A DNA stretch of 64,000 bases. Origin: Phascolomyces articulosus. Lineage: Eukaryota > Mucoromycota > Mucoromycetes > Mucorales > Lichtheimiaceae. The position numbers and the translations under genes are program-made. The DNA is taken from positions 1,302,001 to 1,366,000 of the forward strand of contig JAIXMP010000002.1 in assembly GCA_025677815.1 (NCBI GenBank), given 5' to 3'. This document shows positions 1 to 64,000 of the stretch, one piece after another (within the stretch, counting starts at the first letter, position 1; each line of letters begins with the position of its first letter). The notes below the pieces were generated by a model. The model was not told the DNA's origin. It did not search any database and worked only from the letters and a program-made list of their open reading frames with translations.

Positions 1-749
1 TGAGCTTCACGTTCCTTTTCATATTCACTGGCTGTAAACTTGAGCATAAATGCATTCACTTGTTGTTGTAACTGATCATGATCAGGTCGTTCGATATTAT
101 ATTCGCGAATATATCCTATATATATATATATACTCTTGTTAATAAGAGTCGTCCATAAACCTTATCCATATATTCAATTAACAAAAGTGATCCCCCTCTT
201 AATTGTAAACTTACGTTTAAAACCTAAAGGTTGTTGTTTTGTTTCTGCTTTCCATTTCTTTTCTTGATGTGGCATATCCAATACACGATCCAAATCTTCC
301 TTTGATTTAAATACAATATGAGCAAACGATCCACTTTCAAATATCCTCCTTAAATAAACAGCTTTTTGCTGCTGTTCTTCCTCTTGGTCTTGTTGTTGTT
401 GCTTTTTGGTGCGATACTTTTTCTTTTTCTTGTGAGCTGAGTCATCTTCTTGGATGGAGAGTTTATTGCCAGGATATTGAACATGATCAATTTGACCATA
501 AGTTTGAAATAATTCCTGCAAATGACTATCGGTGGTATCGACGGGAAGATTCAAAACAAATAATGATCGATCGTTACTATCAGTATCGGCTGTTATGCGT
601 GTTTCATGTTTTTTCATGTAGATATAATGACGACAATTTTTGGCCACAGTCACTGGCAATGCTTTGAATCCATTGAATTCTTGAAGATCGGGATCACCAT
701 TATTATTTTGTGTGGATGGGGTGGTTGATTTGGATTTCTTTTTGACCAT
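1..749 (-). CDS. RRP7: Rrp7-like rRNA-processing protein, partial
   Basis: Pre-rRNA processing factor of the nucleolar small-subunit processome. Exon 1 runs 749-215 and exon 2 runs 115-1, where the window cuts it. The intron 214-116 starts GTAAGT and ends TAG, and the split codon restores frame. Exon 1 shows the family start (GFKALPV, then a HYIYMKKHE stretch), an RNA-recognition-like segment (SLFVLNLPVD) and a Lys/Gln-rich insert. After splicing, the C-terminal piece reads GFKRYIREYNIERPD, then LQQQVNAFM, which matches the Rrp7 C-terminal helix region. Reading through the intron instead gives a stop at 174. The start ATG is preceded by an A/T-rich leader and shares a divergent upstream region with the kinase gene. 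Confidence 0.88.
116..214 (-). other. Intron in RRP7 gene
   Basis: A 99-bp intron with a consensus GTAAGT donor and TAG acceptor. Its removal joins GFK to RYIREYN and keeps the Rrp7 C-terminal homology in frame. Confidence 0.8.
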
Positions 750-1281
750 TTTTTTTTTAATATATGCGTTTTAAAAAAAGAGAGAAGAAACTTGCTATCC
801 TGGGTGGCTGGGTAATTTATTTTCTCTTCCAGCTTTGCTTTTTTATAATAATTTTGACAGCACAAATATTTCAATTAATGCAGCATAGAAAAAATTACAT
901 TCTTTTTTTTTCACTCATTATGATAATACCCTCCTGTTCCTCGCGCACGTACAATCCCAAATTCTTTATATATAAAAATGATATTCATCTCTCCTCCCGA
1001 ATAAGAAATGAGTTTTTAGTTTCTTTAAAAAGAAAATAAACATTGCTTTAAATATCAAATCAAGGAGGCGACTTAATAGTAGTTGGTAGTAATAAGTAGT
1101 GTTTATATACTACATATATATATAATAAACAACCCCTATTAAATCCTGTATCCTATCATGCTTCAACCCCTTATATTATTTATTTTTATGTTGTTAAAAA
1201 AAACAAGATATCATCACTCATTCTTTTTCTTTTTTCCCCACATCCATCCTTCTTCTTTCTCATAATTTAAATTTAATTCAA
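750..1281. promoter_or_regulatory. Divergent upstream region, RRP7 / PAK kinase
   Basis: A 532-bp A/T-rich spacer between two divergent start codons, with a pyrimidine-rich stretch just before the kinase ATG (about 1218-1262). No convincing ORF. Both promoters must lie here. Confidence 0.6.
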
Positions 1282-4200
1282 ATGGAAACAAATACATCGT
1301 CAGCAACAACTACAACATCCACACCTTCATCCGGCAATAATGATAAAAAAGGTGGGTGGTTACACACATTTTTCATTTGCATAATTTTCTATCTAGAATA
1401 GCAGGACTGATATAGCTATTTGTATATAGTGCGTAAACCTTCGTCCCTTCATAATTCCAGTTCACGAAGATCCCTTGTCAATGTCTTTTCTTCTTCATCG
1501 TCATCACGTCATTCTATAACACATACATTAAAACCTCATAAATCGTCCCCTTCTTTATCCCGTACATTATCTTTGGGAGGTAAATCCCATGTCACCAAGT
1601 TATATAATACAGGTGCTATTGCTCCATCGTGTTATTTACCAAGTCATCAACAAATTGCAGTTCAAATTACTAGTCAACCTACACAAACATTTTTAGCAGC
1701 TCAACAACACCAACAACAATTACAACAAAAAAAGAACCAAACTCATCAGTTACAAAAGAAAAAATCCCACTATTCTACAAAACAACAACTTTTGCAGGCG
1801 AGTCATAATAGTTTATCATTGGCGCGTGATGAATCTATCGGCGGAGTATCATCATTGGATAATAAGGCACGCGACAGATCAACGTTTAAAGGGGTCTTGG
1901 ATAAAGTCGTAGGTGGTTTCAATGGTACACACCCTTCTTTTTTTTTCCCAGTGTGATTTTCTTTTTTAATTTTTGAATCTAATGAAATTGACCATAGATT
2001 TGTTGTCAAGTAACAATGGACAAGGGATCTCCAGTAGTAGCAGTACAAGTGATACCAGCAGTTTAAAAAACTTGGATATTTCATCACCTTATAATACTCG
2101 CCATTTGACACATGTTGGATTTGATGCACATACAGGAGAGTTTACTGGGTTGCCAGGTGATTGGAATATTTTATTGAAACATAGTGGTATTACTCGAACA
2201 GAACAGGAGCAAAATCCTCAGGTAACTTTAATTTGTTTGTTTGTTTGAGTGAGAAGAGGGGATTTGGAAGTAGTATCTATGTTATAAATGGTAAAGGGGA
2301 GGAAGGATGTAGAGGAGAGGGGTAGCAAAGTAAAGAGGAGGATGAAAAAAAAGCGAGAAAGAGAGGAGGATTATTCTAGACGTATAGAGTATTGACTTAA
2401 CTTATCTGAATTTTCCCAAACAAAAAAAATAAAATAAAAATAGGCTGTCATTAAAGCTATTGAATTTTATCAAGAATCCCAAGGAAGAGACGAAGAAGCT
2501 GTATGGCAAAAGATACCTAATGGTACTATTTCATCTGCCATGACCACATCCAATAAATCAAAATTACATATCGATTTCAATCATGGAATTGGGTCGATTG
2601 CAAAACGTTCTTCTCGTCGTCCCCTTTCTAGTATTATAAGTTCGGATGATACATCTTCATTAAAGAGAGATGAATCATTTAGAAAGAGTATTGTAAGTTA
2701 TATCATTTATTTTTTTTTGTTATCAATAAAATAAGTTGTTGGGATGAGGATTCGAATACTCATACTTGTTGATTTTTTTATCTTGATTTTAGGCCACCCT
2801 TCATAATGATATATCAAGTATTCATGGTAAGGGAAAAAAGCATAAAAAAGAAAGTTAAACAGTTTAACTCATGGCACAAACTAAAACATAATAACAGGTT
2901 CTACCTATGAACCAAGCAGCAAAAGTCGTCCACAAAGTTGTGTGGATCCACCAACATTACATCGACATTCCATTCGACAGTCCCGACCTATTTCCAAGAA
3001 TTTGGACATTGGCATCAATAACAATAATAATAATAATAGCACAGTAAATTCAGTCAATGTGAAATCGGAGGATAAACCATCCACTACTACGACAACTACA
3101 GCAGCAACTACAGCAGTAAGAACATCTTCAGCCAATGGTAAAACTACCACCACACCTGTTGCAGCAGCAAAACGACGTATACCAAAACAAACCAATACGG
3201 AAGAAGTGGATGATTTAATGTGTAGATTACGTGAAGTATGTACAAGTGCAGATCCAACAGAATTATATCAAGACATGGTCAAGATTGGCCAAGGGTAAGA
3301 TTATTATTTTTCCTTTGGCACCAAAAAAAAAAAGAGGATATGGTTCTAAATTCAGATGGGTGTTTTTATACATAGTGCCTCGGGTGGTGTATTTACTGCT
3401 CATCGTGCTGGTAAAAAAGAAGTCCCTGTAGCTATCAAACAAATGAATTTGGATCAACAACCCAAAAAGGAACTTATTATCAATGAAATCATGGTCATGA
3501 AACAATCTATGCATCCCAATATTGTGAATTACATGGATTCCTACCTTTGGAAAGGAGATCTTTGGGTTGTCATGGAATATATGGAAGGTGGTAGTTTGAC
3601 GGATGTGGTCACTTGTAATATGATGACAGAAGGTCAAATTGCTGCCGTGTGTCAAGAAGTATTAAAAGGTTTACATCATTTACATATGAATGGTGTTATT
3701 CATCGAGATATCAAGAGTGATAATATTTTATTGGATCTTGAAGGCAATATCAAATTAAGTACGTGTCTATTATAAAATAAGGATCTTATTTTATGTAACA
3801 TAAAAAACATTTATCATCTAACTTTTTGTTGTTTTAGCTGATTTCGGATTCTGTGCTCAATTGAATGAAGGGCAATCGAAACGAACCACCATGGTCGGAA
3901 CACCTTATTGGGTATGTATATAAAATTACATTTCATCCTATCAAGATATTTGAATAAAATTCAACAACAATAATAATAATAATAATAATTTTTTCCTTTA
4001 AAAAATAGATGGCACCCGAAGTCGTGACACGTAAAGAATATGGACCACAAGTAGATATTTGGTCACTTGGTATCATGGCCATCGAAATGGTAGAAGGAGA
4101 ACCTCCTTATTTGAACGAAAACCCACTTCGTGCTTTATATTTGATTGCTACCAATGGTACACCTCAATTACAAAATCCTGAATCCTTGAGTGAAACATTC

Positions 4201-4356
4201 CGAGACTTTTTATTACAAACATTAGAAGTGGACCCAGAACAACGACCTTCAGCATCTGATATGTTGGAACATGCCTTTTTGGCTTCTGCTGATCCATTAT
4301 GTTCTCTTTCACCATTAATTGAAGCCGCTCGTGAACAAGCCAGTGGTCAAGCATAA
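1282..4356 (+). CDS. p21-activated (PAK/Ste20-type) Ser/Thr kinase
   Basis: Effector kinase of Cdc42/Rac GTPases, acting in polarity and MAPK signalling. Nine exons: 1282-1351, 1430-1924, 1998-2221, 2444-2692, 2793-2826, 2898-3294, 3376-3758, 3838-3911, 4009-4356. Phases agree at every junction and give 757 residues. The N-terminus is Ser/Thr-rich. A CRIB/p21-binding domain begins near residue 216 ([14 protein letters not shown]). A low-complexity linker with an Asn run follows. The kinase domain (about 485-745) has the Gly loop GQGASGGVF, Lys511 in [12 protein letters not shown] with catalytic Asp601, DFG at 619-621, and the activation-loop motif [14 protein letters not shown] see no PH domain, so it resembles Ste20/Pak1/Shk1 rather than Cla4. 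The start is the only upstream ATG that splices in frame. Confidence 0.93.
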
Positions 4357-5955
4357 ATTTTATTCATCTTCCCCTTCCTCCCTTTTTTTTGTCTTTAAAA
4401 ATGTCTTTCACATATCATGTTGGAATAATAGTCGTATTAGTATAATAACCCATTCATTTCCCCCGCATACATATATATCCATTTTTATTTTCTTTCTTTT
4501 CATTCAATATAGTCAAATTTATCATTCTTCTTTTTTTTTTATAATTAATGATTACTATTATAATTATTATTTAATTTCAATCATCACTCTACAAAGAAAG
4601 ATATCTTACAAATGCTTAAATAATTGGAATTTCATCATATAAATTGTCTTCCATTCACTCCTTTATTCACGCTGGTATATATGATAATTTAGATTGAATA
4701 TAGTCAACTCGCACCGGGGTTTTTGTGACAGAAAAATCCTACAAATTTGTTACATAAAGTGATGAGGTTTCGCAAAAGTGGGGGAGCATGATTTTGAGAG
4801 ATTATCATGAAAAAAGAAGGAATTACAGAAACCGAAGAATTGCAAAAAACCGGATGTGCAAAGAGCCGGGGGGTGGGGTTGAATTTATAGAATCAGAATA
4901 CAGTAAGGTAGAATATATACAGTTCTATGGTCGTGTAGTATGCATCATCATCATCCATACTTAGATAGCTATGTTGCTAACAACAAGTAATCTCAAAGAG
5001 ATTAAAGCGTGATTTCTTTAATGTTACCCGTATATTCTGTCATGAAAAGAATGCTATTGTTTTTATACATATTCCATTAAATAGCAGATTTTGTGCGGTG
5101 ATCTATGATTATAAAAAGAAGTTATATGCTATCTATTTTACTTGAAAAATTGATATCGATCTTGTATTGGATTTCTTATTGATCTATGTACTTTTTATTG
5201 AAATATGTCAATCGACAAAGAACTTTCAGGTCAATAGCAAGAAAGTCATTTGTCTTTAGATGCAGTGGCTTCTACATCTTCACCAGGTCCTCTGTTGTTC
5301 TGCCTCCAATGCGGTTTGAATCATGTGCTATATGGTACCATTGTGTCTCTTTCGATCTTAATATCACCTTCACGTTTGATGTTGTTCATTCTATCAAAAA
5401 ACCAATACAAGTGCGGATATACTGCCAAAAGGATTTTTTGGCCAATGACTTTTTTCTTTGCTATTTATATATATAGTATTTATATTCATCCCACCTCCTG
5501 GGTTGTCATACCGTACTGAATCAAAGGAGTGTTGACCGTTGATGAATGGATGGCAAAGTTCAGTTGCTTCATCATTTATTACCTCCAACAATGAACAAGG
5601 GATACACATAACTTGCTTCCTTATCATTTATAATAATAAAGTAAACACTGGGAAAATGGCCCTAATTTTAACTGAGCTTAGGTAAACTTGCAGTACAGCA
5701 ATCGCAAAACTTTTTTTGCAGTAGTACTGGATTCCACTAGATTTTTTAGTCGCTCATCATTTTACCAGACACATTTAAGGAATATCTTCAAATTTCCTTA
5801 TAAATGTTTTTGCAGGTCTTGTTTTGCTGTAAAATATACGCTTTTGTTATTAAAGGCAATAGTTTTAATATTATTTATTTGTTTAGTGTAATTCAATGTG
5901 GTGTATAAAGTATATTAAAAATACTCTAAACATTTTTTTTTGTTAAAATCCGACC
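4357..5955. other. Intergenic DNA, no gene recognised
   Basis: Kinase 3' flank followed by A/T-rich DNA up to the Harbinger element. Several short overlapping frames lie at 5180-5650 on both strands, but none extends or splices into a recognisable protein. They could be decayed coding sequence. Confidence 0.5.
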
Positions 5956-5960
5956 TAATA

Positions 5961-5983
5961 GGGGGTTTCAAAAATTAAAAAAT
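5961..5983 (+). repeat. Left terminal inverted repeat of Harbinger element
   Basis: Begins GGGGGTTTCAAAAAT; the first 15 bases are the exact complement of the right end. Subterminal AAAACTGCG and GACGATTT motifs follow at about 5991-6036. Confidence 0.85.
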
Positions 5984-6182
5984 CGATTTTGAAAACTGCG
6001 AAATTTTCGACGATTTGATAAAAACGACGATTTCACAGTTTAAATTACAGAACCAATTAATTTTCTTTATACAATAGCTGACCAATAATATAAAGTATTG
6101 TTTGTGTTCTTAAGTTGTACCTGCAAAATAGCCTGTGGGATTTTTTTTTCTGTTTTTGTAACTTCATTCAATTATTCAGAAG

Positions 6183-7391
6183 ATGGTGAAATTTTCACAA
6201 AAAAAGCGTGCACTTAAACGAATTCATTCAACAATCAGAACATTAGAATTTCGTAAAGCATCTATGTTGACTGGATCTCGAGAATATTATTACACTCAAG
6301 GAGAAATCGACGAACTGATGCAACTCGTTAAAGGAATCGAGAGTTATCGATATCTCAACCCACGTCGAAGCATTCCTCAGCTTACAGAATACATGTCTTT
6401 TTTCTTTTCGTGGAATAATACTGAATTTCGGCGTATAGTACGTATGAAGAAAGAGTCTTTCAAATTGCTGGTTAAAAAGATTGCAAAGCACGACGTGTTT
6501 AAGCTTAAAGGCCGTGGACGTAAGCAAAGACCCGTGTGGCTTCAGCTAGCCTGTACCCTGGAACGGTTAGCTCACGATGGAAGTGGCCGATCAGTGCATA
6601 GCATTGCACGGCAGTGGGGTATCGCAACTGGCTCGGTCAGTTTATACATTGGACGGGTCATTACAGCACTCAACGATCTTGCCCCTCAATACATCAAATG
6701 GCCAACTGCAACTGAAAGGCAGCAAATAGCAGCATCAATCATAGAAACACATAGGTTTCCTTCCTGTGTAGGGTTTATTGACGGCACTCATGTGATTCTG
6801 ACACAAAAACCAAAAAAGCAAGGAGAGGTGTATTTCAACCGAAAGCAACGCTATTCAATGAATGTACAAGCCATTTGTGATCACAGGAGGGTGATTCGAC
6901 ACATACAAGTTGGATTACCTGGTTGTTTCAGTGACTCATCTGCTCATAAAATGTCTGAAGTTTACAAGTTCCCTTTGGATTATTTCTCTGAAAATGAGTA
7001 TATCCTTGGCGATTCTGGTTACGCACTTTCAGAACGTTTATTAACACCATACAAAGAACCAGCACTTCGAAACAATGACGACAACAAGGAATTCAACGAA
7101 TTGCACTCTTCTGCAAGAGTCGCAATCGAAAATACGTTTGGAATTTGGAAAGGAAGATGGCGCTATCTTAAAGGTATTGCACTACAATTACGAAATGACA
7201 AAGAATTCATTTTTTTGAATCATATTGTAAGAGCTACTGCAGTGCTTCACAACTTCCTTCTCCTTAACGATGACGATTGGGACCTCGCGAACGCTGGGAT
7301 CGACCAAGAAGAAGTAGACTGTAGTGATTTTGAGACAGTCGATGTCAATGCATGGCGTGAATCCATCAAAGTAATTGTTTTACAAGAATAA
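6183..7391 (+). CDS. PIF/Harbinger DDE transposase
   Basis: Catalyses cut-and-paste transposition of its host element. It is a single-exon frame of 402 residues, within the normal size range. An N-terminal basic region is followed by an HTH-like segment (about 115-165, with SIARQWGIATGSVSLYIGRV). The DDE_Tnp_4 nuclease core follows: first Asp in GFIDGTH (D200), second Asp in GDSGYALSERLLTPY (D277), and Glu in RVAIENTFGIWKGRWRYL (E316). All three acidic positions are present, so the enzyme looks catalytically competent. The acidic C-terminus ends 47 bp from the stop of the convergent partner gene. The start is the first ATG after a T-rich leader. Confidence 0.93.
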   Translation: MVKFSQKKRALKRIHSTIRTLEFRKASMLTGSREYYYTQGEIDELMQLVKGIESYRYLNPRRSIPQLTEYMSFFFSWNNTEFRRIVRMKKESFKLLVKKIAKHDVFKLKGRGRKQRPVWLQLACTLERLAHDGSGRSVHSIARQWGIATGSVSLYIGRVITALNDLAPQYIKWPTATERQQIAASIIETHRFPSCVGFIDGTHVILTQKPKKQGEVYFNRKQRYSMNVQAICDHRRVIRHIQVGLPGCFSDSSAHKMSEVYKFPLDYFSENEYILGDSGYALSERLLTPYKEPALRNNDDNKEFNELHSSARVAIENTFGIWKGRWRYLKGIALQLRNDKEFIFLNHIVRATAVLHNFLLLNDDDWDLANAGIDQEEVDCSDFETVDVNAWRESIKVIVLQE

Positions 7392-7438
7392 ATTTTATTT
7401 CATATTGATATTTTATTATAAAAGAAAATTTAAAAAAA

Positions 7439-8602
7439 TTACAAAGTAAAGCGCTTATAAAGCGCCTCTGCTTCATCCGGAGAGCTGCCTCTCTCAAGAA
7501 GACTTTGGATGAACTGCAATTTGGTGACCATTTCGCGATCATCTGCTTCTTTCAAAAACTTTATCCTTTCAAGCTCAAGTTTTTCTCGCTCGAGGCGCAT
7601 CTTCTCTTCATGTTTCTTTTTCTTAAATTGTAGTAGATCATACTCTACTTTGAGTCGCTTGACACCTTGAGCGTCGTAAGCAGCAGTAAAGTTGCCATGA
7701 CGCTTAGGCATCGAACCTACATCCTCTTCATCTTCTTCATCCCCTTCTTCGTCTTCTTCATCTTCTCCTCCTTCTTCTTCTTCATCACCAAACTGGTCCA
7801 AGTGCCTCTCCGCACGCACAGGCGATTCATCGTCCTCATTGTTACCATCGCCAAGGAGGACATCCTCTTGTTCTTGCTCGGATGGCTGTATCACTGGACT
7901 ACCAGCTCTTTCGTTATTACCACCTCCTACTGATCCACCAGATTCAGGACCGACATTACCGGCAGTGAACGACTCATAGTTTGATTCTATGTTAGTCATA
8001 TGTTGATCGTTAGAATCATCTCCTGAACGTCCGCTTTCATTCGGATGCTGGTCGTCATCTGCTGGGTCTGTAGTGGGCGGTTCATGTCGTGTAGATGCTG
8101 GAGCCAGTGCGCTCGCATACCGAGTTGAACGACGGATGATACCGCATTCCTCATGATATGACGGATTGACATTTTCTCTATGCTGGTACAATGCCTTTAA
8201 TCGTTCATATCCGTAACACATGCTCTCTTTTTTGGCTACGATGGTATGAATGCCTTTTTTGCGATCATTGTCAGTGATGCCCCAACCAGTGGCACCCAAG
8301 CCATCGTCGCCGCATAGGTTAAAAACCTTCTTGAAGTTGTGGAACCAGGTTTCAAAACGTGATTTGGCACTATTGGCGGTCCAACCTGCTCCAACCTTTT
8401 CAGCCATAAGCTTATAAATTGCTATTTTACGAGTTTTTCTACTATCATTTTTAGGAACACTAGATTTGTGAATCCCACATAAACAGTCAAAATTCTCGGG
8501 CACTTCAATAATGCGTAGCATTATTTCATATTGCTCTCGAGTACAATGTCTTCCATTGCGTTGAGATGTAGCATTAGTGCTGTTTTCGTTGGACATGTTC
8601 AA
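7439..8602 (-). CDS. Myb/SANT-like accessory protein of the Harbinger element
   Basis: The second protein typical of PIF/Harbinger elements; in known elements it binds subterminal DNA and helps recruit or import the transposase. Single exon, 387 residues. The N-terminal Myb/SANT-like fold (about 18-110) includes the pattern W(T)ANSAKSRFETWFHNFKKV. The middle is Ser/Gly/Asp-rich, followed by a long acidic run of Glu/Asp (about 275-300). The C-terminal 60 residues are a charged coiled coil (EEKMRLEREKLELERIKFL). It is convergent with the transposase and both lie inside the same inverted repeats. No frameshift or stop interrupts it. Confidence 0.85.
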   Translation of the reverse strand: MNMSNENSTNATSQRNGRHCTREQYEIMLRIIEVPENFDCLCGIHKSSVPKNDSRKTRKIAIYKLMAEKVGAGWTANSAKSRFETWFHNFKKVFNLCGDDGLGATGWGITDNDRKKGIHTIVAKKESMCYGYERLKALYQHRENVNPSYHEECGIIRRSTRYASALAPASTRHEPPTTDPADDDQHPNESGRSGDDSNDQHMTNIESNYESFTAGNVGPESGGSVGGGNNERAGSPVIQPSEQEQEDVLLGDGNNEDDESPVRAERHLDQFGDEEEEGGEDEEDEEGDEEDEEDVGSMPKRHGNFTAAYDAQGVKRLKVEYDLLQFKKKKHEEKMRLEREKLELERIKFLKEADDREMVTKLQFIQSLLERGSSPDEAEALYKRFTL

Positions 8603-8697
8603 ACAGAAATTTCAAAAAAAAATTAAAGCTAAAAAATAACTAAACAAAATAGCGATTTTGACATAAATCCCCAGGAACACACTCCGACATCGATTTC

Positions 8698-8731
8698 ATG
8701 AAAACTGCGTCTCATGAGACGCAGTTTTCAT
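8698..8731. repeat. Perfect 34-bp palindrome inside Harbinger right end
   Basis: Perfect inverted symmetry centred on CTCATGAG, with arms carrying AAAACTGCG. The same AAAACTGCG word recurs singly near both element ends, so this may be a doubled transposase or Myb-protein binding site. It lies 49 bp inside the right terminus. Confidence 0.8.
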
Positions 8732-8758
8732 TTTCGTCGATTTCACGAAAACTGCGAC

Positions 8759-8781
8759 GAAATTTTATTTTTGAAACCCCC
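8759..8781 (-). repeat. Right terminal inverted repeat of Harbinger element
   Basis: Ends ATTTTTGAAACCCCC, complementary to the left end. It is preceded by a GAAAACTGCGACGAAA subterminal motif that resembles the left subterminal sequence. Confidence 0.85.
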
Positions 8782-8786
8782 TAATA

Positions 8787-10454
8787 ACGCCATTTCAATT
8801 TTTTTTACATCTTCGAATATATACTGCAATTTTAATTTTTTCTAAGGTGTACAATAACAATACATTGAAATTATATATTCTACACATTATCTCCTTTCTA
8901 CATGCATTTGTTTAATTGTTATACACGATAGTATGTAATATCTTAAGATGTATTCTCGATTATATTAAAAAACATGCCTTCGTCTTTAAAAATCACGGTA
9001 TAAAAATAACTACGTATCATTCTTTTATTTTTCTTTGTGATATATAAATATTTTAGTGTCAATATACTAGTGGCAATTTGACCTAATTATTGTCTTCCCA
9101 TACTCAAGGTGAATGACAAAGGTCGTTGTTTTTATTATTATTATTTATGACAGATATATGCCTGTGGTAAACTTTGTAAATACAATACGCGTAGTTGGGA
9201 AAAAAGGATCTTGTCATATTTTTCTTTCTCCCGTTGGATCCTTGAATTTTTATATATAACAACAATAAGAAACTCCCATAAAGATATTGTAGGATGGAGA
9301 GCAATTTATAAACAAGAAGAGAGATCAAAGAAGATTGGAATCATGCAATTCAATGGATGACTATACTTTTATATGTGGTATACATATTTCTATAGAATAT
9401 ATTTTATTACCCAGTTTAATCTATATCCTTTTTTTACATTTACGTAAATGCTACTTAAACATATGTGTGTTTTTTTTTGATGTGGAGATGTGGGGTAATA
9501 GACAAATAACTGCTACTTCTGCCAGTGAATGAACCTTAATCCACTGTGGGAATTAAGTTTCGTTCTGCATCCAATCAGTGAAATAAAAGACGGATATTTT
9601 ATCGGAATAGTTAGAAAAAAAGACCTTTCATGTGTTGTTAGATTGGTGGGATACTTTGCATACTACTTTTGTTGAATTTCAACATTGGAACACCCATTGT
9701 TATCATAAAGGAAATAAGATATAATAGAAGCTTTTTTTTTACATATTTATCTAATTATTATATATTGATTTACCCCATACATTATTTTCATTTATACAGA
9801 GTAACATAGTATACTTTTCTCTTACTGTGGACGGATTGAGTCATGGATGATTGTACTAAAGACTACTTTTAAAGAATTGTTGCGTGCGAACTTTTTTTTA
9901 ATATTTTTTTAATATTTTTTTACGCAAAAAGATCGTTGATGGGAAGAAAACCTCATTTTGACTTGCTTTTATTGTTAAAATAATATAATATATGGAAAGT
10001 TTTCTTTTTATATTTTCCAAAGGATAAATGTCAAGGATTAGCTTGTTTTTAATATTTTGCGTATATTGTTGTGGCGTTTATTATTTACTATACCTTGTTA
10101 ATATGCAACCCCAACTTTCTGATTACAACTTGATTTCGTGGGGTTAATATTGAAATTATTATGCACTGTTACAGTAGGATACGTGATACCAAAAAAAGGA
10201 AGCCTCTTTTCACATGTTACGCAATCCTCAATACAATTCGATGGGAAAAGTATTAGGTCAGTACGATTGTTTCTCCTATTGCTGTGAGTCCCCATTTTTC
10301 GCTCTCAAGTATTTAACAAGGTGAAATTACTTATACATTATTATAGTATGGTCTCATATATACATACATACATATTTATATATATTATTTAACTTTTTTT
10401 TTTCTTTTTCCCTTCTTTTTCTTTTTTTCTTTTTATACTATAAAAGTTATTATT
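8787..10454. other. Intergenic DNA, no gene recognised
   Basis: A/T-rich, with only short frames showing no recognisable motif. The last about 60 bp before the acyl-CoA oxidase ATG are a pyrimidine-rich leader (TTTCTTTTTCCCTTC type) followed by TATAAAA at 10439. Confidence 0.5.
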
Positions 10455-13144
10455 ATGACCATCCCATTAAAAGATTCAACAGCTCCTAATGCAAAGGCTG
10501 CTTTGGCTCGTTTAGAACAACTCAAGGGTCAGTTGAACTTGACACCTTCCTCCATGTCCCTTCAAGCACCAAAGGATATGGCGGCTGAACGTGCAGCTGC
10601 GGACTTTAACATTGAAGGACTTGCTCGTCTTTGGGCTGGTGGTGACAAACAATATGAATTACGGGTAAAGAAAGAATTAAACCATCATTTTTTGACAAGC
10701 AATTGAATAACATATAAATTCTTCAATGAAACAATAGAAAAGAGCCTATGAAATTATGAAAAATGATCCTGAATTGATAGTTCAACCCCCACGAAATATT
10801 TTAGAATTCTCTAGAGACGAATGGCGTGAATTGTAAGTTTTCTTATGCGGATATAATAATAATAATAATAATAATAACTTGGAATAAATATTAACGTATT
10901 AATATGATTTATCAGTACCATGGGTCAAATTTATCGAGTGGCTCAACTTACCAAAGAATATAGTCATGATCGTGAATTTGCTAGCGAAATAGATAAAGCT
11001 CTCAATGTGTATTCAAAAAGTTACGCAATGCGTGTCTTTGTTCACGATTCGCTCTTCCGTAATGTTATCAACATGTTGGGTACCAAAGAACAAGCTCAAA
11101 AATGGAATGATGATATTGATGAACGACGTGTATATGGTTGCTTTGCCATGGTAATGATTATATTATGATATCAAAATTTGCCCTGATTTCTATTTTTATA
11201 TCTCACATTTTTTCTTATGATTGCAACAAAAACTCGATTATTTAGACCGAATTGGGTCATAGTTCAGCTTTACGCGATATTGAAACATGTGCAACATTTG
11301 ATGTAGCCACCGATGAATTCGTTATTGAATCTCCCACTGTCACTTCAACGAAATGGTGGATTGGTGGTTCAGGTCAAACTTCGACCCATGCCGTTGTTAT
11401 TTCTCAAACAGTGATTCAGGGTGAACATAAAGGTCACAATTGGTTTATTGTCCAATTACGTGACAAGGTCACTGGTGAATTAATGCCAGGTGTTCGCATT
11501 GGTGACATTGGTGGAAAAGTGGGACATAATGGTGTTGATAATGGCTGGATTCAATTCCGTGGTCTTCGTATTCCTCGCGAAAACATGCTTCAAAAATGGT
11601 CTCGCTTGGAACGCGATGGTAATTATACTCCCGCACCTAGTCCAGCTGTCATGTACGCTACTTTGATTCCTGAACGTTTATCTTTGATTGGCACTACCAC
11701 TCAAATCTGTGGACAAGCATTGACAATTGCTACTCGATATGGTGTTGTTCGTCGACAAGGTTCCAAGAATGAACAGATTATGGATTATCAATCACATTAT
11801 TCTCAATTGATTCCGGCTATCTCGTTCATGTATATGGTGAATTCAGCAGCTACCACTATCGATGATCAAATGGAAGTCTTGACTGCTGGTGGTGAAATGA
11901 ATCCTACCGACTATTTGAACCATATGGGTGATATGCATGCTGTATCTGCTTGTTTGAAGAGTATGACGGGTTGGTATGGTTCTGAAATTTTAGAAACTTG
12001 CCGACGTGCTTGTGGTGGTCATGCTTATTCTTCTTATAATGGTATTGGCCAACTCATTGCTGATTGGGGTGTTGTCACCACTGGTGCTGGTGATAATGTC
12101 GTTCTTTTGCAACAAACCTCCCGTATCTTGGTCTCTCGTTTGGATCAAAAGCTTCAACATGATAAATATCCCGAACTCAAATTTAAGTCCTCTGCCCATT
12201 ATATTTTACGTGCTAAGGAATACTTGGCAACTCCTTCGTGGCCGGTTCGTGATATTGATACTGCTATTAAGAACCTTGCTCTTTTGGAAGATGGTCTTAA
12301 TGCTATTCTTGTCAAGCGTGTATGTAGTTTACAGGGCGGGTGATATACCCTCTTTTGGAATTAGAACATGGAAAGAAAGAGAAATTGGGGTGGGAAAATA
12401 ATTAATTTTTTATGGGTGGTTGTTTATATTATATAGCTCAATAGCATTCGTGAAGCCATGGCCAAGGATAAGACCTCGAATGATTTACTCACCGACTCTG
12501 TTCGTGTTGCCGAAATGCACTGTGCTGTCTTTTTATTCAGTGATGCTGTTAGCAAGTATGGTGCACCTCATGCTCCTGAAGGTGTTGATAAGAGTGTTTA
12601 TTCAATCATGCGTCGTTTGACCATTCTTTGGGGTCTCCATACTCTTGTCAGATATGCTGATCAAGGTTATAAGGAAGGTTTCCTTAACCCACAACACATC
12701 AAGGCTGTTGAAGAAAAATATTTGGAGGTAGGATGGTGCTTATTTTTAAAAGTTTATTACCATGGTGATTTAGTATTATAATATTATTGAACGATCTTAT
12801 ATTGACATTAATATATATGAACAGACTTCCAAGAGTCTTCGTAAGCAAGCCATTGGTTTAACTGATGCATTCAATTTCCCCGATTTCATTATCAAGGCAC
12901 CTATCGCCAAATACGACGGCAATATTTATGAACGTAAGTTAATAATTGAGTGGTAGTAAATAATTACTCAAAGAGATGCTGGAAGAAAGAGAAAGTATTT
13001 GGAATTCACAAATGGTTACTCTGTTTATACCATATAGCCTACTTTGAAACTTTGTTGCAAGCACCCAATAGTGTTGGCAAGACACCTTATCATGCCAAGT
13101 ATATTAAACCATTGACTGAACGTGTTTGTCCCAATAACAACTAA
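10455..13144 (+). CDS. Acyl-CoA oxidase (peroxisomal beta-oxidation)
   Basis: Flavoenzyme that oxidises acyl-CoA to trans-2-enoyl-CoA and produces H2O2. Seven exons: 10455-10664, 10738-10832, 10916-11150, 11246-12319, 12437-12727, 12825-12933, 13038-13144. All phases agree and give 706 residues, the usual family length. The N-terminal part reads LARLWAGGDKQYELRKRAYE. The FAD/acyl-CoA oxidase core includes TELGHSS, GHNWFIVQLRD, GVRIGDIGGKVGHNGVDNG and IPRENML. The C-terminal helical domain has RRACGGHAYSSYNGIGQLI. The C-terminus is CPNNN, so there is no SKL-type PTS1. Some yeast Pox proteins also lack PTS1 and use other Pex5 contacts, so peroxisomal location is inferred from the family. Confidence 0.95.
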
Positions 13145-15284
13145 ATCCATGTACCCTCTTTTTTTTTTTTTTGTTCTTTGTGATTGATTTTTTTATATTC
13201 CTATGAACTCTTTTCCTTCCGAATGATTATCTGCTCATTAAGATAATAAAATAACTAGTATGGACGGAACAGCCTATCATCTGGTTTTTTTTTTACTAAT
13301 ATAATGGACTTTGTTATTAAGTAGTTTTGTACCGTGGGATGGAAGCTTGGTCGATAAAAAGATGACAAACAACCCTTGCTTGCTGGAGGACTTATTTAAT
13401 TCACGTTAAAGTTAACTCAACCCAGTTTTTACAGAGACTTGGTGACTATCCTTGCTGTGACAATCACCTTTATATTGTGGTGACGAATTAGCAAATCATT
13501 TTGTTAATACGTTGCTGCATTATGATGGTAGTCCTTAGACTGATATTTTCTTCATTGACATATACTTGACAGTATTGTTTTCTTAACATTACAATGTAAA
13601 AATAATTAAGGTATGCTTTGTGATAATGAAATTAAGTATTAGGTGATATTATCTTCAGCGCTTACTAAGCTTGTACCAAAATCATTAGCAAGTGATATCG
13701 CATTAAAGGGACTTGGCCATTTAATAAACGCGTTTATTTTCTTGCGTACTCCTGCCTTAAGGATCAAGTAATTGATCAGCAATTATTGTTTGAAGTAAAA
13801 AAAAAAAAGTAGAATCAAAAGAACAATATGTGCGTTTTAATAGTGTCAAGGAATTACGCTGATAAAGTGAATATTATTGATTAATCTTTGAAACTCATTA
13901 TAGTCATGTTTGGATATATTGAAAATCTTAAAAATGAAAACATATATTATAAGGAAGCAAGAAGCAACATTATTGCGTACATTGAAGAAATTTGAATATA
14001 TATCGGATGATAAAGGCAGCAACGTAAAAACGCAATGTATCAATTTTCAACTTTTTATCCTTTGAGTCATATTGGAAAACAGTCCACCCACACTTCTTAT
14101 GCATATAATCAAAGAACCATATATTTATATCATACCAGACCATATATCTCTTCTGTTTTTGTCAGTACAACATATAAGTATTTGGTGTAAGTCTAGTTTG
14201 TGTTTGTTGAAAGCATTAGGTGTTAGCTTCTCTGTCTGTACCTGATGATTTAATACACACGTTGACACTGTACGTGATCGATTTTTTTTATATCCATATC
14301 TACATAAATATATGATCACATAAAGAAACATTCAAGTAAAATGCACCACTTCAAAATAACTGATGAAATCCAAGCTATTTTTGAATCAGAACTCGTTTCT
14401 AGTTTTTTTTTCCTCCACATCATTTATACCCATCAATAAAGAGCTGGATTTTTTTCTGAATATCTACGTAACAATATTCTTTTCTCAATTTTGGTATGCT
14501 ATCTTTTACAATTGGTATAGTTTTTATCAATCTATACAAAGGACCCGTTTAATACTGATTAAGAAGCATAAGTTTTATACGTACTCTCCTAATATAATAT
14601 ACAGTTCCCCGCTTTATTATTAAATAAGTTACGTGTCAATTGCGTGAAACAAATGTTGCTATAAAAATAAATGCACAAGTCAGATCGATCTGGTCTATTA
14701 CCAATAAGGGTTATTCCGCAGATTTGCTTATGTGGCGTCACATAATAACTTCGTTGTCTATTTATGGGGATCAGTTATAAATAAATGTTCCCTTTTTTAT
14801 ACACGTTTCTCAAAGCCATTCATTACTAATTGTGCGCGTTATAATGACTAAGGATTCATATCGATGTACATATGATATAATGATACAGGCACATATGTAA
14901 GCACCAGCATTAAATTCCTTGTATTAATCAATAGACATGTAGTCAACTAAGTATTCATACATTGGGTCCTAATGCTAATACATTTGTTTGTATTGGCTAT
15001 CTTAAATGTTGACCCTCTTTTAAATAATTTATGCCGCGGTGAAATATAAATGAGATCGAAAAGAAAAAAAAGGCTGAGACCGTGGAAGAACTGTTACCTC
15101 CACGGTATCATAAGTTGGTAAACCTTATTCCCACGTTTTGATATCTCCGTTTGATATTTTGGTATTGGTAAGCTGCTTTTTATACCTGTGAACCTTTTTC
15201 TATTATATATATATAAGCTTGTTGTATAGTGCCTTTTTTCTTCTTTTTCGATTACATTTATTCGAGAAAAAAATTACATATATC
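13145..15284. other. Intergenic DNA, no gene recognised
   Basis: About 2.1 kb of A/T-rich DNA between the acyl-CoA oxidase and ketopantoate reductase genes. No frame extends or splices into a recognisable product. A TATATATATATAA stretch at about 15204-15217 lies some 70 bp before the downstream ATG and is a plausible core promoter. Confidence 0.5.
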
Positions 15285-16789
15285 ATGGCTGATCAACAAC
15301 CTGTTCGTGTATTGACAGGTAAATAAATAACTTTAAAATCAAACATGAAACATTCTAGGGGAGAGACAGCAGCTTATCAATATTTCTTTAAACAGTTGGT
15401 ACTGGTGCTGTCGGTGCAATTTACTCTTGGCGTTTAGCTCAAACTTGTCACGTAACTACCGTTTGTAGATCGAATTATGATGCTGTCAGTCAAAATGGTT
15501 TCGAGATTGAATCACCAAAATTTGGCAATGGTGTTTTCAGACCTCACCATGGTAACACAAATACATAGTTACTAGGATACATATACAACTGGGGCTAATA
15601 TACGGATTTTGTCTCTTTTTTCAAAATAAATAAAAATAGTGGTTCGAACTGTAAGCGATGCTAAAGAATTTGGACCATTCGATTTCATTGTCGTTACATT
15701 GAAAGCACTTGATGTTTATAAAACCGCTGATATTATTTCACCTGCTGTTGTTGAAGGCAAAACTACTATTGTATTGATCCAAAATGGATATGGTAAATTA
15801 TCATAAAAAAAGACATGTATACAAATATGCGGGATAATATCTTACCCTTTTATACTGACAATCTAGATATCGAACCACCAATTGTTGAACGATTCCCAAA
15901 AAATCCACTGATCTCAATTGTTGCATATATTGGTATATACATATTTTTGATATAGAACCAAATGTGAAATAATAGGAAGGTTTAATTTTTATTTATTTAT
16001 TTATGGATATTATATTATGCTTTTATCAGGTACCAGCCAAGTTGCTGCCGGAAAGATCAAAATGAAGGCTATTGAAAGGCTTCAAGTGGGCACTCATCCT
16101 GCCTCCGTGGATTCTACTGTTAGCTGTGAAAAATTCAAAGAACTATTAACAAAAGGTGGTGTTTTAGTTGAACCTGTTGATAACATTGTCCAAGTTCGTT
16201 TCGAAAAATTATTTTGGTAAGAAAAACAAAACAAAATATATGAAAAGGTGATAGGTATAAAAAGAATCCTCACTAATTTGTAATATATATAGGAATGGTT
16301 CGTTTTCTCCAGTATGCGCTGTTCTTGGTCTTAACACAACTGAAGTCATTGAAAATGAAATGGCAGTGAATCTTGTCAAACGTTTAATGAGGGAAATCAT
16401 GGCAGCTGCTGAAAAGGAGCTTGGTATCAGTTATGTAGCAGAAGCAAATGATCGCATTGATGGATTAATCGAAGGTACTGCTCAAGGCGCTGCTCATTAT
16501 AAACCATCCATGTAAGTAAATCCATCTCTCTCTATCATACTTCTTCCTCTCACCTGCTCTTATGGACTTGAACTTCATTTCAATAAAAGTGGGTGTATAT
16601 CTAAAATGGGTTTTATTGTTATATAGGCAATTGGATTTAGAACGAAAACAACCCATGGAAGTTGAAGTAATTTTAGGCACTGCATTAAAGAGTGCCAAAA
16701 AGAATGGTTTGGATGTTCCAACATTACAAGCAATGCATGATCTATGCAAATCTTTCAATATTCACCATACCAAAAAAGCACAACTTTAA
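15285..16789 (+). CDS. Ketopantoate reductase family (2-dehydropantoate 2-reductase-like)
   Basis: NADPH-dependent reductase family (ApbA/PanE) that makes pantoate for CoA synthesis; some fungal members act on other 2-oxo acids. Seven exons: 15285-15318, 15396-15551, 15640-15792, 15867-15932, 16030-16216, 16293-16511, 16627-16789; 325 residues. The dinucleotide-binding loop is VGTGAVGAIYSWRLA near the N-terminus. IVVTLKALD and VLIQNG follow, matching the family's ligand-contact strands. The C-terminal domain contains KLFWNGSFSPVCAVLG, where the Lys/Asn positions correspond to the catalytic region, and a substrate-facing segment with MEVEVILGTAL. The first exon is only 11 codons, so the start depends on the first intron. 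Exact substrate is inferred from family membership. Confidence 0.88.
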
Positions 16790-17350
16790 AAAAAAGATTA
16801 AATACCAGTATATGGATTGTATAATTATTGTATTGATTACTTTTGTTTAAACCATTATACTATATAAACATGTTCGATAACTTCCTCCATTATTTTACAT
16901 ATACCTTTACTAGTTTTTTTCTTTTCAGGGTCAAAGTTTTCCCTGGTCTGTGCTCAGACTTGTACAACCTATGTTTTCAAAAGAAAATCTTTTCCTTGTC
17001 AAAAAGTGAATATATCCATAGAAACAATAGAAACAATTGTGAAATGTTACCAAAATTGCGCAACGAAAAAAAAAAAACTCCCATTTTATCTGATGATCGT
17101 TATACCCGTGTAAAGATTTTTTTTTCAAGATGAATATATATATATACTGAGAGAATAAGCATTCTTGTCAGCAAATTCTTTACGAAGATTGCGTCATTAG
17201 AAACCAAATTTTTGTGTTACATGTTGTCATCGCTAAAAGAAGTTGGCCTATCGCATATAGGCATATTTTATACAAGTATAAATACATTGAAAAGAGTAAT
17301 GCAAGGTGTTTCCCGTCTTTACTTTTTTTTATTTACAACCGAGAAAAAAA
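16790..17350. promoter_or_regulatory. Spacer and probable sulfatase A promoter
   Basis: No gene seen. A TATAAATA box lies at 17277-17284, 67 bp before the sulfatase A ATG, with the inverted word CTATCGCATATAG just upstream. Confidence 0.5.
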
Positions 17351-20300
17351 ATGATATTAACAAAGGCATTATTAGCTTTCTTTGCGGCTGCTTCCACTGT
17401 TACAGCTGCTGTTGTTCCATCATCCGCTGGAGCATCGGAAAAGCCAAATATCTTATTTATTTTTACGGATGATCAAGACGTGCGCATGGATTCCCTTTCT
17501 TATATGCCTAATGTACAAAAGTATCTTGTTAACCAAGGAACAGTTTATAAGAATCATTATGCTACCATTGCAGTATGCTGCCCAAGTCGTGTCAGTCTTT
17601 TGCGTGGTCAATACTCGCATAATACAAAGTAATTAATTAATAATATTTAAGAGTGAAAAGTTAAAAGAAACCAAGGAAACACAAAGATTAATATGAAATC
17701 ATTTCAATTTATCAGCATTACAGACGTAAGTCCACCCCATGGAGGTTATGAGAAATTCAATCGTCTTGGATTAGGCGATGACTATTTGCCATTGTGGTTG
17801 AAGAAGGCTGGCTATTCCAATTATTATATTGGCAAATTGATGAACGAGTACACTGTCAGTAATTATAATAGTCCTAAACCAGCTGGGTAAGTTTGTGTGC
17901 GAATATCTTATTTGCAGCATTCCTATTAAAGTTCATATTTTACTAACGATATCTTCTCTCTGTGTTTGTCATGGTGGGAAACAGCTTTGATTACCAAGGT
18001 AATAAAATATTCTTAAACACCAAAATAAAAACATAATCAAAGAATTCATTTATTTATTGATAATACTTCAATTTATATAGATCAACTTGTGGATCCTTAT
18101 ACCTATACCTACAACACTGCTGTATTTTCACGTGATGGTCAGCCTCCTGTGTTTTATCACAACACGTACCAAACTGATGTTATTCATACCAAAACCTTGG
18201 CTGCATTAAAGGCACAACGTGATAATGATAATCCATTCTTCTTATGGGGTAAATATTACTGATTTTATTTCTATCATCGGATATAATAGAAAAAAAAAAG
18301 AAAAAAAAAACTTATAGAAATTGTCAAATTCTTTTTAATAGTCGCTCCTATGGCACCTCATGGTCAATTCAAATTTGAAGAAGGAGGTTTGGAGAATATT
18401 TTCAGTGAACCACCCATCTCTGCTGCTCGTCATGCACATTTGTTTGAAGATGTTAAAAGTATACTACATTGCTATTCTTTTTCTTCTATTCAAATTTTTG
18501 TAGTATCTCTATGACTAACCAGTAATATATATATTTATTATAATTGTTACTAGTTCCCCGTCGACCCAATTTTAATCCTGTCAATCAAACCAAGACTGCA
18601 TCCTACTGGAAGTTTTTGGATCAATTGACTGAAACAGAAGTAGATGAACTTGATGAAACCTATCGTCGTCGATTACGTGCTCTTCAAGCCGTAGATGATA
18701 TGGTTGGTGCACTTTTCGAAGAACTTGAAGCCCAGGGAAAACTTGACAATACATATATTGTTTATAGTGCAGATAATGGGTAAGGATAATAATACACTTT
18801 ATGCATGTCTAATTGCGGCGCAGAAGTCTTTATAGTGCCCATTTTTTTCCCTAATCCATAAAAAAACTAGTTACCATTTGGGTCACCATAGAGCTTATGC
18901 AGGAAAAACCACTAATATCGAAGAAGATATCAAGTATGTTTGTTGTATTTTATCTTATGTATATATAATAGTATGGCTAACTACTTTTTGTTTTATATTG
19001 TTTCGTTTTACTTATATTGTTTCTTTATACAATTGTTGTTATTAGCGTACCTCTTATTGTCCGTGGTCCTGGTGTTGGTAAAGGCCAAGTAAGCGATATT
19101 GTCAGCGCACATCATGATCTAGCTCCAACGTTACTTGCATTAGCTAAAGGTGATGAATTTGTACCCGAATTTGTTGATGGTGGCGTTATTCCTTGGACTG
19201 AAGAATTGAAAAACCATCCAAAGCCAGCTTCAGTAGAAGCCTTTGCTGTAGAATTTTGGTGGGAGCAACTCTTTAACGAGTAAGTGTACATACCTATCCC
19301 AATGTTTTTTATTAATATTTATGCGTCATTCAACAAGTATAATATTCCCTTTATTCGGTCTAAAAATAATTATGATATAATCAAAAGATATAAGCCCCAT
19401 TTGAATGGTCCTCCTGGTGCTAACACTTACAAGACACTTCGAGTCATTTCCGAAAATTATAACCGTAAGTACTCATCTGGATTATTATGAAATTATGCAG
19501 TCTATCACCATCATATAATACCAGTAATTGGTTTATGGTACTCTGACATCCATTGTTAATAATATTATTGGATTGTATATTTATTTTGATTTTCATTTAT
19601 TTTATAGTTAAGTATGCTGTCTGGTGTACCGGTGAACATGAATTATTTGATTTAAAGGAAGATCCTTATGAATTACAAGATATTTACGGATCTGACAAAA
19701 TCAACATTCAACTCATTGACCGATTAGATGCTTTATTAAGCGTCTTGCAAACTTGCAGTGGCCCTACATGTCGTGATCCATGGCGTGTCATACATCCTGA
19801 TAATGAAAATATCAAAACACTTACTGATGCTCTTGATCACAAGGTAAAAATAAATTATTTACTTGTATATATATTTAATTGTTCGCAAAATTCTCTAACA
19901 AAAAAAAATACACTGTTATCTTTAGTATGATGCCTTATATCGACGATTCCGCAAAGTTTCATTCAAGGAATGTCTTTCCTATTTTGCCGCTGAAAATGAA
20001 GAGCCTAACGATCTTTTACTCACTAATGATATCCAACAACAATTATTTACTGTCCCTCCAGCATCTCCCTATTTCAAGCAACAACAACAACAGCAGCAAG
20101 CTCCCTTTGTTCAAAGGAAATCTGAAACATGCCCACATCATTTAGTTGAACATGAGAGTGATGACCAACAAGAACAACCTATCCGAGTCAGTCGGACTGA
20201 TGCTGTTCGTCTTTTCAATTTGATCCCACAACCTGAGGAAGTAGGGCATGCTGTACCTTCTGAAGAAGAGTTAGAAACCCTTGCTCGACCTGTTCCACAA

Positions 20301-20363
20301 GAATTAATTGATGCTCAGGTTGACTGGGTAAATCATGGCTTTTATAGCAAGTTTGGAAATTAA
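17351..20363 (+). CDS. Secreted sulfatase A (GlcNAc-6-sulfatase/arylsulfatase-like)
   Basis: Hydrolyses sulfate esters, probably outside the cell. Eleven exons: 17351-17628, 17716-17886, 17985-17998 (14-nt microexon), 18081-18248, 18342-18458, 18554-18779, 18871-18933, 19046-19279, 19388-19464, 19608-19843, 19926-20363; 673 residues. The signal peptide is followed by KPNILFIFTDDQD (metal-binding Asp pair) and AVCCPSRVSLLRG, the sulfatase signature with the formylglycine Cys at residue 76. Further landmarks are APMAPHG, YSADNG and LGHHR (metal/sulfate pocket) and CTGEHELFDL near the C-terminal domain. The last exon has a Gln run, then PSEEELETLARPVPQELID. The ATG gives a clean signal peptide. 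The intron before 19388 has an A-rich acceptor (CAAAAG), the least certain junction. A close paralogue lies at 31438-34578 in the same orientation. Confidence 0.92.
17985..17998 (+). other. 14-nt microexon in sulfatase A
   Basis: Encodes the junction GFDYQ and is required for frame. The paralogue has a microexon of the same 14-nt length at the matching place (32279-32292), which supports both. Confidence 0.8.
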
Positions 20364-20939
20364 AGTACTAGTATTATTACATAGTAGTATATTCCAGTAT
20401 TTTCAAGCGAATGATAAAAAAATATGTATTATATTATCTATTGTTTGTTGTACTATATATTATAATAAAAAAGAATATTATTTTGATACCATAATTGAAA
20501 AAGAAAAGGAGACATAACGAAAAGAGGGGAAAAGCTTCAAAAATATTGATGGTTATGAATTGAATGATTTGTGATTATTCATACTTATTATTAGGTCATG
20601 ATACAGAGGCTTGTAGTTCTTTTAAGAAAGTCTAATTAATAGGATAAGCTGCACCATAATAAAAAAAGAGGACAACAGAAAGTCGTATAGATATTAGTTA
20701 TTACATTTACATTAATACCTACGAAGAGATAGGAAATTATATTATGACAAATGGATATATATAATAAATAGCCAGTTATGTGCCTGTAGTTGCTATGGGA
20801 TAGATCAAACATTTTTTTGACCATGAAAATTATTGATATAGTTTTTATTTTGTATACGTAAAGTGTGAGATAGTTAAAAAAATTGTTTATAAATATTCAA
20901 TTGAATAAGAAAGAATCAGATGTAAAATTAAGAAAAATT
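20364..20939. other. Sulfatase A 3' flank, no gene
   Basis: A/T-rich with no recognisable ORF. It probably contains the sulfatase terminator; an oppositely oriented histone relic follows. Confidence 0.45.
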
Positions 20940-21264
20940 TTAAAGCTGTTGGGAAGCACCGGTCAACTTCTTGGATTGGTTAGTAACAAACAAACGTGAA
21001 CGTTGATCATGACAACGCCTTGAGAATAGTAACAATTTGTTCAATTCCTCACAGTAAAGGACGGATAACTGCAAATGATGGAGGGTGATATAAGATTCAT
21101 GTTTTTACACGCAATGTTATTGGACAATTCAAGAATTTTAACAATGAAGTATTCGAAGACAGTAGCCAAGTAGACGGGAGCAATAGCACGGCGCAAATGA
21201 CGATGAAGACGACCAACAAGGAATTGAAGACTGGGCTTGGCAAGAGCAATGGATTTACTTCTAA
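20940..21264 (-). pseudogene. Histone H2A/H2A.Z pseudogene
   Basis: Read on the minus strand, the start resembles the H2A fold: [17 protein letters not shown], then [12 protein letters not shown] and KILELS. Compared with H2A, about nine codons are missing between the HRHLRR and APVYL segments (loop 1). A frameshift follows in the region that should carry NAARDNKK and RHLQLAI. In the next frame the C-terminal part is still readable ([12 protein letters not shown], then TNQSKKLTGASQQL and a stop at 20940). The GRLHRHL spelling is closer to H2A.Z than to canonical H2A. I see no intact start codon. A deletion plus a frameshift in a strongly constrained protein argues for a dead copy. Confidence 0.78.
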
Positions 21265-22199
21265 ATTTATCTCTACGTAGAAATTTTTGATAACATATAA
21301 GATATGTTTACGTCAAAAAAAATTGTGTGCATATATATATGTGTGTGAGTATTTATGTATGGGTGTTTGAATACTTGTATATGTTGGGTGTTTATTTTTT
21401 TGGTGTATAAAACGCTGGTGGTAAAGATATAACTACTGCGTATATAATGGTATATAATAATATGATGTAATAATAATAGTAATAAGCTACGTATATTGGC
21501 AATGTTAATAAAAATAATATAAAGATAATGATGACGATGATGCCAAGCAGAGGTTGCTAAGCATCGCAAGAAGTATTAAAAATGGAAATAATAATGACGC
21601 TTATTTTTAAATTAAAATAATCATACAAGAAGTATGAAAAAAGAAAAGGGTTACACCAAGGAATCTTAGTTACGCCACCTTCAAGGCCTATATATATAAA
21701 TACACATTGTTCAGTGTCAGAGATCAGAAAATAATAAGATTGAATACAAATGTTTCCAGGTAATATTGATTGATCTTACCAGCTATGTTAAAGCCAACCA
21801 GTGCCAAGTTTGTATCATGGCTACCACGAATTAGCTTGCTGAGAATGCTTTTGTTTATTCTAACATTTTTATTTTCTTGGATGATTTTTGTTTGTTGTGT
21901 CACACTTTTAGGCTTGAATTCAGCAACAAGTAATTCATAAGTTACTCCTGAAATCTTTTCCTTCATATAACACTGTATACCAGAAAAATAAAATAAAAAT
22001 AACAGGGTAAGATATTCATCAACAAAATAATGCTGTTTCAACACATACAGTTTTCACCATTTCAAAATATTATTCAATTGAGTCATCATGGAATATATAA
22101 TACTGAAAAAGTCTGTTATCGCCAATAATATAACCGGTATTTAGTAAATCTTTTCCTATATATTTATTTTAAATAAAATGGGATATGCTAAATATAACA
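21265..22199. other. Intergenic DNA with possible coding relics
   Basis: Mostly A/T-rich DNA. On the minus strand at 21770-21990 there is protein-like sequence (KEKISGVTYELLVAEFKP, ILSKLIRGSHDTNLALVGF). It could be a 3' continuation of the unknown gene relic at 22.2-22.9 kb, but no family is recognised. Confidence 0.35.
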
Positions 22200-22900
22200 A
22201 TATACTTGCGTAATATGTGATTTTTCCAATCGCTTTAGACTCCCATCGGGAGTCAATACTTCAGTAAGATGATTGTATATAATACCTTGTGGAGTCGCAG
22301 CGTTGATGGTGGCCAAACTTGAATGGTCGAATTGTTTAGATCCAAACTAGAATGAGATTAATGGAAGTCTATGCTGCAACACTTTATTAAATTACTTTAC
22401 AAATCAAGATATTTCTTATATCTAAATAAAGAAATAACAATGATATGAGTAAGCTAGTAAACGATTATAAAGTAAACACAATGACACCCCTTTTTAATCC
22501 GACTCCCAATAAATTATTAAATGTATAATAACTTACCATATAAATTGTAAGGTCTTGGCCAGAAGAAATATCGTGATATATAAAAAAAGTGATGTCGTAT
22601 TAGTATAAAATTATATGTAATAGAAGAATATAATGAACAAAGATTTAATGCTTACCACGTAAGAATAAGGAATGCCTCCTGCCGATGGCCACCCCCCATA
22701 ACTCATCAACTTTTGACCATACTTGTACTGAGCAACTACAAGGCTTTTTTTTTACAACAGAAAACCTTGCAGGAACTCCAAGCAAATGGTCGTTGATGAA
22801 GAATGGGAGGAACCATCCCAGGGCACCTAGGAGATCGTTGTCGATGGCAATGGGACTATAAAAATAAAGAAACAGTTCGCCATAACATATTATATATATA
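22200..22900 (-). pseudogene. Unknown gene relic, left copy (arm L)
   Basis: Not assigned to a family. A 200-bp exon-like block at 22855-22656 has an acceptor TAG and donor GTAAGC. It encodes DNDLLGALGWFLPFFIND followed by HLLGVPARFSVV, but a run of nine T (plus strand, near 22745) shifts the frame. The mirrored copy at 30052-30250 has eight A and reads through as KKSLVVAQYKYGQKL and SYGGWPSAGGIPYSYV. Further exon-like pieces lie downstream: 22570-22545 (TLQFI), then about 22350-22200 with a GSKQFDHSSLATINAATPQ reading or an alternative frame LDLNNSTIQVWPPSTL. The homopolymer slip makes this copy non-functional as read. Confidence 0.5.
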
Positions 22901-23991
22901 TATGCATTAAAGTTTAACATTGAATTCCAACGCTACTCACAAAAGAGAAATAGTAGTAATTACGTTTCATGTGTGTGCTTGCGTGTGTGAAAGAAGAAGA
23001 TTTGATCAAGAAAAAAAAAAGAAAAAGAAAAAATATTCACTCCTTTTAAAGTTTTTTTTAGACCCAATCTTATTACTGGTTCTTTGTTGTCTAAAAACAT
23101 AATATCAACTCATTCTGTAACTTACTACTTTTATTTTTTCCAATAGCAACTTCCTTAAAACATGAAATGACTCTTTAATTTTAGTTTTTCTGTATTAAAT
23201 TTAATTTTAGCATCATAAGAAATAATAAACCCGAATAGTCTGGTGAATACTTGAAAACTGCAAGTTCATCAGGAATGACTTCATTTTAATAGAATACCTT
23301 ATGCTATTTACAATCAATTGTGCGTATACGTACAATGACATTGATATGATACAGCTACTATTTTTATTATATTTTACTATGTTAATGGAATAATATAGTG
23401 ATCTTTATTTTTCTACCTTTCATATACAAATCACAAGAAAGAAGTTGCATAAAAAAAGTATTTCATTTAACAATAACGAGTGAAAACCATAATCTAGGTA
23501 TACGTATCATGGTTTATTTTACCAGAAAAAACCTAATTTAACCTATGTTGTCAGGAATATTGTATTTTTTGATGAAAGAAAAAAAATAGTTGACCACTTT
23601 TCATTTTTGTGATCTAAATTCTGGAAGCAATTAATTGAGTTCATAGTCAATAATGTTATGTAGTTTATATCTTCAATGCATACACTAAGTCTTCAGTGGG
23701 GGGTTCATGTCACTGTCTTTATTATGTACTATATATAGTATCTGACTATTTTGTTTTATTCTTCTTATTTATATTGATATCAACAAAACAAGAATCGGCT
23801 ACTTCATTAAAAGAATGGCTTTCCTGGACAACCAAAATATTGAATGCTTGCACTAAGGGAAGGAAACTTGTTAAATATTGTTCATTCTGGTAATTTTGAT
23901 AAAATTGATCCAAACAGATGACAATTTACTACGTACGCCCATAACAAGTTACAAATACATAAGCTAGATTTAACAAGTTTCTTTCCCGTAG
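22366..23991 (+). repeat. Inverted duplication, left arm
   Basis: About 1.63 kb matching 28782-30572 in inverted orientation, with many substitutions and small indels. Matching landmarks include the unknown-gene exon, the TAGACCCAATCTTATT block near 23060, a GCATCATAAGAAATAATAAA block near 23210, the ACTATATATAGTATCTGACC-like block near 23730, and the inverted-terminus element at 23853-23991. The outer limit is where similarity ends near 22366. The inner limit coincides with the end of that element. Confidence 0.85.
23853..23991. mobile_element. MITE-like element, left copy (139 bp)
   Basis: Both ends carry an inverted terminus of about 24 bp. The left end reads CTA, two bases, then GGAAGGAAACTTGTTAAAT. 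The right end is its near complement, ATTTAACAAGTTTC then TTTCCCGTAG. The near-identical copy 28782-28919 is inverted. No coding capacity, so it is probably a non-autonomous element. Confidence 0.65.
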
Positions 23992-25909
23992 CGTTATGTT
24001 TGCTCATCTTCTTTACTTTTGATTTTCATTATTCTTTTATATAGACCAAAGCATCACAACTTTTTAAATAGCATTATACCATAATTATATATCATATTAT
24101 TCGATCACTTACTTTGACGATATGCACTATTTTGCTAAATATATATCACGTTTTCCATCTATTATTATTACTTTTTTTTATATTCACTGCGTGCAAATTT
24201 TCTTATATCAACTTTCCAAAAAAGTACAATATTGGGATTTATATCTTCTTCACAACCATTCGAATTAAAAATATTCTTTTTTCTTCCAGGTAAATAAATT
24301 TTCCTGACTCATTTATGATAACTTGTCAATGAAAAGAAACCCGATATACAAAATTTAGAGCTTTTTTACGTATTCCTATGAATTTTTTCAAGCTTATGCT
24401 TCCGTAGTTTTTTTTTAATGTCATGAAAAAGAAACTGTTGCGATGAAGAGAGTAATAATAAACATTCGCTTAAACTTACTGACTATAATATAATTATAGA
24501 AATAATCTGTAAATACTACTATAGTGAAGCGTTCTATATGTGGTAAAGAACCTTTTGTATAGAGTAAAATAATTGATAATGATATCAATAAAAGTTGTAT
24601 GAAATGATCAATTTATGGACCAAATAATAAAATAAATAAAGATAGGTTGTGTGGGAGTTCTTATTTTCAGGAATTATACGTCTGAAACCACACGAGAAAT
24701 AGTCTTGTTATAATGAAAGAATAGTGAATGTTATATTATCTCACTTATTCAAAAGACAAATAGTTTGAAGTAAAGGATAAGTTTAAGATATTTTATTGAG
24801 AAAATAAAGTAAAGTACTGAAAACTGGGAAATAAAGAACTGAGGGTTAGGAACTCAGGAGTAAAGAACTAAAGAACTAAAGAAATCGAAATTAGTCTTCT
24901 ATTTATACTATTTGCTTTTGCAATGGTTTGCAAAAAGCAAATGCAAATGTTATCAAAAGCAATTACAATTGTTACAAAAGCAAATGTAACATGTGGATAA
25001 GTTTCATCCAATAAGAATGCTTTATGTTAATTTATAATATATGGATGGTACGAGGACGTGTCAAAGTATGGACCAGGTCAATCAATATAAAGCCTGTATA
25101 GCAACAAAGATAAACCACAACTCGAGAGACCAATCATGGATGACTTGATAAAAATAGTACTACCTTATTTTCATTGAAGTAATTAGAAATAATAAAGAAA
25201 GACTTGGCAAAAGAAGTTCTATTTGGTGGAGGATGGAATCTAGTGGAAAGATTTATCATATCACCAGACCAGAAAAGCTGTTGTTTATTATAGAGTGTTG
25301 TCAAGATCTATCATGTTTAAATGAATTATGCGCATTATGCTTATTTTCCGCTATTGTGGATACTGTGAGAAAGAAACAGCATTCCTAATATTTGGGTCTT
25401 TTTTTTTCCTATTTCTATGATGTAATAATACCATCATTATATAATTACAAGATCAAATAATAAACCAAAGCTATACATGGTAAAACTTGTTGAGGCATGA
25501 TATGAGGAATACGTATATCATATGGAACATGAGGTCTAGAATAGATCAACTTCATTTTGTATATAGCAGAAATAACTTAAAATACATAAAAAAATATGAA
25601 TATGATAATTTAGGTAGACCTCTGTTAAACTTGATAATTTTTTGGGTTGATTTCATATCATCTTGAACAACATAGAGAGAGCTTGAAGGAGATAAAATCG
25701 AAGATAACGAAACAGCATACTATATGCTAATTTCACATACCTTCAAATAATATGTTTGTGCTTGTTATTGATCAAAGGTACTACAAATTTATTGGTAAAT
25801 ATAGAACGAAGATAAAAATAATGAAAATATAAAGAAAGAAGAGATTTTGTTCTATTTAGGTTTCCTAACAATAGACCAATTATAAAAAAAAAGAAAAAAG
25901 AAAAATTTT
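23992..25909. other. Fanzor 3' flank; possible guide-RNA region, no protein gene
   Basis: This 1.9 kb follows the Fanzor stop (minus strand). No ORF is recognised. In TnpB/Fanzor loci the guide RNA is typically transcribed from the 3' end of the ORF and its flank, so if one exists it should lie at the 25.9-kb end. A repeat cluster sits at 24.83-24.99 kb (separate entry). Confidence 0.4.
24830..24990. repeat. Short repeat and hairpin cluster
   Basis: Three copies of a TAAAGAACTA-like word (24866-24886 region) are followed by inverted TTTGCTTTTGCAA / TTGCAAAAAGCAAA (24911-24941). The word AAAAGCAAATG is then iterated, and the hairpin GTTACA-AAAGCAAA-TGTAAC ends at 24990. Confidence 0.6.
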
Positions 25910-28360
25910 CTAAGGTTGAGCTTGTTGGGGTTGTCGAGTAAATTCAATTGGTCGTTCGTTATCTTGATTCTGTGCATGGAAGCAATATTTTATATTTCTT
26001 GCTGCGTTCACGTCCCTGTTCCATATAGTACCGCAATTATCACAACGTTTTAATCTGAAAATACTAAAACCCTGTGTCCCGTCACGATTCCTTTGTGGAT
26101 AAATGACCATAAGGTTATTTCGAGGATTATCTGTAGGTGGCTGGTTGTTATCATCACGATGGCACATATGAGAACATTCCTTGGATGTTCTTATCTCGCT
26201 TGTAGGAACAACTGTATATAATTGCCGTACTTTTTTCTTGAAACCTTCTACAGGTACACTTCGATTTCCTCGCATAGCATGGAAAAACTTGGCCGACCCA
26301 TACGCAATAATCACTTGATCTCTCGTTACTTGATCTGGTAAATGATCACATAGACGCCTTGCTAATCTATGTAACGCTTTCTGTTTCCACCTATATGTTG
26401 TCCATTTGAGGGATTTTTCAGTGTCGGCATGGAAACCCAATAATGGTTGCTGAACCAGGAGAGCCGTTTTTATATGATTACAAAAAGTATCGATATCAGC
26501 AGTACGGTGTCTTGTAATTGATTGTTCATATTGGATTAATTTAGGATATACTTCTCTATAATACCTTCTATAGTCATCAGCTTTGTTGTGAAAGGCCAGT
26601 TCATGGTACTCGCTTGCTTTTAAGTTGATAATCACTTCTTCATCATCTTCATGCCCGACACACCTATTATTCGCTACAAGTAGACTACAAATTCCTGGAT
26701 CTCCGCCAAGTACGACTGCATCTGGAGGCAATTGAAACTCTTCTGGAGTTGGATAAAAGGGACTTGGTGCTCCTGGTCTTCTGCATTGCACGCTTACTGA
26801 AACACCGTCTGTTATTATACGACCATCAAATCGGCGATTACCTTGTAAACCATGCAACAGATGGAAATTGAACCATCTGCCCCACCAAAGATCACGATCT
26901 GGACGGCTAAGGAAAGCTTGAAGGTTATTGGCATTTTGGAGATCTGGTGACAATTGTTGATAAGAATTAAGACCGTCAAACATGGCCGCAATATCAAGAA
27001 CAATATTCAATGGTGTAAAACTATGTTGCGGAAGAATACTCTATAGCCGGTTCACATGACGAGGTTGAATAAAAACATTTTCATTAAATATACCATTCGT
27101 AATTTCATCGAGTGTTTGATTATTAATGCTGGCGATATGTTGTAATGATTGAGCTGATAACCGTCGATGCAAGAAATTATTTCTTGCGTTTGGATCAAAC
27201 TGAGTATTATCTCGAATAGCATTTCGCATTTCCTTTTCTAGTACATTTCTTGTTTTTCTTGGTATCATATGTTCCGTGTGCCATTCGTGTATTAATCGGT
27301 TAATTTGCCCAGAGTACCACTTATTGGTTGGACGATCTCTTCTTTCAGTAACAGGTTATAATAATGTGGTATTCTCCAAGTATTTCAACATTGTAACATG
27401 CATCAACCAGAAATCTTGTATGTTTTCTTTTACAGTATTATTGGTAAGTGGTAGCGGATGCGGGTTGATCATGTTTTGAATATCAGTATAAATCGCTCAT
27501 AATGCATTTCGAGATTGGTTATCGTTCACGTTATCAAAATATGTAGTAAATCCATTTGGAAGCAATCCCATCAATGTAGAAATATCTTGCATAACTGGAG
27601 CGATTTCATCAGCTGTTTCTATATCACCTTCATCGTCTTCAATAACAAGGTTCTGCCAAAATGTGTCAATCATTGCTCTGGCACTGGATAAAATAATTTG
27701 AAAAGTCGTTGGTAGATCAAACAATGGAACAACTTCTGCATGGATTCTGCTGTAGGCGTATCGTATCATTCTTTGCTTCAAATGAATCCAAATATTGTTG
27801 GTACTTGTCGCTATTCCCCCAGTCACAGCAGATTCGATTAAATTATGAATTTGTGATCTGCATGTCCATTGAAGGTTCCTTGGTCGAATTCCGCGATAGA
27901 TATCAAATGTGTCTCGTATATCAGAATCGTTGATTGGGCAAGGTTGATGCGTACTGAAAATATAAGTCACAGCGAGGAAACAATCACGAAGGAAATTATG
28001 ATTTAATTGAGGTAATGTACCAAACAAATCGAACATACGGATGGCATGAAGATACGCCAATTTCATTGCTTCAAAACGAATGGTAGAAATACGTGACACC
28101 ATATCATTTACCATGATACCAAAGTTTGGGAGTACGATTGGATCACCAGGATCGGTATTTGTAAAATTCTCCAACCCAGTTTTAATACAGTATATCTGAC
28201 TAGGAACATCCGCAGCAGCTTCAGCACCTGCACCTTGTGTTGCTCTACCCTGTTCTGCTTGAGTATAGAGACATCCAGGGAGTTGATCTTGTATATTATG
28301 GGGAATCAATTGACCAGTAGTGTTGTTGATAACACCGCAATGGCAGCCAGTTGTAGACAT
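25910..28360 (-). pseudogene. Fanzor (eukaryotic TnpB-like RuvC nuclease), three in-frame stops
   Basis: One frame of 817 codons on the minus strand, broken only by TGA (27499-27497, codon 288), TAA (27358-27356, codon 335) and TAG (27043-27041, codon 440). There is no frameshift, and protein-like sequence continues across each stop. Fanzor proteins are RNA-guided DNA endonucleases carried by eukaryotic mobile elements. The N-terminal half has the helical pattern with RISTIRFEAMKLAYLHAIR. RuvC-I is VVLGGDPGICSLLVA (Asp at codon 554). The canonical RuvC-II Glu seems absent (IIAYGSAKFF), but TSEIRTSKECSHMC gives an alternative Glu at codon 722, as reported for many Fanzor1 proteins. A zinc ribbon (CSHMC and CDNC) leads into RuvC-III NRDVNAARNI (Asp at codon 783). 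Start chosen at the first ATG after upstream stops. Introns hiding the stops cannot be excluded. Alternatively only the C-terminal 366-residue part (27010-25910) is translated. Confidence 0.85.
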
Positions 28361-28781
28361 GAGTAAGGAGAAACTACTAATGATTGTACGTGTTAGAACT
28401 GCCGTTATTCACTTTGTAATGGATCAGAATGGTTGTATATGAATAATACATGCATATACATGTATAAATATATACTTACTTAAAGCGTTGTGGAAGAAAT
28501 GTGAAACGTAAGTTTTTTTTTGAGTAAGAGTAGGAAAGTAAGAGAAAGAGATGTTTATTCTCCTCACGATCTTAAATACTGTTTTTCTAAAAGACCTCAA
28601 AGACACAAACGGCACCCATACAAAAAATAATATCTGTACTATTATTAGTAGTAAAAGAAATTTATACAGAGAATTATATAAAAATATTTTTATATTAAAC
28701 AATCATCAAAAGCCCTCATTATAAGTAAATCTATCTTTCAAAATGAGTATTCTATTTTTTTTTATTGAATTAAATAATCAC
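28361..28781. other. Fanzor 5' flank
   Basis: Upstream of the Fanzor start. A GTAAGTAT donor-like site on the minus strand begins at 28479, so a 5' leader intron is possible. No other gene is seen. Confidence 0.4.
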
Positions 28782-28919
28782 TACGGGAAAGAAACTTGTT
28801 AAATCTAGCTTATGTATTTGGAACTTGTCATAGGCGTACGTAGTAAAATATCATCTGTTTGGATCAATTTTATCAAAATTACCAGAATGAACAATATTTG
28901 ACAAGTTTCCTTCCTGTAG
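28782..28919. mobile_element. MITE-like element, right copy (138 bp)
   Basis: Ends read CTACGGGAAAGAAACTTGT on the left and ACAAGTTTCCTTCCTGTAG on the right, mutually inverted. It is the mirror image of the 23853-23991 copy and marks the inner boundary of the right duplication arm. Confidence 0.65.
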
Positions 28920-29819
28920 AGCAAACACTCAATATTGTGGTTGTCCAGAAAAAAATTTTTTTTTAATAAAGTAGCTGATTCTTGTTTTGTTGCTGATATC
29001 AATATAAATAAGAACAATGAAACAAAATGGTCAGATACTATATATAGTACATAATAAGACATTGACATGAACACCCCACCCCCACTGAAGAATTAGTGTA
29101 TGTATTGAAGATCTAAACTACACATCATTAGTGACTATGAATTCGATTAATCCTCTCCAGAACTTAAACCACAAAAATGAAAAGTAGTCAACTATTTTTT
29201 TTAAAAAAATTAGGGATAATAGAGACAGGTAATTTTAGTTTTTTTTTCTTTCATCAAAAAATATACTACTCCTGACAACATATAGGTCAAATCAGGTTTT
29301 TTTCTGGTAAATTTACATAGGTTATGATTTTGTTAAATGAAATACTTTTTTTTATGCAGCCTCTTTCTTGTGATTTTGTATATGAAAGAAAGAAAAAGAA
29401 AGATCATTGTATTATTCCATTAGCATAGTAAAATATAATAAAAATAGCAGCTATCATATCATTGTCATGATTGTTCGTATACGCACAATGAATTGTAAAT
29501 AGCATAAAGAGGTATTCTATTAAAATGAAGTCATTCCTGATGAACTTGCATTTTTTCAAGTTTTTTTTTTTTTCATGTATTCATCGGACTATTCGGGTTT
29601 ATTATTTCTTATGGTGCTAAAATTAAATTTAATACAGGAAAACAAAGAATCATTTCTTGTTTTGAGGAAGTTGTATTGGGAAAAATAAAAAGTAGTCGGT
29701 TACAGAAAGAATTGATATTATGTTTATAGACAACAAAGAATCAGCAATAAGATTGGGTCCAAAAAAAACAACTATAAAAGGAGTGAATATTATTTCTTTT
29801 TTTTTTCTCATCATATCTT

Positions 29820-29849
29820 TCACACACAAGCACAAGCACTCTCACAAGT

Positions 29850-29890
<41 letters not shown>

Positions 29891-29942
29891 AACACAAGCA
29901 CACACACAAGCACACACACACAAGCACAAGCACACACGCATG
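29820..29942. repeat. CT/CA microsatellite in right arm
   Basis: Runs of CACAAGCA, then CT repeats, then CA repeats interrupted by AAGC. The left arm holds only a short GTGTGTGCTTGCGTGTGTG at the matching site (about 22970-22990). Confidence 0.85.
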
Positions 29943-30051
29943 AAGTGTAATTACTACTATTTCTCTTTTGTGTGTAGCGTTGGAATTCAATGTTAAACTT
30001 TAATGTATATATATCTAATATGTTATGACGAACTGTTTCTTTATTTTATAG

Positions 30052-30400
30052 TTCCGTTGTCTTCGACAACGATCTCCTAGGTGCCCTAGGATGGTTCCTC
30101 CCATTCTTCATCAACGACCATTTGCTTGGAGTTCCTGCAAGGTTTTCTGTTGTAAAAAAAAGCCTTGTAGTTGCTCAGTACAAGTATGGTCAAAAGTTGA
30201 TGAGTTATGGGGGGTGGCCATCGGCAGGAGGCATTCCTTATTCTTACGTGGTAAGCATTAAATCTTTGTTTATTATATACATCAAATACCAAACAATAAT
30301 ACTAATACGAAATCATTTTTTTTTTACATGTCAAGATATTTTTTCTAGCCAGGGCCTTACAATTTGCTTATATGGTAAGTTATTATACATTTCATAATTT
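30052..30400 (+). pseudogene. Unknown gene relic, right copy (arm R)
   Basis: Exon-like block 30052-30250 with a TAG acceptor and GTAAGC donor. It stays open for 66 codons: DNDLLGALGWFLPFFIND, HLLGVPARFSVV, KKSLVVAQYKYGQKL, then SYGGWPSAGGIPYSYV. A second small exon-like piece at about 30349-30375 mirrors the left copy. Later exons seen in the left relic are missing, because the duplication ends near 30572. No family recognised; truncated, so probably non-functional. Confidence 0.5.
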
Positions 30401-30603
30401 ATTGAGAATCGGATCAAAGAGGAGTGTCATTGTGGTTACTTTATAATCGTTTACTAACTTACTCGTATCATTGTTGTTATTTCTTTATTTAGATATAAAC
30501 ATTTTGTTTGGATTTGGCTTTAGATTAGAAATATCTTGATTTGTAAAAATAATTTAATAAAATGTCGCAGTAGAAATATATACCTACTGAAAAAAAGTAA
30601 AGA

Positions 30604-30690
30604 GAGCTTGATTGACACGCGAGTGACCTGGGTAAATCATGCAATGGATTTTATGGAAAATATGGAAATTAAAGTTCCCGTAGCACCATT
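30604..30690 (+). pseudogene. Relic of a sulfatase 3' end
   Basis: About 85 bp that align to the last codons of sulfatase A (20290-20366), including GACCTGGGTAAATCATG and ATGGAAATTAAAGT. The terminal FYGKYGN plus stop is still readable (compare FYSKFGN and FYGNWGN in the two intact genes), but a small insertion shifts the frame upstream. The rest of the gene is absent. Confidence 0.7.
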
Positions 30691-31437
30691 ATTTCATGTT
30701 CTCCCAAATGAATGAAAAAAAAAATGCGTATCCGTAGTATATATATATATATATATATTACATTGTTTGTTATTGTACCCATATAGAAAAATAATAATTC
30801 AAGAGCAGCACTGATGATTATGTATTGTTGTCGTGGGGTCAGTAGTTCTTGATAAGTATTCTAGTAGGGATGCAAATGCTGGCAGAAAGAGGGGTGAAAG
30901 GATGGTGGTTTTGTACCTTGCTGAATCGAAAAGAAACAATTCTAGTGACTCCGCGAAGAACATTTTACAGTGAAGTTGTGGTACTTGGTTCTATACACTC
31001 CTTTGATTTCCAAATGATGAGTAGCATAAGCCATCACTCTCCGGAAGTATTTTAATCGAGGCCGACGTGATGGTGGATTAGGGTATACCAAAGGGTGCTT
31101 TTTCCCTGTTTATAGTATTCTAAGAAAACATATGTATATAGAATTATTGATCCAACCCCTTAAAGAAGTAGCACCATGCATATAAGAGAGAGATAGTAGT
31201 AAATTTTTTATGTATATCAATCAATTCCTTCTCCTTATGGCGTAAATATATAAAAAAAACATAGTAATTGTATAATAATGGAATTACTTTTACTATTTTT
31301 TCCCATTTTATTTCCAGTAAGTAAACATGATTTGTATTTGAAGGCTGTTTTTTAACAAGAAAAGAGATTATAATGAATACAAAGGACAGTGATGTTCTAA
31401 TACAACAGAATTATTAAACTATTGAGAAAAGAAAAAA
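30691..31437. other. Spacer before sulfatase B
   Basis: Contains an AT dinucleotide run at 30738-30759 and short frames without motifs. The sulfatase B promoter should lie in the last few hundred bases. Confidence 0.45.
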
Positions 31438-34400
31438 ATGATGCGTATGAATTTAGTATTATCTATATTCGTGATGGTTCTTATTTATTATGGGCCGATA
31501 GTTATTGCCGTGGATGATACTATTAGACCAGATTACGCAACAGCTACAAGTCCTGGCAACAACAAACCATTAGCAAAACCAAACATAATTTTTATATTAG
31601 TTGATGATCAAGATGCCCGAATGGATTCACTTTCATATATGCCCAACGTTCAAAAATATCTTATAGAACAAGGAACTACTTTTAAAAACCATTATGCGAC
31701 AGTTGCTTTATGCTGTCCAAGTCGTGTGAGTATGTTACGCGGACAGTATGCACATAACACACGGTAATGAATCATCAGCATTAGAATTTGTTTCTTTCTC
31801 TCTCCAACACTTTTAAGCATATATATATATATATATATATCTTTACAACCAATGAAGAAAAGATAATAATAATTAAAATATGACAATTCCTTACTGTAGA
31901 ATAACCGATACAAAACCACCTTATGGTGGATACACTTTGTATAATCTCCGTGGATTGGGCAATGATTACTTGCCATTGTGGATGAAAAAGGTAACATACA
32001 TAGGATAAACTTTCTTTTTGTATTTTAGGATATATTCACCAAATCAATAACAATCAATGATAATTTTTTTATTTTTGTCTGTATTTCTTATTTCTATTAA
32101 AAAAGGCGGGATACACAAACCATTATATTGGAAAATTAATGAATGACCATGCTATATATAATTATGCCACAAAACCTGCAGGGTATATTTTTAGAGAGAA
32201 AGAAAAAACTAATTTAGAATTGATTTACTAATATTATTATTTTTCGTATGATAAACGATGACACTATATATATTATAGATTTGATTATGGAGGTATTATA
32301 ATATTACTAAAATCCTTACTGCTATATAAATGTGGAATAATATACTTATATATACACAAAACATGGTTGTATTTTCTTTTAATTCATCGAAAAGATTATC
32401 TCCTGGATCCATATTCATACGATGCAACAACCCCTGTATTTTCACGAGATGGAGAACTTCCAGTATACTATGTCGATACCCATCAAACGGATGCCATTCA
32501 TACAAAAACTTTATCTTCCTTAAAATCATTTCGTGGCAACAATAAACCTTTCTTTTTAACAAGTAATCAAAGAAAATAGATCTTATCGAAAAATCTTTCA
32601 TATATTTAAAGTACATCTTATCTTTTCAAGAAGAATTTATTATTAATGAAAAGAGGTACATAAAATATATATCTAGTTGCTCCTGCAGCTCCTCATGCTC
32701 ATATTGAATACGGACTTCAAGATCGAATTGATATTCTTCGATGTGAACCACCCATTCCTGCCTCACGTCATTCAAATCTATTTCCAGATGCGAAAAGTAT
32801 GTTAGTTTTTTTAATTAAATTGTTAAACATTATTATGAAAAAAATAATACCTTGTGTATAAATACAAAACTACCTTTTTTCTTTTTTAGTTCCTCGTCGA
32901 CCTCACTTTAATCCAGCGGACAATAGTAGAACAGCATCTTACTGGAAGAAAATGAATCGATTGAATGACACTGAAGTGGAGCAGTTGGATGCAAATCATC
33001 GTCGTCGGATACAGGCTCTTCAATCTGTTGATGATATGGTTGGATCTCTATTTCAAGAACTGGAAGCTCAAGGAAAACTGGATAATACATATGTCGTCTA
33101 TAGTTCTGATAATGGGTAAAAATATACTATTAAATATTTACAAGCATACACGCCAAAACTCATTTTATTTATTATACAATTTTCAAATGTTCTTTAGTTA
33201 TCATTTAGGTCAACATAGAGCATATGCAGGCAAAATGATGAATATCGAAGAGGATATCAAGTAAGTAATATTTGTTGTTTATTATTTATTTACTAGTTTA
33301 TGAATAAATATTGATACATGAAGATCATTGATATGTATATAGTGTTCCACTTATTGTTCGTGGACCAGGTGTTGACCGAGGTAAGACAAGTGATGTTGTA
33401 GGTGCATTTCATGATTTTGCACCTACATTTCTTGCATTGGCTCATGGAGATGAGCATGTTCCTTCTTGGGTAGATGGAGGTGTACTCCCTTGGACTGAAA
33501 AACTGAAGCAACATGATAAACCTGCAGCCAAAGAATCTTTTGCAGTAGAGTATTGGGCAGGTGAGGCGAGATATGAGTAAGTCGTCACCAACAAAAGAAT
33601 TATTTTAAATTTTCTTGTCTTACTAAAACAGTAGATTAAATAATATACAGAGGTGATAAATTCTGGCATAATGCTCCTGGTCCCAATACATATAAAACAC
33701 TTCGTCTTATTTCTGAAGAGTATAATAGTATGTTATAAGTTTAAAGTACTGGGTAGTAGGAGTCGAGATGGCAAGTATACTATTTATCAGTATTTTTGTG
33801 TTAATAACAAACATATTATCTTGACATTAATGATAGTTAAGTATACCGTGTGGTGTACAGGTGAACATGAATTATACGATATGAAGAATGATCCATACGA
33901 GTTACAAGATATTTTCGAATCTGAAGCACAGGAGAATAGTCGATTTATTGCTCGATTGGATGTCTTGTTAAGTGTCTTGAAAGAATGTAGCGGCCCCACT
34001 TGTCGAGATCCATGGCGTATTCTTCATCCCAATGATGATTACGTAAAGACACTATATACTGCTCTTGATGCCAAGGTATAAAATCATTTATCAATGAAAC
34101 CCATCCATGTAATTTAATTAACAGCGGTAGATTTTTTTTCAATTGTTTCTATTATCTCTAGTACGACGCTTTTTATCAAAACTATCCCAAAGTTTCCTTT
34201 AAGCTATGCCTACCCTTTTACTCAGAACTCAATGAAATTACGTTTCTTAAACAAGAGGAAATTGTGACCGATATACTTCATATGGGAAGCGGGGATGGTT
34301 TATTAGACAAAGTCAAAGACACACTTAAAGCAGATAACCTCTTCAAATGTCCATCAAGGAAATTAATGGAAGAGAAGAATACAAAATGTGTACCCTCTGA

Positions 34401-34578
34401 TGCCTTCGGAGAAGCTGTTCGACTTTTTAATCTTGTACCAAGATCACCAAGAACTGTAGGAGATCGTGTACCAAGTGAAGAAGAATTAAATGCACGAGCT
34501 CGACCTCTTCCTCAAGAATTATTAGAATCCAAAGTGAATTGGGCAGATTTTGGGTTTTATGGCAATTGGGGGAATTAA
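31438..34578 (+). CDS. Secreted sulfatase B (paralogue of sulfatase A)
   Basis: Sulfate-ester hydrolase of the same family as the 17.3-kb gene. Twelve exons: 31438-31763, 31900-31990, 32106-32182, 32279-32292 (14-nt microexon), 32395-32562, 32677-32796, 32890-33115, 33198-33260, 33343-33576, 33651-33727, 33837-34075, 34162-34578; 683 residues. The N-terminal hydrophobic signal is followed by KPNIIFILVDDQD (Asp56/57) and ALCCPSRVSMLRG with the formylglycine Cys at residue 92. APAAPHAH, YSSDNG, LGQHRAYAGK and CTGEHELYDM follow. It has one intron (31991-32105) that sulfatase A lacks; every other intron position is shared. The C-terminal tail diverges most, lacking the Gln run of A but ending with the same PSEEELNARARPLPQELL pattern. 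Three Met codons lie within the first four residues, so the start could be Met1, 2 or 4. Confidence 0.92.
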
Positions 34579-36352
34579 TTATTATCAGTAATAAATTTGA
34601 TAGACAAATAAATGAAATCCTTATCAAATTTTAAAGGAGCTTATTCTTCCATGGTAACGATGTAGCCAGAAAGTATACATTAGAAACTGCCTATTTACTG
34701 CAAGTTAATAAATTATACTGTGTATATCGTTCAGGGGGTTCAATTCCGAAAGCTTTTTAGAATTGAAACCTCAGTCTTTTGTCACTGCTGGATAATGTAA
34801 ATACTATGTAGGGTTGGTGTGGTATATGGTATCTTGGCTGCCTTTCGAAAGTTTAATGGTTGCTTCATTGTTCGTAAGCGCAAATGAAGAAACGTCCTTG
34901 TTTTGATATTAAGCAGTTTCAAATCCAACAGTTTTGCCAAAACTAAAGAATTGATTTTAATAGCTATAAGCCATTGAATATATACTAGTAACTACTCATC
35001 AATCAAAATGGTTGCAACATAATAAAATTAGAGTTTAATATATAAAAGGTATCTTGACAGCAACAGCATATATTTCAATATCTTCTTTTGTTTGCTGTGC
35101 TACAATTCTTTAGAGTCAGTTAAAGATCATGATATATTTTTATAACAAAAGTATAAATTTAAAATGAAAAGGTATGTGTCCCCCAGTTCCCGTTCCACAA
35201 ATATTAAAAAAAAAAGACTGTTAAATACGTATACAAACTTAATGGCCAATACAGGAATTAATCGTCAAATTTGGCAGCTTACAACAAACAACAAGACTTT
35301 CCAATTATCTCTAACAAATAATACGAACGCAACTTGATTAAATAATAACTAATAAATAAACATTGTAATTGTATAAGGAACCCGTAACAATTGGCTATGT
35401 GTCTGAATTAATAATAAAAATTCTAATCGGTCGTCGTGAGTAATAAAGTCGGGGCAAAAATGAAAGGGGAATTTTTTATCATGAAAACTAGTATTTTTAT
35501 AATAATAACGAGTAAAAAGGTCACACAATGATATTCACTTCCTTGGGTATATGTAAAATGGTTATAATAAGCCTATCAACCATATGTTCCTATAAGTTTA
35601 CATAAGTTTTCTGTTCACTGAATTTGGAAAATAACCCATTATCATTCTTATAAAAACCTCGTGTTTACAATTCTATACAAAAAATGGTTTGTGATCTGCG
35701 CACCACCAAATAAAAAACCAAAGGGCGGAGAAATGACTTTCATTGCGGAGCCCATAGCATTGGATAGGCATTGATGTTATACAATAAAAAAGAGATGGGA
35801 TCTTCCAATCGTTCTTTTTGTCACTTGTATAGTATGATAATATGGAGTAGCCATTATTATTAGTATTATTACATCAAATTGAATGTATATTTATTATTAA
35901 ATAGTATCTGGATGATGATGATCGTCATTATACCATGATGACAAAAAGGACCCTTGTGCTTTCTATGGTAAAAATCACTCATTGATTTGGCAGAAAAAAG
36001 AATGCTTCGGTTTGGTATAATACCAAGACATATATGTTACACAATTGCAATTAATTTGTTGACCATTGTAGTACATTGGCAACCTAATGTTGAAGCGAGA
36101 CCTTTTTTTTTTGTTCACTCCCTTTTTTATTATTATTTTATTTTTCGAGCCTTTTCCTTTCGTTATTTTTTCTTTACCAACATTCCCTTTGCAATCGTTT
36201 GATTTTATTTTTTGAGATTGACAAATAAACGCGTAAACTTGTTTATCATCGTCCATTGACAACTCTCAACTCCCTTTTCCTTTCATTTTTTTTTATTATT
36301 TTATTAATATTATTATATACTAGAGAACGTTTTATATACATATATATCTAAT
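34579..36352. other. Intergenic DNA, no gene recognised
   Basis: About 1.8 kb of A/T-rich DNA. The last 250 bp are pyrimidine-rich (TTTTATTTTTCGAGCC, CTCCCTTTTCC) and probably hold the promoter and leader of the membrane protein gene. Confidence 0.45.
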
Positions 36353-37628
36353 ATGCGTGCTCGAGTATTCTGGTTAGCGTTTTTCCGGTTTATAATACTT
36401 ATATTAAGCTTGGCAACTCTTGCATGCCACATTGGTGAGTTTGGTGTTTCCACATTATCTGATGAAACAAATGAAGCCCAAGAAAATAAAATAATAAACT
36501 AAATATAATAATTATATATAAATATCATGATTAAAAACCAGCCAATATTGTAATATTGATGAAAAACCAACCTGAATCAAAAGACTGGTTCCCCGAACAT
36601 ATTCCTGTAAGTTATATATCAATAATCAAGGAGAGAGAGAAAAGATAATAAAAAAAAGCTTAATTCATATATCATAATCTGACCGAATGATAATCACTCC
36701 CTTTGTTTTATCCCCCTGAATTAAAAATGATTAGTATGTACTTTATTTCGTTGGACCAGGTGTTTCTCTCATTTGTGCAGTAGCTTTGAACATGGTGAGC
36801 ATGTCCGCTGTGAAATCAATTCGTGGTGATCGTTCCATGGGTCTCCTTTCCTTGGCTCTCATGATTGCTGTTATTGTCTATAACACACTTGAAGGAGGTG
36901 TTTTCCCATGGTTAGCAGGTAGTGATGCAGAGGATCAACCTGAAAATGTAGGCAAGGGTTTTGCCACTTATTGTAATACCTATAGTAATAATGAATGGTC
37001 CAAGTTACGTTGTTGTAAGTCATCATCCTCGTATTTTTTTTTCTTTACAATTATGTTACATTCAACAACAAAAAGATATCCAACTTATATAAATTTATTC
37101 ACAGGGCTTACGGATGGAGCTTGGCTCGGATGTATTCTTATTGCTGCATTCTGGTTATTCTTGATTATTTTCGTATACGCTCAAAAGAGTTCGGATATTT
37201 ATGACGACGATTACGATGTATATGATTTTAAAGAAGATGTTCCCATGGCAGTGGCTTCCAAGAACGAACAACAAACATATCATGCTTCATCACCAACATC
37301 GAATCCAGCACAACCAGCAGGTGGTAATTATTATAACAATCAACCTCAAGGTGCTTATCAGGAATATGACAGCTATTACGATTATCCTCCACAGTCTCCT
37401 TATGCTGGTTATAAGCAGCCTGTATCAACTGCCGGTGGTCCTGGTGGATATGCTTATCCAGGAAATGGAACGGGATATGGTCAAGATGATACCGTTCATA
37501 TGTTAGCGGATGCTGGTCAACCACAATATTATTCACCTCACTTGAATGCAAGTGCTGCTCCTGCTGCTGCAACACCTCCAGCTCCATCATCACCTCATGT
37601 CAAGGCACAAACACCAAACGCATATTAA
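36353..37628 (+). CDS. Four-TM MARVEL-like membrane protein
   Basis: Fungal MARVEL-type integral membrane proteins organise membrane domains; the exact role here is unknown. Four exons: 36353-36434, 36542-36606, 36735-37014, 37105-37628; 316 residues. Four hydrophobic segments are visible: FFRFIILILSLATLACHIA, YVLYFVGPGVSLICAVALNM, LLSLALMIAVIVYNTL and LGCILIAAFWLFLIIFVYA. A cytosolic tail rich in Pro, Tyr, Gln and Gly follows (YYDYPPQSPYAGY type), starting with an acidic YDDDYDVYDFKED patch. The N-terminal MRARVFWLAFFR fits a short cytosolic start. The first two exons are small and set the start. Confidence 0.75.
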
Positions 37629-40600
37629 TAACTTTTTTCTCTCTCTTTTATATTTACACACTTATTTCACTCTCATACATTATCTCGTATTTTAACATTT
37701 TACAACACACTTCCCCATCCCAATTCCTTTTTCTTGTGCATATATTTTTGATACGATATATTCCACTTCTTTCTTCCTTTAGTTTCTTGTCCTATATTAA
37801 TCGTATTTAAAAGAAAAAAAAATGAAGTAATGAACTCTTTGTTTTTTTATTACTATTATTCAAAAAAAACATGTACGAAATGATGGATCAAATATTATAT
37901 CTGGTTGAACATCGGGGGGGGTAGTTCTTTATTTACAAGCTGGCTATTGTAACATTAGTCAGATCAGTCCATTGGTACGCTTTTCTTATATGTAAATCAC
38001 TGAGCGAATCTTTATTTTTCAAGTCTATGAGAAAATAATCTTTCGTAACTGTACACACATTGTAGTATTATATGATACGGGCAATAGTGGTTAGCGAATA
38101 ACTTATTTTTGCCTTTAGAGCATAGTTTCCATCATTAAAAAAGTATAAGTTGGTAAACCACAGATTTTCAGCGAACAACATCGAAAGAATTGAATATTAT
38201 AATGGGTGCGTTTTATGTAAAAACTTGATTTTCTTATCAATGATGACAACTATTGATAGATACTGGAAGCGCATCACGTATATCTATAATTCCAGCCTTG
38301 TAAGTACCAGTAGAGAAGGGCGAGTAATAAGTTTCGAAATTTTTGAATGTCATCTTCTTGTTGCCTTGAGGTATTGCACCAGAGTAACCATTTTCGTTGC
38401 AATGAACTTCCTTTTCAATTTTTGCTAAATATTACAAAATCGATTAGGTATAACTTGACATGCTCGTTCGTATTTTTTCCCCCATTGTTCTTTTAATTTT
38501 TGGATGCTGTTGACGTTCTTGCAAAGACACTTTCCAATACCATCCATTCGTTCTATGAATCCCATAACCTTTTATAAATCTTTTTTTTTCGAAGGTGGAT
38601 GACCATAGATTGAGTGGATGATTACACTTGCTAAAGCGTGCGTCGATAATCTCTTATTGTTTCCAAATATACTATAGTTTGAGCAATCTAATGTGTTGAT
38701 TGGGCACAACCCAAGTTTTGAAAATAAAATAGAACACATTGCCCATTCGAACAATACATTTGATTTTGCGTACTGGTGTATATGTCTACTGCCGGTACGC
38801 CATATACTATTCCATCTTTGAATGATTAGTTTTCATCGATGGTTGGGTATATATTCACTTTCAAAAGTCAATCCTTGAATCTCATCCTTTAATCCTTAAA
38901 TAAGATCCAGATAATAGTAATTCTTTGATACCAAAATTTTCAATTCCACATATTATATTCAACCTAAGAAGCTGAGTATTTGAGTACAAAGACGAAATAG
39001 CGCACAGTGGGGAAAAAGATATGTGGCAAAACTTGAGGTATCTATATCGGCCTTGCAGTCGAGGAATTCTCGAATAGATTTCAGTAAGCCATATATGGAG
39101 GACCATAAAGAGTGAGTGGGATGCATCACTGATATCATTGTGCCACCAAGTACTTGAGTTCTGAGGTATCCAATATGTATTGATAACTCATAATATGGTG
39201 ACCCTCTTGCTGATTTGCATTTATTTATTATTGCTATGATTATTACAAAGTTTGCCATGTCTGGATTCTATCTGTGTCGTTCCAAATGATAAAACAAATG
39301 CGTATCAGTATGTAACTGGTCCTATTTCTTCCTAGCCTAACCGTGGCTTTTGTGGTAATATAATACAATACAGGACTTTAGGCGTCAAAGCGATTTCATG
39401 TGTATCGCATAAAGACAAAAACTTGAATGTATTATCAAACACTACAGTGATCCCCCTTTAATTTCACAGCCAAAATTCCCTTTTTTTTTTTGGTGAAAAT
39501 AAAGAGGTGTGAAAGTTAACGAGAACAGCCTTACTATGTATTTCTTAGTATACTTTTATGTTCCCACGAACCAAATTATCGTGAAGATAACGAGGGTTGG
39601 AAGTTAACGAATATGAAATTAGCGGAGTGTCCATTGTAAATTGTCGATATTCAAGATGCCCGATGACTGTTTTACCGGTATTTGACTGGTCAAACCAAAC
39701 TAATTTAAGGCTCAACAGACGATATACTAGTGATATATAATGAATAACTCTCAGTTGATTAAATTCTTAGCGTTTCAATAATACTAACAGATCGTGTGTT
39801 GTGTGTGTGTGTGTGGAAAGATAAGAATGATTGTCTGTCGACCAAAATCTATGGTGGGAGTGATTAATGAATGGTCATCTTTTGACAGAATGACCAATAG
39901 AACGTAAGTAGATATAATTATCTCTAAGCCTTAAAAATATATATTGTTGATATACCATTGCAGTGATCATCTACTTCATTCTTTACTACGTATTTTTGTC
40001 ATCCATATTATCCCTTTATAGCATCTATATAATAATCCAATCCTTTCTGGTTGAACGATGAGGATGCTCCCCAAAAGTAGTCATCCATAGACTTAAGGCA
40101 TTTAAGTTACTCGATAAAATTTTAACAATATTCCAATTCAATCTCTAGTGTTGTTATAAGGGAAAACGAGGAAGAAAATGAAGACTGTGATGGAAATCTA
40201 TGACGACCTCGGCTTGAGGATCATAGTTATTCTTTTACATACCACTCCATACAATCCTTAATGTACGTATCACCTTACCAGAACCCTTTCTAGCTATTGT
40301 GTTGCCATATCTTATATACTAGGTGCTGTGATCTCTTTTGAAAATAATGAATGGTTCGAATGGGCAATAAATCATTACATATATTTCAATGAGACATTTT
40401 ATGATATTGGACAGAAGCTGAGGGTACAAGTGTTTCTTAGATCTTTTATAGGACAAAGAATAATTGTTTAAGTACAAAACTTTTCGGTACTAAATCTCTA
40501 AACTGACTATATTCATGGCAAGATAACAAAGGTAATTCCAAAATAAGTCCTATTTCATCAAGTCATATCTACCAATTGATAACGATAACGAACAGTGTTT

Positions 40601-40994
40601 AGTAGAGAATGTCGAAGGAGGCAAGAGTAAAATCATTTCAAGCATATAGTTACTGGTAATATTGAAATGGTTTTGGACTTTACTAACAAAAACTCCATGC
40701 TGTTCTTACCTATTCATAACCAAGTAAAAAAAAAAGTACATTTTTCTCATGGTATAAAATCTAGAGAAACATATATCAAGACTTTGTTATTGAGTTTTAT
40801 TAAAACCATAAATTAATGTAATTTCTCGTTCCAAAGAGTGGCTGAATGAGGTGCAACAGTTTGCATGGCACATCAAATACAGAGAGATTATTGGCTGCTG
40901 CCCTGCAAAAAAAAAGTTTTTGCTTGTCAGTTTTTTTTTCTGCTCTCCCTTCTATTATCTCCTCGTTAGCCCATTTATTTTTATATACATAACA
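37629..40994. other. Intergenic DNA, no gene recognised
   Basis: About 3.4 kb, the second-longest gene-free stretch. Minus-strand frames at 38.57-38.75 and 38.88-39.26 kb look slightly protein-like but have no motif and do not splice together. A GT run occurs at 39797-39813. The Ssz1 leader begins in the T-rich tract at about 40914-40990. Confidence 0.45.
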
Positions 40995-42921
40995 ATGAGC
41001 GTCATCGGTATTAACTTTGGCACATCGTACACATCGATTGGTTATTTGAATAAGGTAAATCTATTTTTAATTATATTTCTATTTTGATAAATAGAACGTT
41101 TCTGTTAACAATAAAAAATAAACGATTATTATTATATAGGAAGGTCGCGCTGATTGTCTTGCCAACGAGGAAGGTGATCGTCAGATCGCCTCCGTTCTTG
41201 CTTTCCATGGCAATGAAGAGGTATATATAATAATGAGGACTATCCCACTGATTTATTGTTTTGGAACAAGGAGGAAAAAAAAAGAAGGAGAGAATGTATG
41301 TATTTCTTTGTTCTAATGGATATGTGAATGTATTATCTAGGTTGTTGGTTCCCAAGCCAAATCTGACATTGCCCGTAACCCCAAGACCACTGTGGCCAAC
41401 TTCCGTGCCGAGATTGGCAAGAGGTAAATATAAATACATTAAAAATCATTTTGTGTGTGGGGGTGTGTACGTGTATATAGGGACGAAATATTTTAAATAA
41501 ACTAACTGACACTTTATATTTACAGCTTCAGCCAAAGTGAAAACTTGCCTGGATCCGCCGCTCCTGTCATTGAAAAGAGTGGACAGCCCGCTTACGAGAT
41601 CACCCTCCCTGAATCGAACGTTACTTTCACTGCTGGTGAAGTTTCTGCCAAGTTCTTGCGTCATATCCGTGAATCTGCTGAAGCTTTCTTGGGTACTGCC
41701 GTCACTGGTGCTGTCTTAGCTGTTCCTTCCTACTTTGACGAACAACAACGTAAGGCTTTGATTGAAGCTGCTGAAGCTGCTGGTATCAATGTTTTGCAAT
41801 TGGTTCACGAATCTGCTGCTGCTGTCCTTGCTTACGAAACCGTACTTAAGAACGCCAATGATGATAAGACCGTTGTTGTTTGCGACTTGGGTGGTCACTC
41901 CTTTGATGTTACTGCTTTGACTGTTCGATCTGGCCTTTACTCCGTCTTGGCCACTGCCCATGACACCAAATTGGGTGGTTCCTCTTTGGATGATCTTCTG
42001 ATCAACCATTTTTCCACTGAATTCAAGAAGAAGTCCAAGGTCGATATTTCATCCAACCGTAAGGCTCTTGCCAAGTTGCGTGGTGCTGTTGAAGTTACCA
42101 AGAAGATGTTGTCTTCTGCTAGCAGTGCTCCATGCTTTGTCGAATCGCTTGCTGAAGGACTTGATTTCCATAGCACCATCAACCGTATGCGTTTCGAAAT
42201 TATGGCCAACAAGGTCTTTGCCAAGGCTTTGGATACTATCCGTGAAACTTTGAGCAAGGCTGACTTAGATGCTTCCGAAATTGATGAAGTTATCTTGGTC
42301 GGTGGTTCTGCTCGTATTCCCAAATTTGCTGTCAAGATCCGTGAAGTCTTTACTGGTGAACATACCAACGTCTTGTCTGCTGAATTGGAAGCTGATGAAG
42401 TTGTTGCTCGTGGTTGTGCTCTTCAAGCTTCCCTCTTGTCTGCTTATGAAAAGGAAGATATTGAAGCTTCCCAAGAACCCGTCATTACCGTTGCTCCTCA
42501 TACACAAAAGGCCATTGGTATTCTTAACGCCAAGGGTGAATTCGTTATTGTCATTGCTCGTGATACTCCTTTACCTGCTCGTCGTACTTTTGAATTCGCC
42601 AACGCCGCTGCTGGCCAAACTCATGCTTATTTGGCTTTGCACGAAGGTGATCATACCATCGAAAAGATCGAGATCCCTGTTGAACCTATCCCTGTTGAAG
42701 AAGGTGAAGAACCTATTGAAGAAGAACCTGAAATTGTCACCAAGGTCGTCACCAAGCCCGCTGCTTTGTTGGTCGAAGCTTCCCTCCCATTATCTCAAGG
42801 CAAGGAAGCCAAGGGTAGCAAGATTGAAGTTCAAGTGACTGTAGATGCCGATCGTAAATTGAGCATGGTTATGAGAGAGAAGAATGGCTCTAACGTAATC
42901 AAGGTTGCTGGCAAGCAGTAA
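40995..42921 (+). CDS. SSZ1: Ribosome-associated Hsp70-like chaperone Ssz1
   Basis: Partner of zuotin in the ribosome-associated complex, which stimulates the ribosome-bound Hsp70 Ssb on nascent chains. Four exons: 40995-41054, 41140-41220, 41341-41423, 41526-42921; 539 residues, close to yeast Ssz1 and far shorter than a full Hsp70. The N-terminal ATPase fold starts IGINFGTSYTSIGYLN. It continues with AVLAVPSYFDEQQRKALIEA, VHESAAAVLAYE, CDLGGHSFDVT and ILVGGSARIPK. The substrate-binding part is shortened and includes an acidic VEEGEEPIEEEPE stretch. The codon pattern (GCT, GGT, AAG, CGT) looks highly biased, as expected for a translation-associated gene. Introns cluster at the 5' end. Confidence 0.93.
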
Positions 42922-43390
42922 AAAAATTATCTAAAAATATATATAAAATATATATAAAATATATAAATATAAAAAAAAGAGAAGCATTTTTATTTTAAAC
43001 ATTATACTTATTATATAAACTGATCATCCATCATCCCCTCCCTTCACCCTATTGTTTTTAACTCACTCAAGCTCTCGCTCTCGCTCTCATCTCTTTCTTT
43101 CAGCACTCATACACTCACACATACATACATTCTCTGTCTTTTTTTTCCCATCAGTTCGCAAATTAGCATGTATAAGTAAATAGAGAAAAAAAACATTCCA
43201 AATCTATATTGGATTTTCCATTTTTTTTTAAAAAAAAATAGTCATTTGGATTATAAAATATTTTATTGTTTTGTTTTATATTTATATTTATAATTAGTTA
43301 TATATAATATTGTTGATAGGATGATGGGATGATAGATGGATGGAATGGGTAATATGTTATTTTGACCTGCAAATTTAATTTTTATTTTAA
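42922..43390. terminator. Convergent 3' region of SSZ1 and Kelch gene
   Basis: A/T-rich, with repeated TATATAAAATATA near 42935-42965 and CTCTCGCTCTCGCTCTC at 43072-43088. The two genes end tail to tail, so both polyadenylation regions lie here. Confidence 0.5.
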
Positions 43391-46300
43391 TTAATAAGCT
43401 TGGGTTGGAGAAACAGGTGTGGAAGCTGTAGGTGCTCGTTCAGATAAGGTCCGTTTCATGGTACTGACTTGATCTGAGGTATCTTCTAATTGACGCATGG
43501 CTTGACCTAAAGTTTCTTCACGTTCTTCTAATGCCATACGTAAATGTTGAATATCATCCATACAACTAGCCAGCTGCTGTTTGAACATATGGGCTTCTTC
43601 ATCCACTTTACCATTGGCTTGTTCCAATTGAATGATTTGTTGTTTGGCTTCATCCATTTGCTGTGAAGAAGGAGCGGATAAACTATCGGCCAATTGATTG
43701 GTCAAGTTGGCCACCTTGTTAACATTTTCACGGACTTGTGCTTCGGCCTGCGCTGCACGATGATGCACTTGTTCTAATTTTTCCAAGGCACGTTCATGTG
43801 CTTGTTGTGCTTCTTCAGCACGTTCTTGGGCTTCTTTGGCTCGATCATGGGCTGATTCACGAGCACCATGATCATGATGCGCTTGTTTGTTTAATTGTTG
43901 TAATAATCGACGATTACTTTCATTTTCCATCAATGTTTCAGCTAATCGATGTTCTAATGATTGTATAGGATCCTCATCGTCATCATCATATCCTCTTCCT
44001 TGTTGACGACGTCGTTCCATTAATCCCATATATTTAGACTTGAAATAAGCAGCTTCTTGAAGTGCAGCTGTACGAATACGATCCGTTTGTTGAACCTTGG
44101 CACCCATAGCTTGATGTGTTGTAGGATCAGTTATTTGAGCTTGTGTTCGTTTTAATTCTGTCTTGAGTGCCATGATTTGTTCTACCAATGGGTGATTACT
44201 ATTGATCATCAATTCGCCATCCTGCTGCTGCTGCATTCGCATTTTACGAGCCATCGATACTTCACCACGCCACCAAGGTTCTTTCTTTTTCATACTATGA
44301 ATAATAGCATCTTGTGCTTTAATTTCACGTTTCAATGATTCCAGTTCACTTTCTTCTTGTTCCAAGGATAATGTAGCATTGGTGGTTGACGTTGATGCTG
44401 GGGTAGTACCTGGTGTAGGTAATTCCAACATGGCTGCAGCTGCAGCATCTGCAGCTAAAGTCGTTGCTAATTGAGAATCTGGAAACATGGATACGGTATC
44501 TTTACGATAGGAATTATTCAATGATACACCTTCTCTGGATGGACGAGGAGGTCTTTGAGGGGATGGGTGACGTGCAGGACTAGGTGAGCGAGGTTTATCT
44601 TCCTCTTTGGATGTAGTCGGACTTAATTGTTGCTGTTGTAATGTACTAGCAGGATCATCAGATGGTAATGGTGATGTTGTACGAGGTCTTCGGAGTGCTG
44701 CTGGTGGTACCATGGACATATGTCTCGGAGGTCTTTGCGGAGCAGTGCTTGTCTAACATTAAGTGGGGGAGAATGAGTGATGAGGAAAACGAAGAAAAGT
44801 TATCATCATATTTTTTTCTTTCAATTTTTACCTGTTCAGGATAAAAAGAACGATGGCGACTTGCGGGTGTTGTCGTTGTTGTGGAATTGGATGGTGTGGT
44901 ATTAGGAAGTGTAGTATTGGAAGTAGTATTAATATTAGTAATGGTAGTATTGTTGTTGGTAGGTATAGTCGATGATAAATTCTCTACTTGATCTCTAGAT
45001 GATTGTATAGTGGGGCTCTCCATACGAGGAGGGATGGGTGATGATTGCTGTTGCTGTTGCTGTTGCTGTTGTTGTTGTTGTTCTTGTTGTTGCTGCTGAT
45101 GTAAGCGTTCTACGCTTGGTTTTTGCATAGTTCTTGAAGGATCAGATTCTAAAGAAGGCGGTGGTGATGGATTATTTTCATTTTGTTGTGTTTCTGGTGG
45201 ATATCGAATTCGAGCTAGAAAATTAAAAATGAGTTCATGTTTCTAAATAAAAAGGATTGGTCAGAAAAAATATATAAATTGATTGATACTTACAACAATC
45301 CAATAAGTGAACCAAATAAGGAGATTCATCCGCTTTGCCTAAACCCGTATCTCCTCCAAGGGCAACAACCCTGTCACCAAAGGCAGTAAATGTTAAATCA
45401 AATCTTGGAGAGGGTGAAGGACCCATGTTTTGAAACGTAAACCATCGATGACCTAGATGGTTAAAAAAAAGGGACAAGTGAATATTCAAATTTCCAATGT
45501 CGAAATTGAGTTGAGGAAAAAGACTTTTTTATATACCTCGAATCTTAAAGGCACAAAGATCACCAAGGCCAGAACCATCAGGACCTCGTCCACCAAAGAC
45601 ATACATCACATCACCTACAAGCGAAGCAGCACATCCTTCACGAGGGACAGGAATATAACCTACTGCCGAAATTTGAGACCAATAACGTGTATGTAGATCA
45701 TACATCCAAACGTCGTTATATAAATTGCCGCCATCCGTACCACCAAAACTATTAATTGTTTCAAAACATGTAAATAATTTGGGCGGAGGTGTTTTTTAAT
45801 CTATAGTGAATCACTTACATGTATAATTTATTATCAAAAACAACAGAAGCATGTCCTGACCGTCCTGTAGGTCCTTCATTCGCCGATGCAACATGTTCCC
45901 ATTGAGGATTTGTTTGATCTATAGATAAAGGAGGTCAATATCTGTTTTTTCCCTCTTTCTCTAAATAAAGAATGGTCCAGAAAAAAGAATAATATAAACT
46001 TACATGTGCTTGCATTAAATACAAATAAATCATCAAGATATCGACCAGCTCGTTGACCACCCCAAAAATATAACATATTACCAGCAACAGCCACTGAATG
46101 GCCGGATCGTTCTACTGGTAAACGTCCTTCTGGCATTGAAAGACGAGTCCATTGTTTCGTACCTATTTTTTTTTTTTTGGTGTTTGTTTTACAGAATTTT
46201 TTTTTCGGTTTCGGTGTTAAAAATAATTATGCTAAATGAAATAATAAATAGGATGATGGGTTCAACATTGATAGAACGATTAAAACTCACCCACATTGAG

Positions 46301-46879
46301 GGTATAAAAGTTTGGATCCCATTTTTCATCAGCTGAACTTGGTGCGCCACCGTATACTAGTAATAACAATCATAATAATAATTTAATTATTAAACATATG
46401 ATATTCCACGTTGAAATTACCAAACAAAATAAATAATAAAACGTATTAACATACATAAAACACAATTGTTGCCAAGAGGTGCAAGGACAGGGTACATTCT
46501 AGAGGTGGGTACATCTCCAGTAGCATTGATTGGACTAGAAGACATATTATCTTGAAAAAAAAATGAATCGAAAAATGAGTTTAATCATCGTCATCATAGC
46601 ATTAGATCTCCCCCCCTCCTTCAATAGGAACAACGTCCCTGAAAACAACGAAAATAAAAACTTACTGGTATCTATAAGAAAAAGATCCTTCTTAGATTTA
46701 TTATGCATGCCACCGAATAAGATCAAATTATCTGTTGGTAAACTGGTTGTTGTAGCATGTCCATAACGCGGTAAAACATGAGACTGGCTTCCAGTCAACT
46801 TTCGTTGTGACCATGGAAAAGCCCCAGCACCTGCTTTATCTCCAGTATTGTTTTTTGTGAATTTCGAAAAAAGCGACAT
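43391..46879 (-). CDS. Kelch-repeat/coiled-coil polarity protein (Tea1/Kel1-like)
   Basis: Cell-end marker type protein that organises polarity and the cytoskeleton. Nine exons on the minus strand: 46879-46666, 46550-46455, 46356-46291, 46162-46004, 45918-45819, 45748-45537, 45452-45294, 45214-44832, 44752-43391; 916 residues. Residues 1 to about 335 form Kelch blades with repeated GG and W landmarks: RYGHATT/LILFGG, LLYGGAP, RSGHSVAVAGNMLYFWGG, GRSGHASVVFDNKLYIFGG and REGCAASLVGDVMYVFGG. Next come a Pro/Thr/Gln-rich region with a polyglutamine tract and Ser/Pro-rich basic sequence (SPARHPSPQRPPRPSREG). The C-terminal 300 residues are a long coiled coil (from EEESELESLKREIKAQ-like sequence). 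Domain order matches Tea1/Kel1/Kel2. Confidence 0.9.
45044..45108 (-). repeat. CAG/CAA polyglutamine tract
   Basis: In-frame Gln run (broken by one Glu) in exon 8 of the Kelch gene, encoded by mixed CAG and CAA codons. It is a likely length-polymorphic site. Confidence 0.85.
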
Positions 46880-49800
46880 GAGATGATGAAAGCGTCAACA
46901 AAGATGATTAACCTTTTACTTTTTTATTTTTCTGGATAGGGGTGAATGGCCAATCTAGAATGAGAGGTATCAATAGATAATAAATATATGTATATATATA
47001 TATATATATATAATAGATAGATAAAGGAAAGGACTGGGGTATTTTTTTATAATAATAAAAAAGTATAAAAAAAGCGAACTGTGGGGTTGTATTTCCCTGA
47101 TATAAATAAATATGTTTTTTGAAGAAGAAGAGGAGGAAAAAGAAGTACAAACCAAGATTTATTATTATTATTAACCACTTTGATGTGCAACACAAAAAAA
47201 AAGCGGAGAAGCCTTTATTTGTTCCTTGGCCACACAAAATTAATATAGGCCATGATTTTCCAAATTGAGCTATCTGAAATTGTGTTACGAAAGCCACGCT
47301 ATGAAGGATCAAGCGTAGTCATAGTAACAACTATTTTTTGTCCTAAAAACCATTATGGATATATATCATCTATTATGGGCTAGGCAACACATACTAAAAG
47401 AGTGGTGATTTTCCTCGTTTATCGAATATACTTTTATATTGGTGTGATAGAATTAATCAATTGTTTTGCTAATTTTTAATGTACTTGTGTGGAAAAAAAA
47501 TTAATAACAATAAAAAGGTGGGGTCTATTTGATATAAATAAGCCATCAATTGACAAACATAGAAAATGGATAATAGTGAAAATGGTATATAAAACTTCAG
47601 GTATAGTGAGGGGTGTATTATTATAGGATTCGTGAAAATGAAGTGGATGATGATATTCTAAATATTATCACTATTCTACGCTTCTATATGAACCTCCATT
47701 GCTCGTTTTTTTTAATGACACTCCCTTCAGGATTATCGTATATAATGTTATTGGCTCGCCTATAGATAAATTAATAATTTACTTTATTTATCAATTATTA
47801 TTTGCATGTAACTTACCAACTGCTTGAAAGATCATTCCTTGAGTAAGATTATGTTTTTCGATGGAGATATTCGCAAAAAAAAACACAATCGTTAAAAACC
47901 TAATATCGCCTGTTTTACTGTTGGAGAATTTTCAATTTTAAGCATTCCAAAGCAGCTGCCGTGCGAATAAGAATACTGAATATGGGAAGAATCGATACAA
48001 TGATTGGGTCTTTTACTTGATTCATCTTCGTCATCGACAATTGTATCAGCACAGTGCGCAATAGTCATCTCATCATTTGCTAAGTCTTGAATAGATGAAT
48101 GAATGTAACTAGCTGATAAATGTGACCCAGAAACACGTTGGATATCAAGATCTCTAATCAAAGGGAGCAGTACTTCGATTGCTAATACTACTAATCTTTG
48201 TTTTTCATCTTCACGATCTTTTGCAATATTTTAAGAGTTTTATTCATGATTTTAGATTGTCAATATCATCTTGCTTATATCTCTAGAAGGTTTATATTTT
48301 GAAAGTAGAAATTTGATGTGCCAATGACCGAGCATAACATGACTTTGATTTCTCAGCAGGATTTATGGATACAATACTTTAAGATATTTTTTAATTCTGT
48401 CAAGAGGGTCGAACCGAGGGGAGTTTTATAAATATTGTACTCTTCAACGATCTCTTTGTATATTTTTTATAACAAGATGGGATTAAGGTATCCCTCTGTT
48501 TCTTGGTAATTTACTCTTTGCTGAATGCCAAATAGCGCTGAAAAAAAAGATGCATGAACAAATATATCTTATGCACGCACCCATTCCCCATCATCTCATA
48601 TTATATAAAAAAAAAGCATCTTAAGTTGATGTAAATGGCTCAATATAGTCACTGTTATTATTAACACAGTGTTTCCGGACTTAGTGAGAATTTTGGGAGA
48701 ATTTATTCAAGACTAAGGTTCCTAATGGTAACCATTATCTTCATGTTTCCTTCTTGCATTGGTTATTTTAAACAAATAAGCTTTACATATTAACGAAAAA
48801 CACTTGATTAACCTTAACAAAATGGAACACTCACCTAGTGGCGATTTATTATAAGTACATCAACAAATCAATACTACCAAAAAATATTACCGGTACTGAA
48901 AACATTTACTGACAATCACTTTCATCGATTCTTGTAAGTGGTTTTTTTTAATTTGTTTTCTATGTGACTGATAGAGATATACAAGAGATATTTATTAGTA
49001 AGACTTTTTTCCAGTACCAGTTTAGAACACTATTATCCTTCAACAAAGGACAAGTTATTAGGAAACCGACGGGTATCTCTATTCCAGCTCGTTAAAAAAA
49101 ATGCACGAAAAAATGGTCGTTGAAGAGTACTTTCCTACATAACACTCTCAATTCAATATTCTCAACAGAGTTAAAAAAATATCTTGAAGGTATTGTATCC
49201 TTAAAATAAATATGAAAATTCAAAAGTAATATATACTGATAAATAGGTATAAATTTAAATAATAGACGGGTCAACACCAATCTTTATAATAGTCCCAAAA
49301 GAGAACATCCCTCCTGTGCATGGTTGAAGCAGCAATAACCAAGTTAGTTTATACAAGAAAAAAGGTGTAGACATGATGGTTGTTGCTTAATTTGATGAAA
49401 TTTACAGTACCGTATGTTTACATAACAATATCAAAAAAAAACTATCATCATTTACACCCCCATTTGCACTTGTTCAAAATGTAAAGAAATCGCTGGGTGT
49501 CAACAAAAATCTCTTTGGGGTCTATCGCATCATCATCATCATCATCCTTCTCCTCCTCGAAATCACGGCGTTAATTTTCTTGAACGGCAATCATCATCAT
49601 TTCACATATCATTTACAATCATTTATGAAACATTTTATACAACACTCAACATACCAATATTATTAATTATCTTTTGTGTTTATCCATTTCTAAAACCACT
49701 TTTTTTTATTCGCAGGCCATTTTACAAACCAATTTATGTTTATCCATTTCAAAAATCTTTTTTTTTTATCTACAAGTCTTAATGACTTCTTCATTTGGCC

Positions 49801-50083
49801 ATGGTATAATAATGGTCGATAATTTCTACTATCATTTTTGCTCTTTGAGTGATTCCACAGGCAAACAAAACTGTGAAGAGTTAAATTACATATTTCTAGA
49901 ATTTAGCCTTTCTAATGCCCAAAAGTGTCCATGAGGAGAAGCAAATAGGATGTTAACGCAACGATAACCATAAATTTGTATGGCACCATGGTTCAACTAC
50001 GTAAGTCAACTTCGTTCAGATGGTCCAATTTGTAAAAAAAAAAAAAAAAAAAAAAAGTCTCCTTTTTCGTTTCACAAAAAAAC
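46880..50083. other. Intergenic DNA with a weak coding relic
   Basis: Contains a TA run at 46989-47015. A minus-strand open stretch at 48220-47892 encodes LVVLAIEVLLPLIRDLDIQR and ends GSCFGMLKIEN..VKQAILGF. An in-frame stop lies just upstream and no start or family is recognised, so it is probably a decayed fragment. A 24-A run at 50034-50057 precedes the Sen2 start by 26 bp. Confidence 0.45.
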
Positions 50084-51227
50084 ATGGATATCAAACCACT
50101 TCCTATTCATTTAACAACAAGTCCGCGATCTTGGCTTGATCGACTCTTTCATTCCATTACAACTACTAGTAAACCATGTTGGTCAGGTACATTGGTAGAA
50201 TTTGGTTCATGTGTTTGGCTTCAACATACCCATGATATAGATCCATTCGAATCAGGTCTTTTTGGTAAAGGATCTCTTTCAAGAGCTCAACCTACTTGGA
50301 AATCACGTACTATTGACAAAGGTACCTGTTTTAAAAAAGTTACATGTATCTCAAAGATAGCATGAACTTTATTATTATTACGAAACTCATAACGAATGTT
50401 GCATACTAGTGGATAAAAATGCTGTATTTCTTGAACATATCACTGTTGAACGAAGAAAATTAAAACGAAACCAAGAAAATAATAATCCATCATCACCATC
50501 ACCCTCATCCTCTCCATCTTCTTCATCCACATCTTTACCTGAAACCAGGGTATGGAATGCCAAAGAAATTAAAGAAATGACCCATGGTCAAGATTATGAA
50601 CAAGTGCTACTTGATTTCTATGAAGCTTTCTTTTTGGTTTTTGCTTTGGATGCATTAATCATTTATGATCCATTCCAGGTAAATTGATTGTCATTGGATG
50701 GCGCCATCCCTATTAAATCAACATTGCTTTTAACGTGCTTATTTTTTTTTCGGTGGGGTATTTAGAAACCACTTTCAATTGATACATGTTGGTCCATTTT
50801 TTCAAACCATACACCACATTTTGCAACACGCTATACTGTATACCATTATTATCGTAGTCTTGGATGGGCGCCTAAACAAGGCACCAAATTCGGTGTCGAT
50901 TTTGGTAAATTTTATATGAAAGAAAAATCAATCCGTCATTGTTACTCACTCTTTTTCTATTATTTAGTCCTTTATCGACCTGGAAGGAAGCATCATCATG
51001 GTGATTTTGCTGTTGTTGTAATGACCGAGGATATTGATGCAACAATGGATTGGAAAGAACTTCATCGACTGAATCGGGTATGTACACAAGTAAAAAAGAC
51101 ATTGGTTCTTTGCTATGTGATCAAACCTTCTCCACAAAATGAACAGCGACCTCAATGTTTATCATCTTATCAAGTCCAAGAAGTCATATGGAAACGGTGG
51201 TCCCCAGAAAGAAATCGGGAAAAATAA
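50084..51227 (+). CDS. SEN2: tRNA-splicing endonuclease subunit Sen2
   Basis: Catalytic subunit that cuts the 5' splice site of intron-containing pre-tRNAs within the four-subunit Sen complex. Four exons: 50084-50321, 50410-50678, 50766-50904, 50968-51227; 301 residues. The N-terminal half carries the Sen2 pattern GTLVEFGSCVWL and LFGKGSLSRAQPTW, then a Ser/Pro-rich insert. The C-terminal nuclease fold has YTVYHYYRSLGWAPKQGTKF, VDFVLYRPG, HHGDFAVVV and VKKTLVLCYV, supplying the expected Tyr, His and Lys catalytic triad. The EEAFF-like stretch LLDFYEAFFLVFALDAL matches the family. It is on the short side for Sen2 because the linker is compact. Confidence 0.92.
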
Positions 51228-51338
51228 TTATATTATTATTTATTCAAAAAAAAAAGGAAGATGCTAGTTACAAAGATAGAGAGAGGTCTGGAATTTTTTT
51301 TCTAGATACTTTTTTATATACAAACAATAAATAATTTT

Positions 51339-53063
51339 CTATTTGCGATGTCTAGCACAGAATTGAGCCATACGCTCATATGCTTCAGTAAGACTACCAG
51401 CAGGAGGAGTGATAACAATACGGATAAAGTTGGGATAGTCAAAGCACTAATTTAAAAAAGAAAGAATGTGTGTGTATGTTAATAAATGAAAAGAGAGAAG
51501 ATCATCAGGTGGGTTAAAAAAATACAAGTTACTTTACCTGGCCTGGCAAACATAAAACATTTTCTTCAGCAACAAGCTTTGAACTGAAATCAACATCAGA
51601 TTCAATATCTTTGAACTTTTCAATATCAATACCAACCTATAAAGAGAGTTAAAATGGAATGTGAATAAAAAGGTAAACCTGGTATCATTATCTCTTTACG
51701 GATCCTCAGAAAAAGAAAATTGACCCTTACCATCATATACATAGCACCTTGAGGAGTTACTGGCTTCAAACCATCAATTTTGGATACAGCTTCAAGACTG
51801 AGCTTGGTGTTGTGCTAAAAATAAAAAAGATCCCATGGATCAGCGATCGATCGTCACAAAAATAAATGAAGAAAACATTAAAATAAAGGGGGGGAACATA
51901 CCTCTAATTGTTTGATTGTTTCATCATAGAATGCTTGAGGAGTATTATGCAAAATATCATCCAAAGCGCCTTGAACGACTGAATTAGGACCCAAAATGAC
52001 TTGAGACAAATTCAAAAGACCCTCACGAACTTCCTTATTAAAGACATCATGACGATCTTGAACCAAGATCCAACCAATACGCCATCCAGGGACCAGCCAT
52101 TTCTTGGCTAAACCACCGACGGACAAAATGGGAACATCTTGGGTCAAAGAAGCCATGGGATAAAAGGTATTTCCTTCAAAGACCAAGTCACAATAAATTT
52201 CATCAGCAATGACAGGAACATGATGTTTGGCAGCAACGGCAAGAATAGCTTCCAAATGTTCCTTGGGATAGACCGAACCACATGGATTGGAAGGATTGTT
52301 GACTAGAATAGCAGCTGTGTTGTCATCAATCAAGGATTCCATTTGTTCAAGATCGGCTTGCCAGTTCTTTTCAGGCAAAAGGTTGTAGTAGCGACCTTCG
52401 ACTTGCTTGACATCGGCTAAACTGCGATACAAGGAAAATCCAGGACGAGGTAACAAGATGTTTTGACCAGGATTGCAAAGGACATTAATGCAAATTTCCA
52501 ATGCACCAGAACATCCATTGGTCAAGATCACATCGTCGGCTGTAAGAGAAGCTTCGGGAGTAGTGAACTTGCGAGCAATAGCATCACGAGCTTGAACAGT
52601 TCCTAGAATGTCATCCCCCCCCCAATGAAAATAGAGATAATTTAATATATTGATGCTTATTATTCCACTTCTCCACACTCATGCATTTTTCACTCTTTAA
52701 GTAAAATAAATAAATAAATAAAAATAGTATCTTACCATGAGCAGGACCATAACCATTATGCTTGAATGTGTTGAGTTGCTTATAAATAGCGTCATTGGCA
52801 GTTTGATCAACATTAAAGTTACCGAAAACAGTGGGATCACCTAAACGATAAGAAAAAGACTGTGTGTGTGAGTCATAATGACAACAATGTCTCTCATTTT
52901 TATATTATTTGAAATTATACATACCAACAGATAAACTAATAAATGACTTTTGAGCTTGAGGATCCACCTTGAGTTTATCCACAATTTGACGAATAGGATT
53001 ATGAGCACGCTTTGCTACGTCTGACGAACGAACATTCCATGAAGTACGATTGTTTCCGGCCAT
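51339..53063 (-). CDS. Tyrosine aminotransferase-like PLP enzyme
   Basis: PLP-dependent class I/II aminotransferase, probably starting tyrosine catabolism; cytosolic. Six exons on the minus strand: 53063-52925, 52840-52736, 52602-51902, 51814-51731, 51636-51538, 51446-51339; 411 residues, normal length. Landmarks: NPIRQIVDKL near the N-terminus, SLSVGDPTVFGNF, NGYGPAHGTVQARDAIA, LTNGCSGALEICI, NNPSNPCGSVY and VIADEIYCDLVF. The PLP lysine lies in SVGGLAKKWLVPGWRIGW. The C-terminal domain has LCLPGQCFDYPNFIRIVIT. The NNPSNPCGS and GGLAKKWLVPGWR patterns fit TAT better than alanine or aspartate aminotransferases. It ends with TAG, unlike most genes here (TAA). Confidence 0.93.
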
Positions 53064-54820
53064 TTTAAAGTGGAGTATTTTTTGTATTATATATAAAAAA
53101 GAAAAGAAAAAAAAGAAAACCTGCCAAAAGAAAAAATGCTGGCGCCTTTATATAATGGATTGATTTTTCCCACGCGACGTAACTTGAAAGAGTGAGTTCA
53201 GATCAGCCATCAATCCTATTTTACCCAAACTGTCATTTTACTTGATATAGAATGTTTATATGTAGATTAGTAGTAGTAAGTTTATTTTATAAAAAAGAAG
53301 TCGTCTCTCTCTCTCTCTTTCTTTTTGGCGGTAAATTTTTTCTGCTTCTATGATTTTAGCACCATATGACGTGATTGGTTGCAATGGCAACTAACAAGAG
53401 CGATACTTGTTGCTGACCCCATTTCTACCACATTTACTTGGATAGAGTAACAGTATGCGTTGCAATTGAGCTAGGATCAATATTGTTGTTTCTTACAATG
53501 ATATGGTAATTATGTACTGTTTTCTTGGCCAAATCAAGGAAAGAGTACGTCATAAATAACCTTCTTAAGATAACAGCAGCATATGCAAATCATCAAAATG
53601 AATGCTTCTCTCACATATCCCGATAGCACCATCATAGTGCGCTAGGATTGGGCTCCCAAAAATGCAATTGTTCCTAATAGTCAACCAATAGCTCATCATT
53701 TTTTCTTTCAAAAACCCAAAAACCTGATTCATCATCCTTTTGGTATTTATGTTATTTCGTGGTGATGTCTTTTTATAAAGTACTAGGTATATATAATATA
53801 AAGTAATATATAAAGGTATTATCTTTTGCTTGGATTCAATTTCAAAAGATCGAAGTGGGTAGAAACAAACTTAAATCGAGATTCCATATCCAATTCAATG
53901 GCTTGTGTAATACTTTGTGTAAAAATAGAAAACAATCTAAGGTTATTATTATACCATCAAAATCTGTCAATTACAGCCATGAAAGGAAATAACAGCATGC
54001 TGCTCAGCAACCAAGTGATAGCTCCATTGCATTTGACAGAATCTATGATTCCAAATGTACACCTATGAAACTATATGCAGTTGACACAATGCATGGATGA
54101 ATTGACTAGAAAAAAGTGTATGTATTATCGATTAATATCCAGAACATATATGATGTAATCATAATACCTATTTAACAACGTGAAGGATTTCCCTCTCTTG
54201 ATGATTTATCTGTACATAAATATTTCTAATAAGTTACTATTATTATAACAGGTGACCCAACAATGTATCTCATCTGTGAGTAAATTAATAAGAAAAATGT
54301 GCTTTTGCATGTGTGTCTTTTATTTATGCTAACATTGCCAATTGTAAATAAGTGACACAATTGCACACCATCGTTGTCTAAAACTGGGATGCTTGTGTGA
54401 TTTTACCCATTGTTGTTGTTTTCGATGGGTCCATTGTTATCCATCTTATTTAATTTATATTTAAATAAAGAACACATTATCCAACCCAATCCATATCATC
54501 AATAATAGAATAATGAAAATAAATCATAATTTTCTGCAAAAGATATATAATAAAAATAAGTCTATTTCAAATTAAAATGCTGAAGAAGGGGAGGGAAGGG
54601 GGTTTATCTTTTTTTTTTAGGAATTGATTGAAGATGCAATGAAAGGGGAGAAAATAGAAGTAATTGAAGAAAAATATGTGAAAATTAATGATTTTTTTCT
54701 GTACAATTTTTTTATGTGTATGGCAATGGGGAATCCCAACATTACATTTAGAGTTGCTGATTCTCATACTTTTTTTTTGGGGGGGTGGTAAGGTTGGATG
54801 AATGGATAGGATATATAATT
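53064..54820. other. Intergenic DNA, no gene recognised
   Basis: Starts with the aminotransferase upstream region (a CT repeat at 53305-53323). The rest is A/T-rich without a supported ORF. Confidence 0.45.
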
Positions 54821-55656
54821 TTACATGGGACCAAACAATTGTTCCCAAGCATCGACATATCTATAATAAAATAGATCACAACAAAGAAGAATTCATTGAG
54901 TAAATATGTATAATTTGATGGCTAATAGGATTGCTTCTCTTTCTTGGCGAATAACTTACTGTTGAGGGTCTCGGACATGTTGTTCGATGAAACCAAATTT
55001 AATCTGAACTTCACCAGTAATGTTACTTTTCTCGCTCCGCTTATTAAGAGTAAACCATTGCGGTAAGTTTTGAGGATCATTATAATGACGAGGAACACCA
55101 TCAGAAACACCTCCAGCATTACGATCAAAACAATTCTTGACAGGAATTGATATTTCACCCAAGAAATCACGACCAAATGTATCCTTATCCCATACAGTCA
55201 CGTTAAAAGGTTTTGGCATCTTATCAGCGCCAATAGGAATTTCAAATTCATAGTTCCAAACAGGATCTAATGTTTGTTTGACAACTTTGGTGGTATACTT
55301 CTTGTCACTATAAATTGATTTTTCCCATCAGTTTTTCCGCAGTTTTTCCTCAAAAGTTGATATCAATCCTTCTTCCTTCGAATTCCAATCCAAAATCCAA
55401 AACTTCCAATCTAAATATCGATAATAAAAAAGAGAAACAAAGAACTTACTCTACACGAAAAACGACATAAGGATCGGAATAACCTGTCTTGTCACTATAA
55501 ATATATATATATATATATATGTATATCATGTCAATAAGATAAAACAAGGTTTGACTCGAGATAGAGAGAGAGAAAGAGAGAGAATAAGAATAAAACTTAC
55601 GCAGCAGCTAAACCTTGAGCACTAAGAACACCAATACGAAGTTTCAAGTTGGACAT
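54821..55656 (-). CDS. Small C2-domain protein
   Basis: Single C2 domain, a likely Ca2+-dependent phospholipid-binding module; the biological role is unknown. Four exons on the minus strand: 55656-55601, 55494-55450, 55307-54960, 54860-54821; 162 residues. The C2 fold begins LKLRIGVLSAQGLAA. Calcium-loop acidic residues are DKTGYSDPYVVFRV and WDKDTFGRDFLGEISIPV, with LDPVWNYEFEIP between. The C-terminal strand is GEVQIKFGFI. The last exon adds YVDAWEQLFGPM. Without the last splice, translation would stop after two Gln codons at the donor itself (CA|GTAAGT), giving a protein 11 residues shorter. Confidence 0.88.
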
Positions 55657-56093
55657 TGTCAATTATGAATGTATACTTTTTTTTTGAAATGAAAGATGAG
55701 TGAAAGAAAAAGAAAAGAGAAGAAGAAGAGAAATAATTAAGTTATTGATATATAAATAATAAATATGACCATGTTTTTTTTATTATTATAAGCAAAAGGT
55801 GTGTGCAAATGGATATAAGTTACTAAAAAAAGCTTCACGTGTATTATATCCATAATATATTGAAATGTTTGATGTTACACAAGGGAACACAGCCATTTTA
55901 TTTTTGGCTCTGATCAAAAAGTTTGTTGCTGTGCTATTTTAGCTGTGCCTGATATCTATTTTGTCCTCAAAAATAAAAATAAAACCTTCTTTTTTCCTCT
56001 CTGGTCTTATTTTTTTTTTTTATATATTTTACCTTTTTTTCTCTCCTTTCTCTTTTTTTGTTATTTTTTTTTTCTTAACAAATTTAAATAATA
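55657..56093. promoter_or_regulatory. Divergent upstream region, C2 protein / LRR protein
   Basis: A 437-bp spacer between divergent start codons. Contains TTTTTTT/CTCTC tracts near both genes (GAAAGAAAAAGAAAAGAGAAG on one side, CTCTCCTTTCTC on the other) and no ORF. Confidence 0.55.
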
Positions 56094-58585
56094 ATGAAGA
56101 TACATAGTTCATTATTACTTTTACTTCTTTTTACCATCGTATTACTTGCTGTTACTGTTCGTGCACAAGACGGTAAATACTTATGATCAATAGGATTATT
56201 TTAAACTATTATATATATATACGTATATATAAAGTATCACGCGAAAAATAAAATAACTCATAGCTTATTCATTAATAAAAAAGATCCTGGTACTGGAACT
56301 GAAGATCCTGGTACTGAAGATCCTGGTACTGGTACTGAAGATCCTGGCACTGGTACTGAGGATCCTGGTACTGGTACTGAAGATCCTCAACCAAGCGACG
56401 GTACAACTGACCCACAACCTACTGATACAGCACCATCCGATACTGCACCACAACCTACCGAAGGTACTACACCACAACCTACCGAAGGTACTACACCACC
56501 TACCGATTCAGAACCTGTCGGTACAGGTGTTGTGAGTGAAGAAACATGTAACGCTTTGAAACAACTCTTTAATGGATTGAACGGCAATGGTTGGGTTATC
56601 TCTACTGGTTGGTCTGGCACTGATATGACTAGTTGTTGCAATGGCTGGTTTGGTGTTACTTGTAATAACGGGGCTGTGACCAAAATGTAATTTAAAAAAA
56701 AGAAGCTTAAACTTTTTCTTTTTTTTTTATTTTTATTTCGAGGATCTCATCTTCAATATCATCATTCCTCACAAAAACATTCTTTCGTTCATTCTATAGT
56801 GAACTGCCTTATAATAATCTTGTTGGTGCTCTCCCTGATGTTTTCGGTTCTATCGGTACTTTGACTAATCTGTAAGCAATGCGTTTTATATATACATCTC
56901 CTAGTTTTTAGTACACAAATGAATATTTACATATTTTATCCATTTTTATTATTATCATTTAGTGATCTTAGCCACAATCAAATCTCGGGCTCTATTCCAG
57001 TATCGTTATCCGCCAATATGGCAAATCTTCGTTTCTTGTACGTCATTTTGATTATTATTATTGAATTCTTCTATTCGTACTATGAACTTCAAACTAATTT
57101 TCAATATCTATATATAAATATATGAAATAGAAACTTGGACGTCAATTCAATGGGTGGTGACCTTCCTGGTTTCCAAAATATGCCAATGTTAGGCAGTATG
57201 TAAGTATCGAATAAAAAAAATAGTATTAAAAACAAAAAAGTATATACTAACCTCATTTTATTAAAATAACTTAGCCACCTCAAGAATAACTCTTTCACTG
57301 GTTCTATTCCTGATTCATGGGGCAGTATTCTTACTTTGACAGGTTAGATACTTTTTTTTTCTTACTTTGTTATGTAAATACATATACTGACTTTTTTCTT
57401 CTTCTTTCTACGCCATTCTCAAACGATAACGTATAGATATTTATTTGAGTAATAATAACTTGACCGGTCCATTCCCTGGTGCTGTTCTTCCTTTGAACCA
57501 ACTTGTCAATTTGTAAGTTGATTTGTTTGTTCGTAAAAGATATCATATTCATTTATTAACTTTTTTTTTACATATCATAGGGCTCTCGATAACAACCAAA
57601 TTAATGGTGTGATTCCTGCTAGTCTTGGCAGTATGACTTCTCTTCAAACTTTGTAAGTGACAATTTGGAGATTCTCGATATCAATTCTAAAAAAAAAAGA
57701 GAAGTACTTACCCATTCTTTTATGAATTAACAACAGTAACCTCAAGGATAATCATATTTTGGGTCCTCTTCCTGAATCCATTGGCAACCTTACTGGTCTT
57801 ACTTCTTTGTATGTAAACAAAAACAAAAAAGAGAGATCGACATGTTACATATTGTATTAATCTTTGTACGACCCATTCTAAAAAAAATTCCAATTTTATA
57901 TTTTAGGTTGATTTCTCATCAAATGTTAAACGGTTCTATCCCTGAATCCCTTTTCAATTTGGCTAATCTTGAATACCTGTAAGGCATCTCTATTCTACTA
58001 CTATAGAAAAGAATGATAAAATAGGCTAATATATTATTATTTAGTGATCTTTCGAATAATCGTTTAAGAGGAAATATTTCACCTAACATTGGAAAATTAC
58101 AAAAGTTAAAGAGAATGTAAGGATTATCATGATCTTTTTTTTTTAGGAGAGAAAGGGGAAGGGGAGAGGGGTGAGAAATAATAATAGTAGTAGTAAGAAA
58201 AAGAGGAACAAGAACAAGAATCTCATCACGATCTTTATATTATAATAGTATGCTTGGCCATAATGGTCTTAATGGTGCCATCCCTGCTGAATTTGGAACC
58301 TTGGCTGCATTAGAATACATTCAACTTAACTATAATGCATTGAACGGCGAATTCCCTAGCTTTATGGCTCCACGTGCTCTTGGATACTGTTATATGACTC
58401 CTAATCAATTCCAATTGTGTCCTGATCAAACAATTGTTGGAAATCCAGATAGTATGGCATTCCAATGCGCCACTGATTGTATCATCGGTTCTACTCGTCC
58501 AGGTGCAGGTAGTTCTATTCGTGTGAATATGGTCACACTTGCTACCTTGGCCATGGTAGCATTAGGCTTTGTGCTTATCTGTTAA
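56094..58585 (+). CDS. Secreted leucine-rich-repeat protein, probably GPI-anchored
   Basis: Extracellular LRR protein of unknown ligand. Twelve exons: 56094-56172, 56284-56686, 56800-56871, 56963-57037, 57131-57199, 57275-57342, 57437-57512, 57581-57652, 57737-57808, 57907-57978, 58045-58116, 58249-58585; 488 residues. A signal peptide (LLLLLLFTIVLLAVTVRA) is followed by tandem DPGTGTE repeats and PQPTEGTT repeats. An LRR N-cap has paired Cys (TSCCNGWFGVTC). About ten plant-type LRRs follow, of the form LDLSHNQISGSIP, each carried by one exon of mostly 72 nt. The tail has Cys residues and a hydrophobic end (TLATLAMVALGFVLIC) fitting a GPI signal. The acceptor before 56284 is A-rich (AAAAAAG), the weakest junction. 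Confidence 0.9.
56284..56400 (+). repeat. DPGTGTE-coding tandem repeat
   Basis: Degenerate 21-bp units (GATCCTGGTACTGGTACTGA) repeated about five times; one unit is shortened to DPGTE. Confidence 0.85.
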
Positions 58586-60369
58586 AAAAAATACCTAATC
58601 CATGCATCCTCTCTTCTTTTTATATAAAAATATAACTATATATATCGCATAATTCTGAGTTTTACACACTTCAAATCCCTCACAATCACACACTTCTTCT
58701 CACCCTTCTTATTTTTTTTACCTTGTAGAGTTTTTTTTCAATTTTCCTCATTTTCTCTAGTTTGTGGCGGAGTCATATCAAATGCATCACACAAATCCTA
58801 ACTGTTTATAGTTATTTTCTTTTTTTAAAAGAAAGAGTTTAAATTTACTATATAAACACAACTGTTATTTATATTTAAATTATTATATACATATAAAAAA
58901 AAGACTATTTCATCAACACATTTATAAATATATACGATAAATAATGCAGGGTAAATAAGTATAAGAAAGATGAGGTCCTTTTTTTTCTTCAATTCTCCTG
59001 AATAGTAATGGAGAAGGAGGAGGAGGAAAATAGAGATCGGAGTAAGATAGCCAGCAAGTGCCAAAGTTATTTATCCTACCAATAAGTGTATAAAAGCCCA
59101 TCAAAAATCGAAATGGGCGTGTCTTTGCAAGATGAACTCAGTATCATTTCATTCAGAAGTCCAAACATATAGAAAAAAGTAATCTCTAGTATCAAAACCT
59201 TTCTTTCTTGATCTTTCCTCATTTTTGTTTCTTTGGAAACTTTTTTTTTATGGTTTTCATCCTATGACTAGAAAACATCAAATCTATTATCCACAGTTCG
59301 GACGAGCATGTCTACCTTATCTATTTTTTGTTTTCTCGTTGAGGGATGATAAAATATAGTAACCCTTAAATGCAATAGCCACTGATTCGAATCTATTCAA
59401 TTTTCATGTTAAAACAAAAATAATAACGAAACTTGCCAGCTAATGTAAATAGAAAACTAATAAATGGAAAGAAAAAGAAACTGTTCTATCTTACTACATC
59501 CCATTGTATTCTTTTCAATCAAGAAGATGAACAAAAAAAAATCCACCACGATGCTTCTGATGTATTCATGGCATTTTCATGGTGGTTTACCAAGAAATAA
59601 TTCTTTACTTTTATCTTAAAAATTGTACTCATCTTTGGTTTGATTATATCACACTTCTTCTCCCCTTATAATAATATGATAAGTTTCTTATAGTCATATT
59701 TTCTACGTATAATGTAAAAGGAAGGAATTTGGTTTGAGTAGTATTTACTAGCAGTTGCAGTAGAAAAAAGTATTGATACTTCAATTATACAGAATCCAAA
59801 AGATTCTTGGTATCAATGTTAAATTATTCATATAGTATCAAATAAATCTAATATAGTATATAATTCTAAATTGCCTGTTATAGTGGAGGATACAGTAGTA
59901 ATAACATTTAAGGCTATATTACATACATATTAATAGTGCTATAGCTCTCGTTCATTGTCGCTATAATGAAGACATGATATATCTTTGAAAGATTAATAAA
60001 CAACTGTTGCGAAGGTTTGTTTTGTTTTTATTATTATCATTAAATGTGGTACATTATCTTTTCGTACCTTCTCTCCTTCTTTCTTTTCTTTTATTGTCAA
60101 AAGAAGAAGAAAAAAGTAAACACAGAATACTGTCAAGACCCAGATATTCAATGCCCATTTTAACAGACATGGCCTCTGACGAAGGTTATTTTAGTACATG
60201 GTTGAAACAGATATTCCTAATAATTGACCGTGTATACAGTATCAAATTAAAGCATTCTGAGTAAGCAAAGGAAAAACATGAGATGTTTATTGAATTGAAT
60301 GGTATAGCATTGGCTTTTTTGGAGGATGAGGTATTTCCGGATACCTTTTATAGTAAGCATCAGGGTAGA
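58586..60369. other. Intergenic DNA, no gene recognised
   Basis: LRR 3' flank and A/T-rich DNA. A short minus-strand frame at 58.8-59.1 kb has no motif. Confidence 0.45.
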
Positions 60370-61540
60370 GGCATCATGTAACAAGAAACAGTGATGATCA
60401 TGGCGATCAGCGAGGAAACTAGAAAAATTAGGTACCGAGAAGGAGTTCCTTCCCATCCTCGCACCCCCATAATAGTCAAAAACGTCCTCGGACTCTCTTT
60501 ACTATGGGAGAAATTAGACCCCACATTGGATGAGGAGGAATTGGTAATTCGTAATGGTGTGGTACCAAGAAGATAAGTAAAAACAATACTAGGTTTTATA
60601 TCTACAAGAGAAATCAAAGAAAATTAGATGTCTTCTCCTTTTGGTGGTACATCCATAGTTCCTATCAATATCATCGCCTTCAAAGCGACTGGCGGCAGCT
60701 CCAATGTCACCTCCAAGCATGGACCTGTAACAACAACAACAAGAGCATCAACGACTACTCCGGGAACGAGCTCAAACTGGCTGTTTTTACTAGTGCCATT
60801 AATAAAATTCCTGGTCTGTTTAAAAAACACAACTCAAACAACAACATCTCCACCGACTAGCAATGATCGAAATCTATTTGATGCATTTCATATGGCTATG
60901 TTAAATCGAAAAAAAAGCAAGAATACAACTAACGCAGAAAAAATGGCACAAGATGATTTGCTTAAATATTTACTTGATCCAAAGTGTGTAAAAAAATAAT
61001 TACCATGGTCTGTTGGAACAAGCCAAGAGAAATTTCGTGAACGGTGACCCAATATTAGGTATCATATCGTGTAGCTAAATGTGTCAATATTTATTGGTTA
61101 GATTTTGTGAAAGAAAATATATAAGAATAGTATGACCTTATTGCCCCAACCGCCGTAGAAGAACTAAAGCGAAAAAACTAATAACAAAAATTAAAATATG
61201 TTGAACAGGTTGCTCCCACCACGACATTGACTAACATCCTTTTGAAACATATAGGTGACCCTTCCAAAATTGTTCAACGACTTCAACAAGTACAAAGTAT
61301 TGTCACAAAATCTGCGAGCAATATATCGATAATTGTGGGATCCATAATGATTCTGCTCGCGCAAAATTTATTTGGAAATTACAATTGAGACGAAGATTAA
61401 GGTGGTAGATGAGAAATACGTTTTGGATCCTAAAAAGTTTGATAGATAATGCAAATTACACTATGCATTTTAAGTTCTTTACAGATGAATTTGTGGAATC
61501 TATAATAATCCATCAACAATATCTCACCCCTTGATAATGA
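60370..61540 (+). pseudogene. Decayed unknown coding region
   Basis: Family not recognised. Successive plus-strand stretches look protein-like but are separated by stops and frame changes: 60391-60576 (RTPIIVKNVLGLSLLWEKL), 60628-60999 (open for 123 codons, Thr/Ser-rich, then AEKMAQDDLLKYLLDP), 61000-61077 (YHGLLEQAKRNFVNGDPIL), 61207-61387 (PTTTLTNILLKHIGDPSKIV, RLQQVQSIVTKSASNI) and 61390-61535 (KVVDEKYVLDPKKF, KFFTDEFVESIIIHQQYLTP). No splice scheme I tried joins them all. The 60628-60999 frame could be a small real gene. Confidence 0.4.
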
Positions 61541-62778
61541 GATAGATATATAGACCATTCATCTGACCGTTAGAAAGTGTTATCAATTGTAACATAATAC
61601 TCTTATTTTATATATTATGGCGAGTATTCAAGTGCTAAAAAATGAATGATCCATCATTTGAATAAAAACAAGCTATATATATCAAATTGAGCTTTCGATT
61701 TCAAAGAAGAGTAGACATATTCGAACGCCAAATCCAACTTCACCCAGAAAATCTGTACACTATTTCTTTTTCTGAAACGCCATGTGCAACAAACATTATA
61801 TTACAACAGTCATCATCATCGTCGTCATTGTTATAAAAAAAATTTTGGCGTTACATATATATTTATATTTGTGGTGGTTTGAACATGGATTCTTATCAAA
61901 AGGAGAATAAAAAGAAAAGATAAAAAAAATAGTAATATACTAGCTACTACTACTTTTTTTGGCATGAAGAATTCAACTAGTTATCTATAGTTTAATAGTA
62001 TATACAATATTATAGATATACAAAAACAATGCTACTTTATTAAACTATGCTCTGTGAACTGAAATAAACTGATATACTATATGCAGGAGAAAGAAGAATA
62101 ATAAATAGAAAAGTATGATGATGCTATTACTCAAGTGTACATATTATATATATATATGTAACAGAACTATTACCCGGTTATTATTATTAGCAGATACCGC
62201 CGTGCGGCAGTATAAGCGGGTAAGCAGACCTATTTATGCACATAGGTTCGTGTAACCTTCTTCTGTAAGCGTGGTATTTAATATAATATTGTAATCGACG
62301 GCGCATCTGGCTATATAACAGAAAGTTAATGATGAAAGATTAAACTCATATTTTCAGTATAATATTTATTGAATAGATAATAAAAGGAAGTATCCAGGTA
62401 TCAACTTATCAAGTCAAGAGAAAAGAATCAAATTGGGTGAAAATGACATAATCATTTCATAATGAGTGAAGTAATGATGGTAATAATAGAAAACAACAGC
62501 ATGTTATTGTTGTTGTTAGGCTCTCCTTCAATTTCACAAAGTCCGAATTTAAGCAAAATAGGTCATTTGGTGAGTTTCTTGGTGATCATTTGATTAATTC
62601 TCTCTCAAAGGCACACACACGCACTCACTTACACACAGCCTAAACTTGTTCTTCTATTTTTTTATTATTCTTTTTTCTCTTTTCTTTTTTTTAACACTAC
62701 CTTTTTTTTTATTTTCCTATATAAGTATACCCTCTTCTTCTTCTTCATTATTTAAAACAAGAAATATATAGTATCACA
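61541..62778. other. ATG2 upstream DNA with a structured element
   Basis: A/T-rich. Contains the double hairpin at 62170-62260 and pyrimidine-rich DNA (62640-62750) just before the ATG2 start, typical of a fungal leader. Confidence 0.45.
62170..62260. other. Two adjacent hairpins, possible structured RNA or element end
   Basis: Outer stem TTACCCG (62171-62177) pairs with CGGGTAA (62217-62223) around an inner GCCG-TG-CGGC stem (62198-62207). Next comes ACCTAT-TTATGCAC-ATAGGT (62230-62249), which overlaps a GGTTCGTGTAACC stem. It is unusually G/C-rich for its surroundings. Confidence 0.45.
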
Positions 62779-64000
62779 ATGAAGCCATGGAATTTCATAC
62801 CTTCAGCATGGTCAACATTTACCTTACCTTCCACCATTCAAAAACGACTATACAAATTCCTGCTGCGCAAGGCGATCGGTCAGTTTCTTGCCAATGACTT
62901 GGATCTCGAAAACTTTGACATTGAACTTGTTAATGGTTCTGTTGAATTACGAGATCTTTGTTTAAATCTAGAGGTAAAAAAAAAAAAAAATCGATACTAA
63001 TAGAATAGAGATAATATATTTTTTGTTGGATAGAGATAGACACATATGTAAAGAAGACTAACTCTCTTTTTTTTTTTTAAAAAAAAAAAATATAGCGACT
63101 GAATGAATGGATAGCAGATACTCCATTTATGTTGGAAAAAGGACATGTTGGAAGTATCAATGCTTCTTTACCGTGGTCAAACTTTTGGAATGGTGATATT
63201 GTTCTCAAAGTACAAGGGTTGGATTTGACATTACGACCTACCAAACCAATGAAACGATGTAAGCTTTCTATGATAATAACGAGTGTGTATTTTGGTCATA
63301 TGAATTTGGAGATAAACTAAACGGGGAGGGAATTCTCTACATCTATTTTAGCTCGCACTCAAGAAGAAGAAGATTCACCTATCATGTCGTCATCGTTACA
63401 TTTTGCTGACGACTTCTTAAGAACGGAAATGGAAGATCAAGAACTAATGGATTCTATACAACAATCGTTTCATGAATCTACCATTTCTGACGATGCTGAT
63501 TTTGGCACAGAAGGGCTTCAAGTATTAACACGTATAATTGATAAAATGTTAGCCAAAGTCAAGGTAGATGTTATCAATACAACGATCCGTATCCTCCATG
63601 AACCACCTCCTCCTCCTACGGCAACAACGATGCAGCATCCTCATTATCCTCATCATTCAAAGAACAATAATAAAGATGGTGGTGAATATTCGCTTGATTT
63701 GCATATACCCCAAATTTCCTATTTTGATGAAACACCTGAATTCAACACAAGACAAACAGCAGCTACACAAGCATCCATGGCTGAATCAAGCGTTTTTCTT
63801 CCATCTGACACCAATGAAACCATCAAAATTATTACCATTACATCTCCTACCGTATGGTTACGACGATCAAAACATTATCCACCCTCCTCTTTATATTCTA
63901 TCCCAACAAAGAGCGAAACCACTTTACAGCAATGGAACGACGAAGATGAAAGTGATTTGGATCAAACAGAATTTTTTGAAGCAAATGATGGAGAATCTTC
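62779..64000 (+). CDS. ATG2: Autophagy lipid-transfer protein ATG2, N-terminal part
   Basis: Bridges ER and phagophore and moves lipids during autophagosome growth. Three exons visible: 62779-62973, 63096-63258, 63352-64000 (cut by the window end); 1,007 coding bases. The start matches the chorein-type N-terminus shared by ATG2 and VPS13: STIQKRLYKFLLRKAIGQFL, then DLDLENFDIELVNGSVELRD. LNEWIADTPF and GSINASLPWSNFWNGDIVLK follow, as in ATG2. Exon 3 is acidic and Ser-rich, then has IDKMLAKVKVDVINTTIRIL and DLHIPQISYFDETPE. VPS13 is less likely because the LPWSNFW pattern and the inserts fit ATG2. About 335 residues are seen of a protein usually well over 1,500 residues long. Confidence 0.9.

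Follow-up and report, generated by a model that had tools for sequence, protein, structure and literature searches.

On the minus strand of a 64-kb stretch of Phascolomyces articulosus DNA (the window; C23:1302001-1366000), we identified a Fanzor1-type gene that has very probably lost selective constraint and is decaying by drift, and from which no working nuclease would be made. The locus is real and, because three internal stops break its coding frame, it is most likely a pseudogene of the Fanzor family and not a working member. Fanzor proteins are described in passages of PMC10432273 and PMC11423790 as cutting DNA under RNA guidance beside a short motif, and a section of PMC10711439 places the guide RNA at the end of the element. 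The features of the locus and of its surroundings are collected in the table.

The frame comprises 817 codons without a frame break, and its only internal stops are codons 288, 335 and 440. Translation thus agrees with the initial annotation, which had reported one such minus-strand frame with three stops, no indel, and RuvC-I, ribbon and RuvC-III motifs. Among 2271 overlapping 817-codon stretches taken from all six frames elsewhere in the window, each has at least 16 stops (median 49), and the other frames over 25910-28360 have 39 and 75 stops on the minus strand and 32, 41 and 47 on the plus strand. The frame reads as one protein: a Circinella umbellata protein (P0003) aligns with it over 98% at 36% identity, and the alignment of an environmental protein (P0006) runs from its N-terminal part through to its C-terminus.

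Features of the Fanzor1-type locus and its neighbourhood (positions in the window)
Feature	Coordinates	Strand	Basis or remark
Fanzor1-type pseudogene	25910..28360	-	single frame, 816 residues and final stop, three internal stops
Internal stop, codon 288 (TGA)	27497..27499	-	sense codon at the same site in the C25 sibling
Internal stop, codon 335 (TAA)	27356..27358	-	sense codon at the same site in the C25 sibling
Internal stop, codon 440 (TAG)	27041..27043	-	sense codon at the same site in the C25 sibling
RuvC-I GGDPGICSLL, residues 552-561	26678..26707	-	catalytic-type D554 within DPG motif
Shifted RuvC-II glutamate E722, then CxxxC (CSHMC, 729-733)	26162..26197	-	six residues separate E722 and C729
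Second zinc-ribbon pair C773/C776 (CDNC, 773-776) and RuvC-III NRDVNAARNI	25991..26044	-	motif and Pfam PF07282
C-terminal stop-free stretch, 376 codons (RuvC and TNB)	25913..27040	-	366-residue piece of the initial annotation begins inside, at 27010
Upstream neighbour, truncated dispersed-repeat copy	28774..30582	-	also present at the C25 sibling locus, as far as 30582
Downstream neighbour, second copy of the upstream dispersed repeat, inverted	22370..24520	+	repeat comparison
Different dispersed repeat, ~520 bases	24522..25041	.	between pseudogene and left repeat copy
Third dispersed repeat, ~418 bases	25164..25581	.	ends ~330 bases beyond pseudogene 3' end

The conserved residues of the reading correspond to published Fanzor fingerprints. 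The DPG motif, named as a Fanzor criterion at RuvC-I in a section of PMC10711439, is present at residues 554-556 (D554-P-G), and the rearranged RuvC-II glutamate (E722) lies six residues before the zinc-finger cysteine C729. The Fanzor motif D-X(125,275)-[TS][TS]-X-X-C4 zinc finger-X(5,50)-RD, as given in a passage of PMC3627910, is found in full: D554 is followed after 170 residues by T725 and S726, then by the four cysteines C729, C733, C773 and C776 and, after five residues, by R782 and D783. The first cysteine pair at this locus is CxxxC, not CxxC. The Pfam profile PF07282 (Cas12f1-like_TNB) matches at 4.5e-8 with 33.6 bits, above its cut-off of 26.3. Pfam matches of pieces of the frame to DUF4924, PLA2_B and Peptidase_MA_2 were under their cut-offs and were rejected. 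In an alignment (A1) of 13 proteins (P0001, P0003-P0008, P0012-P0015, P0017 and P0020), D554 is invariant in all 13 rows, and E722 and C729 are nearly invariant; P0002 was excluded from this alignment and from A2 as a chimeric model, and was included in A3.

The C-terminal piece alone matched no Fanzor when compared by sequence with solved structures (best LaTranC, E 0.055), and for this reason a profile was needed. The profile of the 13 relatives retrieved the Spizellomyces Fanzor1 as the top solved structure (1.8e-10). In a Foldseek comparison of predicted folds with structures, SpuFz, PpFz and GtFz occupy the first seven rows, where the fold of the locus overlays them loosely (rmsd 5.9-12.6, TM by query 0.39-0.53); the predicted fold of the environmental protein P0006 also resembles Fanzor1 in a loose overlay (rmsd 8.9-15.0). 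Motifs, profile and predicted fold support the placement of the locus in Fanzor, within the TnpB/Fanzor superfamily, and the family earlier proposed for it (Fanzor/TnpB) is upheld by the published fingerprints, by the profile match with SpuFz1 first and by the Fanzor1 folds on top. The locus would belong to Fanzor1 rather than Fanzor2 as judged by its nearest matches in profile and predicted fold.

We searched the Phascolomyces genome (47.4 Mb, 110 contigs) in six frames for intact siblings, a check proposed in the initial annotation. Six of six candidates were scored and the counts are lower bounds. Three other loci of the lineage were found, all broken or truncated, and no intact copy was detected in this search. 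The sibling on contig C25 retains residues 1-562 with one stop (codon 543), is truncated at its 3' end and has lost the catalytic half; the C49 locus covers residues 185-377 with 12 stops, and the C45 locus covers residues 496-725 in two pieces with stops. A match on C27 is marginal (E 0.018) and comes from another Fanzor lineage. The four detected loci of the lineage in this genome are all broken, consistent with a dead Fanzor. The window copy (C23) and the C25 copy have common homology over 3.9 kb (26675-30582), and before the C25 breakpoint near codon 562 they show one 12-base difference that keeps the frame.

The genome also contains other Fanzor-like sequences. A 316-residue open frame of a different Fanzor lineage lies on C33 at ~524465-524656 (L034:1384-2334, minus strand); it has DPG, a shifted glutamate before CxxC, and RDD, scores 25.2 bits for PF07282 (just below the cut-off of 26.3), and may be an intact, intron-bearing gene. 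Another Fanzor-like gene, on C27 (L052 ~2423-3791, plus strand; PF07282 27.6 bits), is in pieces that look like exons, with DPG and QRDRNAA in separate frames. A short remnant at C45:1634757-1634825 (L032) has ESYTSKTC..C, 39 open residues and 33.3 bits for PF07282. Finally, C1:891794-891987 resembles ~209 bases of the pseudogene 5' flank (80%), and the 9 kb examined around this site showed no Fanzor frame.

The divergence between the C23 and C25 copies is consistent with drift. Over 540 codons, a count that excludes the C25 stop at codon 543, they differ by 27 synonymous, 58 replacement and 3 nonsense changes, with 25.1, 59.6 and 3.2 expected under drift at the observed transition bias; up to codon 550 there are four nonsense differences. 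The differences per codon position are 27, 29 and 34 (545 codons). Among the 56 residue differences, the Circinella protein has the C23 residue at 10 and the C25 residue at 13, the other 33 being undecided. Read most simply, these sequences were already free of constraint around the time of the duplication. The unweighted dN/dS of 0.60 (0.40-1.00) and the small number of indels between the copies count against a dead gene. The frame differs from its sibling by ~5.5% (89/1605) and the flank at 26/400; since the frame is slightly the less diverged of the two, our confidence in a dead gene is slightly lowered, although the difference is not significant (P 0.47). The inactivated Fanzor inferred in the initial annotation is supported by the motifs, profile and fold together with a sibling divergence that fits drift.

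The same counts bear on two other explanations of the stops. An intact gene disrupted by assembly or sequencing errors would suit a frame that is otherwise clean and free of frameshifts; however, nonsense changes are as numerous as drift predicts (3 vs 3.2), replacement changes are unrestrained too, and the other three lineage loci found are also broken, which makes errors extremely improbable. We also consider it highly unlikely that the gene is alive and that its stops are spliced out or read through. Public models of both copies do avoid the stops, apparently via introns. However, the sequence surrounding each stop encodes protein in the C25 sibling, and near codons 335 and 440 it is also matched by the Circinella protein, which has a gap at codon 288; excision would therefore delete protein. 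Moreover, reassignment of a single codon could not account for a frame with TGA, TAA and TAG stops, and the divergence is consistent with drift.

The public models themselves are probably artefacts of automatic prediction stepping around stops. P0025 (419 aa, Phascolomyces articulosus) takes its residues 1-38 from a different frame (27109-27222), enters the Fanzor frame at residue 441, directly after the third stop, and is identical thereafter, whereas P0002, from the C25 locus (L005), is a Fanzor N-terminal fragment fused to a dienelactone hydrolase domain. Models of this type at such loci could mislead Fanzor surveys.

The initial annotation had allowed that a 366-residue C-terminal piece is still made, and a RuvC-TNB piece could in principle be expressed as a short protein with a role of its own, such as DNA binding. 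The stretch has 376 stop-free codons, retains the catalytic-type residues and is spanned by P0025. However, with half of the divergence assigned to the C23 branch, 1.25 stops are expected in these codons and the probability of none is ~0.29, so that no selection is needed to explain their absence; P0025 begins in another frame and joins after the third stop, as automatic models do; and the piece would be without the 440 N-terminal residues present in relatives such as P0006. Given this chance expectation and the missing N-terminal residues, we do not retain the earlier suggestion and regard an expressed piece as very unlikely. A broader scenario, to which we give little credence, starts from a separate branch of Fanzor1 whose members have a long N-terminal half, found in Circinella and the environmental contigs and, at a greater distance, in Lipomyces and Phlyctochytrium. 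This branch would have died out in Phascolomyces, leaving the severed RuvC-TNB half expressed and kept for a non-cutting role such as binding or silencing related elements.

The probably decayed Fanzor1 gene lies between dispersed repeats. On its upstream side the repeat copy is truncated at ~28774, the start of the gene 5' flank, identically in C23 and C25, and the C23/C25 homology terminates at the outer end of this repeat; both observations hint that the gene and the upstream repeat moved together. Scoring 40 of 76 candidates gave at least 75 pieces of the dispersed repeat across the genome; among the pieces listed, only the two in the window and the one on C25 adjoin a detected locus of this lineage. 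Its copies (22370-24520, 28774-30582 and L012-L030) have a sharp outer end near TACTGTAAC and reach ~2.5 kb when fuller; the repeat-boundary checks covered 20 of 20 loci in one case, and 16 and 12 in two others. A 66-residue exon-like reading inside the repeat had no Pfam match at E 0.01.

No transposase, terminal repeats or target-site duplication could be tied to the Fanzor gene amid the dispersed repeats on both sides. The inverted arms 22370-23991 and 28781-30570 resemble the ends of a Fanzor element with terminal inverted repeats but were rejected as such, both being dispersed-repeat copies. The 418-base repeat, which forms an inverted pair on C28, was likewise discarded as clear transposon ends: the next 40 bases outside are also mirrored, and the pair looks like a larger palindrome. 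For a guide RNA, the 3' flank (25582-25960) is no more structured than shuffled sequences (z -0.66), and no Rfam family matched in the 64-kb window at the gathering score. Elsewhere in the window, a 402-residue open frame at 6183-7388 (plus strand) matches the DDE_Tnp_4 transposase domain (1e-33), ~18 kb from the Fanzor gene. The repeat-rich Fanzor region is flanked by a pair of related genes that look intron-rich and share one direction (17440-19858 and 31575-34091); from readings such as PNILFIFTDDQD and CCPSR, they may be sulfatases.

A Fanzor nuclease benefits the element that carries it. By analogy with the family, the ancestral gene would have coded for an RNA-guided DNA endonuclease and may have spread within a mobile element that carried it. 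It would have been copied at least once along with the upstream dispersed-repeat copy, as the 3.9 kb shared by C23 and C25 suggests, with constraint presumably lost before or near this duplication. After copying, C23 would have acquired its three stops, and C25 would have lost the catalytic half and acquired its stop at codon 543.

A protein search with the reading returned three proteins: P0002 (the C25 sibling, 69% covered), P0003 (98%) and the environmental P0004 (55%). A search from P0004 returned 21 proteins including itself, from environmental sources, Lipomyces, Phlyctochytrium and Amoeboaphelidium. The long N-terminal half is kept by P0006 and mostly by P0005. In a library of open-licence papers, we found nothing pairing Fanzor with Mucoromycota or with Circinella; by title, Fanzor with pseudogene gave nothing on the subject, and Phascolomyces gave taxonomy, compost and food.

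Fanzors are a known kind, and this locus is a diverged, most likely dead Fanzor1 in Mucorales, adding a diverged lineage there and a small data point on Fanzor loss. Fanzor1 families are listed for this order in part of PMC3627910 (10 in Mucor, 4 in Rhizopus, 3 in Phycomyces), some of them carried by MuDr-like elements that end in terminal inverted repeats; no element of that kind could be tied to the Phascolomyces locus. In PpFz1 of Parasitella parasitica, a Fanzor1 from Mucorales, an insertion in RuvC (the FRI domain) is reported, in a section of PMC11423790, to bind cyclophilin. The Circinella umbellata protein (BDC45DRAFT_553085, hypothetical protein) shares DPG and the shifted glutamate with the frame, but it has 705 residues, lacks some stretches and is short of one cysteine in the second pair (CTID); on account of these losses it may be decayed or badly modelled. 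The environmental P0005 (747 residues) and P0006 (850 residues) are long and have all the motifs, but are 27 and 23% identical to the frame, and are open as predicted. Fanzor2 (Mimivirus, PDB 9b0l) and TnpB share the same RuvC/TNB fold class. The best match by both profile and fold is SpuFz1 of Spizellomyces punctatus (PDB 8gkh), with which the TDG-SV block, the shifted glutamate, the ribbon and RD align; however, identity is ~16% over the aligned fold, ~600 residues are seen in its structure compared with 816 in the Phascolomyces frame, and the Phascolomyces copy is interrupted by three stops.
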